This document shows, in pieces, positions 1 to 64,000 of a stretch of 64,000 nucleotides of DNA. Source of the stretch: Ectothiorhodospiraceae bacterium BW-2 (GTDB taxonomy: Bacteria; Pseudomonadota; Gammaproteobacteria; Thiohalomonadales; Thiohalomonadaceae); NCBI GenBank assembly GCA_008375315.1, contig CP032507.1:1911001-1975000 (forward strand), written 5' to 3'. Under the pieces are notes generated by a model. It was not told the origin of the DNA. It saw only the letters and a list, made by a program, of their open reading frames with translations, and made no database searches. Every line of letters starts with the position of its first letter. Positions within the stretch are counted from its first letter, which is position 1. The position numbers and the translations under genes are program-made.

Positions 1-81
1 CATAATGCATTATTGGTTACACGTAATACTCGTGATTTTCCAGAAAATTCTGAAGGCATACGAATTCCTTATCAATTATAA
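1..81 (+). CDS. VapC-like PIN-domain toxin, C-terminal fragment (truncated by window edge)
   Basis: Frame 1 is open from the first base to a TAA at 79-81 and encodes 26 residues containing LVTRNTRDFP and a GIRIPYQL ending. This is the typical last strand and helix of PIN-domain ribonucleases of type II toxin-antitoxin systems (VapC). Only the tail is present; the catalytic aspartates and any antitoxin would lie to the left of the window. It is followed at once by an attC-like hairpin, so it may be the body of an integron gene cassette, where toxin-antitoxin genes are common. The family call rests on a short match. Confidence 0.6.
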   Translation, partial: HNALLVTRNTRDFPENSEGIRIPYQL

Positions 82-97
82 AATAACGACGATTAAA

Positions 98-167
98 ACC
101 TAACAAAACCATCCACTTGACCGTTTTTCGCTACGCTCCAAACGGCAAATGATGGTAATTGTTATGT
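98..167 (+). other. Putative integron attC recombination site
   Basis: The outer boxes ACCTAAC (98-104) and GTTATGT (161-167) fit the RYYYAAC / GTTRRRY attC core consensus, with one deviation in the second box. Between them lies an imperfect nested hairpin. TAACAA at 101-106 pairs with TTGTTA at 159-164, ACCATC at 108-113 with GATGGT at 151-156, and CCGTTT at 121-126 with AAACGG at 140-145. Unpaired bases fall between the stems and there is a 13-nt apical loop. It sits between the end of a toxin gene and the start of another gene, as attC does between cassettes. No integron integrase is in the window. Confidence 0.6.
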
Positions 168-188
168 GCTGAAAACAGGAAATAGAGA

Positions 189-278
189 ATGAAAGCAAAC
201 GAAACTAAAATAGAAGACTTTTTATCTTCAAATAAAACTCAATTTATAATTCCTGTATATCGAGGAATTATGATTGAG
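189..278 (+). pseudogene. DUF262 (GmrSD/ParB-nuclease-like) protein, 5' remnant
   Basis: The ATG at 189 opens a protein that begins MKANETKIEDFLSS and continues KTQFIIPVY. This is the characteristic start of DUF262-domain proteins, where FxIPxYQRxYxW is the conserved N-terminal motif. After VY, one missing base shifts the frame. The following bases still spell NYD and the first two bases of a Trp codon in the next frame. Similarity stops at about 278, exactly where the left inverted repeat of the RAYT element begins, so the gene was interrupted by that insertion. Nothing of its body is visible on the other side. As the gene following attC it could have been a cassette gene. Confidence 0.6.
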
Positions 279-311
279 AATTACGGTAACACTTTACCAA
301 TTACACTAATT
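279..311 (+). repeat. Left 33-bp inverted repeat of the RAYT element
   Basis: Positions 279-311 match the reverse complement of 998-1030 at 30 of 33 bases. Each copy has an internal small palindrome of the form GGTRACACYTTACC. The pair brackets the RAYT pseudogene in inverted orientation, which is how REP-type sequences usually flank their transposase gene. The left copy lies directly against the broken DUF262 reading frame. Confidence 0.75.
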
Positions 312-974
312 TTAACTGTCCATCCCCTTACTCTGTGATGGCGGGCGATCACGCTTGCCCGGTCTCAATGAGCAACCCAATGTCTTTTCAAGTTTCGCCA
401 ACGCTTGATCTCCCATCAACGGGTACCCAATACTTTGCCCCTTTGCTAGGGCGGCTTCAAGTTCTGCATTCGCCGGCATGTCGAGAAATTCATCAAGTCG
501 TTCGACCCGATCTAAAAGCGGCTTGACGACGACTAAGCCATTATCCTTTCCCCTAAAGTGGGTAAAAGTACTGGATCACTTCCAATCTACGGCAGTGGCC
601 GAAAGCTTTGCTTTAACAGGGTTCATTGCGACATAGCGAAAGGCGGCCATCAAGTGAGCTTCAGCCATGGCAACTGAGCCGAAGCGCCCCTGAAACAGAT
701 GACCTGTAACGTGAAGTCTTGCATTGATATAGGCGCTGTAACGACGATGCGTTTCCCTCACAGCCCGAGACAATCCGGTTTCGTCTGACGGTACCAGAAT
801 CAGGTGTGTATGGTTCGGCATCAAACAATAGGGCCAAACCATCACGGCTGCTGCCAGCCAATCTTTGTAGAGCGCGTGGTTGTTCTCTTCAAAGAACACT
901 TTCTGACGCCGGTTGCCCCGCTGAGTCACATGATGCGGAACACCGGGCACGATGATTCTTGGAAGTCTTGCCAT
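312..974 (-). pseudogene. REP-associated tyrosine transposase (RAYT, Y1/HUH family), nonsense-interrupted
   Basis: The start codon at 972-974 begins MARLPRIIVPGVPHHVTQRG, the typical start of TnpA-REP proteins. The HUH pair is visible in MPNHTHLIL and the catalytic Tyr in RRYSAYINAR. The first open segment ends after 132 codons at a TGA (576-578) in the motif DWK-stop-SS, where relatives have DWxWSS. The same frame then continues without another stop to 312, giving about 220 codons, the usual family length. The simplest reading is one TGG to TGA change. Family members recognise REP-like hairpins; here the gene is bracketed by 33-bp inverted repeats. It is probably inactive, although the HUH and Tyr motifs precede the stop. 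Confidence 0.8.
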
Positions 975-997
975 GTCGCGATATTACCGGACGAGAT

Positions 998-1030
998 AAT
1001 TAGTGTAAATGGTAAGGTGTCACCGTAATT
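998..1030 (-). repeat. Right 33-bp inverted repeat of the RAYT element
   Basis: Inverted partner of 279-311 with three mismatches, 24 bp upstream of the RAYT start codon. It runs into a short direct repeat of the unit AAATTACGG (about 1022-1052) that forms the junction with the IS66 relic. A third, solitary copy lies at 3517-3543. Confidence 0.75.
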
Positions 1031-1313
1031 TCCGTAATTTACCGTAATTTCCCAAATAGCAAGTGGCGACCAGAGAGAGAATGACATCGGCGACAGCGGC
1101 TCCGCCGAGCGTTCTGAAGAAGAGGCTGTTACGCCGTCCCCGAATCACCAGCTTGAGCATACTCTCCATCCGGTTATTATCGATTTGTGCCCTCTCAATG
1201 CGGCAAAATCCGGTCAACTTATTGTAGTGGTTGAGCAGATAGCGGATCGCTTTGCCTAGCGGACTGTTTTCCTCGACATCGCCACTCTCAATCTGCGCCT
1301 CGCCCCCCCTGAG
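1020..1313 (-). pseudogene. IS66-family transposase (TnpC), C-terminal fragment
   Basis: The reading frame encodes SPLGKAIRYLLNHYNKL, then a region aligning with the DNN(x)xE segment of IS66 transposases (IDNNRMESMLKLVIRGRRNS), and LFFRTLGGAAVADVILSLVATC. This is the conserved C-terminal part of TnpC. The first Glu of the usual NxxE motif is replaced by Met, and similarity ends where the AAATTACGG repeats start. It has no start codon of its own and is cut on its 5' side by the IS3-type element at 1314. The N-terminal and central part is found at 3190-3512 in the same orientation, so the two are pieces of one copy with internal sequence missing. Confidence 0.7.
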
Positions 1314-1334
1314 TGTCAAGATACCCTGAGACCA

Positions 1335-1366
1335 CCCCTGATGAGAAATGAATGTAGAATCAGGGG
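1335..1366 (+). other. Hairpin in IS3-type element leader
   Basis: CCCCTGAT (1335-1342) and ATCAGGGG (1359-1366) can form an 8-bp stem with a 16-nt loop, 22 bp upstream of the orfA start. Such leader hairpins in insertion sequences often shield transposase translation from outside transcription; here that role is inferred from position only. Confidence 0.4.
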
Positions 1367-1387
1367 GGGCAACAGAGGAGATACACG

Positions 1388-1792
1388 ATGCCCAAAGATA
1401 CTACCGTTTTACCCTCCAACGAGGTTACCGACCCCGATGAAGAGAAGCGCTCCTACCGCAAATTTAGTGAGGAAGAGAAGCTTCGGATCCTAGCAGAAGC
1501 AGAGCAGTGCAAGGAGCCGGGTCAGCTAGGCGAGCTGCTGCGCAAAGAGCAGATCTACAGCTCCCATCTGACCAAATGGCGCCGACAACTGCAAGCACAG
1601 GGGCAGGCTGGCCTGAAAGGGAAACAGAGTGGTCGCAAACCGAGCCTAGACAAGCGAGATAAGGAGATAGAGCGTTTAAAGAAGGAAATTCAGCGTCTTA
1701 GCCAACGGTTACAGCAGACCGAAGGGGTGATTGCGCTCCAAAAAAAAGCCTTCAGCTTATTGGAGCAGATGAACACAGAGATAAGCTTATGA
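1388..1792 (+). CDS. IS3-family transposase OrfA (HTH DNA-binding subunit)
   Basis: A 134-residue protein with the OrfA helix-turn-helix (YRKFSEEEKLRILAEAEQC to about residue 75). A basic stretch follows and then a leucine-zipper-like coiled coil (about 90-125), used for oligomerisation with OrfB. It overlaps orfB by 4 bp (ATGA). A run of eight A residues at 1740-1747 lies where both frames are open, so a programmed -1 frameshift could yield the OrfAB fusion transposase normal for this family. The gene looks intact. Confidence 0.88.
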   Translation: MPKDTTVLPSNEVTDPDEEKRSYRKFSEEEKLRILAEAEQCKEPGQLGELLRKEQIYSSHLTKWRRQLQAQGQAGLKGKQSGRKPSLDKRDKEIERLKKEIQRLSQRLQQTEGVIALQKKAFSLLEQMNTEISL

Positions 1793-2838
1793 GATTAGTT
1801 GAAAAAGAGTGCCCCAGTTCGGTGAGCATAAGAGCCGCTTGCGATAGCCTAGCGCTCTCGCGTGCAGGCTACTACCGCCGACAGGCTCCGGTTGTCTCCC
1901 CCCGAGCGAGCCTTCCAAGACCCGTCGCAGCCAATGCGCTGAGTGAGGCAGAGAGGCAAGCCGTTCTGGGGCTTTTGAACAGCGAACGATTCTATGACCA
2001 ACCTCCGGCAGAGATCTATGCTAGCCTGCTGGATGAAGGGAAATATTACTGTTCAATCAGTACGATGTATCGGATCCTTCGTGCTAATCAACAGACGGGA
2101 GAGCGGCGAGCTCAAAAACCGGCCAAATCACACGCTATCCCCCGATTACGGGCGACCCGCCCGAATGATGTTTGGACATGGGATATCACTAAGCTTCCCA
2201 CCACAGAGCAGGGTAACTTCTTGAATCTCTATGTGGTGATGGATCTCTACAGCCGTTTTATTGTGGCTTGGATGGTCTCAAGGAAGGAGAATAGTGAGCT
2301 CTCCAAGCTGTTAATCAGTGACGCAGCGGCTCGCTATCGGGTCGCGCTCAGTGGCTTAACACTGCATCAGGATAGAGGTGTGCCGATGACCGCCAGAGGC
2401 TATCTCGACTTGATGGCCGAACTGGGGATCACCTGCTCCCACAGCCGTCCACGAGTCAGTAACGACAATCCGTTTAGCGAGAGTCAATTTAAAACACTCA
2501 AGCAACAACCCGATTATCCTCAACGATTGACAGGAGTTGACCATGCCAGAATATGGTTTAGTGACTATGTTGACTGGTACTGTTTCCACCACCACCATCG
2601 AGGGATTGCGTGGTTCACTCCAGAGCAGGTATTTACCGGTCGTTACAAGGAGGTTAGCGAGCAGCGTGAACAGGCGCTGAAGCAGGCCTATCAGCAGCAT
2701 CCGAAACGCTTTATTCATGGTGAGCCCAAGGTTAAGCAACCCCCTACTGAGGTATGGATTAACCCCGCTCTACCGGAGGAGGGGGTGGGGTCGCTGGAGG
2801 TCAACTATCCAACCCTGAATAGAGCGAAGGAGAGATGA
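1789..2838 (+). CDS. IS3-family transposase OrfB (DDE integrase domain)
   Basis: A 349-residue protein with the N-terminal HTH_21 region and an rve integrase core. The catalytic triad can be assigned as Asp132 (in WTWDIT), Asp195 (in LHQDRG) and Glu231 (in NPFSES). The last pair is 35 residues apart, the classic DD35E spacing. The usual HSD before RG is HQD here. The frame is -1 relative to orfA and open upstream to the A8 run, consistent with frameshift production of OrfAB. No stop or frameshift is seen, so the element may still be mobile. Confidence 0.9.
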   Translation: MRLVEKECPSSVSIRAACDSLALSRAGYYRRQAPVVSPRASLPRPVAANALSEAERQAVLGLLNSERFYDQPPAEIYASLLDEGKYYCSISTMYRILRANQQTGERRAQKPAKSHAIPRLRATRPNDVWTWDITKLPTTEQGNFLNLYVVMDLYSRFIVAWMVSRKENSELSKLLISDAAARYRVALSGLTLHQDRGVPMTARGYLDLMAELGITCSHSRPRVSNDNPFSESQFKTLKQQPDYPQRLTGVDHARIWFSDYVDWYCFHHHHRGIAWFTPEQVFTGRYKEVSEQREQALKQAYQQHPKRFIHGEPKVKQPPTEVWINPALPEEGVGSLEVNYPTLNRAKER

Positions 2839-2903
2839 GTGACGGTGCCGCTAGTGGGTCTATCGTCGATGGCTTTAGCCGGTTGTGGTGGCTGAATGAC
2901 AGA

Positions 2904-2970
2904 GCGTTATCCATAGCCCGCCCCCCGGAGACCCCCTTATTATCGTAGGGGGGCGGGCTGTGGGTAACGC
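2904..2970. other. Long near-perfect hairpin downstream of orfB
   Basis: The arms 2904-2926 and 2948-2970 are 23 nt each and complementary throughout, with two G-T (wobble) pairs, enclosing a 21-nt loop. The base of the stem is very GC-rich (runs of six C and six G). No U-run follows, so it is not a typical intrinsic terminator. It lies inside the proposed IS boundaries in the unusually long non-coding tail. The apparent 96-codon minus-strand frame across this region (2801-3091) has no recognisable homology. Confidence 0.6.
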
Positions 2971-3189
2971 GGTGCAGGAGGGAGGTTCCTAGATTAGGGG
3001 TTGCAGTTCGCCTTGCAGCTCCCCCTTGCTGAAGGGCTTGGCTCTTGCGGCAAAGGGCCATGAGGGTCATGTTCGCTCCTTGTTGCGTCATGACTCAACA
3101 TAGGCGAAATTTACCGGTGAGGGCAGTGGCAATCACCGGCTAGATTTAGAGCTTTATTTTTTTAACAACTGGTCTCAAATTGCTTGACA

Positions 3190-3512
3190 GCTTCCGCCCC
3201 ACTGTTTCAGGCTTCAGAATCGTGCCCTGATTCAAAATCCGGTTGGGTGTGTCATCCAGATTGAAGTGGGGCGCATCAGCAGTCAGTTGTTTGAGTGCCT
3301 TAAATACCACGAAGCCATCATTGGCGACAGACTCGGTTTGGTCATAGAGTGACGACGCAGTCAGTGGCACCCCTAATATCTGCTGCAGCGTCTGCCGCCA
3401 TCTTGCTGAAAATCGTCTGTAGGGGTCGCGGTAAAGTAGGTGCCACAGCTATTGCAGCGCAGCTACTCGAAAATATGTTCGACCGCACTTAAAGGGGGCT
3501 CGCCCTGAATCC
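3190..3512 (-). pseudogene. IS66-family transposase (TnpC), N-terminal/central fragments
   Basis: Reading leftward from about 3510, one frame encodes PPLSAVEHIFE, a TAG, then LRCNSCGTYFTATP. This is the zinc-binding segment of IS66 transposases. A frameshift follows. A second frame gives GVPLTASSLYDQTE and then ADAPHFNLDDTPNRIL, the central RNase-H-like part with the DDT motif. The frame is lost at the right end of the IS3-type element (3189). At least one nonsense codon, one frameshift, the insertion and an apparent deletion of the segment between this piece and the C-terminal piece at 1020-1313 make it a relic. Confidence 0.65.
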
Positions 3513-3516
3513 GTAT

Positions 3517-3543
3517 GTAAATGGTAAAGTGTCACCGTAATTC
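3517..3543 (-). repeat. Solitary third copy of the RAYT-element repeat
   Basis: Twenty-seven bases matching the right repeat of the RAYT element (1005-1030 region) with one difference and in the same orientation. It stands alone at the right edge of the transposon cluster, just before the AT-rich leader of the hydrogenase genes. With the other two copies it brackets the whole IS66/IS3 block, so homologous recombination between copies could delete that block. Confidence 0.65.
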
Positions 3544-3677
3544 CCAATTCCCATATTAGTGAGTTATTTTATTATAAACTACTGAATTTTAATGATTATT
3601 TTTTTAGATTTCGTTGCGTTGTGGCTGCAATTGAGCTATACCTATCGCTAATGGGGGCGTTTTTTAGGGGGAAATCT

Positions 3678-6245
3678 ATGTTACAGCGACTGGTTGCATT
3701 GCAGCAGCGCGACGGTTATATCTCCAAAGGTGCCGCAGCGGCGCTGGCGCAGCAGCTTGATATCAGCATCGCCGAGATCGATGCGGTTATCGACTTCTAC
3801 GACTTTTTGCATCATGACTATCGCGGTCAGTTTGAGATTCGCTTTAGCGATAATATTACCGATCAGTTTGCCGGTAGCCGAGAGTTGATGGCGCAGCTAT
3901 GCCAGCGATTGGGTGTCGAGGTGGGGAGGGTGCGTGGCGATGGGCGGGTGTTGGTCGATACCACCTCCTGTACCGGCATGAGTGATCAGGGGCCGGCGCT
4001 ACTGGTCAATGGCTTCGCGATAGCTCGTTTGAACTCAATGCGTATTGAGCGTGTGGCCGAGCTAATTGAGCAGGGTACTGAGTTATCAACATGGCCGGCA
4101 GAGCTATTCGATATTCAGACAAACATTCGTCGTACCGATAGTCAGTTGCAATCCCCTCTGCCTGAGGGAGCCGCACTGACCGCGTTACAGCAGCAGGGAG
4201 GGGAGGCGCTGTTGGCCGATATTGAGGCCTCAGGCGTTCGTGGCCGCGGCGGGGCTGGGTTTCCTACCGGTCGTAAGTGGCGCTACTGTCGTCAGAGTGA
4301 GGCGCTAGAGCGGATCGTGGTCTGTAATGCCGATGAGGGGGAGCCGGGAACTTTTAAAGATAGGGTGTTACTGCAGCGCTATGCTGCGGATGTGATTGAG
4401 GGGATGACGCTCGCTGGGGCGATTGTCGGCGCTAGGCGAGGTTTTATCTATCTGCGGGGGGAGTACCGCTTTTTACTCTCCCCTTTAGAGTCGCTGTTAA
4501 TGAAGAGACGAGCTGCCGGGTTACTAGGCGAATCGATTTTAGGCGATTTAAACTGGCGGTTTGAGATTGAGATCCACCTCGGAGCCGGTGCCTATATCTG
4601 TGGCGAGGAGTCGGCACTGATTGAGTCGCTGGAGGGGAAGCGGGGTATTCCGCGTAAGCGGCCACCCTTTCCGGTGAGCGCCGGTTATCGGGGGTTGCCG
4701 ACGGTGGTGAATAATGTGGAGACCTTTTTTGCCGCCGCCCGTATTGCTCACTATGGGAGTGAGTGGTTTCGTCGTCGCGGCTCTAGCCACTCTACCGGAA
4801 CTAAATTGCTAAGCATCAGTGGTGATTGTGAGCTGCCTGGTCTCTATGAGTATCCGTTCGGTGTCTCCATCGCCCAGGTCTTGGCCGATTGCGGCGCGAC
4901 CGAGGTGCAGGCGGTACAGATAGCCGGTGCTGCTGGGCAGACGCTCGCACCGATCGAGTTTGAGCGGGCGATCGATTGTGAGGATGCCTCCACCGGTGGT
5001 TCGTTGATGATCTTTAATCGCCAGCGCGATATGGTGCAGGTCGCGCGTAACTTTAGCCACTTTTTTGCCCACGAGAGCTGTGGTTTCTGTACTCCTTGCC
5101 GTGTCGGCACCGCGCTGCTACGGGATGGTATCGATAAGCTCGAACGGGGTGAGGCTAGCTGTCACGATCTACGGCAGCTAGATCAAATCGCTACGCTGTT
5201 ACATAAGGGGAGCCACTGCGGTCTAGGGCAGACAGCGGCTAATCCGGTGCTCGATCTACTCAATAACTTCCCTGCAAGTTATCAGCAGCGGCTGCGAGCT
5301 AGTGACTATGAGCCGGCTTTTAATCTACAGGCGGCACTGTCGGAGTCGGGGCGACTACGGCATCAGCCGCCACCTCCGATTGCGACGACGCTCAGTGCCG
5401 AGGGTGGTTGCTGGATTGAGGCGCGTTCGCTGCCGCCGATTCGGATCGATAGCGCTGTGGTGGAGACGGTAACTGACTCGTCGGGGGCGGATTCGGTGAC
5501 CTCGTTTAATCAGGGTGAGGGGCGCTTTACCCTCGATGGTGAGGCGGTACCCTTTCGGGCCGGGGAGACGATTATGGCCGCAGCGGCGCGGGCGGGGCAC
5601 TATATTCCCCACCTCTGCTACCACCCCGACCTCCCGGCTAGTGGTAGTTGTCGCCTCTGCCTAGTGAAGATGGATGGCCGAGTCGTGAGTAGCTGTACCC
5701 AGCCGGCACTCAACGGTGCGGTAGTCGAACATCGTAGTGGCGACATGATGGCTTGGCGGCGTCAACTGCTACAGCTACTCTTTGTCGAGGGGAACCACTA
5801 CTGTCCCGGCTGTGAGCAGAGTGGTCGTTGTCAACTGCAGGCGGTCGCCTATAGTGTGGGGATGATCTCTTCGAGCTACCCCCACTTCTACCCGCGACGA
5901 CTGCTCGACGCTAGCCACCCCGATGTGGTTCTCGACTTTAACCGCTGTATTTTGTGTGGTCTCTGCGTGGCGGCGAGTCGTGAGCTAGATCATAAACGGC
6001 TGTTTACTCTGCGCGGACGCGGGATAGCTACCCGTGTGGCGATCAACTCTGAGAGCGGGCAGCTAGCCGAGAGTGGCTTTGAGATAAGCGATCGCGCAGC
6101 TCAACTCTGTCCGGTTGGGGTCTTTTTGGAGCGCCATCGCGGTTACGATACGCCGATAGGGGAGCGGCTTTACGATAGGGAGCCGATTGCGATGGTGGGC
6201 GATATCGCGCCATTTAGAGCGCGGGAGGTGCGCTATGAGTCGTAA
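3678..6245 (+). CDS. hoxFU: NAD-reducing hydrogenase diaphorase, fused HoxF-HoxU
   Basis: An 855-residue fusion that passes electrons between the [NiFe] hydrogenase module and NAD+. Residues 1-150 form the NuoE-like domain present in HoxF; only one of its cluster cysteines (C98, TSCTG) is evident. Residues about 170-560 are NuoF-like. They contain the NADH/FMN glycine-rich loop at 186-196, the acidic ADEGEPGTFKDR loop, and the [4Fe-4S] ligands C468, C471, C474 and C514. A 60-residue linker follows. Then comes HoxU: a [2Fe-2S] ferredoxin fold (C647, C658, C661, C673), a CPGC/C cluster segment and a further cysteine group (CILCGLC). HoxF and HoxU are normally separate genes. I chose ATG 3678, 7 nt after AGGGGG, over GTG 3621, which has no Shine-Dalgarno. 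Confidence 0.93.
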   Translation: MLQRLVALQQRDGYISKGAAAALAQQLDISIAEIDAVIDFYDFLHHDYRGQFEIRFSDNITDQFAGSRELMAQLCQRLGVEVGRVRGDGRVLVDTTSCTGMSDQGPALLVNGFAIARLNSMRIERVAELIEQGTELSTWPAELFDIQTNIRRTDSQLQSPLPEGAALTALQQQGGEALLADIEASGVRGRGGAGFPTGRKWRYCRQSEALERIVVCNADEGEPGTFKDRVLLQRYAADVIEGMTLAGAIVGARRGFIYLRGEYRFLLSPLESLLMKRRAAGLLGESILGDLNWRFEIEIHLGAGAYICGEESALIESLEGKRGIPRKRPPFPVSAGYRGLPTVVNNVETFFAAARIAHYGSEWFRRRGSSHSTGTKLLSISGDCELPGLYEYPFGVSIAQVLADCGATEVQAVQIAGAAGQTLAPIEFERAIDCEDASTGGSLMIFNRQRDMVQVARNFSHFFAHESCGFCTPCRVGTALLRDGIDKLERGEASCHDLRQLDQIATLLHKGSHCGLGQTAANPVLDLLNNFPASYQQRLRASDYEPAFNLQAALSESGRLRHQPPPPIATTLSAEGGCWIEARSLPPIRIDSAVVETVTDSSGADSVTSFNQGEGRFTLDGEAVPFRAGETIMAAAARAGHYIPHLCYHPDLPASGSCRLCLVKMDGRVVSSCTQPALNGAVVEHRSGDMMAWRRQLLQLLFVEGNHYCPGCEQSGRCQLQAVAYSVGMISSSYPHFYPRRLLDASHPDVVLDFNRCILCGLCVAASRELDHKRLFTLRGRGIATRVAINSESGQLAESGFEISDRAAQLCPVGVFLERHRGYDTPIGERLYDREPIAMVGDIAPFRAREVRYES

Positions 6246-6774
6246 AACGAAAGTGGCTACCGCTTCACTGTGTGGCTGTTTTGGCTGCCATATGTCGCTG
6301 CTCGATATCGATGAGCGGATTTTCGATCTGGTCGAATTGATTGAGCTAGAGCGATCGCCGTTAAACGATCTGAAAGAGGTTAGCGAAGTCGATGTGGTGC
6401 TTATTGAGGGTGGCGTGGCTAATAGTGATAATGTTGAGCTACTGCTACAGTTTCGGGCTAAGAGTCAGATTTTAGTTGCTGTCGGAGCGTGTGCGATTAA
6501 TGGCGGTATTCCGGCGATGCGTAATCAGTTCAGTGTCAGTGAGTCTCTGCAAGAGTCCTATCTCAATGGCCTTGGTGTGACTGAGGGGCAGATTCCGGAC
6601 GATGATGAGATCCCGTGGCTACTCAATCAGGTACACCCTCTGCATGAGGTGGTGCGGGTCGATTACGCGCTGCCAGGCTGTCCGCCCGGAGGGGAGACGC
6701 TCTGGCGCTTTTTAAGTGCGCTACTTCGGGGGGAGCCGATCATACTCCCCTATACCCAGCTACACTACGATTAA
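6235..6774 (+). CDS. hoxY: NAD-reducing hydrogenase small subunit HoxY
   Basis: A 179-residue protein of the short NADH:ubiquinone oxidoreductase 20-kDa/HoxY type. It carries the proximal [4Fe-4S] cluster that relays electrons from the HoxH active site to the diaphorase. Cluster ligands are seen in SLCGCFGCHMS near the start, in the conserved GACAINGG segment, and in LPGCPPGGE near the C-terminus. The start at 6235 overlaps the hoxFU stop by 11 bp and has GGGAGG upstream, which implies coupled translation. No signal peptide is present, as expected for a cytoplasmic bidirectional hydrogenase. Confidence 0.92.
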   Translation: MSRKTKVATASLCGCFGCHMSLLDIDERIFDLVELIELERSPLNDLKEVSEVDVVLIEGGVANSDNVELLLQFRAKSQILVAVGACAINGGIPAMRNQFSVSESLQESYLNGLGVTEGQIPDDDEIPWLLNQVHPLHEVVRVDYALPGCPPGGETLWRFLSALLRGEPIILPYTQLHYD

Positions 6775-6802
6775 AGACTCAATTGCGGAGAGGGGGATAG
6801 GT

Positions 6803-8248
6803 ATGTCGGTAACTAAAAAACGGACTGTTATTGAGCCGTTAACCCGAGTCGAAGGGCACGGTAAGGTGACGCTATGGCAGGATGAGCAGAACCAAATTAC
6901 TCAGGTGCGGCTCCATATCGTTGAGTTTCGTGGCTTTGAGAAGTTTATTCAGGGGCGACCCTACTGGGAGCTGCCGGTGTTGGTGCAGCGGCTCTGTGGC
7001 ATCTGCCCTGTCAGCCACCATTTAGCGGCCGCGAAAGCGTGCGATCAACTGATTGGTGTGACAGAACTGCCGCCGACCGCGATCCAGCTTCGCCGCTTAA
7101 TGCACTTCGGTCAGGTGCTGCAGTCGCATGCGCTACACTTTTTTCATCTCGCCTCGCCCGATCTGCTCTTTGGGTTTGAGGATGCGATCAGACACCGAAA
7201 TATTGTGGGGGTGATTAACGACCATCCCGAATTGGCGCGACGCGGCGTACTGCTGCGCAAATTTGGGCAAGAGATTATCCGTCTGACCTCAGGGAGACGG
7301 GTGCACGGTACCGGTGCGGTGCCCGGTGGCGTTAATCGTAACCTCTCTGTTGAGGATAGGGCGTCGTTATTGTCGCAGTGTGGCGAGATAATCGACTGGG
7401 CAGAGCAGGCGGTGGCACTAATAGCCGATATCTACCGTTCGGAGCTAGCGTATCAGCGCGACTTTGCGACGATTGATACCACGATGTTGAGTCTGATTGG
7501 CGCACACGGCGAGCTGGAGCTCTATGACGGTAAACTACGCATTCGCCAAGCCGATGGTTCGCTGCTGCACGATCAATATCGGGTTGAGGCGTATCCACAA
7601 CTGCTGCGGGAGCAGGTGAAGTCGTGGAGCTATATGAAGTTTCCCTACTTAGCCGAGCTGGGGCCGGAGCGTGGTTGGTATCGAGTTGGACCGCTAGCAC
7701 GGCTCAATAACTGTCACACCATTACCACCCCGCTCGCCGAAGCGGCCAGAGTGGCGTTTATGGCGCAGCGAAGTGGGGTGCTACAGCAGGCGACGCTGGC
7801 GACCCACTGGGCTAGACTCATCGAACTACTCCATTGCGCCGAGTCGATTGCCGAGCTGCTGCAAGATGATCTACTCTCCCAGCACACTTTACGCACCGAG
7901 GTGCAGCAGATGCAGCTAGAGGGGTTTGGCGTGATTGAGGCGCCTAGAGGGACACTCATTCACCACTACCAGATCGATGAGCAGGGGTTGGTCACTCGCG
8001 CCAATCTCATCGTCTCGACCACCCATAACAATCAGGCGATGAACGAGTCGATTCGTCAAGTCGCTAACCGCTATCTACAGGGTCAGCAGCTCACCGAGCC
8101 GCTGTTAAATCGGATTGAGGTGGCGATTCGCGCCTATGATCCCTGCCTCTCTTGTGCTACCCATGCGCTAGGCAAAATGCCGCTGCTAGTCGAGCTAGTT
8201 AATCGTGACGGCGAGCAGGTGTCGAGCTGTTATCGGGGCGGGGGTTAG
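6803..8248 (+). CDS. hoxH: NAD-reducing hydrogenase large subunit HoxH ([NiFe] site)
   Basis: A 481-residue large subunit holding the NiFe(CN)2CO centre. The N-terminal ligand motif RLCGICP (C65, C68) and the C-terminal DPCLSCATH (C448, C451, H454) are both intact. A 27-residue tail follows H454 and is expected to be removed by a HoxW-type endopeptidase after nickel insertion. ATG 6803 is preceded by GGAGAGGGGG, and 28 bp separate it from hoxY. Neither the endopeptidase nor the hyp maturation genes are in the window, so they must lie elsewhere. The 3' end overlaps the convergent wecA by 50 bp. Confidence 0.94.
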   Translation: MSVTKKRTVIEPLTRVEGHGKVTLWQDEQNQITQVRLHIVEFRGFEKFIQGRPYWELPVLVQRLCGICPVSHHLAAAKACDQLIGVTELPPTAIQLRRLMHFGQVLQSHALHFFHLASPDLLFGFEDAIRHRNIVGVINDHPELARRGVLLRKFGQEIIRLTSGRRVHGTGAVPGGVNRNLSVEDRASLLSQCGEIIDWAEQAVALIADIYRSELAYQRDFATIDTTMLSLIGAHGELELYDGKLRIRQADGSLLHDQYRVEAYPQLLREQVKSWSYMKFPYLAELGPERGWYRVGPLARLNNCHTITTPLAEAARVAFMAQRSGVLQQATLATHWARLIELLHCAESIAELLQDDLLSQHTLRTEVQQMQLEGFGVIEAPRGTLIHHYQIDEQGLVTRANLIVSTTHNNQAMNESIRQVANRYLQGQQLTEPLLNRIEVAIRAYDPCLSCATHALGKMPLLVELVNRDGEQVSSCYRGGG

Positions 8249-9290
8249 AGCGGTGCAGTAGCCGTCTGATCGTCTTTAAGACCACCCATGCGTGGGTAAT
8301 TGTTAACAGATAGAGGCCAAACAGGGCTAAAAAGGTGATCAATAGCAGCCACTCAGGCAGACCGTAGTAGTAGGCGCTGCTACCAAAGGTAGCCAACAGA
8401 ATCGCAATCGCGCTAATAATAAGCAGCGTCTGGGGCGGAGTAAACCCGGCCCGAAGAAAGAGGTGGTGCAAGTGCTCTCTATCGGGCAGAAAGGGGGATT
8501 GCCCCTTAAGCAGTCGGCGAATCATAATCGCAACCGTATCGATAAGCGGTACCGCAAAGAGCCACAGCGCGACCACCGGCGGGATTAGCCGCTGCTCCCC
8601 CTGTGTCGCCTCAATGAGAAACCAAGCGAGAGCGAAACCGAGAAACATACTCCCCGCATCGCCCAAAAATATCTTATCGCGGCTAAAGAGGTTAAACCAT
8701 AAGAAGCCGATAATCGTGCCGCTGATAATGAGCGCTTCGATGTGCACCGTACCGTTCATTAGAGCAAGTAGCTGAATCGCTATGAGGGTGACCAAGGCAA
8801 GAGAGCCGGCCAGACCATCGATGCCATCGACCATGTTGAGGGCGTTAATCACGCCGATAACGGCGATAACACTAAAGGGGGCGGCCCAGATGGCCAGAGT
8901 AACGGGGGTATCGGTACCCAATAGCAGACCGAGATCGTAGAGCACTACGCCAGCCATTGAGGTCATAATAATGCCGGCGAGAATTTGGAACAGAAAGCGA
9001 ACTTTAACTGAAATCTCATGGTGATCATCTAGCACACCGATAGTAATTAACAGCGAACCGGCGAGAATAAAGCCGCGAATTGTGTTTAAATCGGCGTGAA
9101 ATAGCAGCACTGAGAGCGAAAAGGCGATATAGATCGCAATCCCCCCAATGAGCGGAATATTGCCGCTATGAGTTTTACGACCGGCGGGGATATCCACTAG
9201 GCCGATATGGAGCGCAAAGGGGCGAATTAGGCGCACCGCCGCAGCGGTAAGGATAACGCTGCTTAGCCAAATTATAAGTTCAAAAGGCAC
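8199..9290 (-). CDS. wecA: Undecaprenyl-phosphate GlcNAc-1-phosphate transferase (WecA/Rfe-like)
   Basis: A polytopic 363-residue membrane protein of the glycosyltransferase 4 family (MraY/WecA), which transfers a sugar-1-phosphate to undecaprenyl phosphate to start O-antigen or related glycan synthesis. Visible motifs are the conserved GxLDDxxxI-like GVLDDHHEI, the NALNMVDGIDGLAG loop, FLGDAGS, and the basic HLHHLFLRAG loop near the C-terminus. About eleven hydrophobic segments are present. I chose GTG 9290 because AAGGAG lies 6 nt upstream; an earlier GTG at 9314 would place that Shine-Dalgarno inside the gene. It is last in the ubiD-parA-arsR-mscK run, 39 bp after mscK. MraY is less likely given the length and loop motifs. 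Confidence 0.88.
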   Translation of the reverse strand: MPFELIIWLSSVILTAAAVRLIRPFALHIGLVDIPAGRKTHSGNIPLIGGIAIYIAFSLSVLLFHADLNTIRGFILAGSLLITIGVLDDHHEISVKVRFLFQILAGIIMTSMAGVVLYDLGLLLGTDTPVTLAIWAAPFSVIAVIGVINALNMVDGIDGLAGSLALVTLIAIQLLALMNGTVHIEALIISGTIIGFLWFNLFSRDKIFLGDAGSMFLGFALAWFLIEATQGEQRLIPPVVALWLFAVPLIDTVAIMIRRLLKGQSPFLPDREHLHHLFLRAGFTPPQTLLIISAIAILLATFGSSAYYYGLPEWLLLITFLALFGLYLLTITHAWVVLKTIRRLLHRSNPRPDNSSTPARRHD

Positions 9291-9329
9291 TAATGGCTCC
9301 TTAAAGGATAACACGATCGATAACGGCGG

Positions 9330-11663
9330 CTATTCTACCCCAACTTTATGCCCAAGCGGTAAGAGTGCACTCTCGCTCTGCGCTGTTCGAATGTGGATAT
9401 CGCGCTGCGGAAAGGGGATCTCTACCCCTGCCTCTTTAAAACGGCGGTAGATTTCGAAGTAGATATCGCTCATGAGTAGCAGGCGGGTATCGATATCCTC
9501 GACAAAAAAGCGCAGCTCCATATTTAGCGCACTATCGCCAAAGCCGATAAACAGCACTTGCGGTGGTGCGGTTGAGCCGTCGCGTATCACCTCAGGGCGG
9601 TTAGCGATAATATCTAGCAGAATCTGCTTAACCTGCTCGACATCGCTGCCGTAGGCGACTCCTACCGGAATCTTCACCCGCGCACGAAGATCTTTTAACA
9701 TCCAGTTAGTCACCTGTCCCGAAATCAGTTCCGAATTAGGCACAATCACATCGGCACGATCAAAAGTACGAATGAGGGTGGAGCGAATGTTAATATTCTG
9801 TACCGTCCCCTCGGTACCGTTGACAATCACCCAGTCACCACGCCGAATCGGGCGCTCAAATAGCAGAATGAGCCCTGAGACAAAGTTATTGACAATATTT
9901 TGCAGCCCAAAGCCGATACCCACTGAGAGAGCACCGGCAATAAGGGCCAAATTGGTCAGATCGACTCCGGCTAGACTTAGGGCGATTAGAATCGCCAAAG
10001 TGCCGCCAATATAGCCGCTAATGGCAACAATGGAGTTACGAGCACCACTATCGATACGGGAGCGGCGCAGCTAGTTCTCCTCTAGTTGGCGCTTAAACCA
10101 AGCGATAGCCGAGAGCAGAATTGCCAGCACTCCGATAGCGATCAAAATGCGTCCTGGCACGATAGTCACACTGCCGAGGGTAAAGCCGTCGCTAAGATAG
10201 CTAAAGAGCTTCGCCTGCTCTGAGTGGGAGATCTGCCAAATCTGTAGCAGCAAGAAGGCGACAAAGAGCCACAGCAGCAGATTGAGTCCTAGACGAAACC
10301 AGAATAACCCCGGTAGCCATGTATCGGTACCGATGTCGAGTCGCTGCTGTAGCTGCTGTTGCCAGCGGTAGCGACTGTTTTCCAAGCCGTCGATAAAGTC
10401 GCTGATAAGATAGCTGCCGAGCCACCCTAATGCCGTTAGCGCAAGTGAGGCACTCATTCCCAACAGCATATAGCTACTAAGGTGGCGATAGCCGACAATT
10501 TCGGCACTAGCGGTGCCGATGAGAACCAAGATAGTCGCCATGCGAATAAGCCCTGGGCCACTGCGAGCTTTGAGGGAGAAGATAAGCCAGACTAGCCAGA
10601 TTAATCCAGTAATGAGAGTGATGGCCATGGCGATACGAACACTCACCTCAAGTAGCTCCGGTACCGGCACTTGATAGGGGAGAAACAGCAGCCCGGCCCA
10701 GAGCGCCACAATCACTCCGGTTAGATGGAGTGCTCGCCCTAAATTAGTGACTGAACGGGTGGGGAAGGGAAGATAACCGGAGAGCGGTGGTAGGGGCGTG
10801 AGCAGGGTATGAATCGTCGTTAGCAGTATAAAATAGCCTAAAATCACCCCGTTAAGGCCGGCGAGCGGCAGCCACTTTGGCTCCAGATAGCTTAAGGTGA
10901 GCCAGAACAGAAACCAACCGAGAAAGAGCAGTAGCGGTAGGCGGTAGCGGCTGAGTGCGAGTGTGAGCGCCTCTCGTCCCCGCTGGGTTAGCGTTGCTGT
11001 GTCGGCATCGAGAGGCGGGGGGTGAGGGCGTGAGCGCCAGTATAGATAGAGCAGTAGCGCTAACAGGGAGAGGGCTGTGAGGGTCGCGGTGGCCGTTATC
11101 GAGAGCTCATCGAGCCGTAGCTGCTGCCACTGAATCGGCTGTGCTAGCAGATAGTGGCGTAGCTGGCTGATCTGCTCTAGGGTGAGCAGCTCAAAGATAT
11201 TGGCCTGGCGCTGTAGCAGGGTCTCGGTCTGATTTTCGTTCAGCCACGCTTCACTCTGCTGCTGTATCGTTTCGCTCTTGACTAGGATTAGGCGACAGCC
11301 GGTGAGCCGCTGTTCCACACTCTTCTGGCGCCGTTCTAGATCGCGTCTGGCGCGACGCAGAGTCAGCTCCTCATCGACGCTAGCGCTGCCTAGTAGCGTT
11401 AAATCGGCCTCTATCTGCTGTTGTTGGGTGCTATGTTGACTCACGCAGTCGGTGGCTTGGCGGCGAATGGTCTCGCTCTCCTGCCAGAGTCGGGTAAAGT
11501 TCTCTGGCGTCTTAGGAGCCGACTGAAGCTGCTGTTCGAGCTGATTGAGCTCGCTATAGAGCTGTTCGAAGTTAAGCTCAGTGTTAGCTAGGATCGCGCC
11601 GCTGCTAGCGCTGAGGAGCAGCAGTAGCCAATAGCACAAAAAGTTAACTCTCGCCGGTGGCAT
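9330..11663 (-). pseudogene. MscK/KefA-type mechanosensitive channel, interrupted by in-frame TAG
   Basis: The first 530 codons encode a signal peptide, a periplasmic coiled-coil region (about 25-170), and roughly ten transmembrane segments. They end at TAG (10071-10073) after RQLEEN. The frame continues without another stop as LRRSRIDSGARNSI and then the MscS core. That core has the pore helix GALSVGIGFGLQNIVNNFVSG, the beta domain ERPIRRGDWV and the C-terminal alpha/beta domain, closing at 9330. The total of 777 codons is within the range of large MscS-like channels. The stop lies in the linker before the pore helix, so the truncated product would have no pore. Either a point nonsense mutation, a sequencing error, or two polypeptides (restart at a TTG near 9998) would explain this. 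Confidence 0.82.
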
Positions 11664-12006
11664 TACACTCTCCCGGTAGCATCATGAGCTGCTGAATGAG
11701 CAGGCGATCGGCGTTAAACGGCTCTAGCGAGCCGATGTCACGGGTGGCGGTATTGACAATAGTGGTTACCCAGTTCGGTAACTCAGGATTGAGTTGATAC
11801 TGATGGCAGTTTCGATCCTGATGGCAGATGAGGAGCTGCTCTGACTGCAGCGCCTCCAGTAAGAGCCTCAGCTCATCTCCATCGGTCGTGTGTATAATCT
11901 GCTGTAGGTGGCAAAAGCAGACCGGTTCCCCATCAACCATGAGGGCTAGTATGCGCAGCTTCTCTTGGTTAGTTAGGGTGGCAAAGAGTGCTTCAGTGGT
12001 AAACAC
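11644..12006 (-). CDS. ArsR/SmtB-like winged-helix regulator
   Basis: A 120-residue single-domain protein resembling ArsR repressors: a helical start (LFATLTNQEKLRILALMV), a recognition-helix region, and a beta wing ending QYQLNPELP. C30 and C32 in EPVCFCHL occupy the place of the metal(loid)-sensing CxC of ArsR (normally ELCVCDLC), so it may sense a soft metal or thiol state. GTG 12006 has AAGGAGG 6 nt upstream; earlier starts lack one. It overlaps the mscK start by 20 bp and follows parA after 16 bp. No arsenic or metal transport gene is near, so its target is unknown. Confidence 0.75.
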   Translation of the reverse strand: MFTTEALFATLTNQEKLRILALMVDGEPVCFCHLQQIIHTTDGDELRLLLEALQSEQLLICHQDRNCHQYQLNPELPNWVTTIVNTATRDIGSLEPFNADRLLIQQLMMLPGECNATGES

Positions 12007-12022
12007 GGCGAACCTCCTTAGG

Positions 12023-12670
12023 TTAAATTTTGGCACCGGGCAGGCTGTCACGACTGCCGAGCCAGTCGATAACAGGACGCCACTCGCGCCAGTCGTTGCC
12101 GGCATCACGCGCCTTTAACTCAAAAATAGAGAGGCCATTGTCGGCGGCACGAATATAGTTTTGGCTATCTCGTAGCGCCGTTAGGTAGGGGATATCGAGC
12201 ATTCGCAGATACTTTTGCAGTGCGGTAAAGCCGTGGGTTCGCTGTTTAATTCGGTTGGCGATAACGGCCACCTTCACCCGCTCTTTAAGCACCCGTCGTT
12301 GCTCTAGCAGCAGCTCAATAAAGTGGTTAGCGGCTCGAATATCGATAGCCGATGGCAAGACTGGCACCAGGATGGTGTGGGCTAATTTAAGATAACTGCC
12401 TAGCGCCTCATCGGCGATGGCGGCAGGGGTGTCGATGAGCATAATCCCCCTCTGCTTAGGTAGATCGAGGGTGAGTGGGTTGGCACTGACCCCCTCAATC
12501 GTCGGGAGTGTCTCGGGGCGAAGGGCGAGCCACTCGCTAGCGCTCTGTTGTGGATCGAGATCGGCTAGCACCACCTGTTGGCGAAATTTGCTGCAGTAGC
12601 CGGCCAGATTGGTCGCGATCGAGCTCTTGCCGCAGCCCCCTTTAGGATTCATTACAACGATTCGGCGCAT
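12023..12670 (-). CDS. Orphan ParA/MinD-like P-loop ATPase
   Basis: A 215-residue ATPase of the ParA family. The deviant Walker A KGGCGKSS (K10 and K15 both present), the A' motif [11 protein letters not shown], and the Walker B-like IMLIDTPAA are seen. Most ParA proteins bind non-specific DNA and partition a cargo together with a ParB-type partner. No ParB, cargo gene or parS-like cluster is visible here, so the cargo is unknown. The start ATG 12670 lies inside ubiD, overlapping it by 19 bp, which suggests co-translation. There is no N-terminal extension or amphipathic MinD tail. Confidence 0.85.
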
Positions 12671-14142
12671 AGGGTATCCAGATTGAGTTGTTGCCACAGG
12701 GTATCGATTCGTTGACGAACTTTGGCATCCATCTGAATCGGGGTACCCCATTCGCGTTGGGTCTCGCCGGGCCACTTATGGGTCGCATCGAGCCCCATTT
12801 TGGAGCCGAGCCCCGATACCGGCGAAGCGAAGTCGAGGTAGTCGATAGGGGTATTGTCGATGAGAGTCGTATCGCGCAGGGGATCCATACGGGTGGTCAT
12901 CGCCCAGATGACATCGCGCCATTGACGAATATCGATATCGTCATCGACCACAATCACAAATTTAGTGTACATAAATTGGCGTAAAAAAGACCAAATTCCG
13001 AGCATCACCCGTTTGGCGTGGCCGGGGTACTGCTTATTGATGCTCACGACCGCTAGCCGATAGGAGCACCCCTCAGGAGGGAGATAGAAGTCGTGAATTT
13101 CGGGAAACTGTTTTTGCAGAATCGGTACAAACACCTCATTGAGCGCCACCCCTAGCATCGCCGGCTCATCGGGAGGGCGACCGGTATAGGTCGAGTGGTA
13201 GATGGGATTGTCTCGTAGAGTGATGCGTTCAATGGTCATTACCGGAAAGTGATCGGCTTCGTTATAGTAGCCGGTATGGTCGCCAAACGGCCCCTCTAGG
13301 GCCATATCATCAGGGTAGATAAACCCTTCGAGGACAATCTCCGCTGAGGCGGGAACCTGTAGTTGGCGATGGAGTCGGCTCGCTACTAGCTCGGTACGAC
13401 TGCCGCGCAAAAGTCCGGCAAAGGCGTATTCCGAGAGGGTATCGGGAATCGGTGTCACCGCAGCTAACAGGGTGGCTGGATCGGCCCCTAAGACGGTGAT
13501 AATAGGAAACGGCTCTCTAGGATGGCGCTGCTGCCACGCCTTAAAGTCGAGCGCTCCGCCACGATGGGAGAGCCAGCGCATAATGACTCGGTTACTATCG
13601 ATAAGCTGCTGGCGATAGATGCCCATATTCTGTCGCGGTCGATCAGGACCACGAGTCACCACTAGTCCCCAAGTAATTAACGGGGCGGCATCGCCGGGCC
13701 AGCAGGTCTGAATCGGTAGTTTGGTCAGATCAATATCGCTACCGCTCCACTCAATCTGCTGGCAGGGGGCCTTTTTGACCGTTTTGGGTGCCATGGAGAC
13801 GATCTTTTTGAGTAGCGGTAGGCTCTCCCAAGCCTCTCTTATCCCTTTGGGGGGATCGGGCTCTTTGAGGTAGGCGAGCGTTTTGCCAATGTCGCGTAAC
13901 TGCTGTAGCGACTCAGCTCCCATGCCTAGAGCGACCCGCTCGGTCGTACCAAATAGGTTGGCTAACAGGGGGATATCGCTCTGTTTAGGATGGGTAAATA
14001 GCAGTGCTGGGCCACCTTTGCGTAGCACTCTGTCGGCGATGTCGGTTATCTCTAGCGCAGGATCGATGGGGATATCGATAGTGTGTAGTAGCTGGCGCTT
14101 TTTTAGCTGCGCCATAAAGTCACGCAGATCGCGGTATTGCAT
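12652..14142 (-). CDS. ubiD: UbiD, prenylated-FMN-dependent 4-hydroxy-3-polyprenylbenzoate decarboxylase
   Basis: A 496-residue member of the UbiD decarboxylase family, close in length to the E. coli enzyme (497). In ubiquinone synthesis UbiD removes the carboxyl group of 4-hydroxy-3-polyprenylbenzoate using prenylated FMN made by UbiX. Characteristic segments are [39 protein letters not shown], the glutamate-rich [20 protein letters not shown], and the C-terminal [15 protein letters not shown] 14142 is the first gene of a minus-strand run. A terminator for the upstream peroxiredoxin gene ends only about 20 bp before the start. ubiX is not in the window. Confidence 0.93.
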
Positions 14143-14161
14143 GGGACCCCCAAAAATAGAA

Positions 14162-14183
14162 AAAGCCGGTAAGAACCGGCTTT
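14162..14183 (-). terminator. Intrinsic terminator after the peroxiredoxin gene
   Basis: In minus-strand RNA, AAAGCCGGU and ACCGGCUUU form a 9-bp stem with a 4-nt loop, followed by UUCUAUUUUU. It is 20 nt past the peroxiredoxin stop codon and 20 nt before the ubiD start. Leak-through may therefore contribute to ubiD expression. Confidence 0.85.
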
Positions 14184-14202
14184 AATTATAGCAGAAGGAG
14201 AG

Positions 14203-14808
14203 CTAAAGTTTATCGGCATTTTCGGCCAGATAGGCAGCGACTCCTTCGCTGTCGGCTCGCATCCCCTTATCGCCCTTGTTCCAGCCGGCAGGGCAGACCT
14301 CGCCATGCTCTTCGGTAAATTGGAGGGCATCGATCATGCGTAACATTTCATCGATATTGCGCCCTAGCGGCAGATCATTAACCACTTGGTGGCGCACGAC
14401 CCCCTCTTTATCGATTAGGAATGAACCACGGAAGGCGACCCCAGCCTCTGGATGCTCGACATCATAGGCTTGGCAAATGTCATGCTTAATATCGGCGACT
14501 AGGGGGTATTTGACCGCCCCGATACCGCCTTTATTAATCGCAGTATTGCGCCAGGCAAGGTGAGTGAAGTGGGAGTCGATAGAGACGCCGATAACCTCGA
14601 CATTGCGCTGTTTGAACTCCTCAAGGCGGTGATCAAAGGCGATCAGTTCGGAGGGGCAGACAAAGGTAAAGTCGAGCGGATAGAAGAAGATAACCGCATA
14701 GTGGCCGGCGATGTGGCTAGCAAGATTGAAGCCTTCGTTAATAGACCCATCCCCCATTACGGTGGGGGCTGTAAAATCGGGGGCTTGACGACCTACAAGT
14801 ACAGACAC
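14203..14808 (-). CDS. Typical 2-Cys peroxiredoxin (AhpC/Prx1 type)
   Basis: A 201-residue cytoplasmic peroxidase. The peroxidatic Cys51 lies in FYPLDFTFVCPSE and the resolving Cys172 in EVCPAGW, the hallmark pair of typical 2-Cys peroxiredoxins of the Prx1/AhpC class. The conserved GVSIDSHFTHLAW and the C-terminal YLAENA region complete the fold. It is flanked downstream by a strong terminator and separated from ppk2 by 77 bp. No AhpF is adjacent, so reduction probably relies on thioredoxin. Confidence 0.93.
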   Translation of the reverse strand: MSVLVGRQAPDFTAPTVMGDGSINEGFNLASHIAGHYAVIFFYPLDFTFVCPSELIAFDHRLEEFKQRNVEVIGVSIDSHFTHLAWRNTAINKGGIGAVKYPLVADIKHDICQAYDVEHPEAGVAFRGSFLIDKEGVVRHQVVNDLPLGRNIDEMLRMIDALQFTEEHGEVCPAGWNKGDKGMRADSEGVAAYLAENADKL

Positions 14809-14885
14809 GATAGAACTCCTTTGGTGGGTAAAACCAGCACAGTTGTGGCGTTGTGAACGATTTTCAAGTCACGGCTGGTGAGCGG

Positions 14886-15737
14886 TTAGGGGTAAATTTC
14901 CGGAATAAAGGTCTGATCCGACATCGGTGGGCGGACATACCCCTCGTCTTGATTACGGTGGGGCAGCTCTATCGGCTCTGGAGTAAGATCTTCATAGGGG
15001 ATCTGGTTTAAAAAGTGGGCGATGCAGTTGAGGCGGGCGTGCTTTTTAAGATCGGAGTTGACCACATACCACGGAGCCTGTTTGATATCGGTGTGGGCGA
15101 ACATAACATCTTTGGCTCTGGAGTATTCGACCCAGCGCGAGCGAGATTCGAGATCCATCGGGCTTAGCTTCCACCGTTTATGGGGCTCGTTAAGCCGACT
15201 CTGGAAGCGGCGCTCCTGCTCCTCATCAGAGACCGAGAACCAATATTTGATTAAAATAATGCCTGAACGGACCAACATGCGCTCAAATTCGGGGCAGGAG
15301 CGCAGAAACTCGTTATACTCCTCTTCACTACAGAAGCCCATCACCTTCTCCACCCCTGCGCGGTTATACCAGCTACGGTCAAATAGCACGATCTCACCTG
15401 CGGCGGGCAGGTGGGGAACATAGCGCTGAAAGTACCACTGGGTCTTTTCGCGATCATTCGGAGCCGGCAGGGCGACCACGCGGGCGATGCGAGGATTCAG
15501 GTGTTGGGTAATTCGTTTAATCACCCCCCCCTTGCCCGCTGCATCGCGCCCCTCAAAGAGGGCTACGACTTTTAGGCCCCGAGTTTTGACCCACTCTTGC
15601 AGTTTGACTAGCTCTAGTTGTAGCCGGAACAGCTCCTCCTCGTAGTGCTTATTGGAGATCTTTTTCGACTTTGGCGCTTCAGTTTGCGTTTTAACGGTCT
15701 GTTTCGAGGGTTTATCTGCTTTGGCTTTTTTGGCCAT
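14886..15737 (-). CDS. ppk2: Polyphosphate kinase 2 (PPK2 family)
   Basis: A 283-residue PPK2 with a Lys-rich, probably disordered N-terminus (1-30) and the P-loop kinase core. Walker A is GRDAAGKGG (63-71), Walker B is LFDRSWYNRAGVE (Asp120), and a lid module lies in the RFQSRLNEPHKRWKLSPMD region. Such enzymes phosphorylate nucleoside mono- or diphosphates with polyphosphate. The one-domain length and lid sequence fit class I (nucleoside diphosphate) enzymes, but the substrate cannot be fixed from sequence. ATG 15737 is 9 nt after AAGGAG, preferred over the upstream ATG at 15770. Confidence 0.92.
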   Translation of the reverse strand: MAKKAKADKPSKQTVKTQTEAPKSKKISNKHYEEELFRLQLELVKLQEWVKTRGLKVVALFEGRDAAGKGGVIKRITQHLNPRIARVVALPAPNDREKTQWYFQRYVPHLPAAGEIVLFDRSWYNRAGVEKVMGFCSEEEYNEFLRSCPEFERMLVRSGIILIKYWFSVSDEEQERRFQSRLNEPHKRWKLSPMDLESRSRWVEYSRAKDVMFAHTDIKQAPWYVVNSDLKKHARLNCIAHFLNQIPYEDLTPEPIELPHRNQDEGYVRPPMSDQTFIPEIYP

Positions 15738-15802
15738 GATGACATTCTCCTTGCGGTTTGGTTGCGTCACAATTATCTCACGGTAGGCTATCTATCCTGC
15801 CA

Positions 15803-17836
15803 CTATACCCGAAAGTGCTCCACCTTGCTCTGTAACATCTTGCCTAGTTGCGAGAGTTGGTGGCCGGCATCGTGGGTGCGCTTGGCCCCATCGACAGTCT
15901 GATCGGCCATGGAGTTAATTGACTTAATCTGATCGGCTAGGTGATCAACTCGGTGCGATTGCGAGCTAATTGAGTCGTTAATTTGTGAGTTAATGTGACT
16001 GATCTTAGCGGTCATATCGGAGATGGTCTGTAGCGCTTCAGAGACCTGTTCGACCACCTCGGCACTATTTTTGGCTTGGTTAACCGCTTTGTCGATGGCA
16101 ATGACCGCCCCTTCGGTCTCCTGCTGTAAGTTTGCGATCATCCCTTCGATCTCTCCGGTTGACTCTTGGGTGCGGGTCGCTAGGGTACGCACCTCATCGG
16201 CCACAACCGCAAAACCGCGTCCGTGTTCACCCGCACGGGCAGCCTCAATCGCCGCATTGAGCGCTAATAGATTGGTCTGTTGCGAGATGGCCTTAATCAC
16301 ATCAAGAACATTGGAGATGGAGCTCGACTCCTGCTGTACTCTGTCTATGACCCTAGCGACCGACTGTACCTCTTGCGCGAGGTTATTCATATTTTCGCGA
16401 GCGTTGCTAGCTAATCCTGAGCCTTGGTTGGCGCTCTCAAGGGCACTGCGGGTGGTGAGATCGGCCTCGCTGCTGGTGCGGGAGATTTCGTCAAAGACGA
16501 CATTAAAGGCATTGACCTCAGCGGCGGCGGTATCGAGTCGCTGTTTCTGTTCATGGGTCGCTGAGGAGCAGGTCTCGGCGATAGAGACCGCCTCAACCGC
16601 CGCTTGGCTGATTCTACCGGTGACGAGGGTAAACTCGGCGATGGTCTCCTGTAGTCGCTCTGCCATGTGGTTAAAGTAGTTGGCTATCTGCTGGCACTCC
16701 CCTTGATGGCGGCTCACCATTCGGTAGGTTAGGTTCCCGCCGACGAGCTCATTGACGCTATGGCTAACCGAGCCGATGAGTTGAAAGATGGAGCTGCCAG
16801 CGAGATAGCCACTTAGAACGGTAATGACAAGGCTGATAGCGGCTAGGATGAGCAAAATTTGGCCCATTCCACTGAGGCTCTCTGTCACCGCCTCTGAGCT
16901 CTGCCGCTGTCGCTGGTTACTGTCGGCCACTAGCGCATCGATGGTGTCGCTTAGCTGTTGCAGGGCGGGATTTAGCTCATCGGTAATAATCGCTGCATCA
17001 GCGCGCCACTTCTCCCCACCATGGATGGTGCGTAGCTGCTCGGTCATCTTAAAAAAGTTCTCTAGTTTTGCCTCGATCTGGGTTAGATTCTCAATCTGTT
17101 CGCTATCGAGATGCTCGGCGCTATCGAGCATGGAGGCGACTCCGCCTACCATCATCTGCTCAAACATCTTTAGGTTGATAAACAGGTTTTCGTTCCGAAA
17201 AGCGAGATAGCCGCGAATGGTGCTAGCGACATTGACCCAAATAAAGCGCATCTCCTGTAGCGTATTGACAAGCTCCATCTGAATTAGATGGTTATCAATC
17301 GACTCCTCGCTCTCAAAGTCGGTGTACTCATCGGCCATTTCACGCCCGATATCGAGTGTTAGGCTGATTAAGCTGTGAATGTGATCCACCTCAGGGGTCA
17401 GCTTTTGTAGAGCGAACTGCTGACCGGGGTAGTTGCGGGTTGCGTCAATCGCAAGTGGAATCAGCCGCCCATAGATGGCATAGAGCTGCTGTAGCTGCGG
17501 TTTAAGCGTTGTTAGATCGACACGGTCGTTGGAACGGTCAAGGTCGTTTAGCGCCTGATCTATCTGCTGCTGACCCTGTTTGAAGCGCTGCAGATTATCG
17601 GGCACCTTGTCGAGCAGATAGGTCATTAGGATACTGTTAGTGGCGATGAGCTCATATTTCAGCGCCTGGAGCTGATTATTGCCCACATTGACCTCTAGCA
17701 GAGTATCGACTTGGCCGGAGACATTATCGACCCGACTCAACGAGACGGCGATCATAATGGCGATAATGGCAATAATTAGCCCAAAACCGAGCCGAATCGT
17801 TGCCTTAACTGAGAGTTGTGAGAGTAGCCGTTTCAT
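15803..17836 (-). CDS. Methyl-accepting chemotaxis protein (transmembrane)
   Basis: A 677-residue chemoreceptor. TM1 lies at about 15-35, followed by a long helical periplasmic sensor (about 36-325), TM2 (about 327-350), a HAMP segment, and the cytoplasmic signalling coiled coil. The coil contains the invariant hairpin tip [34 protein letters not shown]. No CheB/CheR pentapeptide tether is present at the C-terminus. The ligand is unknown. A 20-bp palindrome sits 24 bp upstream of the start. Confidence 0.92.
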
Positions 17837-17859
17837 CGTAGTTTTCCTTTGGTGTGTGG

Positions 17860-17879
17860 CTGCATACTCAAGTATGCAG
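17860..17879. promoter_or_regulatory. Palindrome upstream of the chemoreceptor gene (possible operator)
   Basis: CTGCATACT and AGTATGCAG are perfectly complementary 9-bp arms separated by CA. The site lies in the leader of the minus-strand MCP gene, before its Shine-Dalgarno. It could be an operator for a dimeric regulator or an RNA hairpin; no U-run follows, so it is not a terminator. Confidence 0.45.
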
Positions 17880-17960
17880 TCCCGATTTAGTTATCTGCTG
17901 CTATCTCAGCTATGCTACTGGATGGCGATAGTCTGGTGGCTAATCTGCCGCGAGAGGCGA

Positions 17961-18551
17961 TTAGTTCAGAAAGGCCTCAAGTTCGGCAAAGATGGCCATA
18001 GGATCCTTAGCGCGGTAATCGAGCCCTAACTGGGCGCTAATCTGTTTGGTGGAGAAGATGCCGCGAACTTGCTGTTTGCCCTCCTCATCGGTCTCAACCA
18101 CAATCGCGTGTTGGCGATAGGCGAGCTTCATGGTGTCGATAATATCGCCCACGCGAGCCATGGTGACCCGTTTCATCTCTAATGCCTGTAGCTTGTTCTG
18201 CTCGGTCATGATGTCGCGCAAAAAGATCTCGTCGCGGTTACCGCCCCCCCGCTCTTGCAGGTAGAGCATCGGCCGCTCTCCCTGTAGATCGGTTAAGGTT
18301 ACGACCCCGAGGATATGGTTCGCTTGATCGACCACTAATAGCATGCGTACACCGGTAGCTATCATCCGCTTCTCTGCCGCTTCAAGCGTAGCGCAAGGCC
18401 CCATGGTGATAGCGGCGACTTTGGTAAAGTCGGTCATGACATCGGTGGCGGGGCTATCGGCGGTGACATTGTCGGGTAGGATTTGGGGCGGGCGCAAAAA
18501 GGTGACTTCGTCATCTAGTGGGACATAGTTTAAGGGTTGGTAGTTGGCCAT
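17961..18551 (-). CDS. CBS-domain pair protein
   Basis: A 196-residue protein with an N-terminal segment of about 45 residues and two CBS motifs. The first is around LEAAEKRMIATGVRMLLVVDQANHILGVVTLTDL. The second is around IMTEQNKLQALEMKRVTMARVGDIIDTMKLAYRQHAIVVETDEEGKQQVRGIFS. CBS pairs (Bateman modules) bind adenine nucleotides and usually regulate a partner domain; here they stand alone. It is 124 bp upstream of the MCP gene on the same strand, perhaps co-transcribed. Function unknown. Confidence 0.85.
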   Translation of the reverse strand: MANYQPLNYVPLDDEVTFLRPPQILPDNVTADSPATDVMTDFTKVAAITMGPCATLEAAEKRMIATGVRMLLVVDQANHILGVVTLTDLQGERPMLYLQERGGGNRDEIFLRDIMTEQNKLQALEMKRVTMARVGDIIDTMKLAYRQHAIVVETDEEGKQQVRGIFSTKQISAQLGLDYRAKDPMAIFAELEAFLN

Positions 18552-18745
18552 TTCTCTCTCCTTTGGGGACGGTATTTAAGTTCTAATCTGCAGCGACGAT
18601 TCAAGTTCCGGCAGACAGTTGTCGATTAATAATGGACACCGTTAACCGATTCTGTCAATAGTTTGGTGAAGAGTTTGATTAAGAACTTGGTGGCGAAAGG
18701 TGTTTGGGGGGCATTGGCCGCTGTTCTTTGCCAAAATAGTGGCGT

Positions 18746-18751
18746 TATAAT
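18746..18751 (+). promoter_or_regulatory. Possible -10 element (TATAAT) for the aer-like gene
   Basis: A perfect TATAAT lies 37 bp upstream of the aer-like ATG in the 237-bp divergent gap between the CBS gene and the aer-like gene. No convincing -35 box at 16-18 bp spacing is present, so the assignment is weak. Confidence 0.3.
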
Positions 18752-18788
18752 GGAGACTGTAATTTTTTAAGCAGGAGCGTGATGACTG

Positions 18789-20381
18789 ATGAAAAAAAAT
18801 CTGCCCGTCACCCATCGGGAGCAGCACTTTTCCGGTGGTGACAATATCTTTTCGACCACCAATTTGAAGGGGGCGATTAGCTATGTCAACGAAGATTTTA
18901 TTCGCGTTAGCGGTTTTGAGGCGTCGGAGCTACTCGGCAAAAACCACAATGTGGTGCGCCACCCCGAGATGCCGCCAGAGGCGTTCAAAAATCTGTGGGA
19001 TGAGGTCAAACAGGGCCACTCATGGATGGGAATGGTTAAAAATCGTTGCAAAAATGGGGATCACTACTGGGTCGATGCCTTCGTTACCCCCATCAGTCAT
19101 CAGGGGCAGACAGAGGAGTATCAGTCGGTGCGGCGCAAGCCGAGAGCGGAGTTTGTGCAGCGGGCAGAGGCGCTCTATGCTGAGCTTTTGGCCGGTAAGC
19201 AGCCGGCAAAGATCAAAAATAGCTGGCTAGGTCTTCGCGGCAAGATGATCGGGGCGGCGGTGAGCGCCTCGCTGCTAGTCTTTGTGGTGCTACTGCTCTT
19301 TAGCGAGATGGCGTGGATAGAGGGCCTCTTAGGGTGGGTAGCTATGTCGCTACTCTCAAGTGCGATTATCCTCTACTTTTTACGACCGCTTGAGCTGATT
19401 GTCGCTAGGGCGCGTGCGGTGGCCAATGATCCGCTCGCTCGCTACATCTATACCGGCCGTAATGACGATATCGGTATGGTGCTACTTGCGTTTAAAAAGT
19501 TGGAGTCAGAGAGCGCCGGTATCATCGGTAGGCTGGCTGATGCCTCATCGCTGTTAAATAGAAACGCCACCGATCTGCATACCAATCTGAACCAGACTAA
19601 TCAGGGGGTGCAGCAGCAGTATGCTGAGACTGATCAGGTGGCGACGGCTATCAATCAGATGACGGTCAGTATTCAGGAGGTGGCCCATAACGCACAGCTA
19701 ACATCAGGTGCAGCGATTGCTGCTAATGAGAAGGCCGCTGACGGTATGAAAATTGTTCAAGCAACGATGCAAACGATTGAGTCGCTAGAGCAGGGGGTCG
19801 AGCAGGCGGCGAGGGTGATGCAGGTCGTCGAAAAAAATAGTGGTGAAATTAGCACCATTGTCGATGTGATTCAGAGTATTTCAGAACAGACTAATCTGTT
19901 AGCGCTCAATGCGGCGATTGAGGCGGCTCGCGCCGGTGAGCACGGACGCGGTTTTGCGGTTGTGGCCGATGAGGTGCGGGGGTTAGCCAATCGCACCAAT
20001 CAGGCGACACAGGAGATTCAGGCGATGATTGAGAAGCTACAAAGCGGTACTCGCGAAGCGGTTGTGGTGATGCATAACAGTAAAGAGCAGGCCGGTTTAA
20101 GCGTACAGCAGTCCACTGAGGCGGTCGCCTCGTTAAATGATATTACCGCAGGGATTGGTCAGATAACCGATATGAGCGCCCAAATTGCCACCGCCGTTGA
20201 GCAGCAGCGCACCGTGGCCGATGAGATTAACCACAGCATTGTGACGATTCGAGGCGTGGCGGAACAGACGATGGAGCGGGCTAATATCAGCCTCGCCTCT
20301 AGTATTAGCGTGCGCGATTTGGCGGGGAATCTTAGTCATCTCTCTGAGGAGTTCTGGACGCGGCGAATTCAGGTTAGCTAA
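18789..20381 (+). CDS. Aer-like PAS-domain energy/redox taxis receptor
   Basis: A 530-residue chemoreceptor without a periplasmic domain. The N-terminal PAS domain (about 15-115) closely follows E. coli Aer: [19 protein letters not shown], and [15 protein letters not shown]. In Aer this domain binds FAD and senses redox state. Two membrane segments lie at about 155-200, then a HAMP-like stretch and the signalling domain with the conserved tip [37 protein letters not shown]. An AGGAG lies 11 nt upstream of the ATG. The next gene starts 4 bp after its stop, so the two are expected to be co-expressed. Confidence 0.92.
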
Positions 20382-20385
20382 GGCG

Positions 20386-22554
20386 ATGCAGCGACCTCTC
20401 TCTCCGGGGGCAGGCTCCTTGTGGCGAGCCTTGATGTCGGTACAGTGGTGGGCCGGTGTCGGGGTGAGTCTCTGGGTGGCCGCGCTGTTGGTTCTGCTGC
20501 CGCTGGCCGCAGGTGCTCTGATGGCGAGTATCGACACTATCACGCCGCTACAGTGGTTTGCCGTCCTCTTCGGCCTAGTGATGACCACTTTTTGGAGCGC
20601 AGTGGCGCAGCGGGCGCTGTTTCTTCGCTTGGCAGAGTCGTTAACCGAGCAGCTATCTACGGCGCTGTTTGAGCGTCTGTTACGGCTTGAGATCGGAGAG
20701 CGGCTGGCGCGTATCGAAGCGCAGCTAAACAGCTTTAACCGCGATCTGCCCGAGCTGCAGCAGTGGCTAGGTCGAGTCGCCCCGCAACTCCTACTACAGT
20801 TACCCCTGCTACTGCTGACACTGGCGTTGATGCTAGTCATCTCTTGGGAGAGCGCTTTAACGCTGGCGCTGCTGTTAGCGGCGCTGGAGCTGCTACTACC
20901 TTGGCTCGATACCCTAGCACAGCGGCAACAGCAGCAGCAACAGCACTATCAGCAGCAGTTGAACGACGCCCTATTGCAGCCGTTACGACGACAGCCGCTG
21001 TTGCGTCTCTATCGGCTACAGGGGGGGGCGAGGCGTGAGTTTGAGCAGCTATTGCAGCAGAGGGGACAAAGCTTCCGCTCTGTCGGCTCGCAGCTACTAC
21101 AGTTGCAGCCGCTGCTGCTATGGCTGCGCTCTATGTTGCTGCTAGGGGTGGCGATTTGGGTTGCGCACCGCTATCAGAGCCAGCAGCTCTCGGTGGCTGA
21201 GCTTACCTCACTGCTGCTACTGATGCCGCTATTGAGCTACTCGCTCTCAAATCTCCCTCAGCAGTGGCGTCGGTGGCGTCAAGTAGAGGCCCTCTGGCGG
21301 CGGATGGCACCGCTGTGGCAGCTCTCACTAAGAGAGGAGCCTGAGGAGGGGCAGCGGCCAGTCGGGGCGTTGCAGCAGGGGATTTGGTTAAACGAGGTCA
21401 CTTTTCGGCCAGCAGAGGGGGAGCTGTCGCTGTTACTGGAGCTCTACATCAAGCGGGGTGAGCATCTAGCAATAGTGGGCGAGCAGCTAAGTGGCAAAAG
21501 CTACTTTATGCGCCTGCTAGCGGCACTAGAGCGGCCTAGCAGTGGGCAGATCTATTTTGATGAGACCCCCTATAGCCATCTTGCACCCGGTGTGCTGCAA
21601 CAGCAGATGGGCTGCCTGTTTAAAGAGCCGCTGCTGTTGCGCGATACCATTTTTAATAACATTCGCGCCGCTAGGGCCGATGCGAATGAGAGTGAGGTGG
21701 TACGAGCGGCGCAAGAGGCGGAGTGCCACGAGCTGATTCAACAGCTACCGCAGCGCTATCAGACTCTCTGCGATGAGCACAGCTCCCCACTCGACCTTGA
21801 GTTACAGCAGCGGATTGCCCTTGCAAGAGCGCTGCTAACTCGACCCCAAATTCTGCTGCTCGATGGCAGTTTAAGTCAGTTTGACCCAGTCGCCGAGCAC
21901 CGTTTTGTCGATACCCTGCACCGCATTATGGTCGGTCGCACGGTGGTGGTAGCTAGCCAGCGACTATCGATTATCGCCACAATGGCGCGTATTGTGGTGC
22001 TACACCGAGGGCAGATTGTCGAGCAGGGGAGCCATGATCTACTGCTACAGCGCAACGGCCACTACGCTCGTATCTGGCTAAAGCAGAGTCTGACCCAGAC
22101 CAATGGTAGGGGCGAGGCCGAAATCAATATGGAGCGGCTGCTAGCACTGCCACCGCTAGCGGTACTCCATCTGCGCCAGCGTCTGGGGCTAGAGGGGGTG
22201 GAGCGGCTACGGCGCAGCTTTATTACCGAACACTATCCGGCCGGTCATCTAGTCTTTGCCGATGGCGCGGCGGCCGATCGATTTCGGATTATTGCCAGAG
22301 GCTCGGTTGAGGTCTTCAAACCGGCCGAACTCGATAGCCCAGAGCGCCATATTGCCTATCTCACCGAAGGGGACTACTTTGGCGAGGGGGCGCTACTGTT
22401 AGATAGACCGCGTTCGGCATCGGTGCGAACCGTGAGCGCCACCACCTGTCTATCGGTAGGGCGGCAGCAGTTTGTGGCCTTAATGGAGGCGCAACCGGAG
22501 CTAAATGAGGATCTACGCAGCGTCTTTGAGGCGCGGTGGGCACAGTTACAGTAA
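20386..22554 (+). CDS. ABC exporter-like protein with degenerate ATPase site and C-terminal cNMP-binding domain
   Basis: A 722-residue protein: an exporter-type transmembrane domain (about 20-300, 5-6 hydrophobic helices), an ABC nucleotide-binding domain (about 335-565), and a CRP-like cyclic-nucleotide domain (about 590-715). Walker A is intact (GEQLSGKS, K371). Other catalytic motifs are altered. The signature LSGGQ is LDLEL (469-473), the Walker B catalytic Glu is Gly494 (LLLDGSLS), and the H-loop His is Gln525 (ASQRLS). It may bind ATP but hydrolysis should be very poor. The cNMP domain keeps the FGE...RPRSASV phosphate-binding cassette. The linker after TM4 is Gln-rich. Position directly after an aer-like gene suggests a regulatory or sensing role; the substrate is unknown. 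Confidence 0.85.
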   Translation: MQRPLSPGAGSLWRALMSVQWWAGVGVSLWVAALLVLLPLAAGALMASIDTITPLQWFAVLFGLVMTTFWSAVAQRALFLRLAESLTEQLSTALFERLLRLEIGERLARIEAQLNSFNRDLPELQQWLGRVAPQLLLQLPLLLLTLALMLVISWESALTLALLLAALELLLPWLDTLAQRQQQQQQHYQQQLNDALLQPLRRQPLLRLYRLQGGARREFEQLLQQRGQSFRSVGSQLLQLQPLLLWLRSMLLLGVAIWVAHRYQSQQLSVAELTSLLLLMPLLSYSLSNLPQQWRRWRQVEALWRRMAPLWQLSLREEPEEGQRPVGALQQGIWLNEVTFRPAEGELSLLLELYIKRGEHLAIVGEQLSGKSYFMRLLAALERPSSGQIYFDETPYSHLAPGVLQQQMGCLFKEPLLLRDTIFNNIRAARADANESEVVRAAQEAECHELIQQLPQRYQTLCDEHSSPLDLELQQRIALARALLTRPQILLLDGSLSQFDPVAEHRFVDTLHRIMVGRTVVVASQRLSIIATMARIVVLHRGQIVEQGSHDLLLQRNGHYARIWLKQSLTQTNGRGEAEINMERLLALPPLAVLHLRQRLGLEGVERLRRSFITEHYPAGHLVFADGAAADRFRIIARGSVEVFKPAELDSPERHIAYLTEGDYFGEGALLLDRPRSASVRTVSATTCLSVGRQQFVALMEAQPELNEDLRSVFEARWAQLQ

Positions 22555-22555
22555 C

Positions 22556-23695
22556 TTAACAGAACAGTTGCAGTACCTCATTGAGAAACAGATAGCCGGT
22601 AGGGGTGGCGGCGATGCGCTGGCGCTGCTGTTGCAACAGCCCCCGTTGTCTAGCCGCGTTAATAGCCGGTTCAGCTAGGGCCTCAACGGCGTAGCGCGAT
22701 AGCTGTGTGCTCTCGATTCCCTCGACTAACCGGAGCCCGTTCAACATCAGCTCGCACAAAATATCGGCCTGAGTGAGGCGAGTATGGCGACTAAGAGGCT
22801 GCGCCGCAGAGGGCTGCATATAGCGCTGTGGTAGCCGCTGCTTACTGGTTCGTACCACTGTGGCATCGCTATGGGTATATTTACCGTGGGCACCGGCCCC
22901 GACGGCGAGATAGTCGCCAAAATTCCAGTAGTTTAGGTTGTGTTGGCAGCGGCCGGAGGGGCGGGCGAAAGCGGAGATCTCATAACGCTCATAACCGTGC
23001 TGTTGTAGCAGCTCAATGCCCTGCTGCTGCACCTCGACTAGCCACTGCTCATCGGGTAGTGGAGGGGGGGTGTGGTAGAAGGGGGTATGCGGCTCCAGCG
23101 TGAGTTGATACCATGAGAGGTGCTCCACTTCGCAGGCGATAGCCTGACGCAGATCGGCAAGCGCCTCAGCCGGGCTCTGGTGGGGGAGACCGAACATAAG
23201 ATCGAGATTAATGCGTTTAAAACCGGCGCGTTTGGCTAGCGCGATGGCCTGATGCGCCTCGGCGGCGCTATGGAGGCGACCTAGCGCCTGTAACTGACGA
23301 TCATGAAAGCTCTGTACCCCGAGAGAGAGTCGATTAATTCCCAACGCGTAGTAGGCTTGAAAGTAGCGTTGATCGGCGCTGTTTGGGTTCGCCTCCAGTG
23401 TCGCCTCGTTGCCAAGGTTCCAACGACCACTCCGTTGTAGCGCCTCCATGATCGGGCGCAGCAGCTTGGGGGGGATAAGTGAGGGGGTGCCACCGCCGAT
23501 AAATAGCGTCTTAAGCGGGCGCGACTCGCTCAGTGCTAGCTCATCTTTTAGGTCTTGCAGCAATGATGCAAGGTAGCGCGACGGCTCCTCCCCGCGAGTA
23601 TGGGAGTTAAAATCGCAGTAGGGGCACTTCTGTCGGCACCACGGGTAGTGGAGATAGAGCGACAGCGGTGGCGGAGTGAGGGTCGAGATGTTCAT
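22556..23695 (-). CDS. hemW: HemW-like radical SAM haem chaperone
   Basis: A 379-residue radical SAM protein with the CX3CX2C cluster motif in CRQKCPYCDFNSH near residue 20. GGGTPSL and the HemN C-terminal domain follow. Length and the short N-terminus fit HemW, which delivers haem to respiratory proteins, rather than the true coproporphyrinogen dehydrogenase HemN. It is convergent with the ABC gene (1 bp gap) and divergent from priA across the DnaA-box region. Confidence 0.9.
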   Translation of the reverse strand: MNISTLTPPPLSLYLHYPWCRQKCPYCDFNSHTRGEEPSRYLASLLQDLKDELALSESRPLKTLFIGGGTPSLIPPKLLRPIMEALQRSGRWNLGNEATLEANPNSADQRYFQAYYALGINRLSLGVQSFHDRQLQALGRLHSAAEAHQAIALAKRAGFKRINLDLMFGLPHQSPAEALADLRQAIACEVEHLSWYQLTLEPHTPFYHTPPPLPDEQWLVEVQQQGIELLQQHGYERYEISAFARPSGRCQHNLNYWNFGDYLAVGAGAHGKYTHSDATVVRTSKQRLPQRYMQPSAAQPLSRHTRLTQADILCELMLNGLRLVEGIESTQLSRYAVEALAEPAINAARQRGLLQQQRQRIAATPTGYLFLNEVLQLFC

Positions 23696-24274
23696 AAGAA
23701 AATTTTATCATTTATCGATCACTTTGGGAAAAAAAAGGCCATTTTTAGCTTGACAGCGCGATAGTTATTCACAGGATTAGGAGGGGGAACGGTTGAACAG
23801 AGACTTCCCTTCGATAGTTAATAGGAAAGGTGAATTATATTGTTTAACTTATTGTATTTAATTATAAATAACCGCAGTAGTTGTGCTGTTGGAGGCAAAA
23901 ATAAGAGCTTGACAATCGCTGAAATTACCGTTCTATGGTACAGTGATCCACAAACTTATCCACAGCCTTTGCAGCGCTTGACGAATTAACAAGGGGTTAG
24001 CGCCATATTATGGTGAATAGATAACCAAAATAGGGTTGTTTACCAGGTTATTCACAACTGTCAACAGAGTTATGCACAATTTAGGCAAATTTTTATTCCA
24101 GATAAGGTTAACTGACTGAAATAGTAACAATTTACCGCTTTCTTTTTTAAGTTGTTGTTTTTTAAGTTAAAAAAAATTATGGCCTCTTTTTTTTGAGCGG
24201 TAATATAAATGAAATCAGTAGCTTTTACACGATCGGTCTGTAAATAATGCACAAACTTATCCACAGAAAGGCCG
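23696..24274. other. AT-rich intergenic region with DnaA-box cluster (oriC-like)
   Basis: This 579-bp gap has five exact TTATNCACA boxes, all on the plus strand: 23765-23773 (T), 23956-23964 (C), 24048-24056 (T), 24070-24078 (G), 24257-24265 (C). Two one-mismatch boxes lie 12 bp before the two TTATCCACA copies (23944-23952 and 24245-24253). The paired arrangement repeats a shared 16-bp sequence (23950-23965 and 24251-24266). Between about 24130 and 24215 lies a stretch of T- and A-runs that could serve as a DNA-unwinding element. Three GATC sites are seen (near 23717, 23946, 24231). The last box ends 9 bp before priA. It could be a replication origin or a DnaA-regulated promoter. Confidence 0.65.
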
Positions 24275-26542
24275 ATGTTTTCAAAAGGGGGTACCTTAAG
24301 GGGCTTTATAAAGAGGATTAATGAGAGTGTGAGTGATATTAACGACCAGATAACAGTTAGGGTGGCGCTAGAGCTGCCGCTACGGCGTCTGTTTGACTAC
24401 CGCTTGACTACCGTATTGAGGCCCCCTTTGAGCGCTCGGGTGAGAGTCCCTTTCGGTCGCAGGGAGCTCATTGGCTGGATATGGCAGCTTGAGCCAGAGG
24501 ATGCGCTGCCGATTAGTCAGCAGCGCAGCGTCATTGCTCTGCTCGATCAGCAGCCACTCTTGCCCTCAAGACTCTATCAGTTACTACAGTGGGGAGCGAA
24601 CTACTACCACCACCCTCTAGGCGAGGTGATCGCAACGGCGTTACCGCAGAAGATTCGTGCTGGGGGAGCGCTACAACCACAGTCGTTGATGCGGTGGCAG
24701 GCTAGTGTCGATTCGGCACAGCCCTATCTTAAACTGTTGCAGCAAGCACCGCTGCAACAGAAGATTTTGACCGCGGCGGTGGCGGCTCCCGAGGGGTTGA
24801 GTCGAGAGGAGCTTAAACAGCTCGGGTCGAGCTGGCAGCGAGCGGTAGAGCGGCTACGACAGCTAAAGCTGTTACAGTGTCGTAAGGTGGGTGATCTATC
24901 GGGCCACGAGCCGACACTGCAACCACGCGCTCCGAGCTACTCGCTAACAGCCGAGCAGCAGCAGGCGGTAGCGGCGATTAGCGCTCATTGGGATCAATTT
25001 CGCTGCTGGCTGCTACAGGGGATCACCGGTAGTGGCAAAACCGAAGTCTATCTACAGTTAATTGAACAGCGCCTACAGGCGGGACGGCAGGTGCTGGTGC
25101 TGGTGCCGGAGATCGGGCTCACCCCGCAGCTACTACAGCGCTTTAGCTCCCGCTTAGGGTGTCGCGTGACTAGCTACCATTCGGCCTTGAGTGAGGGGCA
25201 GCGCTACACCGCTTGGCGTGCTATCTATCATCAGCAGGCACGGCTGATTGTCGGCACCCGTTCGGCGCTGTTTGCCCCTTTTCAGCAGCTAGGATTGATT
25301 ATTATCGATGAGGAGCACGACAGCTCCTTTAAGCAGCAAGACCACTGGCGCTATTCGGCGCGAGATGTCGCGATTAAGCGGGCGCAGTTAGAGAGCATAC
25401 CGATTGTACTCGGCAGCGCGACCCCCTCTATGGAGAGCTGGTACCACGCCGAGGCGGGGCGCTATCAGCGGCTGCGGTTGAGTCAGCGAGCCGGCGCGGG
25501 TGAGCTGCCGTCGATTCACCTTATCGATTTGCGCACTGTTCGAGTGCAGCAGGGGTTGAGTGAACCGCTACAGCAGCGTATGGCAGAGCATCTGCAGCGC
25601 GGACAGCAGGTGCTGCTCTATCTGAATCGCCGCGGCTATGCGCCGGTGCTGTTCTGCTACCAGTGTCGCTGGAGTGCGATGTGTCACCAGTGCGATAGCC
25701 GCATGACGCTCTACCGCCACCATTCGCGCCTGCGCTGCCACCACTGCGGTAGTGAACGAGCAGTTCTCAGCACCTGTCCGGAGTGTCAGCAGCCGCTTCA
25801 CGCGATAGGGGAGGGGACTGAGCGGCTACATGAGGTGGTTAGCCAACAGTTTGCCGAGGTAGAGATCGTAAGAGTAGATCGCGATACTCTACCAACCGCA
25901 GCGCAGCTACAGCAGCAGATGGAGCGGCTACAGCACGGGCAGCGACAGATTATTATCGGCACCCAGCTCATTACTAAAGGGCACCACTTCCCAAACCTAA
26001 CCCTAGTTGGGGTGATTCATGGCGATCAGGGGCTGTTTAGTCTCGACTTTCGAGCAGCGGAGCGAATGGCGCAGCAGCTACTCCAGGTCGCCGGACGGGC
26101 GGGGCGGGAGTGCGAAGCGGGGGAGGTCTATATTCAGACCCACGATCCTAGCCATCCGCTATTTAGACCCTTACGACGACACGACTACGAAGCCTTTTTG
26201 CAACAGGAGTTACCGCTTCGGCAGCAGGCAGAGCTCCCTCCCTATACCCACATAGCGCTGATTCGGGCAGAGGCGAAGGAGGCGTCGCAGGCTAGCGCTT
26301 TTTTAGAGACGCTGTTAGCCCAGCTAGTGGGTGCCGCCTATCCCGATTTAGACTGTTTTGGCCCAGTCGCAGCACCGCTAAGTCGTCGTCGTGGTTACAG
26401 TCGCTGGCAGTTACTGCTACAGAGCCGCCGTCGGGAGACCCTGCACACCCCGCTACTGCAACAGCTACCACTTTGGGAGAGATTACCGCAGGCGCGGCGG
26501 GTGCGCTGGTCGATCGATATTGATCCGCTGGATCTCTATTAA
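24275..26542 (+). CDS. priA: Primosomal replication restart helicase PriA
   Basis: A 755-residue 3'-5' DNA helicase that reloads the replisome at stalled forks. The N-terminal DNA-binding domain (about 25-120) is followed by the helicase core with Walker A GITGSGKTEVY, DEEH box IIIDEEHDSSFKQQD, and GSATPSMESW. A zinc-binding insertion with paired cysteines follows (CYQCRW, CHQC, CHHCG, CPECQQ). Helicase motifs V and VI are in GTQLITKGHHFPN and LLQVAGRAGR. The exact start is uncertain: ATG 24275 is used, but a GTG at 24329 would match the usual PriA start better. Confidence 0.94.
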   Translation: MFSKGGTLRGFIKRINESVSDINDQITVRVALELPLRRLFDYRLTTVLRPPLSARVRVPFGRRELIGWIWQLEPEDALPISQQRSVIALLDQQPLLPSRLYQLLQWGANYYHHPLGEVIATALPQKIRAGGALQPQSLMRWQASVDSAQPYLKLLQQAPLQQKILTAAVAAPEGLSREELKQLGSSWQRAVERLRQLKLLQCRKVGDLSGHEPTLQPRAPSYSLTAEQQQAVAAISAHWDQFRCWLLQGITGSGKTEVYLQLIEQRLQAGRQVLVLVPEIGLTPQLLQRFSSRLGCRVTSYHSALSEGQRYTAWRAIYHQQARLIVGTRSALFAPFQQLGLIIIDEEHDSSFKQQDHWRYSARDVAIKRAQLESIPIVLGSATPSMESWYHAEAGRYQRLRLSQRAGAGELPSIHLIDLRTVRVQQGLSEPLQQRMAEHLQRGQQVLLYLNRRGYAPVLFCYQCRWSAMCHQCDSRMTLYRHHSRLRCHHCGSERAVLSTCPECQQPLHAIGEGTERLHEVVSQQFAEVEIVRVDRDTLPTAAQLQQQMERLQHGQRQIIIGTQLITKGHHFPNLTLVGVIHGDQGLFSLDFRAAERMAQQLLQVAGRAGRECEAGEVYIQTHDPSHPLFRPLRRHDYEAFLQQELPLRQQAELPPYTHIALIRAEAKEASQASAFLETLLAQLVGAAYPDLDCFGPVAAPLSRRRGYSRWQLLLQSRRRETLHTPLLQQLPLWERLPQARRVRWSIDIDPLDLY

Positions 26543-26637
26543 AGGATAGAGCGCCCTTTTTATTGGAGATTGCGCTATCGAGCCCATACCATGGCCAAGG
26601 GGAGTGGTTATGCAATACTAGGTAGGCAGAGATTAAG

Positions 26638-27468
26638 ATGAAATTGGCGGTCTTTTCCGATGTTCACGGCAATATTGCCGCTTTAGAGGCGGTGATGGCG
26701 GATATTATCAACTGGAGAGCCGAGGTGGTGGTTATGAACGGTGATCTGATTAATCGGGGGCCTAATAGCGTCGAGGTCTATCAGCTACTGCGGCGTACGC
26801 TTCCTGACTGCTATCTACTACAGGGTAACCACGAGTCGTTTACCCGTTTCTGTCACCATCATCGCCCGAAAAGTGAGATAGACTACGGGGTGAAGCAGTT
26901 TACCTACTGGACGGCAACTAAAATGGCACCCTATATAGATGAGATTGCTAGCTGGGGCGAGAGTCTCGACTTAAGCGATCTCGATGGCGGGATGGTCCAT
27001 ATCACCCATGGCTCGCGAATCGGCAATCGGGAGGGGATTACTCCAGAGATGAGCGATGAGGAGCTTGCAAAGAGGGTAGGAGGGGGATCGCAGCTCTTTA
27101 TCGCCTCGCACACCCATAAACCGCTACAGCGTCGGCTAGATGGCTCTTTGGTGGTCAATACCGGTTCGGTCGGATCGTCGTTTGATCGCGACTATCGTCC
27201 ATCGTATGGCCGGTTTCTCTTCCGTCAGGGACGGTGGCAGAGCGAGATTCGGCGAGTAGCGTACGATCGTTCGCGAATCTACCGTGACTATGAGAGTAGC
27301 GGTTTTTTGGAGGAGGCGGGGCCGTTAGCACAGGTGATGTTGATGGAGCAGAAGTTGTGTCGCGGCTTAATGGGGCCTTGGATGCGACACTATCATGCCG
27401 CCGTGATCGAGGGGGAGATGACGCTAGAGGCCTCAGTTAAGGCCCATCTACAGCTGTTTATGGGGTAA
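26638..27468 (+). CDS. Calcineurin-like metallophosphoesterase
   Basis: A 276-residue protein with the dimetal phosphoesterase motifs in order: FSDVHGN, NGDLINRGP, GNHE, a histidine in VHITHGS, and SHTHKP. The family hydrolyses phosphodiesters or phosphomonoesters; the sequence resembles the YfcE/diadenosine-tetraphosphatase-like group without revealing a substrate. No signal peptide is present. It is 95 bp after priA on the same strand. Confidence 0.85.
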   Translation: MKLAVFSDVHGNIAALEAVMADIINWRAEVVVMNGDLINRGPNSVEVYQLLRRTLPDCYLLQGNHESFTRFCHHHRPKSEIDYGVKQFTYWTATKMAPYIDEIASWGESLDLSDLDGGMVHITHGSRIGNREGITPEMSDEELAKRVGGGSQLFIASHTHKPLQRRLDGSLVVNTGSVGSSFDRDYRPSYGRFLFRQGRWQSEIRRVAYDRSRIYRDYESSGFLEEAGPLAQVMLMEQKLCRGLMGPWMRHYHAAVIEGEMTLEASVKAHLQLFMG

Positions 27469-27475
27469 ATTGGCG

Positions 27476-28105
27476 TTATACATTGGAGTGGGTGCGGTTA
27501 TGGTTCACCTCTTTTTGCCACTGTAGCTCGGCGGCTATCCCCCGTAGTTGCTCAAAATTGACCGGTTTTCTTAAAATATGGGTGTCGGGTAGGGTTTGTC
27601 GTAGTTGACTAATCTCCCCCTCTTCGGCGCCTGAGACCACAATCACCTTCATATTGTCAAACTCAGGTAGTTTCGCGAGCGTTTGTAGCATCTCAAAGCC
27701 ATCCATACCGGGCATCATTAGATCGGTAATCATCAGATCAAAAGAGGTCTGACCGAGTCGAACTAGCCCCTCAAAGCCATTCGATGCCGTACTGACGAGA
27801 GGGGCAAAGGGCCAGTTAGAGAGCACATCTTGATAGATTTTGAGTAGGATGACATCATCCTCTACCACTAAAATTTGTAGCTGGTTCTCCCTCTGGCTAA
27901 GATGACGCTCTTGGGGTTGCTGTAATAGGGTTAGATCAGCATCGGCTAAGAGTCGTTCTACGGAGTGGCGACTGATGCGTCTGTGTCCACCTTGGGTCTT
28001 CCATGCCTCAAGCAGCCCACTTTCGCACCATAACTGGGCGGTTCGAACCGAGATCCCCAATAGTTGGGCCGCTTCACGAGTGGTACAATAGCTTCTTTTT
28101 ACCAT
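27476..28105 (-). CDS. MerR/excisionase-type HTH protein with receiver domain
   Basis: A 209-residue regulator in the unusual order DNA-binding domain then receiver. Residues 1-55 form an excisionase/BldC-like winged helix (TTREAAQLLGISVRTAQLWCESG, QGGHRRIS). Residues about 75-195 form a response-regulator receiver with the acidic pair ED (near residue 83) and phosphoacceptor Asp128 in ITDLMMPGMDG, plus RKP near the end. ATG 28105 follows AAGGA; an upstream ATG at 28144 lacks one. No dedicated kinase is adjacent, so it may be phosphorylated by an orphan kinase. It ends 7 bp from the convergent phosphoesterase. Confidence 0.88.
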   Translation of the reverse strand: MVKRSYCTTREAAQLLGISVRTAQLWCESGLLEAWKTQGGHRRISRHSVERLLADADLTLLQQPQERHLSQRENQLQILVVEDDVILLKIYQDVLSNWPFAPLVSTASNGFEGLVRLGQTSFDLMITDLMMPGMDGFEMLQTLAKLPEFDNMKVIVVSGAEEGEISQLRQTLPDTHILRKPVNFEQLRGIAAELQWQKEVNHNRTHSNV

Positions 28106-28267
28106 AGAACATTCCTTGGTGGGGGTCTGCTGCCTAATTTTCACGCTAAATCATACCCCAATTGTAACTGATAATGGAGAAAAATGATAAATTTAGTTAT
28201 TTCCTGATAGCTACGCTTCAGGTAGTATGGCCGTTTTTTCCATTAGGCCTACCACGGAGAGTTATCT

Positions 28268-29683
28268 ATGCCGTTTAACCATCAGCTAAGAATAGTCAAT
28301 AGTCTTAGTCGTCAAAAGGAGCTGTTTGTGCCTCTCGACCCGACTCAAGTCAGGCTCTATGTGTGCGGCATGACGGTGTATGATCTGTGCCACATCGGCC
28401 ATGCTAGGGTGCTGGTGGTGTTTGATACCATTTTTCGCTATCTACAGCTCATTTATGGCCGCGATGCGGTGCGCTATGTGCGTAATGTGACCGATATTGA
28501 CGATAAAATTATTCAACGGGCTAAAGAGAACAGCGAGCCATTTGAGCAGTTGACCCAGCGCTATATTGAAGCGATGCACCAAGATAGCCTGCGACTTAGC
28601 GTATTACCCCCCACAGAAGAGCCGTTGGCAACGGCGCATATCGCGCCAATTATTGAGATGGTTGCGCAACTGATCGAGAAGGGGCTGGCATATTGTGTCG
28701 AGGGGGGCGATGTCTATTACGATGTGAGCCGATTTGCCGCCTACGGCGCACTGTCGGGGAAGAGTCTTGACGATCTTCGCGCCGGTGAGCGGGTGGCGGT
28801 CGATGGCGCGAAAGAGGATCCTCTCGACTTTGTGCTCTGGAAACGGGCGAAAGCGGGAGAGCCGAGCTGGGACTCCCCTTGGGGGGCAGGGCGGCCGGGG
28901 TGGCATATTGAGTGTTCGGCGATGTCAACCCACGCGCTAGGCGATCACTTTGATATTCATGGCGGGGGGCTCGATTTACAGTTTCCGCACCATGAAAATG
29001 AGATCGCTCAATCGTGCGGTAGTCGCGACACCCCCTTTGTTAACTACTGGATTCATAACGGTTTTGTCCGTGTGGATGATGAGAAGATGTCTAAGTCGCT
29101 AGGGAACTTCTTTACGATCCGTGAGGTGCTGCAACGCTATCAGGCCGAGGTGGTGCGCTACTTTATTCTAACTAGCCACTACCGTAGCCCGTTGAACTAC
29201 TCCGATAGCCACCTAGATAATGCCCAGGCAGCGCTAACAACGCTCTATAACGCCCTACGAGGTGTTACGCTAGCGGCGGTAACGCCACAACAGTGCCATA
29301 CGGCAGCGGCTGAGCGCTTTATGACGGTGATGGATGACGATTTTAATACCCCCGAGGCGCTGGCCATTCTGTTTGAGCTAGCACACCGTGTCAATCGGCT
29401 TAAAGCCACCGATCCTGAGGCAGCGGTGGCGGTCGCCTCTGAGCTAAAGGCGCTGGCTGGGCTATTGGGGTTATTGCAACAGCATCCGGATCACTTTTTA
29501 CAAGGGGGGGGGGATCAGGAGGGGGAGGCAGAGTCGATAGAGCGGCTCATTGAACAGCGACAGCAGGCGCGACAGGCGCGGCAGTGGGGGGAGGCGGACA
29601 GAATCCGTGACGAGCTTAAGGCGATGGGGGTTGTACTGGAGGATAGTGCTGCGGGAACCCTCTGGCGACGGGAGAGCAATTAA
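28268..29683 (+). CDS. cysS: Cysteinyl-tRNA synthetase
   Basis: A 471-residue class I aminoacyl-tRNA synthetase. The zinc ligand Cys in YVCGMTVYD, the HIGH signature (CHIGHARV), the WHIECSAMS zinc segment, HHENEIAQS and the KMSKS loop ([10 protein letters not shown]) are all present. The C-terminal DALR/tRNA-binding region ends with the AREWKxADxIRDEL-like sequence [18 protein letters not shown]-rich leader precedes ATG 28268. It is a single housekeeping gene between two minus-strand regulators. Confidence 0.96.
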
Positions 29684-29696
29684 CAGTTAAGCTGCA

Positions 29697-30644
29697 CTAC
29701 TTTTTGGGGGCGCGGTTTGAGTAGAGAGGTGTCGCCACGCTAGATCGAAGAGGGGGAGGAGGCGGCGGTCTGCTCACTCCCCCGCCTTGCTGACTTGGTG
29801 TGGCACTCTGTTCGGCTAGACGGTAGGCAACCCCCTGCGCAAAACGGATCATCTCAAATTTATGGCTATAGGAGCTGGGGGACTCTGAGCCCCCTAAAAT
29901 GAGGTAACCGCCGGGGTTGAGCACGGCGGCTAACCGATTCAAAATGTCGCCTTTTAGCTCCGAAGAGAAGTAGATCAATACATTGCGACAGAAGATAATG
30001 TCAAACCTGCCTAGACTGGCAAAGTTGTTAGCTAGATTCATCTCCCGAAAGGAGACCCGATTTTTAATCTCCGGTTTGACCTCCCAGCCACCACTGCTGT
30101 GGTGGAGAAAGAAGCGCTGTAGCCGCTGTTCGCTAATCCCCCGATTGAGTGCAAGCTGGTCGTAGATCCCTTTTTGGGCGGTCGCTAACATTTTAGTAGA
30201 GATATCGGTGCCGATTATTTGGATATTGGCCGGTAGTGAGTGGGGACGGGTGGCTAGGTATTCGGCAATAGTCATGCTGATAGAGTAGGACTCCTGCCCT
30301 GATGAACTAGCGGCAGACCAGATCCTAAGTGAGGTCGGTTTGCGCTGGCTGATCTCTGGTAGAATCTGCTCTTTCAGTAGCTCAAAGGGGTAGCGATCCC
30401 GAAACCAGAGCGTCTCATTGGTGGTCATAGCATCGATAACTTGGGCGCGTAGTTTCGGATTACGGTTAAACTGTAGTTGATCGAGCAGTTGGGCAAAATC
30501 TTCAATGCCGTATTCACGCATTAGCCTGCCGAGTCGGCTGGTGACCAGATAGTGCTTGTTATCACCTAGCACAATCCCGCTGGCCTGCTGTAAAAATTGG
30601 CGGAATCTATCGTAGAGCTCCGCAGGGAGGCGGGGCTGGGTCAT
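29697..30644 (-). CDS. cheR: Chemoreceptor methyltransferase CheR
   Basis: A 315-residue SAM-dependent enzyme that methylates glutamates of chemoreceptors. The N-terminal helical CheR domain (1-80) precedes the Rossmann domain with WSAASSSGQESYSI, IIGTDIS, FDIIFCRNVLIYF and LGGSES. The C-terminal 45 residues are Pro/Gly-rich and probably disordered. It overlaps the upstream cheV by 4 bp (ATGA). Confidence 0.94.
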   Translation of the reverse strand: MTQPRLPAELYDRFRQFLQQASGIVLGDNKHYLVTSRLGRLMREYGIEDFAQLLDQLQFNRNPKLRAQVIDAMTTNETLWFRDRYPFELLKEQILPEISQRKPTSLRIWSAASSSGQESYSISMTIAEYLATRPHSLPANIQIIGTDISTKMLATAQKGIYDQLALNRGISEQRLQRFFLHHSSGGWEVKPEIKNRVSFREMNLANNFASLGRFDIIFCRNVLIYFSSELKGDILNRLAAVLNPGGYLILGGSESPSSYSHKFEMIRFAQGVAYRLAEQSATPSQQGGGVSRPPPPPPLRSSVATPLYSNRAPKK

Positions 30645-31564
30645 TCTCGGTTTAACACTTCCAGCACAGCATTGGCCAGTTCGGTGGGGTTAAATTTGGA
30701 GATAAAGTGATCGGCACCGACCTTTTTGACCAGCGCCTCATTGAAGACGCCACTTAAAGAGGTGTGGAGAATAATATGCAGCGCCGACATATCGGAGCGC
30801 TCTTTGACTTGGCGGGTAAAGGTGTAGCCGTCCATCTCTGGCATCTCGACATCGCAAATGACCAGTTGAAAGTGTTGATAGACACTCTCGCCGCTATCGA
30901 CAATCCCTTTAAGCAGATCAAAGCCCTCACGGCCATTTTTGACCATAGTCGATTCGACTCCGACCTGATCGAGAGTATGTTTAATCTGATTTCTAGCAAC
31001 ACTAGAGTCGTCAACAATAAGCACCTTATGGGCAAACTTTCTCTCCGACTCCTGCCCCTGCTCTATCGTCGCCGCTGCGACTAACTCCTCGACACCGATA
31101 ATCTCAGATAACACCTTTTCGACATCAATAATCTCAATCAGACGCTTATCGACCTCGGTCACCGCCGTCATGTAGGTGTTGCCCGCCCCTTTAGGAGGGG
31201 GTTTAATACTATCCCAATTGAGGTTAACAATGCGTTCGACACCGGCGACCAGAAACCCTTGGGTGTTACGGTTATACTCGGTGATAATGACAAACGAAGA
31301 GCTGATATCAAGGCCGGTCGGGTGACCGATCGCCATACTTAGATCGATCACGGTGATGGTCTTGCCGCGCATATTGGCCATGCCGCGAACAGCGTAGTGA
31401 GAGTGAGGCACCGTAGTTAGTCTGGGGCACTGAATCACCTCTTTGATCTTAAAGACATTAATCCCGAAATATTGTCTGCCGCCTAGATGGAACAGCAGGA
31501 GCTCCATGCGGTTGTGTCCCGCCAGTTGCGTTCGACGATCTACATCGTCCAGTATGCCGGCCAT
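30641..31564 (-). CDS. cheV: Chemotaxis coupling protein CheV (CheW-receiver)
   Basis: A 307-residue hybrid adaptor: a CheW domain (about 15-165) that couples receptors to CheA, and a C-terminal receiver (about 180-305) with VDDSS and phosphoacceptor Asp in ICDVEMPEMDG. Phosphorylation of CheV is thought to tune adaptation. GGAGGAG lies just upstream of ATG 31564. The gene pair cheV-cheR diverges from flgA, a common flagellar arrangement in gammaproteobacteria. Confidence 0.95.
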   Translation of the reverse strand: MAGILDDVDRRTQLAGHNRMELLLFHLGGRQYFGINVFKIKEVIQCPRLTTVPHSHYAVRGMANMRGKTITVIDLSMAIGHPTGLDISSSFVIITEYNRNTQGFLVAGVERIVNLNWDSIKPPPKGAGNTYMTAVTEVDKRLIEIIDVEKVLSEIIGVEELVAAATIEQGQESERKFAHKVLIVDDSSVARNQIKHTLDQVGVESTMVKNGREGFDLLKGIVDSGESVYQHFQLVICDVEMPEMDGYTFTRQVKERSDMSALHIILHTSLSGVFNEALVKKVGADHFISKFNPTELANAVLEVLNRE

Positions 31565-31737
31565 AGTACTCCTCCGGAAAAACAGATTGTAGCTGGTGCT
31601 GGGGTTGAAAACGGGTGTAACTATACCCTCAATAGCGGGTCAAGGTATAGCACCGGCGACACTTTTATGGCAAAAATCGTGATGCCGTCGCTGGTTCAGG
31701 GCTGGATTTGTGGCGCTAATCGGTTTAGACTGACGCT

Positions 31738-32466
31738 ATGGTGCTTAGCTTAGTACAAATCGGCCTGCTGGGGCTACTGTTGCTCTCTCCTCTTTGGAGC
31801 AGTTTTGCTGCGGCTAGTGGTGAGGGAGGCTATCAAGATCACGAAGAGATATTGCAGGGCGTGGAGCAGTACCTATTGAGCGAGGTGGTCGATGAGACGC
31901 TAGAGGATCTGCAAGTTAGCGTTGCCGCGCTCGATCAACGCCTAAAGTTATCGCAGTGTGAGTCACCGCTCAATTTTCGTCAGACCCACTCCGGTCGGCG
32001 CTACGGACGGGTGTCGGTGCAGGTGCGGTGTGAGGATGGCTTAAAGCCGTGGTCGCTCTATGTGCAGGCGACCATTGCCGCCTATGTTGATGTTGTGGTC
32101 GCTGCCAGAGCCCTGCCGCGTGGCCATGTGATTGGACGTGACGATCTGACGCTGCGCCGTACCGAGCTAGATCGCCTCGCCTCAGCGGCGCTGCGCCAGC
32201 CGGAGTCGGCGCTCGGTAAGGAGTTAACCCGACAGCTAGCGGTCGATATGCCGTTAACGCTGTCGATGTTAAAGCAGCCGCTGCTGGTCAATCGGGGTGA
32301 GCAGGTGGTGATTGTCGCTCAGAGCGGGACACTGTCGGTTAAAATGGCCGGTGTCGCCCTAACCGCTGGAGCCGAGGGCGATACGATACGGGTAAAAAAT
32401 AGCTCCTCCGGTAAGGAGATAGAGGCGGTGGTGATTGGTGTGGCAACGGTTGAAGTCAGGATGTGA
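31738..32466 (+). CDS. flgA: Flagellar P-ring assembly chaperone FlgA
   Basis: A 242-residue periplasmic protein with an N-terminal signal peptide (about 1-25) and the SAF/FlgA domain: ARALPRGHVIGRDDLTLRR, LGKELTRQL, VNRGEQVVIVAQSG and the C-terminal VKNSSSGKEIEAVV. It assists polymerisation of FlgI into the P-ring. It is the first gene of flgA-flgM-flgN-ycgR. The flgI gene itself is not in this window. Confidence 0.93.
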   Translation: MVLSLVQIGLLGLLLLSPLWSSFAAASGEGGYQDHEEILQGVEQYLLSEVVDETLEDLQVSVAALDQRLKLSQCESPLNFRQTHSGRRYGRVSVQVRCEDGLKPWSLYVQATIAAYVDVVVAARALPRGHVIGRDDLTLRRTELDRLASAALRQPESALGKELTRQLAVDMPLTLSMLKQPLLVNRGEQVVIVAQSGTLSVKMAGVALTAGAEGDTIRVKNSSSGKEIEAVVIGVATVEVRM

Positions 32467-32493
32467 CCGAGTAACGATTATGGTGCAGCAGAT

Positions 32494-32520
32494 TAAAGTC
32501 TGTCTCAGTGGGGCCGATAT
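32494..32520 (+). promoter_or_regulatory. Sigma-28 (FliA) promoter of flgM
   Basis: TAAAGTCT (32494-32501), 11 bp, then GCCGATAT (32513-32520), against the FliA consensus TAAAGTTT-N11-GCCGATAA: two mismatches in 16 bases with exact spacing. It lies 28 bp upstream of flgM, where class 3 promoters are found in enteric bacteria, so FlgM would be made both with flgA and separately under FliA. Confidence 0.85.
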
Positions 32521-32547
32521 GATGAGCATGAACATGAGGAGAGTACC

Positions 32548-32859
32548 ATGCCAATTAATCAAGTAACAGGTTTTCCGGGAACCCAGCTGCAGCGCAGCGA
32601 TAGCAGTGGTGCGGCCAGGGTGGCTCGTGGTCAGGAGGGCGCTGTACAGAGTGGTGTTGTTGGGGCGGATAAGGTCAGCCTAACCGATACCTCTTTGCGG
32701 TTGCGCTCACTGGAGACGGCTCTAGCCGATGTGCCGGTAGTCAATGAGCAGCGGGTTGAATCGATTAAGCAGGCGATTGCCGATGGCAGTTACCAGATCG
32801 ATGCACGCCAAATCGCCGATAAGCTAGTTCAGTTTGAGCGAGAGATGTACGGTCAGTGA
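32548..32859 (+). CDS. flgM: Anti-sigma-28 factor FlgM
   Basis: A 103-residue protein that binds FliA until exported through the finished hook-basal body. The N-terminal half is polar and probably unfolded. The C-terminal half has the FlgM signature: KVSLTDTSLRLRSLE and then VNEQRVESIKQAIADGSYQIDARQIADKLVQFE. A GAGG motif precedes ATG 32548, and a sigma-28 promoter lies upstream. Confidence 0.95.
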   Translation: MPINQVTGFPGTQLQRSDSSGAARVARGQEGAVQSGVVGADKVSLTDTSLRLRSLETALADVPVVNEQRVESIKQAIADGSYQIDARQIADKLVQFEREMYGQ

Positions 32860-32893
32860 ACGCCAGTTTAGAGTGTTATCGAGGAAAATGAGT

Positions 32894-33364
32894 ATGAATC
32901 ATACCGAGCCGCTACGGCAGCTATGTGCTAACGAGTCGGTTGCTCTTGATTCGCTGTATCAGGTGCTGCAACATGAGCAGCAGGCGGTCGCGGCACGCGA
33001 TACTGAGCAGATGGATAGCGTGCTAGGGCAGAAGCTCGATCTGTTAGAGCAGCTCCAGCAGCTAGATCAACAGCGACAGCATCTGCTCCAGCGTGCAGGG
33101 CTTGAGGATAGTCGCGATAACTTTCGTCAGCTATTGCAGCAGCATGGGCTCGAACTCTCCCTCTGGGAGTCACTTGAACAGCGCTTACGGCAGTGTCATC
33201 AATTGCATCAGGTGAATAGTCGGCTGTTAGATCGAAACTATCAGCAGGTGCGAAAGATATTGCAATTAATGGTGGGTGGAGAGCAGGGAGGTCGGGTTGA
33301 TCTCTACGATCGCCAAGGAACCACTGCGCAAAATCTCACCACCTACACCTCCATTAGAGTTTAA
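32894..33364 (+). CDS. flgN: FlgN-like export chaperone for hook-associated proteins
   Basis: A 156-residue, almost wholly helical, Gln-rich protein with the FlgN pattern (LDSLYQVLQHEQQAVAARD, LLEQLQQLDQQRQ, VNSRLLDRNYQQVRKIL). FlgN escorts FlgK and FlgL to the flagellar export gate. Position straight after flgM is the standard order. I chose ATG 32894, 9 nt after GAGG, over the ATG at 32888, which is too near the Shine-Dalgarno. Confidence 0.88.
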   Translation: MNHTEPLRQLCANESVALDSLYQVLQHEQQAVAARDTEQMDSVLGQKLDLLEQLQQLDQQRQHLLQRAGLEDSRDNFRQLLQQHGLELSLWESLEQRLRQCHQLHQVNSRLLDRNYQQVRKILQLMVGGEQGGRVDLYDRQGTTAQNLTTYTSIRV

Positions 33365-33376
33365 CTGTCCACTGTT

Positions 33377-34192
33377 TTGGCCTCCTCCTCATCGCCATTG
33401 CCCCCTAATCGCGATAGCACAGCCGCCCGCAAGCCTGAATTTGAGCAGATAGACTCTTTTCACTATATTCGCATGTTACTCGATAGGCTGCGCGAGGAGC
33501 GGCTGTTAGTGACTCTTCGCCTCGGTGAGCAGCGTCAGACGGCCATCTCTACCCTACTTGATCTTGATGTTGAACAGCGTACTTTTGAGATCGATCTCCC
33601 CTTTAACTGTCAAACTGGGCACTTAATTAAGCCAGAATCGCCGCTAGAGATTGCGTTGATGGCCCGTCTAAAGGGGACTTCCATTAGCTTTAAAACGACA
33701 CTACAGGGGCTGATTGAACAGTCGGAGCAGAGCTTTGCCCGCTGTCGCTGCGATATGCCGGCGATGGTGCGCTATTCGCAGCAACGCAATAGCTTTCGTA
33801 TCGATACCCACGATCTCAACCTGCAGGCTCGACTCTATACCCAAAGCGGGAAAAGTTTTCGGGCACAGCTTATCGATATCTCCAAAGGGGGGATGCGGGC
33901 TAGTGTTAATAACCGTATCGCTACCAAGCTGCGTCAGGGTCTGAGCCTCGTTTGTGATCTCAACTTTGAAAATGTGGGTGAACAGGAGCGAGTTCGGGTG
34001 ACTATTTGTACTATTTTACCGGCCACAGAGGGGGAGCAGGTCTCGGTAGTCGGGTTTAAGTTTGTCGATATGGATGCTAGACAGCAGATGCAGCTCGCCC
34101 ACCGTATTGCTAGTGTAGAGCGGCTACTGCTGCGGGCACAGAACCACCCAGAGGAGGTGGACGCAGCACATGAAATTAACCCCTCTCGGTAA
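33377..34192 (+). CDS. ycgR: YcgR-like flagellar brake protein (PilZ, c-di-GMP binding)
   Basis: A 271-residue protein with an N-terminal YcgR (PilZN) domain (about 22-128) and a PilZ domain (about 132-250). The c-di-GMP motifs are intact: RxxxR at 137-141 (RNSFR) and DxSxxG at 167-172 (DISKGG). YcgR proteins slow the flagellar motor when c-di-GMP is high. The start is uncertain: TTG 33377 lacks a clear ribosome-binding site, but the next ATG (33473) would cut the first strand of the YcgR domain. Its 3' end overlaps the convergent rnfE by 17 bp. Confidence 0.88.
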
Positions 34193-34868
34193 GAGGGCTG
34201 CTGCTAGCGCTAGCTGTACGATTCGATTGAGCCAAGGCCGCATCAATACCATTTTTAGCTGCAATCAGCAGTCCTAGACCGATAAAGGCCCCTGGGGGGA
34301 GGATCGCTAGCAGCAGCCCCTGATCAAACTCAAATAGCTGCTGCGTCATCCAGCTAGCCCCCTCACCAAACATTAGCTCTGCATCGGCAAATAGGGTGCC
34401 AAAGCCGGCCACCTCTCGCAGCGCTCCAAGCAGTACTAGCGGAAGGGTAAAGCCTATTCCCATCATAAGCCCATCGATTATTGAGGGGCCAAGCGGATTG
34501 CGCGAAGCAAACGCCTCGGCTCGTCCCAAAATAGAGCAGTTGGTGACAATGAGTGGAATAAATATCCCCAACACCAGATAGAGTTGGTGGAACCAAGCGT
34601 TCATTGCCAGCTCAATGGCGGTGACGAAGGAGGCGATAATAATCACAAAGACCGGAATGCGAATTTCGGCTCGAACCCAGTTACGAACCAGCGAGATAGT
34701 AGCGTTGGAGGTGAGCAGCACCAGTGTCGTCGCTAACCCCAGACCTAAGCCATTAATCGCAGTGGAGCTAACAGCCAATAGGGGACAGAGTCCCAAAATC
34801 TGCACAAAGGCGACATTATTATCCCACAATCCGTCACGAATAATTTTGCTGTATTGGCTATCGCTCAT
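34176..34868 (-). CDS. rnfE: Rnf complex membrane subunit RnfE
   Basis: A 230-residue integral membrane protein with about six helices, homologous to NqrD. The paired half-motifs LGLCPLLAV and [17 protein letters not shown] carry the cysteines that, in Rnf/Nqr structures, hold an iron-sulphur centre together with RnfA. ATG 34868 is chosen; the ORF could begin at 34880. It is the last gene of the rnf operon, 8 bp after rnfG. Rnf couples ferredoxin:NAD+ electron transfer to ion movement. Confidence 0.93.
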
Positions 34869-34876
34869 GATGGCTC

Positions 34877-35500
34877 TCACTCTGATGAAGTTATTGGTCG
34901 AAATAGCGCCTGCCGCTGCTGCTGATAGAAGAGCAGACTGTTTTTAATCGCGTTAACGACCGCACGGGGGGTAATGGTGGCACCGGTAAATTGATCAAAC
35001 ACGCCACCCTCTTTTTTCACCTGCCACAGCGCTTGTGGCGGGTTAGTCAAATTGAGCTGGTTAAAGCCTAAGATCCAATCGGAGCGAGTCGCTTCGATCT
35101 TATCGCCAAGCCCCGGCGTCTCTTTGTGGTAGATCACCCGCACCCCAAGCAGATTGCCCTCAATATCGATACCGATGAGCAGGCCGATATCGCCGCTATA
35201 GCCATCTGGGGCGACACTCTCAATGACTACTGCGACGGCGCGGCCACTATAGCGGGCACGATAGATCTGTTTCGGCGCCTGATTGCCCAGTAGCGGATCG
35301 ACCACCTCGATCTTATCTTCAACAATGGCGTTGTCATAGCGCTCGGGGGGGATGATCTGGGTTAGGTTATTGAGGATCGTCTGATACTCATTCTCGGCAA
35401 TGAGGGGCGCTGTGCTCTCATGTATCGAGCTGACTAGTGAGGTGCCAAGGATAGCAAATAGCCCCAAAATAGTCGCATTAATGAGCATTGTCTGTAACAT
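34877..35500 (-). CDS. rnfG: Rnf complex FMN subunit RnfG
   Basis: A 207-residue protein anchored by one N-terminal helix, with a periplasmic FMN-binding domain. The covalent FMN attachment motif is [15 protein letters not shown], where the second Thr of TGAT is the flavin site. [13 protein letters not shown] and [11 protein letters not shown] are conserved in RnfG/NqrC. It follows rnfD after 17 bp. Confidence 0.94.
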
Positions 35501-35517
35501 CGCTTCGCTCTCAGTGA

Positions 35518-36540
35518 CTATTGTCGGCTCGGCTGCCCAAAGACCGGCGGGCGGGTATAGTAGTCGATAGTGGGCGCGGCCATATTCATTAGCAGTACTG
35601 CAAACGCCACCCCATCGGGATAACCGCCCCAGGTGCGGATGATAAAGGTAAAGAGTCCCACGCCAGCACCAAAAATTAGCCGACCCCGCTCACTCGTCGC
35701 CCCTGAGACTGGATCGGTAGCGATAAAGAAGGCACCTAGCATCGCCCCTCCCCCCAGTAGATGGAAGAGCGGCGAGGCAAAGCGATCACTATCAATAAGA
35801 TAGAACAGCGATGAGAGCAGAAAGAGGGTGGCTAACATCGCTACCGGCACCTGCCAGCGAATGGTGCCGCGCCAGAGTAGATAGAGTCCTCCTAATAGAA
35901 TCAGCAGGTTAATCTGTTCGTTAGCGACACCGCCAAAGACTCGAAAGAGCTGGTTGCTATCGAGATTATCGATCGATTGACCAATTGTTAAGCCGCTATG
36001 GTAGTTATCGAGTGGGGTGGCGTAGGTGAGGGTATCCATCGGCGCGGCATTAAAGACAATCACGGCGGCCTCAATAAAAGCGATATCGTGCCCAATGTGT
36101 GACAGCGGTGCCTGCCACTGGGTTAGCTGTTGCGGAAAGGAGATCAGTAGCGCCACATAGGCGACCATGGCCGGATTAAATGGATTAAACCCTAGGCCAC
36201 CATAGAGCTGTTTCGCAAGTCCGATAGCGATAATCGCCCCAATGAGGCAGATCCACCAAGGCGAGAGTGGTGGGATAGTTAAAGCGAGTAGAATCGCTGT
36301 CACCGCAGCGCTGCCATCGCTAATGGCGGGTAGAATGGGGCGGCGGCGCAGATAGAGCATCGCCGCCTCCACTCCGAGAGAGAAGAGGGTTAACAGCACA
36401 ATATTAAATAATATCCCCCAATCAAATAGCCACACATGGAGCAAAATGGCCGGAATGAGCGCCCAAATCACCTGCAACATCACCTTTTGGGTGCGGGCAG
36501 GGCCGTGCTGATGGGGAGAGCTGATAGGAAGTAGAGACAT
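35518..36540 (-). CDS. rnfD: Rnf complex membrane subunit RnfD
   Basis: A 340-residue polytopic protein homologous to NqrB, with about nine hydrophobic helices. It carries a flavin attachment motif (VSGATSERGR) and the conserved GGLGFNPFNPAMVAY loop. ATG 36540 is the first plausible start; the open frame extends to 36570 only with a non-standard start. It lies 4 bp after the rnfC stop. Confidence 0.93.
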   Translation of the reverse strand: MSLLPISSPHQHGPARTQKVMLQVIWALIPAILLHVWLFDWGILFNIVLLTLFSLGVEAAMLYLRRRPILPAISDGSAAVTAILLALTIPPLSPWWICLIGAIIAIGLAKQLYGGLGFNPFNPAMVAYVALLISFPQQLTQWQAPLSHIGHDIAFIEAAVIVFNAAPMDTLTYATPLDNYHSGLTIGQSIDNLDSNQLFRVFGGVANEQINLLILLGGLYLLWRGTIRWQVPVAMLATLFLLSSLFYLIDSDRFASPLFHLLGGGAMLGAFFIATDPVSGATSERGRLIFGAGVGLFTFIIRTWGGYPDGVAFAVLLMNMAAPTIDYYTRPPVFGQPSRQ

Positions 36541-36544
36541 AGGG

Positions 36545-38086
36545 TTAGCTATCGGTGTGAGCGGCAGCACTCTTTTTGGCTTTAGCGCGTGCTAATGCCG
36601 CCTCAATGAGCGCTTTTTTGTCGCTAGTCTCGCCATCCCCTTTGGAGCTAATGGCGCTTTTTTGTTGTTGATGGCGCACGGCACGCTCCTCTTTTTCGCG
36701 CTGTAGCCGGAATTGACGGAATTCGTGCCGTTCGCGGGCGATATCGGCCGCTTTTTTGAGGCGCTCCTGCTCCCAAATCTCGGTTTTGGCGTAGCGGTAG
36801 TAGTGGACTAATGGAATTGTCGAGGGGCAGACCCAAGCGCAGCAGCCACACTCAATGCAGTCAAACAGGGCATAATCCTGCACTTTCTCTAGCTCTTTGG
36901 CGCGGGCGTGCCAGTAGAGTTGCTGCGGTAACAGGTTGGCCGGACAGACTGTGGCACACTCGCCGCAGCGAATACAGGGCTGATGGTCTGTCGTCGTCGG
37001 TTGAGGGGGTCTTACCAGAATGGCATTGGCGGTTTTGGTAATTGGGGTGGCACCGTGGTTGAGTCTTATCCCCATCATCGGCCCGCCCATTATCGTCTCG
37101 CCGTGATCCTCCGTTGTGCCGCTAGCGGCCTGAATAAGGCTCTGGACTGAGGCTCCTAGGGGAACGATAAAGTTTTGGGGGTGGCGAATGAGCTCACCGC
37201 TCACGGTTACATAGCGGTTAATGAGCGGTCTGCCTTCACGAATAGCGTCATGGACGGCGGTGGCGGTGGCGACATTTTGACACACTACATTGACATCGAG
37301 TGGAATGCCGCCCGAAGGAACCTCCTTGCCGGTGAGGGTCTTAATTAACTGCTTTTCGCCTCCGGCGGGGTAGAGGGTCGGTATGGCAACGATCTCAATA
37401 TCGATCTTGCCGCTTAACTGTAGTGCAGCGGTGAGCGCTTTCATGGCTTCAGGTTTATTATCCTCTATCCCAATCACACAGCGCACTGCGTGTAGTGCAT
37501 GGCGCATAATGCGGGCGCCGGAGATAATCGCATCGGCTCGTTCTCGCATTAGGCGATCATCGCAGGTAATAAAGGGCTCGCACTCGGCACCGTTAATAAT
37601 CAGCGTGCCGGTCGCCTGCTTACTAGGGGTGTTTAACTTGATGTGGGTGGGGAAGCCGGCTCCCCCCATACCAACGATACCGGCGCTGTGAATCTTTTGG
37701 CGCAGATCAGCGGGGGCCAATTTGAGGTAGCTCTCTACCGGCTGTCGTTCGATCCACTGCTCTGCCCCATCAGGAGTTAGCTCAATCGCCACTTGCGGCT
37801 GACCGGAGGGGTGGTTGGTGATCCGAGGGGCGATAGCGAGGATTGTGCCTGAGGTAGGGGCGTGTATCGGGGCGCTGACATAGCCGCTGCTCTCGGCTAG
37901 TAGCTGCCCTTTGAGTACCCGCTCTCCCTCTTGTACCACGGGTCGCGCTGGTTGACCGATATGTTGCTGTAGCGGCAGCGTGAGTCGGGTAGGTAGGGGT
38001 AGCGGGGTTGCGGGTGTCTGATTCGAGAGCCGTTTAAAGCCCTCTAATTTGATTCCGCCGTGAAACTGCCATAGGGGTTGGCTCAT
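36545..38086 (-). CDS. rnfC: Rnf complex peripheral subunit RnfC (NADH/FMN, two [4Fe-4S])
   Basis: A 513-residue cytoplasmic subunit. An N-terminal RnfC barrel-sandwich domain is followed by the Nqo1-like nucleotide/flavin segment [13 protein letters not shown] and [16 protein letters not shown]. Two ferredoxin clusters sit near residues 370-425 ([24 protein letters not shown]). The C-terminal 70 residues are Lys/Arg/Glu-rich and variable, short compared with the long Ala/Lys repeats of E. coli RsxC. It overlaps rnfB by 4 bp. Confidence 0.95.
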
Positions 38087-38655
38087 TGGCTAGCTCCTGT
38101 GGTGAGTGAGAGGGGCGTGCCGCTTTGGGCCGGTAGGGGCCAGCGCCACCGCTTCAGATCTTGGCTCACTGGAACCATATCGATACACTCAACCGGACAG
38201 GGGGGGAGGCAGAGTTCACAGCCGGTGCACTCATCGGCAATCACCGTATGCATCTGTTTGGAGGTACCGACAATAGCATCGACCGGGCAGGCTTTAATAC
38301 ACAGTGTGCAGCCGATACAGATCTGTTCGTCAATGAAGGCGACCCGCCGCTCCTTCGCCTCACCCGCTTCGGGATCGAGCGGTTTCGGATCGACACCGAG
38401 TAGATCAGAGAGGGCGATAATGGTGGTCTCTCCGCCGGGAGGGCAGCGGTTAATATCGGCTTCGCCGGCGGCAATCGCCTCAGCGTAGGGGCGGCAACCG
38501 GCGTAACTGCACTGACCACACTGGGTTTGAGGCAAGATGGCGTCGATGCGCTCAACGACCGGATCGCTCTCGACTCTAAAGCGAACCGCCGCATAGCCTA
38601 AGATCAGCCCAAATAGTAGCGCTAACAGTGCTAGTGTGATAACTGCGGTGGTCAT
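38083..38655 (-). CDS. rnfB: Rnf complex iron-sulphur subunit RnfB
   Basis: A 190-residue protein with one N-terminal membrane helix, the Fe-S domain [16 protein letters not shown]...INRCPPGG, and a 2x[4Fe-4S] ferredoxin domain ([16 protein letters not shown] and [16 protein letters not shown]). It accepts electrons from ferredoxin and passes them into the complex. It starts on the overlapping TAATG at the rnfA stop. Confidence 0.95.
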
Positions 38656-39236
38656 TAGCCCTTAACCAGTCCTGAGAATCCCATAAAGGCCAGTGACATA
38701 AAGCCGGCCGTCATCAGGGCAATGGCGGCACCGCGAAAAGGCCGTGGCACATCGGCAACGGCAATACGCTCGCGCATGGCGGCAAAGAGTACCAATACTA
38801 GGGTAAAGCCGAGCGCCGCGCCAAAGCCGTAGAGCGCCGATTCGACCAGTCCATGCTGCTGCTGGGTATTTAAGAGGGCGACGCCGAGGACGGCACAGTT
38901 AGAGGTAATGAGCGGCAGAAAGATACCGAGCACCTGATAGAGTAACGGGCTGGTTTTATGCACCACCATTTCGGTAAACTGCACCACGACGGCAATGACT
39001 AAGATAAAGGCGATGGTGCGCAGATACTCTAGCTCCAGTGGGGCTAAAATATAGTCGTTCACTAGATAGCTACAGAGGGAGGAGAGGGTGAGGACAAAAG
39101 TGGTCGCCAGCCCCATGCCCATCGCGGTCTCTAGTTTGCGCGAGACGCCCATAAAGGGGCAGAGGCCAAGAAACTTCACCAATACGAAGTTATTGACCAA
39201 TATGGTGCTTACCAGAATGAGTGCAAGTTCGCTCAC
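38655..39236 (-). CDS. rnfA: Rnf complex membrane subunit RnfA
   Basis: A 193-residue six-helix membrane protein, homologous to NqrE, with the cysteine half-motifs LGLCPFMG and [16 protein letters not shown] 39236 has GGAGAG upstream and gives exactly the usual RnfA length; an in-frame ATG at 39260 does not. First gene of rnfABCDGE. Confidence 0.94.
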
Positions 39237-39334
39237 CAACGCTCTCCGGTAAGCTGACAAGCGGCGCGGCTAAATGGATTAGGGGGAGGCATCTACCTTA
39301 CAATATTTAGGGCTGTGGTTGCTACGGGGGCGGC

Positions 39335-39340
39335 ATTATA
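39335..39340 (-). promoter_or_regulatory. Possible -10 element upstream of rnfA
   Basis: A perfect TATAAT on the minus strand, 99 bp upstream of the rnfA start and 30 bp past the flgF stop. It is enclosed by complementary GGGGG and CCCCC blocks. No good -35 element is seen at normal spacing. Without it, rnf would depend on read-through from the flg operon. Confidence 0.35.
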
Positions 39341-39369
39341 CCCCCTTAGTTAGAGAAAATCTGCTCTTT

Positions 39370-40116
39370 TTAAGACATCATGCTCATCAGTTTGGAGAGG
39401 GCGCTGTCGTTCTCTTCGGCCTTTTTCATTACCTTCACTTGTAGCTCATACTGACGCTGCAGTTCGATCATTTCAACCATTGAGGCGACCGGATTAACAT
39501 TACTCCCCTCCAGTTTGCCTAGCTCTAGGCGGATGGTGGCGTCGGCCTCGGCCTCATCGCCCTCTTTAAGGCGCATAAAGCCATCTTCCCCTTTGGTCAT
39601 GTTGCTATGTTCGGGTTTGACCAGTTTAATGCGATCTAGTATCGCTACAGTATTGGGATCTTCACCGAGGGGGACGATAGAGATCGTGCCATCGGTACCT
39701 ATCTCCATCTTCTGTACCGGAGGCAAGGTAATCGGGGCACCGCCGTTACCGAGCACTGGGTGGCCATTACCGGTGACTAGTACGCCGGTGCTGGAGATAT
39801 TGAGGTTGCCCATGCGGGTATAGGCTTCGTTGCCATCAGGGGCCTGTACCGCAATCCACCCTTGGCCATTGATCGCGACATCGAGATCGCGGCCGGTAGC
39901 GTTAATCATGCCGGGGGTAAAATCGACCCCGGGGCTTTCGGTCATGGCATAGACCCGTGAGGGGTGTCCTTCACCAAAGACCGGCATGGAGCGAAACTGC
40001 TCCAGATCGGCTTTAAAGGCGGGGGTGGAGACATTGGCCAGATTATTGGTATTTATCTCTTGGGCGATCATGGTCTGTTTGGCGCCCGACATGGCTAAAA
40101 ATAGCATTCTGTCCAT
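39370..40116 (-). CDS. flgF: Flagellar basal-body proximal rod protein FlgF
   Basis: A 248-residue rod protein with the N-terminal rod motif (MSGAKQTMIAQEINTNNLANVSTPAFKADLEQFRS), a central hook-basal body region, and the C-terminal motif LEGSNVNPVASMVEMIELQRQYELQVKVMK. Secreted through the flagellar export system. It is the last flagellar gene of this cluster: flgG, normally next, is absent and the rnf operon follows. Confidence 0.95.
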   Translation of the reverse strand: MDRMLFLAMSGAKQTMIAQEINTNNLANVSTPAFKADLEQFRSMPVFGEGHPSRVYAMTESPGVDFTPGMINATGRDLDVAINGQGWIAVQAPDGNEAYTRMGNLNISSTGVLVTGNGHPVLGNGGAPITLPPVQKMEIGTDGTISIVPLGEDPNTVAILDRIKLVKPEHSNMTKGEDGFMRLKEGDEAEADATIRLELGKLEGSNVNPVASMVEMIELQRQYELQVKVMKKAEENDSALSKLMSMMS

Positions 40117-40144
40117 CTTATCGCTCCCTAACAGTCAATTTTAT

Positions 40145-40170
40145 GGCTCCCATGCGCTGGCATGGGAGCC
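40145..40170. other. Hairpin between flgE and flgF
   Basis: GGCTCCCATGC (40145-40155) and its perfect complement (40160-40170) form an 11-bp stem with a 4-nt loop in the 61-bp flgE-flgF gap. In minus-strand RNA it is followed by AUAAAAUU, a weak U-tract, so it may partly terminate or stabilise the abundant flgE message. Confidence 0.55.
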
Positions 40171-40177
40171 GCTACGG

Positions 40178-41689
40178 TTATCTCAGGTTAATAATGGTCT
40201 GAGTAATGGCACTATTGGTCTCTATCGCCTTAGCGTTCGCTTGGAAACTGCGCTGGGCGGTAATCAGTTTGACTAGCTGTTGGGTGAGATCGACATTAGA
40301 GCCTTCCAACGCGCCGGCGCGGAAGGAGCCGAAGCTGCCGGTACCGGCTTCACCCACCAGCGGAGGGCCGCTGTCGATCGACTCTGCCCAAGCGGTGTCA
40401 CCTAACTGCTTTAACCCCTGCTCATTAGGAAAGAGAGCTAGGGCGATTTTGCCTAACGAACTCTGTTGGCCGTTACTATAGTTGGCGCGAATGATGCCTT
40501 CGTCGCTAATATCGAGTCCTGATAAGCGACCGGCCGTATAGCCATCTTGAGCCAGTGTGGTGACATTAAAATTAGCCGCAAACTGGGTGGGGGAGTTGTT
40601 GTACATATCAAGGCCAATATTTTGAGTGGCACCCTCCCCTAAGTTGGCACCATTTGCGGGGATAGGTGCCGCTACAGTCTGTTCCGTTTGAAGGTTATTA
40701 TCATAAGAGACATAGGTAGCGATGTTAGCCGGATCGTCAGGAATAATATGAAATTTTGGGGTTGGGTTAAGTATGGTTGTGTCGGCTGTATTGCTACTAT
40801 TGGCGTTAGCGGTCGCTTCCTGGTCTATCTCACCGTTATTATCAAAAATTAACCGCATAAAGCGGCTGCCGTTCACAGAGTCATCTTGGTTAACCATCTG
40901 CATCGGCAATGAGATATTATTGCCATTGGCGTCGGTTGTGTTAAGTACCGGATAGACTTGCCACTGGTTTTGAGGAATCGTACTGCCGACGGTGCCGTTC
41001 GCTACTGGATTCCCCCCTGCATCATAGGAGGTGCCATCTTTGACAAAGTAGTAGGTCATCGTATGAACCCCACCCTGTGAGTCATAGATATTAATCGAGG
41101 TGGAGGTATTAAATGAGTTGCTGTTGCCGGGAAAAAAGGGGTTGGCAACTGAGTCAATCGGAGTGGCTGTACTGGGCAGGTTAGCACCGAGTTCTATCTC
41201 TTTAGTGGAGGTCGGTGTCCCCGCTGTTGACGGAACTTTTAGAGCGATCGTTGATGAGAGTGAAGTCGATTGCACTGACCCATCAGACTCATTTACCGGA
41301 AAAGTTTGCAGATACTCGCCGCTGCTATTGGTGACATAGCCCTCAGAATTAACCTGAAACGCACCAGCGCGGGTATAGGAGGGCGTGCCATCGGTTGAGC
41401 TGATACCGGGACGGGTCACAAACATCCCTCGCCCACTAATAGCAATATCCATGGTGTTATCGGTAAAGTCGAGATTCCCCTGATTATGCATCTGCTGCAC
41501 GCCAGCTAAAAGAACCCCACTACCAATCGCGGTAGAGCTACTACCAAACGCAGAGGTCGCATAGACATCAGCAAACTGCACCCGCGACTCTTTAAAACCG
41601 GTGGTACTGGCGTTAGCCACATTGTTACTAACAACGGCTAACTCAGATGAAGCGACACTGAGGCCGCTTAACGCTGTATTAAATGACAT
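40178..41689 (-). CDS. flgE: Flagellar hook protein FlgE
   Basis: A 503-residue hook subunit with the N-terminal MSFNTALSGLSVASSELAVVSNNVANASTTGFKESR and C-terminal LEGSNVDLTQQLVKLITAQRSFQANAKAIET motifs that form the D0 helices. The centre is a long variable domain rich in Asn, Ser and Thr, as expected for the exposed hook surface. Longer than E. coli FlgE (402), because of the central domain. Confidence 0.96.
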   Translation of the reverse strand: MSFNTALSGLSVASSELAVVSNNVANASTTGFKESRVQFADVYATSAFGSSSTAIGSGVLLAGVQQMHNQGNLDFTDNTMDIAISGRGMFVTRPGISSTDGTPSYTRAGAFQVNSEGYVTNSSGEYLQTFPVNESDGSVQSTSLSSTIALKVPSTAGTPTSTKEIELGANLPSTATPIDSVANPFFPGNSNSFNTSTSINIYDSQGGVHTMTYYFVKDGTSYDAGGNPVANGTVGSTIPQNQWQVYPVLNTTDANGNNISLPMQMVNQDDSVNGSRFMRLIFDNNGEIDQEATANANSSNTADTTILNPTPKFHIIPDDPANIATYVSYDNNLQTEQTVAAPIPANGANLGEGATQNIGLDMYNNSPTQFAANFNVTTLAQDGYTAGRLSGLDISDEGIIRANYSNGQQSSLGKIALALFPNEQGLKQLGDTAWAESIDSGPPLVGEAGTGSFGSFRAGALEGSNVDLTQQLVKLITAQRSFQANAKAIETNSAITQTIINLR

Positions 41690-41750
41690 GATTCTCTCTC
41701 CTGTTGTTTGAGCATCAAAAATAGATAGTTAATAAAAATAAAAACAAAAA

Positions 41751-42446
41751 TTACTGTCGTACCTGACGAATATCGGCAAACGAGACCTCACCAATGCCAC
41801 TGACATCAAAGGCCATTTTGCTGCCACCTGCGCCGAGGGAGAGGCTTTTTACGGTTCCCTCAATAAAGGTCTCAAAGCCGGTATTGGTTCCGCCAGCTAA
41901 CCCTTCGGCCTTCATTTGATAGACTCCGGGAGGCATGGTCTCACCCTCATCATTAGTACCATCCCAACTAAAATCGACCATCCCCTCGCCCTGTATCCCT
42001 AAATCGAGCCTCTTAACCGGCTGACCACTCGCATCGCTAATCGAAACGGTCAATTTACCGACCGATTGGGGTAGCTCCACCGAGCCGTTCAGTGGGCCAT
42101 TGGCGGTCAATTCGCCCTGATTACCCTGCACTAGGGCGTGTTTACCCACCATAGAGGCGGCCATGAGCGACTGATTAGAGTAGAGCGATTCGGCTAAACC
42201 GGAGAAGGAGCTATTGAGATCACCTATCCCTTTTACCGAGCTGAACTGGGCCATCTGCCCCAAAAACTCCCCATTCTCCATCGGCGCCATCGGATCTTGA
42301 TTTTTGAGCTGGGTGGTCATCAGGGTGAGAAAATCCTCCTGCATTAAATCGGCTGATGACTCATCGGTTTGACTCTGCTCTGTCTGTCGCTCGGTACGCA
42401 GACCGAGTGACTGGTAGAGTTTGGTGGTATCTTCAACGGCATTCAT
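41751..42446 (-). CDS. flgD: Flagellar hook assembly scaffold FlgD
   Basis: A 231-residue hook-capping protein. The N-terminal conserved motif DFLTLMTTQLKNQDPMAPMENGEFLGQMAQFSSVKGI is followed by a FlgD Ig-like/Tudor region with DLGIQGEGMVDFSWDGTNDEGETMPPGVYQMK. It is discarded after hook completion. Confidence 0.95.
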   Translation of the reverse strand: MNAVEDTTKLYQSLGLRTERQTEQSQTDESSADLMQEDFLTLMTTQLKNQDPMAPMENGEFLGQMAQFSSVKGIGDLNSSFSGLAESLYSNQSLMAASMVGKHALVQGNQGELTANGPLNGSVELPQSVGKLTVSISDASGQPVKRLDLGIQGEGMVDFSWDGTNDEGETMPPGVYQMKAEGLAGGTNTGFETFIEGTVKSLSLGAGGSKMAFDVSGIGEVSFADIRQVRQ

Positions 42447-42461
42447 GACATATTACCTCTG

Positions 42462-42881
42462 TTATTGCTGACCGAGACGAAGTATTGCCTGTGCGAGTCG
42501 CTTGGCAGTATTCATGACTTCGATATTGGTTTGGTAGGAGCGAGAGGCGGAGATCATATTCGCCATCTCCTCTACGGTATTGACATTGGGCATAAAGATA
42601 TACCCCTTCTCATTGGCTTGGGGGTGGTTGGGGGCGTATTTGCGCTGTAGCGGCGCATCGCTCTCTACAATCCCCTCTACGCTCACTTTGACTGAGGCCT
42701 GTTTGCCCTCTTGAGCCTCATCTAACATCGCTTTAAAGACTGGCTGACGGGCACGGTAGGTCTCATCGATACTGCTGCTGACGCTGTTAGCATTGGCCAG
42801 ATTACTGGCGGTCGTGTTCATACGAATCGTCTGCGCCTCTAGGGCGCTGCCCGATACATCAAATACGCGAAACATTGACAT
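42462..42881 (-). CDS. flgC: Flagellar basal-body rod protein FlgC
   Basis: A 139-residue proximal rod protein with the N-terminal SALEAQTIRMNTTASNLANANS motif, YARxxP-like YRARQPVF, and the C-terminal VNTVEEMANMISASRSYQTNIEVMNTAKRL. It starts 3 bp from the flgB stop. Confidence 0.95.
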   Translation of the reverse strand: MSMFRVFDVSGSALEAQTIRMNTTASNLANANSVSSSIDETYRARQPVFKAMLDEAQEGKQASVKVSVEGIVESDAPLQRKYAPNHPQANEKGYIFMPNVNTVEEMANMISASRSYQTNIEVMNTAKRLAQAILRLGQQ

Positions 42882-42883
42882 AA

Positions 42884-43300
42884 TTATTGCCCCTTCAGTG
42901 CCTGTTTCAGTTTACGAATTTTACCATTTAGAAAATCGATGGTCGCCTGATAGCGTAAGTTGTTTTCGGCGAGCTTCGCTTTCTCCTCATGCGCGGTGAC
43001 GGTATTGCCATCGATGGATGGCTGGCTAGGTACCCGATACTGCGGGGTTATCGCGATACCGCCGAGCGAGTGGCTGCCGATATGGCCCGAGCGGCTGGTC
43101 GCTAGCCCTAATGTGTTAGCGTTGGGTTGTTGCTGGTGGTAGCTGCGCAGGATGTCACGAAAATCGACATCCCGTGCTTTATAATTGGGGGTATCCGCAT
43201 TGGCTAGGTTGGAGGCGAGTAGCTCCATACGGTAGCTACGCACTCTAAGTGCCTGCTCATGCAGCCCCATGGTCTGTTCCAAACTTGGCATAACGCTCAA
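42884..43300 (-). CDS. flgB: Flagellar basal-body rod protein FlgB
   Basis: A 138-residue proximal rod protein; RMELLASNLANADTPNYKARDVDF is the diagnostic motif, and the C-terminal LAENNLRYQATIDFLNGKIRKLK is typical of FlgB. First gene of flgBCDEF; GAGAGGAG precedes ATG 43300. Confidence 0.95.
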   Translation of the reverse strand: MSVMPSLEQTMGLHEQALRVRSYRMELLASNLANADTPNYKARDVDFRDILRSYHQQQPNANTLGLATSRSGHIGSHSLGGIAITPQYRVPSQPSIDGNTVTAHEEKAKLAENNLRYQATIDFLNGKIRKLKQALKGQ

Positions 43301-43337
43301 CTCCTCTCGTTCTGTTCAATTCAGCTTGCTTCGGGTT

Positions 43338-43354
43338 ATGCTTTTATTGTGCCT
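43338..43354 (-). promoter_or_regulatory. Candidate sigma-54 promoter of flgBCDEF
   Basis: Minus-strand AGGCACAATAAAAGCAT has the invariant GG and GC dinucleotides at the exact -24/-12 spacing and matches GGCAC of the -24 box. The -12 box (AAGCA versus TTGCW) is poorer. It ends 38 bp upstream of flgB. In polarly flagellated gammaproteobacteria such as Pseudomonas and Vibrio this operon is RpoN/FleQ- or FlrC-dependent, which supports the call. Confidence 0.55.
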
Positions 43355-43523
43355 ATTTTTTTTAAATCTTTATAAATCATTTGTTTATTGTTTGGTTTTA
43401 TCATGGCTGTGGCTCCGGCAGGTGAGAGAGTCAAACTTTTGACGCGGCGATTGAACTGGCTGACCCCCTAAGTGAAACCGAAAATGGGCGTTGTGGCTGT
43501 GATCTAGGTCAAAAAATGGTAGT

Positions 43524-44114
43524 TTAGCTGCGTAGTGCATACAGGAGCCGCTCCCCTAACAGTAGCGCCAGTAGCAGCGCATAGAGCATCGGGTAGAGCA
43601 TATCGGCGCGGGTGAGGAGTAGATAGTGAGCGACACCTAGTAGGGCGGCGAGGTAGATAAGCCGATGCAGCCCCTGCCAGTAGTGACCGAGACGCTTAAT
43701 GGCGCTACGATGAGAGGTGAGCGCCAAGGGCAGCAGTAGCAGTAGCGAGATCATGCCTAGGGTGATATAGGGGCGTTTAACGATATCTTCGACGATGGCC
43801 TGCCAGTCAAAAAATTGCTCTAAAATAGTATAGGCCAGCAGATGCAGTAGCAGATAGAAGAAGGCGTAGAGCCCCACCCGGCGCCGATAGCGGGCTAACC
43901 CCCGCCAGCCGAGACGGCGACGGCAGGGGGTGATGGCCAGTGTGATTAGCAGTAGATTGAGCCCCCAGGTGCCGAGGTAGTGCAGGGTGTACTCAATCGG
44001 ATTGACGCCGAGGTTGTGGCTGAGTGCGAGCCCTAATAGATAGAGCAGGGGGGCGATCCCCCCTAGCCAGAGGAGGGAGCTGATGATGAGGGGCTGGGCT
44101 AATCGGTTAATCAT
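43524..44114 (-). CDS. msrQ: MsrQ/YedZ-like haem b membrane subunit
   Basis: A 196-residue ferric-reductase-like protein with six predicted helices and conserved histidines in LHYLGTWGLN, FYLLLHLLAY and HYWQGLHRLIYL that would bind haem. MsrQ passes quinone-pool electrons to the periplasmic molybdoenzyme MsrP, which repairs oxidised methionine. msrP, usually the adjacent gene, is not present on either side. The gene is isolated between flgB and the divergent bepA. Confidence 0.85.
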   Translation of the reverse strand: MINRLAQPLIISSLLWLGGIAPLLYLLGLALSHNLGVNPIEYTLHYLGTWGLNLLLITLAITPCRRRLGWRGLARYRRRVGLYAFFYLLLHLLAYTILEQFFDWQAIVEDIVKRPYITLGMISLLLLLPLALTSHRSAIKRLGHYWQGLHRLIYLAALLGVAHYLLLTRADMLYPMLYALLLALLLGERLLYALRS

Positions 44115-44188
44115 CTACAGTTAGAGGTGGGGTGTGGATGGGGGAGCGGGTTATACTATCAGGTAATGGAGCAGAGTGAGGATCAATA

Positions 44189-45640
44189 ATGGTACGAATG
44201 ATCGCAATGGTAGCCCTAATCTTGGCGGGTGTCGCTCAGGCGGCTGTGGCCCTGCCTGAACTAGGCGACTCCGCTTCGGCACTCTTAGGGCAGCCGCAGC
44301 AGCGGGCGCTAGGTCGCGCACTCTATCTGCGACTGCAACAGAGTAACCGTCTGCTAGAGGACCCACAAGTTGAGCTCTATATGCAGCGCCTTGGCGAGCG
44401 TCTTTTGGCGGCAAAGGGGGGGAGAGCGGCGTTTGATTACCGCTTTTTTGTGGTCGATAGTGACCAAATTAACGCGTTTGCCATTTTGGGGGGCTTTATC
44501 GGTTTTCATAGTCGCCTGATTTTGGCGAGTGATAACGAGAGTGAGTTGGCCTCGGTGATGGCGCACGAGCTGACCCATATTAGTCAAAACCATCTGCTAC
44601 GGGCGGCAGAGCGAAGTCAGCGCGATCAGCTACCGATTACGGCGGCGATTTTAGCGGCGATTCTGCTCGGTGAGAGCCATCCGGAGGGGGCGCAGGCGGT
44701 GATCACTTCGGCGCTAGCGAGTGGAGAGCAGAATCAGCTTAGCTATAGTCGGCTGCATGAGCACGAGGCCGATAGGATAGGGATTGAGATGCTGCAGCAG
44801 GCAGGCTTTGATCCTGGCGCGATGGCGAGCTTTTTTGGCAAGCTGCAGAACGCTAGCCGCTTCTATGCTGCGGCCCCAGAGTTTCTCTCTACCCACCCGA
44901 TTACCGAACAGCGTATCGGCGATGCCCTCAATCGAGCGGCGCTCTATCCTGCCGTCGAGGTGGCGGATAGTCGCGCCTATGCCGCTACTCGCGCTAGAGT
45001 GAGTGTCTTAACCCATAAGGCGCTGCCGCAACGACTGCGTGAACTGGAGGCGCTGGCGCAGCCTACCCTGTGGCAGCGTTACGAGCAGGCGTTGGCCTAC
45101 CTACAGCTACAGCAGCCCCAGTTGGCACGGCAGCTACTCTACTCGATGCTCGACGCAGCCGCTGAGGTGCCGGAGTGGATGCTGCTGTTAGCGGAGGCGG
45201 AAGCGGCGATGGGGGAGAGTCTCTTAGCTCGACAACGCTACAGCGAGCTGCTACAGCTCTACCCTGAGTCGTGGTCGATACGCTATAGCGCCGCCCGTTT
45301 TGAGCTGCAACAGCAGCAGCTGCAGCAGGCGCGGGAGTTATTGCAACCGCTGCTGCATCAGCGTCTGTTGCCGCAGCGACTCTATCGGCTGCTAGCCCGT
45401 ATCGAGGCGGCCGATGGTCGCCCCGGGCAGATGTATCTAGCTCGTGCCCAAGCGGCCCTAGCGGCGGAGGAGCGGCAGCTAGCGCTGAGAGAGTTAATCC
45501 ATGCGAAAGAGGCTGCCGGGGAGAATTTTTATCTACAGAGCCGAATTGAGGCCTATCTGCAGCAGCTAGAGTTGTCGCAGAGGGGTGAGCCAACGGGGAG
45601 CGCGGCGAGGGGGGGCGATCGCAGTGATACGACTGACTGA
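44189..45640 (+). CDS. bepA: BepA-like periplasmic M48 metalloprotease with TPR domain
   Basis: A 483-residue protein with a signal peptide (about 1-20), the M48 protease domain with zinc motif HELTH (in VMAHELTHISQNH) and the third ligand region EHEADRIG. The C-terminal helical repeats (about 270-470, TPR-like) have many Gln residues. BepA degrades or assists stalled outer-membrane proteins such as LptD. ATG 44189 has GAGGA nearby. The stop overlaps the next gene by 17 bp. Confidence 0.92.
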   Translation: MVRMIAMVALILAGVAQAAVALPELGDSASALLGQPQQRALGRALYLRLQQSNRLLEDPQVELYMQRLGERLLAAKGGRAAFDYRFFVVDSDQINAFAILGGFIGFHSRLILASDNESELASVMAHELTHISQNHLLRAAERSQRDQLPITAAILAAILLGESHPEGAQAVITSALASGEQNQLSYSRLHEHEADRIGIEMLQQAGFDPGAMASFFGKLQNASRFYAAAPEFLSTHPITEQRIGDALNRAALYPAVEVADSRAYAATRARVSVLTHKALPQRLRELEALAQPTLWQRYEQALAYLQLQQPQLARQLLYSMLDAAAEVPEWMLLLAEAEAAMGESLLARQRYSELLQLYPESWSIRYSAARFELQQQQLQQARELLQPLLHQRLLPQRLYRLLARIEAADGRPGQMYLARAQAALAAEERQLALRELIHAKEAAGENFYLQSRIEAYLQQLELSQRGEPTGSAARGGDRSDTTD

Positions 45641-47498
45641 TGTGAGCCTCTATCGGGGCGATAAATTACTCTTTGAGGCGGCGACAGTGACGATTCATCC
45701 GCAGCAAAAGGTCGGCATTAGCGGTCATAACGGCTGTGGTAAATCCTCTCTACTCGCCCTGCTACGACGGGAGCTACTACCACAGAGCGGTGAGGTTGAA
45801 CTCCCCCCGTCCTGGCAGGTGGCAACCGTTAAGCAGGAGACGCCGGCGCTGGACTATCGCGCACTCGACTATGTGTTGCAGGGGGATAGAGAGCTATCGC
45901 AACTACAGCGTCAGTTGCAACAGGCCGAGCAGCAGAATCGGGGCGAGGCGATAGCGGCGCTCCATGCGCAACTAGAGGCGATTGGGGGCTATAGCGCCAC
46001 CACTCGTGCCGAGAAGCTGTTAGCTGGGCTCGGCTTCTCGCCGGCGATGATGCAGCAGCCGGTTGCAACGCTGTCGGGGGGGTGGCGAGTGCGGCTCAAT
46101 CTAGCTCAAGCGCTGTTTCAGCCGTTTGATCTGCTACTGCTCGATGAGCCGACCAACCATCTCGATCTCGATGCCACCCTCTGGTTACAGCAGTGGTTGC
46201 AGCGGTTAGATAGAACGGTGGTGCTCATTTCGCATGATCGCGATGTTCTTGATGGCGTGGTGGGGCAGATTATCCACTTCGAGCAGCAGACGCTACGCCT
46301 CTATCGGGGTAACTATAGCGATTTTGAGCAGCAGCGAGCGGAACAGCAGCGGCTACAGCAGCTCGCCTACAGTCGGCAACAGCAGCAGCGCCAGCGTCTG
46401 CAGCGCTATATTGATCGCTTTCGTGCCAGTGCGACGCGGGCGACGCAGGCGCAGAGTCGCATAAAGCAGCTCCAGCGGATGGAGCAGCTACTGCCGGCTT
46501 ACGCCGATTCGCCGTTTCAGTTCAGCTTTGCCGATCCCGATAAGCTCCCCTCACCGCTGCTACAGTTACGAGAGGCTAAGATCGGCTATGTTGCCGCCGA
46601 GCCGCTAGTGAGTGTGGCGCAGCTAGTGATCAATCCGGGGGATAGGCTGGCGCTACTTGGAAAAAATGGCTGTGGTAAATCGACCCTACTCCAAGCGCTA
46701 GCCGGCGGTAAAACGCTGCTGCAAGGGGAGTATCAAACCGCTGCCGATTGCGCTATTGGTTATTTTGCCCAGCATCAGCTACAGCAGCTCGATGTGGCAG
46801 CGACCCCTCTGCGCCATCTACAGCGGTTAGCGCCGCGGGTCGATGAGCTGCGGCTACGCAACTTTTTGGGCGGTTTCGGTTTTAGTGGCGAGATGGCGCT
46901 AACCGAGGTGGAGCGCTTTTCGGGGGGGGAGCGCAGTCGGCTAGTCTTGGCGATGCTGGTGTGGCAGCGCCCAAATCTGCTGCTGCTCGATGAGCCGACC
47001 AACCATCTCGATCTCGATATGCGCCAAGCGCTGAGCTGGGCGCTACAGCAGTTTGAGGGGGCGATGGTGGTGGTCTCGCATGATCGCCACCTGTTGCGCA
47101 GTGTGGTCGATGTGTACTACTCGATTGAGGGGGGGAGAGTGTGCCAATTTGACGGCACCTTGGCCGAGTATGAGCGGCAACTGTGGCAAAAAACCGGCAA
47201 AGAGGCGAGCAGTGACGGTGAGAGTCGGCGCCAGCAGCGCCAGCAGGCGGCGCAAAAACGGCAGCAGCGCCAGCCATTGACTAAAGCGCTGTTGCAGACC
47301 GAAAAAGAGTTAGCTAAGTGGCAGCGGCAGTTAACGCAGCTACACCACGCCTTGAGCGATGCGACCCTCTATGAGGGGGAGAGCCGAACTCGGTTACTGC
47401 CGCTACTGGCCGAGGAGGGGGAGATAAAGCAGCAGCTCGAACAGCTAGAGTTGCGCTGGTTAGAGCAGAGTGAGGCGCTGGAGCAGTTGGATGAGTGA
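45624..47498 (+). CDS. ABC-F family ATPase (YheS-like)
   Basis: A 624-residue soluble protein with two ABC domains and no membrane segment. First domain: GHNGCGKSSL, LSGGWRVRLNLA, LLLLDEPTNHLDLD. Second: GKNGCGKSTL, FSGGERSRLVLA, LLLLDEPTNHLDLD. The interdomain linker (about 225-300) is Gln/Arg-rich, and a C-terminal coiled coil follows (about 525-624). ABC-F proteins act on ribosomes; length and linker fit YheS better than Uup or EttA. GTG 45624 starts at IRLTDVSLY with a GAGGGGGG upstream; earlier starts would add an unrelated 13 residues. Confidence 0.9.
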   Translation: MIRLTDVSLYRGDKLLFEAATVTIHPQQKVGISGHNGCGKSSLLALLRRELLPQSGEVELPPSWQVATVKQETPALDYRALDYVLQGDRELSQLQRQLQQAEQQNRGEAIAALHAQLEAIGGYSATTRAEKLLAGLGFSPAMMQQPVATLSGGWRVRLNLAQALFQPFDLLLLDEPTNHLDLDATLWLQQWLQRLDRTVVLISHDRDVLDGVVGQIIHFEQQTLRLYRGNYSDFEQQRAEQQRLQQLAYSRQQQQRQRLQRYIDRFRASATRATQAQSRIKQLQRMEQLLPAYADSPFQFSFADPDKLPSPLLQLREAKIGYVAAEPLVSVAQLVINPGDRLALLGKNGCGKSTLLQALAGGKTLLQGEYQTAADCAIGYFAQHQLQQLDVAATPLRHLQRLAPRVDELRLRNFLGGFGFSGEMALTEVERFSGGERSRLVLAMLVWQRPNLLLLDEPTNHLDLDMRQALSWALQQFEGAMVVVSHDRHLLRSVVDVYYSIEGGRVCQFDGTLAEYERQLWQKTGKEASSDGESRRQQRQQAAQKRQQRQPLTKALLQTEKELAKWQRQLTQLHHALSDATLYEGESRTRLLPLLAEEGEIKQQLEQLELRWLEQSEALEQLDE

Positions 47499-47534
47499 GG
47501 GCTATCGGTTCGAAATAGAGAGGAGGTAGAGACA

Positions 47535-48122
47535 ATGGGCTATGCACTAAAGCAGACCTACATTGAGTTTGAGACGTATTTGCAGGGCGAAGTGGAGAGT
47601 CAGTGGCGTCACGAATATGTCGCCGGACATATCTATGCCATGGCGGGGGCGAGTGAGACCCACAATACCTTGGTTGCGGAACTCTTTACGGCGATTCATG
47701 GCGCGATGCCGCAGCGCTGTCGGGCTTGGGCTGCCGACATGAAACTGCGTATCGATCTGGCCGACGAGCACTACAGCTACTACCCCGACATTATGGCCGC
47801 CTGTAGTGACAATCGCACCGATCCCTATACCCGTACCGATCCGGTGCTGCTAGTCGAGGTGCTATCGCCTTCCACCGAACGGATCGATTTGAGTGAGAAG
47901 CGCGAACACTACTGCACCATTGCCACGCTACAAGAGTATCTTATTGTCCACAGCGATCGACCGCAGCTACAGCTCTATCGCCGCAGTAACGGCTGGCGCG
48001 AAGAGGTGCTCTATCGGGAACAGACCCTGACTCTCCTCTCAGTCGGATTATCTATGTCGGTGGAGGCGATCTATCGGCGGGTGCGCCAGGAGGTGGGGCT
48101 GGAGCTCCCCTACAGCTTGTGA
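47535..48122 (+). CDS. Uma2-family (DUF820) putative restriction-type endonuclease
   Basis: A 195-residue protein of the Uma2 family with a PD-(D/E)XK-like core: WRHEYVAGHIYAMAGAS, MKLRID, the Asp in YYPDIMAAC, and LLVEVLSPSTERIDLSEKREHY, where Glu and Lys complete the putative nuclease site. These genes are abundant in cyanobacteria and some sulphur bacteria, often in many copies, and their role is unknown. GGAGG lies before ATG 47535. It overlaps the convergent kinase gene by 13 bp. Confidence 0.88.
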   Translation: MGYALKQTYIEFETYLQGEVESQWRHEYVAGHIYAMAGASETHNTLVAELFTAIHGAMPQRCRAWAADMKLRIDLADEHYSYYPDIMAACSDNRTDPYTRTDPVLLVEVLSPSTERIDLSEKREHYCTIATLQEYLIVHSDRPQLQLYRRSNGWREEVLYREQTLTLLSVGLSMSVEAIYRRVRQEVGLELPYSL

Positions 48123-49249
48123 TGGGCCGCTGGCAGGGTGATATGGATATGGGTAAGGTCGCGGCTATCATCAACCTCTAGGGCGATGGTGCCTGCCATC
48201 GCCCGTACTGAGAGGGCAGCCGAATAGGTACCGAGCCCGGTGCCGCTGCGTTTACCGTGGGTGACCATCTTTTCGAAAAATTTAGCCCGAATCGGTGACG
48301 GTACGGCACCGGAGTTGCTGAGGGTGATGGCGTGGCTGGGGTGGGCTGGGGTGGCAGGTTTTAGATCGATGGTGAGGGTGGAGTTATCGGGCGCGGCCTC
48401 AAAGGCGTTGCGAATGAGATTGCTAAAGAGATTGTGTAGTAGGAGCTCATCGCCTTTGATATCAAAGCGGAATTGATCCTGTTCAAGCACTTGACCGTTG
48501 TGGCAGATGAGCGCCCTAATTTTGCGGTAGCGAATGAGAGTCTTTGACTCTTGCAGCACCTTATCTAGCAGCGGTAGCAGCGGAATCGATTTCGCCTCTA
48601 GGTGGTAGGTGCCCTGTTCGATTTTCAAAATATCGAGTGAAATATCGATAAGTTGCAGCATCTGTTGGGCAGAGCTCTCCATCGCTTGCAGAAAAAGTTG
48701 GGATTTCTCAGATAGCTGTGGCTCATGGCGGGTGATTAGGCGCGGATAGTGGAGCAGGATATTGAGGGGGCCTTTGAGATCGTGACGGTTAATGCTCTCT
48801 ACTATCTCTCGCATGAGAATATTTTGCTCTAAGGTGGTGTTGAGCTGCTGTAGTTTGGTGATGAGGCGAGCCTTTTCGAGATGGGTGGCGATGCGAGCTT
48901 TTAAGATATCGCCACTAAATGGCTTGGTTATAAAGTCAACTGCCCCTAGCTGCAGGCCGCACGCCTCATCATTGATCGAGCTTAGCGCGGTGAGAAAGAT
49001 GATCGGAATATGACAGGTTATCGGGTTCTGCTTTAGCTGTTCACAGACGACATAGCCATCTTTACCAGGCATCATAACATCGAGCAAAATTAGATCCGGT
49101 TGCGATTTAGCGGCAATCGCTAAGCCGATATCCCCATTGATGGCGACTAGTACCTGATAGAGTGGCGAGAGAATCTCCCCAGTTAGATCGAGGTTTTCAG
49201 GGGTATCATCTACGATCAATATCTTCGGCTTATGTGGTGTGGTGCTCAT
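48110..49249 (-). CDS. Receiver-histidine kinase hybrid
   Basis: A 379-residue soluble protein: N-terminal receiver (1-125, VDD and phosphoacceptor Asp57 in LLDVMMPGKDG), a short coiled coil, then a histidine-kinase core with phosphoacceptor His156 (NRHDLKGPLN), N-box NLFSNLIRNAFEAAP and G-box GKRSGTGLGTYSA. The usual DxG of the G1 box is NSG here. No sensor domain is present, so its input is probably phosphorylation of the receiver by another kinase. ATG 49249 is used; the frame extends upstream to 49366 without Shine-Dalgarno. Confidence 0.88.
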   Translation of the reverse strand: MSTTPHKPKILIVDDTPENLDLTGEILSPLYQVLVAINGDIGLAIAAKSQPDLILLDVMMPGKDGYVVCEQLKQNPITCHIPIIFLTALSSINDEACGLQLGAVDFITKPFSGDILKARIATHLEKARLITKLQQLNTTLEQNILMREIVESINRHDLKGPLNILLHYPRLITRHEPQLSEKSQLFLQAMESSAQQMLQLIDISLDILKIEQGTYHLEAKSIPLLPLLDKVLQESKTLIRYRKIRALICHNGQVLEQDQFRFDIKGDELLLHNLFSNLIRNAFEAAPDNSTLTIDLKPATPAHPSHAITLSNSGAVPSPIRAKFFEKMVTHGKRSGTGLGTYSAALSVRAMAGTIALEVDDSRDLTHIHITLPAAHHKL

Positions 49250-49469
49250 GCTGACCAATTTAGGGGAGTAGTGTTGGCTGACTGGAGTAAATGGTCTTGA
49301 TTGTACTGTGTTATTGGCCCTATTGCACCCTTTTCTTTTGTCCGCTGTGGGGTGCGAAAAATTCAACTTTATTGGCGCGGCTGTCGATAGGGTAGGTATC
49401 TACTTTCATGTCAAACCAAAGCATGGAATAATCGACCGAATCCGACAGAGCCAGAGCAGAGGTAGCAAG

Positions 49470-51311
49470 GTGAGCGAAGAGAAAGACCCGAACAGTTCGA
49501 CAGAGCAGACAGATCATTTAGATGATGAGTTACTGGATGATTTTGATGATCTACTCCCCGCTGATGACGAGAGCGATGATCTCGACTCGCTATTAGAGGG
49601 GTTAGAGGAGCAGGTCGGAGCGCTGCAGAGCGATAGTGGCGCTGCAACGGCGGCTGAGGGTGATCGTGAAGAGGATGAGTTTGATCTAGACGATTTAGAG
49701 GGGCTAGATGGGCTAGATAACGATGAAGAGGAGAGTCTCGCACTAGAGCCGTTAACCGAGTCGGAACAGATCGTTTCAGAGGAGGCGTGGCCAGAGCCTG
49801 AGGATGGCGAGCTGACTGAGAGTGAACTCGACTCCCTGTTCACCGACAACGATCCTCAAGGTGAGGCCGATGAGCTAGACGATCTCGATCTGCTAGAGGA
49901 GGAGATGGCAGAGCTCAACACACCGCTTGATGAGCCGGAGGAGAGCTTAGATGATCTATTAGGGCAAGAGGATGACGAGGCGGGACTAGACGATTTCGAT
50001 GAGGGGGGCGATGATGATCTCGACGCCCTATTTAATGAGAGTAGTGACGAGATGGCCCTTGATGAACCGATAGCGGATGAGAGTGACTCGTTAGAGGAGA
50101 TAGACTCTCTGTTCGATGGCGATACGGAGCGAAGTGGCGAAGAGCGCTCAATGACGGAGGAGGAGTCGCTTGATGATGTGGGCGATTTAGGTGATTTGGA
50201 TGATCTAGATGATCTAAGGGGTGAGCTAGAGCCGCTAGTTGACACCTCAGAGGGGGATGAGGCCTTAGACGAACTGGACGATTTTGATGAGGGTATTGAG
50301 ATAGAGGGAGAGGGCGATGAGCTCGACTCTCTGCTAGATGATGATGATCTCGATATTGATGATGACGATCTTGACCTCTCAGCCGGTCTCGACTCGCTCG
50401 ATGGGGGAGATAGCGGTGATCTACTCGATGATCTGATTGACGACTCGTTTGATGATGGAGCGATGGTGGCCGCTGCCGCTACCGCAGGTGCCGCCGCAGC
50501 TGCGATAGCGGCGATGCCAGATAAGGAGGCTGAGAGCACCGAGAGAGAGTCGGCTGACAAGGGGAGTCAAGAGAAGGCAAAGACAAAGACAAAGACAAAG
50601 ACAGATGGCAGTGAGGTAAAACCGGTGACGAAACTACAACTAGCAATCATTGCCGCAGGCATTGTGCTTAGCCTGTTAATGGGGGGCTTTGCCTTTATCT
50701 ACGCGGCGGGAGTTAGTGGCGATTTGACCGCCGCAAGAGATCGTATTGAGGAGCTGAAGGGGGAGCTAGAGGCGAGTTATGATCGCGACATTCCGGCCGT
50801 GGTGGAGAACCGCTCTAATATGATACTGCTCGATAAGCGGGTCAATGCGCTAGCTAAAGCGTTAGAGGAGATGAAAACCTACCGCGAGAGCACCAATCAG
50901 GAGTTAACCGGACTCTACCAGCGTTACGATGAGCTCTCGCTAGTACTGACCGACCAGCAGAAGGAGCAGCAGCGATTAATGGAGCGGCAGCGGGCGGCGG
51001 AGGCGAAGCGGCGCGATACCGAGTCTAAAGTGCGGCAGATTGAGGAGAAAGAGCAGAAGCGCAAACAGGATATGCCTTGGGTGATCAATTTAAGCTCTAT
51101 GTCCTCATCGGCCGCCGCTGAGGAGGCGCGTAAAAAGCTGCTGCAAGCCGGCATCACCAATACCGAAGTCAATCCGGTGCAGGTGCGTGGCCGAACCTAC
51201 TACCGGGTTCAGATAACAGGTTTCAAAACCCGTGATGAGGCGCGGCTCTATGCGCTTACTCTTCCCGATATGACGGAGTTTGATAACGCTTGGGTGGGGA
51301 ACTATGAGTAG
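49470..51311 (+). CDS. Highly acidic membrane protein with C-terminal SPOR domain
   Basis: A 613-residue protein with strikingly ordered segments. Residues 1-330 are dominated by Asp, Glu, Leu and Ser (repeated DDLD/EELD blocks) and are probably disordered. An Ala-rich stretch (about 332-350) and a KTKTKTKT run (about 370-378) lead to one transmembrane helix (about 388-413). A coiled coil (about 415-525) is followed by a SPOR domain (534-613; MPWVINLSSMSSSAAAEEARKKL, YYRVQITGF). SPOR domains bind denuded septal peptidoglycan, so the C-terminus should be periplasmic and the acidic half cytoplasmic. GTG 49470 follows AGAGG by 7 nt. Architecture is reminiscent of FtsN/DedD, but the acidic half is unlike them; function unknown. 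Confidence 0.85.
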   Translation: MSEEKDPNSSTEQTDHLDDELLDDFDDLLPADDESDDLDSLLEGLEEQVGALQSDSGAATAAEGDREEDEFDLDDLEGLDGLDNDEEESLALEPLTESEQIVSEEAWPEPEDGELTESELDSLFTDNDPQGEADELDDLDLLEEEMAELNTPLDEPEESLDDLLGQEDDEAGLDDFDEGGDDDLDALFNESSDEMALDEPIADESDSLEEIDSLFDGDTERSGEERSMTEEESLDDVGDLGDLDDLDDLRGELEPLVDTSEGDEALDELDDFDEGIEIEGEGDELDSLLDDDDLDIDDDDLDLSAGLDSLDGGDSGDLLDDLIDDSFDDGAMVAAAATAGAAAAAIAAMPDKEAESTERESADKGSQEKAKTKTKTKTDGSEVKPVTKLQLAIIAAGIVLSLLMGGFAFIYAAGVSGDLTAARDRIEELKGELEASYDRDIPAVVENRSNMILLDKRVNALAKALEEMKTYRESTNQELTGLYQRYDELSLVLTDQQKEQQRLMERQRAAEAKRRDTESKVRQIEEKEQKRKQDMPWVINLSSMSSSAAAEEARKKLLQAGITNTEVNPVQVRGRTYYRVQITGFKTRDEARLYALTLPDMTEFDNAWVGNYE

Positions 51312-51628
51312 TGCCGCTGCTGAAACTCAAAGGTGAGCTGAGTGAGGCGATTTTGAATGGCATCCTCAAATCGTTCCAAATCGCCCTTAATGAGCTGCTG
51401 TAGGTACTGAGCCGCTTGGCTCTGGCTTAACAGCTTACGGCCGATCTTATACTGTAGCTCCGGTAGCGACTTGTCGTATCGGGGCGTAATCTGCCACTGT
51501 AGCCACGCGGTTTCGGTCTGATTAAACGCCTCGGATGCGAAGCGGCAGAAATTTTCGATGTGATCCTGACCCTCAGGGCCAAGACATCCCGGCTCTACCC
51601 GGAAGAGAATAGTGAGTGTGGTTGACAT
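51302..51628 (-). CDS. Hypothetical protein, 108 residues
   Basis: A small soluble protein without signal peptide or membrane helix (FRVEPGCLGPEGQDHIENFC near the start; mixed alpha/beta pattern thereafter). I do not recognise a named family. It is downstream of glnE on the same strand after 27 bp and overlaps the convergent SPOR gene by 10 bp. A plausible ATG (51628) and compact spacing support it as real. Confidence 0.65.
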   Translation of the reverse strand: MSTTLTILFRVEPGCLGPEGQDHIENFCRFASEAFNQTETAWLQWQITPRYDKSLPELQYKIGRKLLSQSQAAQYLQQLIKGDLERFEDAIQNRLTQLTFEFQQRHYS

Positions 51629-51655
51629 GGAAAAGGTTACTTCAAAGTGATAGGG

Positions 51656-54499
51656 TTAGGGTTGTAATTGTTGCTGCCATTGGCGGCTCACCTCCTCTCT
51701 TTCAGCGCTAAACTCTCCGTTGGCCACCACCGCCTGCTGCTGCTGTAGCGCGTTGCGATGGGCGCGGGCACGGTAGCGCCGATAGATATCGATGAGCGCA
51801 CTGCTGTCAGCCACGGTTAAGAGACCAGCGGCGGTGAGCTGCTCTAGCGAGCGGATATTATCACTAAACTGAGTCAGTTCGGGGACGCAGCTAGCGTGAC
51901 GCAGAATGAGGTACTGCACTATGAACTCAATATCGGTGATGCCGCCGACCCCCTGTTTTAGATCAAAGTCGCTCTCGCTATCTTTAGCGAGCGCTTGGCG
52001 CATCTTCTGCCGCATCGTCAGCACGGCTTGGCGCAGTGGGGACTCCTGTCGCGGTTGGGTTAATATTTGGTGGCGTAGCTGGTTAAACTGCGCCTTAATT
52101 TGCGCATCTCCGGCGACAAAACGGGCGCGAACTAGCGCCTGGTGCTCCCAAGTCCAAGCATCTTTATGCAGATAGTCACGGTAAGCGCTGAGTGAGTTGA
52201 CCATTAACCCCGAGGCACCGTTAGGTCGGAGTCGGGTGTCGATCTCATAGAGCACGCCGCCGAAGGTGCGAGTGGTGAGCAGGCTGATAAGGCGCTGGGC
52301 GGCTCTAGCATACCAAGTGGAGACATCCAGCGGCTTTTCGCCAACGGTGACGGTAGCGCCACTTCGATGGAGAAAGACCAGATCGAGATCGGAGCCGTAG
52401 CCGAGTTCGATACCGCCAAATTTACCGTAGGCGATCACACCGAAGCCGTGGCTTTGAGTCATATCTTGCGGCAGACCGTGGCGCTGAGTGAGTCGCGCTA
52501 CCGCTAGCTCGACGGCGCTGTTAACTAGCGCTTCGGCGATATCGGTCAGGTAGTCGCTCACCTGCATTAGCGGGATCGCCTCCATAATATCGGCCGCAGC
52601 GACCCGTAATAGATTGGTCTGCTTAAAGCGTCGTAGCTCCTCTAACTGCATCTCCTCATCTTCAACGCTATTGAGGCGGGTGTGGAGTTCGTTAATTAGG
52701 GCGTGGCGCTGTAGGGGTTCGTAGAGTAGCCGTGGGTCGAGTAGGCTATCCATTAACTGCGGGTAGGTGGCTACTGTGGTCGCAATCCAGGGGCTGGCGT
52801 GGCAGAGTTTAACTAGCTGCGATAGCGCTAGCGGATTCTCGACGAGCAGGGCTAGATAGGTGCTGCGGCGCACTATCTGTTGCAGAATCTCCAGCAGCCG
52901 CTTGAGGGTATGATCGGGGGAGGCCGTTTCGGCGACGGCACCGAGTAGGAGCGGCATTAACTGGTTAAGCCGCTGTTGTGCCCTATTTTGTAGCTGTATG
53001 ACCGCTCGGCTCTGCTGCCACTGGCGTAGCAGCCGTAGCGACTCTTCGCTGTGGTGGTAGCCGGCGGCGGCCATCTGCGCTAGGGCGGTATCGTTATCGC
53101 CACTATCGCGCCAGAGAGAGTGCCACGGGTGGTCGGCTCGGTGCTCCTCTGGCGGTTGGGTTTCACTTTGGGGGGCGGCAAAGACCTGTTCAAAATTTTG
53201 ATGTACCCGACGCATGCGGCGCTGCAGTTCGGCATAGAAGCTCTCCCAACTCTCAAAACTCATCGACCAAGCGAGTCGCTGTTGCCCCGCTTCCTCTTTT
53301 GGGAGGAGATGCGTTTGGCGATCGTCATACTCTTGCAGCCGATTTTCGACCTGACGCAGAAAGATATAGTCGTTAGTGAGATAGGTGGCGACATAGTCGG
53401 GCAGGATATTAAAGCCGCGCAGCACCTCCAGTACCGATAGAATGCGTCGGGTCTGTAGCGCCGGTTCGCGTCCGCCGCGAATGAGCTGAAACGCCTGACC
53501 GATAAACTCGATCTCACGAATGCCGCCAGCCCCTAGTTTGACATTACGATCAGCCCCCTTTTTATGCACCTCGGCGGCGATCATCGCCTTCATCTCTCGT
53601 AGTGACTCAAAGGCACCGAAGTCGATATATTTGCGGTAGATAAAGGGGTGAATTCGGGCCATGAGCTCCTCGCCGACTGGACCTTTAGGGCTCAGGACTC
53701 TCGCTTTAAGCATGGCATAGCGCTCCCACTCCCGACCGTGGCTCTGATAGTAGTGCTCCATGGCGTCAAACGAGAGGACTAGCGGGCCGGCATCACCAAA
53801 GGGACGCAGCCGCATATCGACCCGATAGACAAACCCCTCTGCAGTCTGCTTGGCTAGCGCCTGAATCAGCTTCTGTCCGAGTTTGATAAAGTACTCTTGG
53901 TGTGTGAGAGCGCGTCGTCCAAAGACGGTTTCGCCCTCTTCGGGGTAGGCGAAGATAAGATCGATATCAGAGGAGAAGTTAAGCTCTCCGGCACCTAACT
54001 TGCCCATGCCGATAATGACCATCGATAGGGGTTGAGAGTCGCTGCCCAACGGGGTACCCCATTGGGGCCGGAGGGAGTTATCGAGCCACTGTTGGGCCGC
54101 TGTGACGATAATATCGGCCAGATCGGAGGTCTGCTGCATCGTTTCGTTGAGACCGGCGCGGTGGCTTAAATCGCGCCAGGCGAGGCGTACCATCTGCCGT
54201 TGGCGAAAACGGCGTAGCTGCTGCTGTAGTTCCGCTTCGTTCTGTACCGGTAAGAGCAGGCTGGTTAAACGGTTAGCGCTATCCTCATAGCTGCCGCTTT
54301 GGAGCAGATCACCGCTTTCGAGTAGCTCGGCTAACAGACCGGGAGTTCGCGCGAGCGAGCGGGCGACAAACTGACTGCATCCGAGTACGGCTAACGCCTC
54401 GGTGGTGAGCTGGTGCTGCGCTAGTGCGTTTAAATCGACGCTATGAAGCTGTGCTAGCGCCGCTTCGGCCTCTGGTTGGAGCAGCGGGGGGAGGGTCAC
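51656..54499 (-). CDS. glnE: Bifunctional glutamine synthetase adenylyltransferase/adenylyl-removing enzyme
   Basis: A 947-residue enzyme, virtually the length of E. coli GlnE (946). Two nucleotidyltransferase domains are seen: the N-terminal deadenylylating half with MGKLGAGELNFSSDIDLIF, and the C-terminal adenylylating half with YGKFGGIELGYGSDLDLVFLH. Each carries the GxxDxD-type metal-binding site. Helical linker domains separate them. GlnE controls glutamine synthetase under PII control. It overlaps the SH3-protein stop by one base (TAATG-type junction at 54499). Confidence 0.96.
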   Translation of the reverse strand: MTLPPLLQPEAEAALAQLHSVDLNALAQHQLTTEALAVLGCSQFVARSLARTPGLLAELLESGDLLQSGSYEDSANRLTSLLLPVQNEAELQQQLRRFRQRQMVRLAWRDLSHRAGLNETMQQTSDLADIIVTAAQQWLDNSLRPQWGTPLGSDSQPLSMVIIGMGKLGAGELNFSSDIDLIFAYPEEGETVFGRRALTHQEYFIKLGQKLIQALAKQTAEGFVYRVDMRLRPFGDAGPLVLSFDAMEHYYQSHGREWERYAMLKARVLSPKGPVGEELMARIHPFIYRKYIDFGAFESLREMKAMIAAEVHKKGADRNVKLGAGGIREIEFIGQAFQLIRGGREPALQTRRILSVLEVLRGFNILPDYVATYLTNDYIFLRQVENRLQEYDDRQTHLLPKEEAGQQRLAWSMSFESWESFYAELQRRMRRVHQNFEQVFAAPQSETQPPEEHRADHPWHSLWRDSGDNDTALAQMAAAGYHHSEESLRLLRQWQQSRAVIQLQNRAQQRLNQLMPLLLGAVAETASPDHTLKRLLEILQQIVRRSTYLALLVENPLALSQLVKLCHASPWIATTVATYPQLMDSLLDPRLLYEPLQRHALINELHTRLNSVEDEEMQLEELRRFKQTNLLRVAAADIMEAIPLMQVSDYLTDIAEALVNSAVELAVARLTQRHGLPQDMTQSHGFGVIAYGKFGGIELGYGSDLDLVFLHRSGATVTVGEKPLDVSTWYARAAQRLISLLTTRTFGGVLYEIDTRLRPNGASGLMVNSLSAYRDYLHKDAWTWEHQALVRARFVAGDAQIKAQFNQLRHQILTQPRQESPLRQAVLTMRQKMRQALAKDSESDFDLKQGVGGITDIEFIVQYLILRHASCVPELTQFSDNIRSLEQLTAAGLLTVADSSALIDIYRRYRARAHRNALQQQQAVVANGEFSAEREEVSRQWQQQLQP

Positions 54500-55182
54500 T
54501 AGAGGCGATCCCAGCTACTGCGGCGACGAAGGCGTAGGTGGGGCAGAATGAGCCCTAGCAGAATCCCGCCGACCAGTACCCCGGCACCGATTAGAAACCA
54601 GCGCTGTTGCGACTGTTTTTGTAGTTGGCTGTTTTGTTGCAAAAGCTGTTCACGATTGCTGCTCAGTTGATCGACCTGCTGCTGTAGCTGCTGCCGCTCC
54701 CGTTCGATGCGAACGGCATTGGCGGCGGTCTGCTCTATGCGCTGTAGCTCATCGGTCGCTTGGCGGTGCTGCTGCTGTAGCTGCTGATGCTGCTGCTGTA
54801 GCTGAGCGTAGTCGCCCTGTAGCTCGGCGAGGCGGGACTGTAACTTGTTGGGGGAGGCCTGTAGCTCCTCAATGCGCTCTCGCATCGATTGTAGCTGTGA
54901 ACGGGCGCTCGGTTCACGCTGTAGTTGGCGGGTAAGAATATACCCCTCTCTGCCGTTAATGCGGACTCGGCTGTAGCCGCTGTCGCTATTTTGACTTAGC
55001 ACTTCAACCGCCGTGCCGCTAGGGAGCATGCGTAAAATTTTATTACGGGTGCTCTCGCCGCTGCGAAGAGTTACCTCAATTTGGTCGGTGATATAGTGGG
55101 TTTCGGCGACTAGCGCGGGGGCTGGCAGTAGCATGAGCGTTAGTAGCAGGGCGAATATCGGAGTTGGAAATTGTCGAGTCAT
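54499..55182 (-). CDS. YgiM-like SH3-domain membrane protein
   Basis: A 227-residue protein: signal peptide (about 1-25), bacterial SH3b domain (about 28-90; LRSGESTRNKILRMLPSGTAVEVL, GREGYI), a long Gln-rich coiled coil (95-195), a C-terminal transmembrane helix (about 197-218) and a short basic tail. This matches the TIGR04211 type, represented by E. coli YgiM, which is also encoded near glnE. Role in the envelope is unproved. Confidence 0.88.
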   Translation of the reverse strand: MTRQFPTPIFALLLTLMLLPAPALVAETHYITDQIEVTLRSGESTRNKILRMLPSGTAVEVLSQNSDSGYSRVRINGREGYILTRQLQREPSARSQLQSMRERIEELQASPNKLQSRLAELQGDYAQLQQQHQQLQQQHRQATDELQRIEQTAANAVRIERERQQLQQQVDQLSSNREQLLQQNSQLQKQSQQRWFLIGAGVLVGGILLGLILPHLRLRRRSSWDRL

Positions 55183-55323
55183 AAAAAATTACACTGTCAG
55201 AGGGGGGGTAAATCGGTACAATAGTTGGCCACTTGTTTCGAGCGAGTCGAAGAGCCAAGAGCCAAGTTTAAATGGCCTTTGACCTAAGCTCAATCGCCAA
55301 ATGACTTTATTTTAGCCGATTCG

Positions 55324-55956
55324 ATGATGCAACAGCCGGTTCACACCCTTTTTGGCCTCTATGCCGTTACCGATAGCCACCTCTGTCAGGGGCGGCTAGT
55401 GAGTGCCGTCTCTGCCGCGATTGAGGGGGGAGCGACTGTGGTGCAGTATCGTGATAAGAGTGGCGATAGTCAGCGGCGCTTGCAGGAGGCAACCGCTCTG
55501 CGCCAGCTCTGCGCTGCACGGGGCGTTTTGCTGCTGATAAATGACGATATTGAGCTGGCGCGACAGGTCGCTGCCGATGGGGTTCATTTAGGGCAGGAGG
55601 ATAGTGCGCTAACTCTGGCGCGGCAGCGGCTGGGGGAGAGGGCCATTATCGGTATCTCTTGCTATAACCGTCTTGAGCTGGCGCAGCAGGCTATCGCCTC
55701 TGGTGCCGACTATGTCGCTTTTGGTCGATTTTTTAACTCTAGTATCAAACCTAGAGCGGTCGAGGCCCCTATTGAGTTACTGCGACAGGCGAGGCGGCGC
55801 TTTAGCACGCCTATCGTGGCGATTGGCGGAATTACCGCTGATAACGCCCCGCAGCTACGAGAGGCGGGGGCCGATGCGGTGGCGGTTATTAGCGATCTGT
55901 TTGCCTATCACGATGTGAAAGCGCGAGCAGTGCGCTTTCGCCCCCTTTTTAGTTAG
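55324..55956 (+). CDS. thiE: Thiamine-phosphate synthase
   Basis: A 210-residue TIM-barrel enzyme joining HMP-PP and thiazole phosphate. Motifs are [40 protein letters not shown], the phosphate loop [13 protein letters not shown], and [11 protein letters not shown]. It is 32 bp upstream of hemL on the same strand. Confidence 0.94.
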
Positions 55957-55988
55957 ATTTCTTTAAACAACCGATTGTGGAGAGATAT

Positions 55989-57278
55989 ATGAGTCAAAAC
56001 AGCGAACTCTTTGCCCGAGCACAACAGCATATTCCTGGCGGGGTGAACTCACCGGTACGCGCCTTTCGCAGTGTCGGTGGCGAGCCGATATTTTTTAGCC
56101 GCGGGGAGGGGGCCTGGTTGTGGGATGTGGCGGGGAGGCGTTATATCGACTATGTCGGTTCGTGGGGGCCGATGGTGGCAGGACATGCTCACCCCAAAGT
56201 GGTGGCGGCGGTACAGAGCGCTGCTGCTAGGGGGCTCTCTTTTGGAGCGCCAACCACGCTGGAGACCGAGATGGCGGAAAAGTTGTGCCAGCTCGTCCCC
56301 TCAATGGAGCTAGTGCGAATGGTTAATTCTGGAACAGAGGCGACGATGAGTGCGATTCGGCTCGCTCGGGGGGCGACTGGTCGGGATAAAATTGTCAAAT
56401 TTGAGGGGTGCTACCACGGCCACTCCGACTCGCTGCTAGTGAAGGCGGGCTCTGGGGCGTTAACCTTGGGGGTGCCGAGCTCGCCGGGGGTGCCGGCGGC
56501 GCTGGCAGAATCGACGCTAACGCTCACCTTTAACGATCTTCAGTCGGTTGAGCGCTGCTTTGCCGAACTAGGTGAGCAGATTGCCGGTCTGATTGTCGAA
56601 CCTGTCGCTGGTAATATGAACTGTATTTTGCCTGAGGCTGGCTTTTTGGAAACTCTGCGCAAGCTTTGTGATCAGTATGGCACTGTCTTGATCTTTGATG
56701 AGGTGATGACCGGTTTTCGGGTGGCGCTAGGTGGGGCGCAGCAGCGCTATGGGGTCACTCCCGATTTGACCACTCTGGGCAAAGTGGTCGGTGGCGGAAT
56801 GCCGGTCGGAGCCTTTGGAGGTAAACGCGAGCTGATGGAGCATATCTCGCCTTTAGGGCCGGTCTATCAGGCAGGTACCCTCTCAGGTAATCCGGTGGCG
56901 ATGGCAGCTGGATTGGCAACACTGGAGTTGGTCTCTGAAGAGGGGTTCTATGAGGCGCTAGCGCAGCGGGTGGCTCGACTCACCGATGGGCTCAAACAGG
57001 TGGCCGAGGAGGCGGGTATCGCTTTGAGTTTCAATCGTGTCGGGGGGATGTTTGGGCTCTTTTTTACCGAGTTAGCCCAAGTTAGTCGCTACGATGAGGT
57101 GGTCAATCGGTGTGATGGCGAACGCTTTAACCGCTTTTTCCATGCCATGTTAGCGCAGGGGATCTATTTAGCACCGTCGGCGTTTGAGGCCGGATTTCTC
57201 TCCTCAGCCCATAGCGATGAGGATCTACAGCAGACGATTGACGCCGCGGCTAAGGCGATGGCGCAGCTAACTAGATAG
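55989..57278 (+). CDS. hemL: Glutamate-1-semialdehyde 2,1-aminomutase
   Basis: A 429-residue PLP enzyme of the C5 tetrapyrrole pathway, making 5-aminolevulinate. [11 protein letters not shown] near the N-terminus, [10 protein letters not shown], and [16 protein letters not shown] are seen. The PLP lysine lies in [22 protein letters not shown] 55989 follows GGAGAG by 6 nt and is preferred over 55977. Its 3' end overlaps the convergent gpsA by 12 bp. Confidence 0.95.
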
Positions 57279-58280
57279 GGGAACGGTCTCTGTATCGTAC
57301 TCTCGTTTAACAGAGCGTCCGAGCAGCTCCTCCACCGCCTGCTGCGGGGGGTGGTTATGGTAGAGTACCCGATAGACCTGTTCGGCAATCGGCATCTCAA
57401 TTTGGTAACGGTTGGCCAGTCGCACCACCTCCGGTGCGCTGGTAACCCCTTCGACCGCCTGACCGATAGTGGCGATCACTTGGTGCAGTGGCTCGCCCCG
57501 ACCTAGCCCGAGGCCGACGCGACGATTGCGGGAGTGGTTATCGGTGCAGGTCAGTAGTAGATCGCCTAAGCCGGCTAGCCCCATCAGTGTCTCGGTTTTT
57601 GCCCCCATCGCCTGACCTAGGCGGTTAATTTCGTGTAGTCCCCGAGTAATTAGCGCTGCACGGGTATTGGCACCAAAGTCGAGCCCATCGGCGATACCTG
57701 CGGCCACGGCAAGGACATTTTTGCAGGCTCCGCCTAGCTCGACGCCGATGAGATCGTCACTCGCGTAGGCACGAAAGCGGGGGGTGTGGAGCTGCTCTAG
57801 CCACCACTGACCTAGCTCAGGTCGATTAGCGGCCACGGTGACGGCGGCGGGGAGCCCTGCCGCCACTTCGGTAGCAAAGGTGGGGCCGGAGATGACCGCA
57901 GAGCCGTAGGCTATGCCCAACTCCTCTTCGATAATCTGGTGCAGTAGTTTGCCGCTCTGCTGCTCAAACCCTTTGGTGGCCCAAGCGAGACGGGTCTCTC
58001 TTAGCTGCGGCTGTAGCTCTTTAACGGTGGCGCGAAAGGCGTGGCTCGGTACTGCAATTAAGATCGCATCGGCGTCGGGATAGCTCTTCCCGCCTATCGG
58101 TATGACGCCCTCGGCAAGGGGGGTATCGGGCAGATAGCGCCGGTTATAGCGCTCAGTTGCCATCTGCGCCATGGTGGCCGGATCGCGTCCCCAGAGCCAG
58201 ACAGTGTGTCCTGCTCTAGCGAGATGGATCGCGAGCGCACTACCCCAGCTACCGGCACCGATGACTAACAGTGAGGACAA
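57267..58280 (-). CDS. gpsA: Glycerol-3-phosphate dehydrogenase [NAD(P)+]
   Basis: A 337-residue enzyme reducing dihydroxyacetone phosphate for phospholipid synthesis. The Rossmann motif [19 protein letters not shown], the catalytic Lys region [20 protein letters not shown], and [17 protein letters not shown] are clear. It follows secB after 3 bp, the usual secB-gpsA pair. Confidence 0.95.
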
Positions 58281-58283
58281 AAC

Positions 58284-58781
58284 TTAGCCCTCGCTGCTCT
58301 GGCCCTGAGGGTCTGGCTGCTGTTGCTGTTGCCGCTGTAAGTGTTGGGCGTAGAGGGCGTCAAAATTGACCGGCGCTAATAGTAGCTGTGGAAAGCTGCC
58401 ACGGTTGACCAGATCACTAACCGTCTCTCGTACGTATGGGAAGAGGATATTGGGGCAGAAGCTGTGTAGCATGTGCGCCATCTCACTCTCATTGAAGCCG
58501 CTGATGGTAAAGATACCCCCCTGCTGCACCTCGGCGAGATAGGCGGTCTTCTCACCTAGTTTGGCGGTGACGGTGACATGGAGCACTACCTCAAAAATCG
58601 CCTCACCGAGCGGATGCGACTGTGAGCCGAGATCGACATTAACCTCCGGTTGCCACTTTTCGGTAAAGACAGTGGGGGTATTGGGGGTCTCAAACGAGAC
58701 ATCTTTAACATAGATGCGCTGAATGGCAAACTGTTGCCCTCCGTTGGAAGCGGGCTGGGGGGTGGCGTTCTCTTCGCTCAT
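58284..58781 (-). CDS. secB: Protein-export chaperone SecB
   Basis: A 165-residue tetrameric chaperone that holds preproteins for Sec[20 protein letters not shown] and the C-terminal [31 protein letters not shown] are diagnostic. The C-terminal tail is Gln-rich. A GAGAGGA motif precedes ATG 58781. Confidence 0.95.
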
Positions 58782-58965
58782 AATCCTCTCGTCTAGTTGG
58801 GTTTAAGGGTAACTTGGGCCGCTATTGTAACGGTTACTGCCGCAGTGGGGAACAGGATTTGCGTTTGATGCCGGCCACGACTTAACAAAATGGGCAGGTT
58901 GGTGGTATCTTCAGCGATACTCAGAATTTAAGAGCGATTAACAGCGAGGCGAGAGGAGAGAGGAA

Positions 58966-60045
58966 GTGGTTAGAGAGTCTTGGCGGTGCGTTGCCGCAGC
59001 CTTTGGGCTAGTTGGGTTCATGGTAGTGGGTCTGGTGGCGGCCTCGAACGAGGCGCTAGAGAGTGACGATTTTGACTTTGCGCCCGCTTTTTATGACAGA
59101 CCGGTCGATACGGGTATGCTCTATCCCCCTTGGTTTAGACTCTCTTTTCTCGATCTAAAAGGGGATCTACAGGAGGCGTTAGCGGGGGGGCGAGAGGGGT
59201 TGGCGCTCTACTTTAGCCAAAAAAATTGCCCCTACTGTGAAGCGATGGTGAAGAATAACTTTGCGCAGTCGGAGATTGAGCACTATGCACGGCGCCATTT
59301 CGATTTTATTAGTATCGATATTCACGGTAGTCGTTCGGTCACCCCCTTTAGCGGCGAGGAGGTTAGCGAAAAAGAGCTGGCGCAGCACTATGGGGTCGAT
59401 TTTACCCCGACGATACTCTTTTTTGACCGTCGTGGTGAGCTAATCTATCGTTTGAACGGCTACCATCCCCCCTATCAATTTCTTAGCGTGTTGGAGTATG
59501 TGGCCGATCGCCACTATCTGAATGAGTCGCTGAGCCACTATATGGGTCGGGGCGAGGTGGCGCGGCTCTTTGCCGAGGGGGAGATGGCCGAGGAGCCCTT
59601 CTTTATGGCTCCCCCCTACGCCTTAGCGCGGCATCAGGTGGCGGCGCAGCGGCCGCTGGTGGTCTTTTTTGAGCGGCCGGTGTGTCACGCTTGCGATATT
59701 CTCCACAGCCAGCCGCTACAGCACGGGGCGATTCAGCGGCTGCTGCGCCGCTTCGATGTGGTGCAGTTAAATCGGTTTGATGGCCAGACTCCCGTACTCA
59801 CCCCATCGGGTGAACGCACCACGGCGCGTGAGTGGGCCGATAGTCTGGATATCTTCTACACCCCGACGCTTATCTTCTATGATCAGCAGGGGGAAGAGGT
59901 GATGCGTATCGATTCGGTTATCGGTTTTCTACGCCTGCGTAGTGTGCTCGACTATGTTTTAAGCGGAGTCTATCGGCGCGGTATCTCGTTTCAGGAGTAC
60001 CGCATGGTATTGTGGAATGAGTTTACTACCAACGAGAGCAATTAA
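58966..60045 (+). CDS. Exported protein with two thioredoxin folds
   Basis: A 359-residue protein with an N-terminal signal peptide or anchor (about 8-26) and two thioredoxin-like domains in tandem. The first has C88-P-Y-C91 and a cis-Pro at DFTPTILFFD. The second has C240-H-A-C243 and IFYTPTLIFYD. Each is followed by the same GxLxxRLxGYHxPxxFLxVLEYV-like ending, which points to internal duplication. Similar single-domain proteins (SoxW/thioredoxin_2 type) act in periplasmic disulphide reduction. GTG 58966 is directly preceded by GAGGAGAGAGG. Confidence 0.85.
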   Translation: MVRESWRCVAAAFGLVGFMVVGLVAASNEALESDDFDFAPAFYDRPVDTGMLYPPWFRLSFLDLKGDLQEALAGGREGLALYFSQKNCPYCEAMVKNNFAQSEIEHYARRHFDFISIDIHGSRSVTPFSGEEVSEKELAQHYGVDFTPTILFFDRRGELIYRLNGYHPPYQFLSVLEYVADRHYLNESLSHYMGRGEVARLFAEGEMAEEPFFMAPPYALARHQVAAQRPLVVFFERPVCHACDILHSQPLQHGAIQRLLRRFDVVQLNRFDGQTPVLTPSGERTTAREWADSLDIFYTPTLIFYDQQGEEVMRIDSVIGFLRLRSVLDYVLSGVYRRGISFQEYRMVLWNEFTTNESN

Positions 60046-60088
60046 CAGCCAACGCAGCGAGTAACCTCTGCTCCCCGTGAGCGGCCAA

Positions 60089-61804
60089 TCAGATCGTATT
60101 AATCTGCTTATGGTAGGTGGTGCGGAAGTTGATTAACACCTCATCGACCTGCTCGGACTCAATCCCCGCACCCTGTAGCGCGTAGCGGGTCAGCTCTAAT
60201 GAGGCCTCGATATTCTCCGATACCGCAGCGGTTGCGCCTAAACGGCGCAGCGTTTTGCAGTCGATGAGGCTATGGCCGCGGGCGTAGATAAGACACTCTG
60301 GATTAATTCGTCGCAGCGATCGCACCAGCGCCTGCGTCGTTTCGGGATTATTTAGCGTTAATATGAAGATGGTGGCGTACTCTGCACCGGCCGATTTGAG
60401 CACCTCCGGTTTGCCTACATCGCCAAAATAGACCGGTTGACTACGAGCTCGTTCTGCCTGGACTAGTTCGGCGTCGGCATCGAGAGCGACATAGGGTTGG
60501 TTCATGGAGGCGAGGATCTCGCCGATACGGTGACCGACCCGACCATAGCCGGCAATGACCACCGGTGGGGTAGCATCAGCCGTTTGGGTATCATCGTTAG
60601 CGCTATTGAGGGTTAGAGCCGCCTGATGAGCTGTGGAGGAGGGGGAGGGGTTGAGGCGTAGCACTTGCTGCACGCCGTAGAAGAGTAGCGGGGTGATAAG
60701 CATACTGAGCAGCACTATTAGCAGCAGATATTGAAAGGTAATTTCGCTAAAGAGTGCCGCCTGTTGTGCGAGGGAGAAGAGCACCAGCGCAAACTCCCCC
60801 CCCTGCGCTAAAATAAGCGCAATGGCCATGCTATTACGACGACCACAGCCAAATAGCAGCGCTAGCGGTAGCAGCACGGCGATTTTTATCAATAGTAGCA
60901 CTAATAACAGCATTAGCGCTGTACCCGGAGTGGAGAAGAGTAGCTGTAGATTGAGCGACATCCCCATCGACATAAAGAAGAGCCCTAGCAATAGACCGCG
61001 GAAGGGGTGGATCTCGGCTAATACCTGATGGCGGTAGTCGGAGCCGGAGATAAGCAGACCGGCGATAAAGGCCCCCATCGCCATCGACATACCGAGATGC
61101 TCGGTTAAAAGGGCGGTTCCCAGCACCAGTACCACCGCTGAGGCGGTAAAGATATCATCATTTTTGATCTTAGCGATGTAGTTAAACAGTGGGTTGAGCA
61201 GATTTTTCCCCAGCAGGATCACCAGCACCAAAATTAATATCGACTTAAACATCGCTAGGCTAACATTAGTACCGATACTCATCTCCGGCATCGCCAAGAG
61301 CGGCACTAAGGCGAGTAGGGGCACCACCGCCAGATCTTGCATCAATAAAATAGAGAAGGAGCTGCGACCATAGGAGCTAGTCAGTTGGCGATTTTCAGAG
61401 AGTAGCTGTAGCACAAACGCGGTTGACGATAGCGCCAATACCGGCCCGACTAGGATAGCGGCTCGTAATGAGAGGCCAAAAATATAGTACCCTACCAAGC
61501 TGATAAGGGTACCACTTAGGATAATTTGCAAAGAACCTAGTCCGAATACTAGACGGCGCATCATCCATAAGCGGGAGGGTTTAAGCTCAATGCCGATGAC
61601 AAAGAGCAGAAAAACTACCCCAATTTCGGCCAGATGGGCTATCTCATCGATATGGCTAATTAAGCCTAGTCCCGAAGGGCCGACCAACACCCCCGCGAGC
61701 AGAAAGCCTGGCACCACCCCAAAACGCAGTAGCTGAAACAGTGGGACGGCCACCACGGCACCTAGTAGCATAAAGACAATATCGTTCAAGTAAGATGAGA
61801 GCAT
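60089..61804 (-). CDS. CPA2-type K+/H+ antiporter with TrkA-N domain (Kef-like)
   Basis: A 571-residue membrane protein: about twelve helices (1-375) of the monovalent cation:proton antiporter-2 family, with GSDYRHQVLAEIHPFRGLLLGLFFMSMGM typical of Kef proteins. A cytoplasmic Rossmann (RCK/TrkA-N) domain follows (about 415-540, VIAGYGRVGHRIGEIL, YFGDVGKPEVL). Kef systems are gated by glutathione adducts; no KefF/KefG ancillary gene is adjacent. KefB versus KefC cannot be decided. Confidence 0.88.
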   Translation of the reverse strand: MLSSYLNDIVFMLLGAVVAVPLFQLLRFGVVPGFLLAGVLVGPSGLGLISHIDEIAHLAEIGVVFLLFVIGIELKPSRLWMMRRLVFGLGSLQIILSGTLISLVGYYIFGLSLRAAILVGPVLALSSTAFVLQLLSENRQLTSSYGRSSFSILLMQDLAVVPLLALVPLLAMPEMSIGTNVSLAMFKSILILVLVILLGKNLLNPLFNYIAKIKNDDIFTASAVVLVLGTALLTEHLGMSMAMGAFIAGLLISGSDYRHQVLAEIHPFRGLLLGLFFMSMGMSLNLQLLFSTPGTALMLLLVLLLIKIAVLLPLALLFGCGRRNSMAIALILAQGGEFALVLFSLAQQAALFSEITFQYLLLIVLLSMLITPLLFYGVQQVLRLNPSPSSTAHQAALTLNSANDDTQTADATPPVVIAGYGRVGHRIGEILASMNQPYVALDADAELVQAERARSQPVYFGDVGKPEVLKSAGAEYATIFILTLNNPETTQALVRSLRRINPECLIYARGHSLIDCKTLRRLGATAAVSENIEASLELTRYALQGAGIESEQVDEVLINFRTTYHKQINTI

Positions 61805-62058
61805 GTGTCTGTCATAGAGGCGGATTTAGTTAATAAGTTACTCGGCTCAGTCCGCTATGTTATAGCAAAAAATGGCCCGCAATACCCGAAAAAAATCGCC
61901 CTTTCGATCCGAAGAGCCATCACGCCACCAGACCTGCTAGTTTTAATCGTTCGTAACGGCCTACCCCTACCATGCCAGATAGGCTAAACTAGGGCCGTGG
62001 CAGTTTGCGTATAACTCTATATCCCCTTTTTACCTCTAAACAGGAGACTTTACCTACG

Positions 62059-62643
62059 ATGGCTAGAACCCCCTCAACGATGCTCGCTTTAGGCACCATA
62101 GCGCCAGCGTTCACCCTTTTAGAACCGAAAAGTGGCCGCGCTGTCAGCTTGAGTGACTATGTTGGCAAGCCGATTTTAATCGCATTTATCTGTAATCACT
62201 GCCCGTTTGTGAAGCTAATTGGAGCAAAAATGGCTGAAGTGACGGCGCAGATGGCAACCCAGGGCGTTGCGACCGTGGCGATTAACAGTAACGATGTCGC
62301 CAACTACCCCGATGATAGCCCTGAAAAGATGGTGGAGTGTGTGGCCGAGTATGGCTTTGAGTTCCCCTATCTCTATGACGAGAGCCAAGCGGTAGCCAAA
62401 GCCTATTGCGCCGCCTGTACTCCCGACTTTTTTCTGTTTGATACCGAGCATAAGCTCTTCTATCGGGGGCAGTTCGATAGTGCAAGACCCGGTAATGGCG
62501 TTGAGGTCAGTGGCGAGGATATGCTAAAGGCTGTCGAGGCGCTACTAAAGGGGGGTGAGGTGGCGGAACAGCGGCCGAGTCTAGGTTGTAATATTAAGTG
62601 GAAACCGGGGGAGGCACCGGACTATTTTACTATTTTAAAATAG
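62059..62643 (+). CDS. Thioredoxin-family peroxiredoxin-like protein
   Basis: A 194-residue cytoplasmic protein with an AhpC/TSA-Redoxin fold. IAFICNHCPFVKLI holds a CNHC motif in the place of the peroxidatic/thioredoxin active site. AINSNDVANYPDDSPEKM and CAACTPDFFLFD follow, and the C-terminus has the conserved GCNIKWKPG. This is the widespread 'thioredoxin family protein' group of unknown exact substrate. ATG 62059 follows AGGAG; the frame extends to 62005 without support. Confidence 0.88.
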   Translation: MARTPSTMLALGTIAPAFTLLEPKSGRAVSLSDYVGKPILIAFICNHCPFVKLIGAKMAEVTAQMATQGVATVAINSNDVANYPDDSPEKMVECVAEYGFEFPYLYDESQAVAKAYCAACTPDFFLFDTEHKLFYRGQFDSARPGNGVEVSGEDMLKAVEALLKGGEVAEQRPSLGCNIKWKPGEAPDYFTILK

Positions 62644-62789
62644 ATTAATTTAATTATATCCAATAGTTTTATTTGCTGAATATTATATTTCTGTATCATA
62701 ATCCTCCCAATATAGTGGTGATTTTAATTACCGTCAGATAGATAGAGACAACTCGTGATCAATATAGATCGGCGAGAGGGAGGGAGGAG

Positions 62790-64000
62790 ATGATAGGTTG
62801 GTTAAATCGTATTTCAATTAGCCGTAAGCTGTGGCTGGCGGGTCTGTTGATGATTACGCTCGGAGCGGTTGGTGGTGCGGTGGCGCTGCTACAGCTACTG
62901 GGAGTACAGCAGAATATCGACAAAATTGTGCAGCAGAGTCAGCCGGCAGCCTTTTTGGCTAATCGGGTGGAACGCGATGTGGTGGCGAGTGGGGCCTATG
63001 TGGGGTTCTATATTCTTAGCCAAGAGTCGCACTATCAACAGAGCTATCGCGACTCGATAGCGGCCGCTAATGGCGGTTTAGAGCGGCTGCGTACCTCGGC
63101 GACCGAGAAGCCAGAGGTGGCGCGTTACGCTCGTCAAGCCGCCGATACCCTACAGCAGATAGATAACCTTAACCGGCAGCTCATGGCGATTGCGGTCGAT
63201 CCGGAGCAGAATATTCCCGGCTACGCTCTTGCACAAGAGCGGATCTCGCCGGTATTGATGAATAATATCTCCAGACTCTCGAATTTAATGCTGGAGGTCG
63301 AAGCGCCCGAAGTCGATGCGCTCTATGCCGATGAGATGCTGTTTTACCACCAGACGATGCACCGCGTCGCCACGCTGCGCAGTCTGTGGTATCAGACAGC
63401 GCTGGAGGTTCGCGCCTATCTGACTTTTCGTCTGTCGGAGAATGAGCAGAATATAGCGACGCTAATGGCGTCGATTGACGAGCTACAGCAGCAGCTACTA
63501 CAGGATGAGGCGATTCTGTTTGAGACCGAGGAGGTACTGTCGCATATTGATGGCACCATGGCGCAGCTACAACAGGGCTTTGAGCAGCTATTTAAGCTGC
63601 ACGGCAGCGAGGGGTGGCGGCGTGATTTGAACCTCATGCGAGAGCAGGTGATTCCGCTACAACAGCAGCTACTGCAGTCGATTGGCGGGCTGACCGAGAC
63701 CGAAAAGCGGCTTATCGACGAGGAGAGTCAAGCACTAATCGAGACTATTGATACCCTAGTCCATTTGGTGATTAACGCGCTGATCGCCGGCGTGGTCGTG
63801 CTACTACTCATTATCGCCTCTATGAACCGCATGATTACCTATCGTTTAGGAGGAGCGATCGAGGCGATGCGCTCGGTGGCGCAGCAGGGGAATCTAACGC
63901 AACGCCTAAATGAGGGGGGGAATGATGAGGTGACGCAGCTTTCGCTCGCGTTTAATCAGTTTATGGATAAGATTCAGGGAGTGGTGAGTCGGGTGATCGA
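62790..64000 (+). CDS. Methyl-accepting chemotaxis protein, N-terminal part (cut by window end)
   Basis: The frame is open from ATG 62790 (GGGAGGAG just upstream) to the last base, 403 codons. TM1 lies at about 10-32, a long helical periplasmic domain at about 33-325, TM2 at about 326-350 (LVINALIAGVVVLLLIIAS), then a HAMP domain (RLGGAIEAMRSVAQQGNLTQRLNEGGNDEVTQLSLAFNQFMDKI). The signalling domain lies beyond the window. The sensor is of the four-helix-bundle type in pattern; ligand unknown. Confidence 0.88.
   Translation, partial: MIGWLNRISISRKLWLAGLLMITLGAVGGAVALLQLLGVQQNIDKIVQQSQPAAFLANRVERDVVASGAYVGFYILSQESHYQQSYRDSIAAANGGLERLRTSATEKPEVARYARQAADTLQQIDNLNRQLMAIAVDPEQNIPGYALAQERISPVLMNNISRLSNLMLEVEAPEVDALYADEMLFYHQTMHRVATLRSLWYQTALEVRAYLTFRLSENEQNIATLMASIDELQQQLLQDEAILFETEEVLSHIDGTMAQLQQGFEQLFKLHGSEGWRRDLNLMREQVIPLQQQLLQSIGGLTETEKRLIDEESQALIETIDTLVHLVINALIAGVVVLLLIIASMNRMITYRLGGAIEAMRSVAQQGNLTQRLNEGGNDEVTQLSLAFNQFMDKIQGVVSRVI

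Follow-up and report, generated by a model that had tools for sequence, protein, structure and literature searches.

The second gene of a two-gene unit in the genome of Ectothiorhodospiraceae bacterium BW-2 encodes an ABC exporter-type protein with a C-terminal cyclic-nucleotide-binding (cNMP) domain, and to judge from its sequence the ATPase site of this protein is dead. It lies beside a gene for an ordinary Aer receptor, and our best reading, at about even odds, is that its product is a lineage-specific pseudo-exporter that has been turned into a nucleotide-binding regulatory membrane protein. Both genes are in a window of 64,000 nucleotides (assembly GCA_008375315.1, contig CP032507.1, forward strand positions 1,911,001 to 1,975,000), and coordinates given without a contig or locus are counted from its first letter. 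The general features of the two genes are shown in Table 1.

Table 1. Features of the aer and ABC-cNMP genes and their products.
Feature	Position	Strand	Remarks
Aer-like aerotaxis/redox receptor gene	18789..20381	+	ORF, 530 aa
PAS domain	18837..19181	+	aligns with 8dik, the PAS structure of E. coli Aer, VRHPEMP included
Hydrophobic membrane hairpin of receptor	19245..19388	+
MCP signalling domain	19758..20255	+	PF00015
Intergenic gap, receptor/ABC-cNMP	20382..20385	+	4 bp
ABC-cNMP gene (exporter type, cNMP domain C-terminal)	20386..22554	+	ORF, 722 aa; ATPase motifs lost
TMD	20446..21360	+	long helices, Leu/Gln rich, accelerated
NBD	21373..22080	+	degenerate motifs
A-loop region	21397..21417	+	VTFRPAE; FGY in family, Tyr342 to Pro
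Walker A	21478..21504	+	GEQLSGKSY, residues 365-373; P-loop core kept
Q-loop	21616..21636	+	LFKEPLL; Gln413 to Lys
Signature region	21781..21813	+	SSPLDLELQQR where GG.LSGGQ.QR expected
Walker B/D-loop	21853..21885	+	LLLDGSLSQFD; Asp493 kept, catalytic Glu494 to Gly
H-loop	21952..21969	+	ASQRLS; His525 to Gln
Linker	22114..22161	+	EAEINMERLLALPPLA; family-specific, common to other ABC-cNMP fusions
cNMP-binding domain	22228..22491	+	PF00027
Phosphate-binding cassette	22375-22425	+	FGEGALLLDRPRSASV; intact

Organization of the aer and ABC-cNMP genes

The initial annotation placed 4 bp between the PAS receptor and the ABC gene, and the ORF coordinates agree with this, the ATG of the ABC-cNMP gene being its earliest possible start. 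A gap of this size leaves no space for a terminator, which makes co-transcription of aer and abc very likely, and the two genes probably share one transcript. Their upstream neighbour is a divergent CBS-domain-like ORF (17961-18551) and their downstream neighbour a convergent HemW-like gene (22556-23695), so that by position they form a two-gene unit. No sigma-28 promoter was found in a scan of the locus (L001), which begins inside aer, and sigma-70 and terminator scans gave matches no better than chance level. The content of leucine and glutamine is unusually high in the ABC, HemW and PriA proteins (positions 20386-26542), leucine making up 19.7% of the ABC protein and 25.5% of its TMD.

The Aer-like receptor

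The first ORF has the layout PAS, TM hairpin, HAMP-like segment and MCP signalling domain, with Pfam matches to PAS_3 and MCPsignal. The closest PDB entry is the PAS domain of Aer (8dik, E 1.4e-32), and the Aer receptor structure 31cj also matches (E 1.1e-30). The PAS domain is of Aer type, the MCP signalling domain lies downstream of the membrane hairpin, and of the residues relevant to FAD binding the Arg-His of VRHPEMP and the Trp are present. An Aer-like redox receptor had been proposed here; the true Aer type is borne out, and this half of the pair is an ordinary Aer.

ATPase motifs of the ABC-cNMP protein

Pfam assigns ABC_membrane, ABC_tran and cNMP_binding domains to the second ORF, with the cNMP domain C-terminal in a single chain. 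An AlphaFold model of the protein has a mean pLDDT of 61.6 and is informative in its NBD and TMD for the fold alone; the cNMP part is poor (pLDDT ~40 over most of it) and could not be used. Foldseek searches with this model, whose confidence is modest, retrieved ABC exporters, with HlyB, Atm1, TmrAB and TM287/288 as the top matches, from which we infer that the protein would adopt a dimeric exporter fold.

The signature, the catalytic glutamate and the H-loop histidine had been described as lost (LDLEL instead of LSGGQ at residues 469-473, Gly494 and Gln525), and alignment with relatives agrees. Walker A, said to be retained, keeps its GxxxxGKS core, but the usual Gly368 is replaced by Leu and Thr373 by Tyr. 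The earlier description is accurate, if somewhat understated; missing from it are the losses of the A-loop Tyr342 (now Pro), the Q-loop Gln413 (Lys) and the D-loop Leu499 (Phe). Measured against active exporters, the protein lacks LSGGQ, the catalytic Glu, the Q-loop Gln and the H-loop His, and has the P-loop GxxxxGK[ST] (as GEQLSGKS) and the Walker B aspartate (Asp493). Twelve of the 31 NBD columns that are identical across 11 other ABC exporters are lost in the window copy; 11 of these 12 are nucleotide-site or motif positions, and the 19 other invariant columns are kept. In the same test each of the 11 other ABCs departs from 0-9 columns common to the rest, and the loss in the window copy is far beyond chance. 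A homodimer of a protein that has none of the A-loop Tyr, the Q-loop Gln, the signature, the catalytic Glu and the H-loop His would be without any canonical ATP site, and no ABC neighbour that might be a partner half-transporter is found within the aer/abc operon.

The cNMP domain

The C-terminal domain matches PKG/PKA/CRP-family proteins. A well-formed cyclic-nucleotide pocket had been reported, and we find the same: the pocket YFGEGALLLDRPRSASV (residues 664-680) is well formed, and the phosphate-binding cassette FGEGALLLDRPRSASV is complete and carries both Glu and Arg. Four class III cyclase domains are encoded in the genome, and the bacterium may thus produce cyclic nucleotides. In the HetC exporter the cNMP domain, itself essential in vivo, bound ppGpp but none of the canonical ligands that were tested (PMC10986499), and cAMP should therefore not be assumed as the ligand here.

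Distribution of the fusion and of the gene pair

Within the family and the order, which coincide (20 genomes), the ABC-cNMP fusion occurs in BW-2 and in genome G006 only; it was found in 3 of 369 genomes of the class, and elsewhere in the phylum in G493 and G462. Five other fusions were compared (two from G006 and one each from G347, G493 and G462), and all five have intact ATPase motifs (A-loop, Q-loop, LSGGQ, DEATS-type Walker B and H-loop). The neighbours of the G006 fusions are deoxyhypusine-synthase-like and methyltransferase genes and an acyl-AMP-ligase-like gene, with no aer; a deoxyhypusine-synthase-like gene (L018:10781-11827) lies immediately 5' of one of them. Plasmid-borne relatives were not found at E 1e-40, and a contig search with the whole ABC-cNMP protein as query returned generic ABC proteins only.

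Most of the family's genomes have Aer orthologues (38-57% identity). None of 19 aer neighbourhoods (18 family aer loci and the second aer of BW-2) has an ABC-cNMP match beside aer, two of the 19 being uninformative since their contigs stop <0.4 kb past aer, and among the genomes searched the pairing was met in BW-2 only. Two genomes have a CheV-like gene (CheW plus receiver, assigned by eye) downstream of their aer orthologues (L068 and L069).

The proposal in the initial annotation had been made to depend on conservation of both the gene pair and the altered motifs in relatives; the other fusions compared have intact motifs, and in the relatives searched the pair is not conserved. A conserved Aer/ABC-cNMP sensory system is not supported; a pair in one genome only points instead to a one-off pump turned binding or regulatory protein.

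A paralogue with an intact ATPase

In a tree built from the TMD+NBD core of 62 proteins, the window protein, the five other fusions and a paralogue from BW-2 itself (G000:C1:33242-34963) form one clade (100/100). The paralogue has an intact ATPase and is without a cNMP domain. On the tree it is likely the sister of the window protein (97/92; 99/94 in a smaller set), although the AU test leaves other placements unrejected (p 0.07 and 0.23), and the branch length of the window protein is 4.56 as compared to 1.26 for this sister. If the sister relation holds, the loss would be reciprocal, the paralogue having kept the engine and the window copy the sensor. The two genes are ~1.9 Mb apart. The paralogue lies directly 3' of a cNMP-cNMP-NTE_Ploop-patatin (NTE-like) gene and 5' of a short-chain dehydrogenase, in an operon-like set (L021:4367-9809; G000:C1:30366-35808) with a transposase-like ORF upstream.

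Decay or changed role

The initial annotation held that intact homologues would mean that this copy is simply decaying. The homologues are indeed intact, but decay cannot be concluded from this, since cNMP domain, reading frame and codon usage are all maintained. The frame runs through 722 codons with no stops or frameshifts, and synonymous codon usage correlates with that of neighbouring genes at 0.95. When unconstrained drift was simulated with 10% of residues changed, about five stops arose on average, and stop-free runs numbered 0 of 200.

Each domain was measured as the identity of the window copy to the other fusions minus the mutual identity of those fusions, and by this comparison, which rests on five proteins each found by similarity to the window protein, the NBD stands at -12.2 points relative to the family level [-16.7,-7.5], the TMD at -7.5 points [-10.7,-4.4] and the cNMP domain at +3.1 points [-1.0,+7.7]. 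The difference between cNMP domain and NBD was greater than zero in 1000 of 1000 bootstraps, and the NBD deficit is -5.3 points with the motif columns taken out. A clearly low NBD is seen in no other fusion, and the faster divergence is limited to the TMD and NBD of the window copy.

A further explanation is relaxed selection following duplication, in which a roleless pump came to lie behind aer and now drifts towards loss without acquiring any new function. We regard this as possible, though on the unlikely side. The intact homologues, the single-genome distribution and the long branch are what it would lead one to expect, as is the fast TMD, for whose acceleration relaxed selection could be an alternative cause; it accords poorly with a cNMP domain at the family level of identity, with the absence of stops and frameshifts, and with the codon usage and the drift simulation. 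A pseudogene was also considered, and is not supported by the frame, the codon usage and the cNMP constraint. The completeness of the phosphate-binding cassette is a further argument against plain decay, which we do not regard as the best interpretation.

Proposed role and alternatives

On the reading of a pseudo-exporter turned regulator, the protein is a duplicate of an ABC-cNMP exporter. Its sequence shows that the ATP-hydrolysis motifs are gone and that P-loop core and Walker B Asp remain, and by comparison with the other fusions its cNMP domain has stayed under normal constraint. The protein most likely no longer pumps; it is probably dimeric and located in the inner membrane, and is predicted to bind a cNMP and perhaps ATP too. 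Its ligand state would set its conformation and so modulate a partner protein, for which the Aer receptor and the intact paralogue are the candidates. With a transcript presumably shared with aer, it would be made whenever the cell makes Aer. If the cNMP constraint holds without the catalytic motifs, this would be a bacterial pump turned nucleotide-responsive regulator, for which the paralogue in the same genome offers a built-in comparison.

The pseudo-exporter might alternatively pair with the cNMP-less paralogue in a mixed dimer, and gate or inhibit that exporter upon ligand binding, which we think unlikely. The probable sister relation, the reciprocal loss of cNMP domain and ATPase, and the position of the paralogue behind an NTE-like gene with cNMP domains all fit such a pairing; however, the genes are far apart, alternative placements survive the AU test, and neither site of the dimer would be canonical since the window subunit is without LSGGQ and the catalytic Glu.

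The pair had originally been viewed as a sensory unit in which binding of ATP and cNMP, not transport, modulates taxis or a partner. With an ATPase that is dead by sequence, a true Aer, and a cNMP domain that looks preserved, binding rather than transport is reasonable; a conserved unit is not, the pair being absent from the relatives searched. Several magnetochrome (MCR) domains are clustered elsewhere in the genome (G000:C1:2726128-2747257), and the MCR family is absent from 14 control genomes, so that the genome is probably that of a magnetotactic, magnetosome-forming gammaproteobacterium. An Aer-like PAS reading frame of 849 aa lies at 2729012 inside this cluster, and magnetotaxis operates jointly with aerotaxis (PMC5088516). 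That the pseudo-ABC exporter is a transport-free receptor for a cyclic nucleotide (or ppGpp) that tunes Aer in a magnetotactic bacterium is quite improbable, although nucleotide second messengers would be linked to aerotaxis were it true that the protein acts on Aer.

Direct modulation of Aer signalling and taxis by the dead ABC-cNMP protein is very doubtful. The 4-bp gap with its probably shared transcript, the preserved cNMP domain and a host that is probably magnetotactic, and hence probably aerotactic, would be in line with it, but the Aer orthologues of the family have no ABC partner, the Aer is ordinary and that of E. coli functions without such a partner, and operon mates need not interact. 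That the protein is still an active exporter by non-canonical chemistry is scarcely credible. ABCB11 and other exporters in which one site is degenerate remain active (PMC7544095), but these keep one canonical site, and a homodimer here would have none.

A second MCP-ABC operon lies close by, ~3 kb before the window begins (L142:4055-7982; G000:C1:1904054-1907981). Downstream of its MCP gene, across a gap of 5 bp, come an ABC-2-type ATPase whose motifs are intact and a permease.

Relationship to known systems

The window receptor resembles E. coli Aer in its PAS domain with VRHP(D/E)MP, its membrane hairpin and its MCP signalling domain, and differs in that the Asp of VRHPDMP is replaced by Glu and in that an ABC-cNMP gene lies 4 bp downstream. 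ABC-cNMP fusions are already known, and the window protein shares with them the order TMD-NBD-linker-cNMP, a linker resembling ERLxAVPLLA, and a core that groups with theirs in the clade that also holds the cNMP-less paralogue. It departs from them by its lost ATPase motifs, being the only copy found in which these are not intact, and none of the five others was seen next to aer.

A single dead site is common among ABC exporters. In TAP, TM287/288 and ABCB11 (the last a single chain) the catalytic Glu and signature residues are lost at a nucleotide site, as they are here, but all of these keep one canonical site, whereas the half-site of the window protein is degenerate on either side. SUR1 (ABCC8) of the KATP channel is an ABC protein that acts as a nucleotide-responsive regulator and not as a pump. 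The window protein may be likened to it by analogy only, as a putative regulator instead of a pump, since SUR1 belongs to another ABC class, has a non-homologous arrangement and keeps one working site. HetC of Nostoc, a PCAT exporter, has an N-terminal cNMP domain, a peptidase domain, an ATPase that is intact and essential, and ppGpp as its ligand (PMC10986499), whereas the window protein has its cNMP domain at the C-terminus and has lost its ATPase motifs; the two are alike in that each is an ABC exporter with a cNMP domain that is thought to be regulatory.
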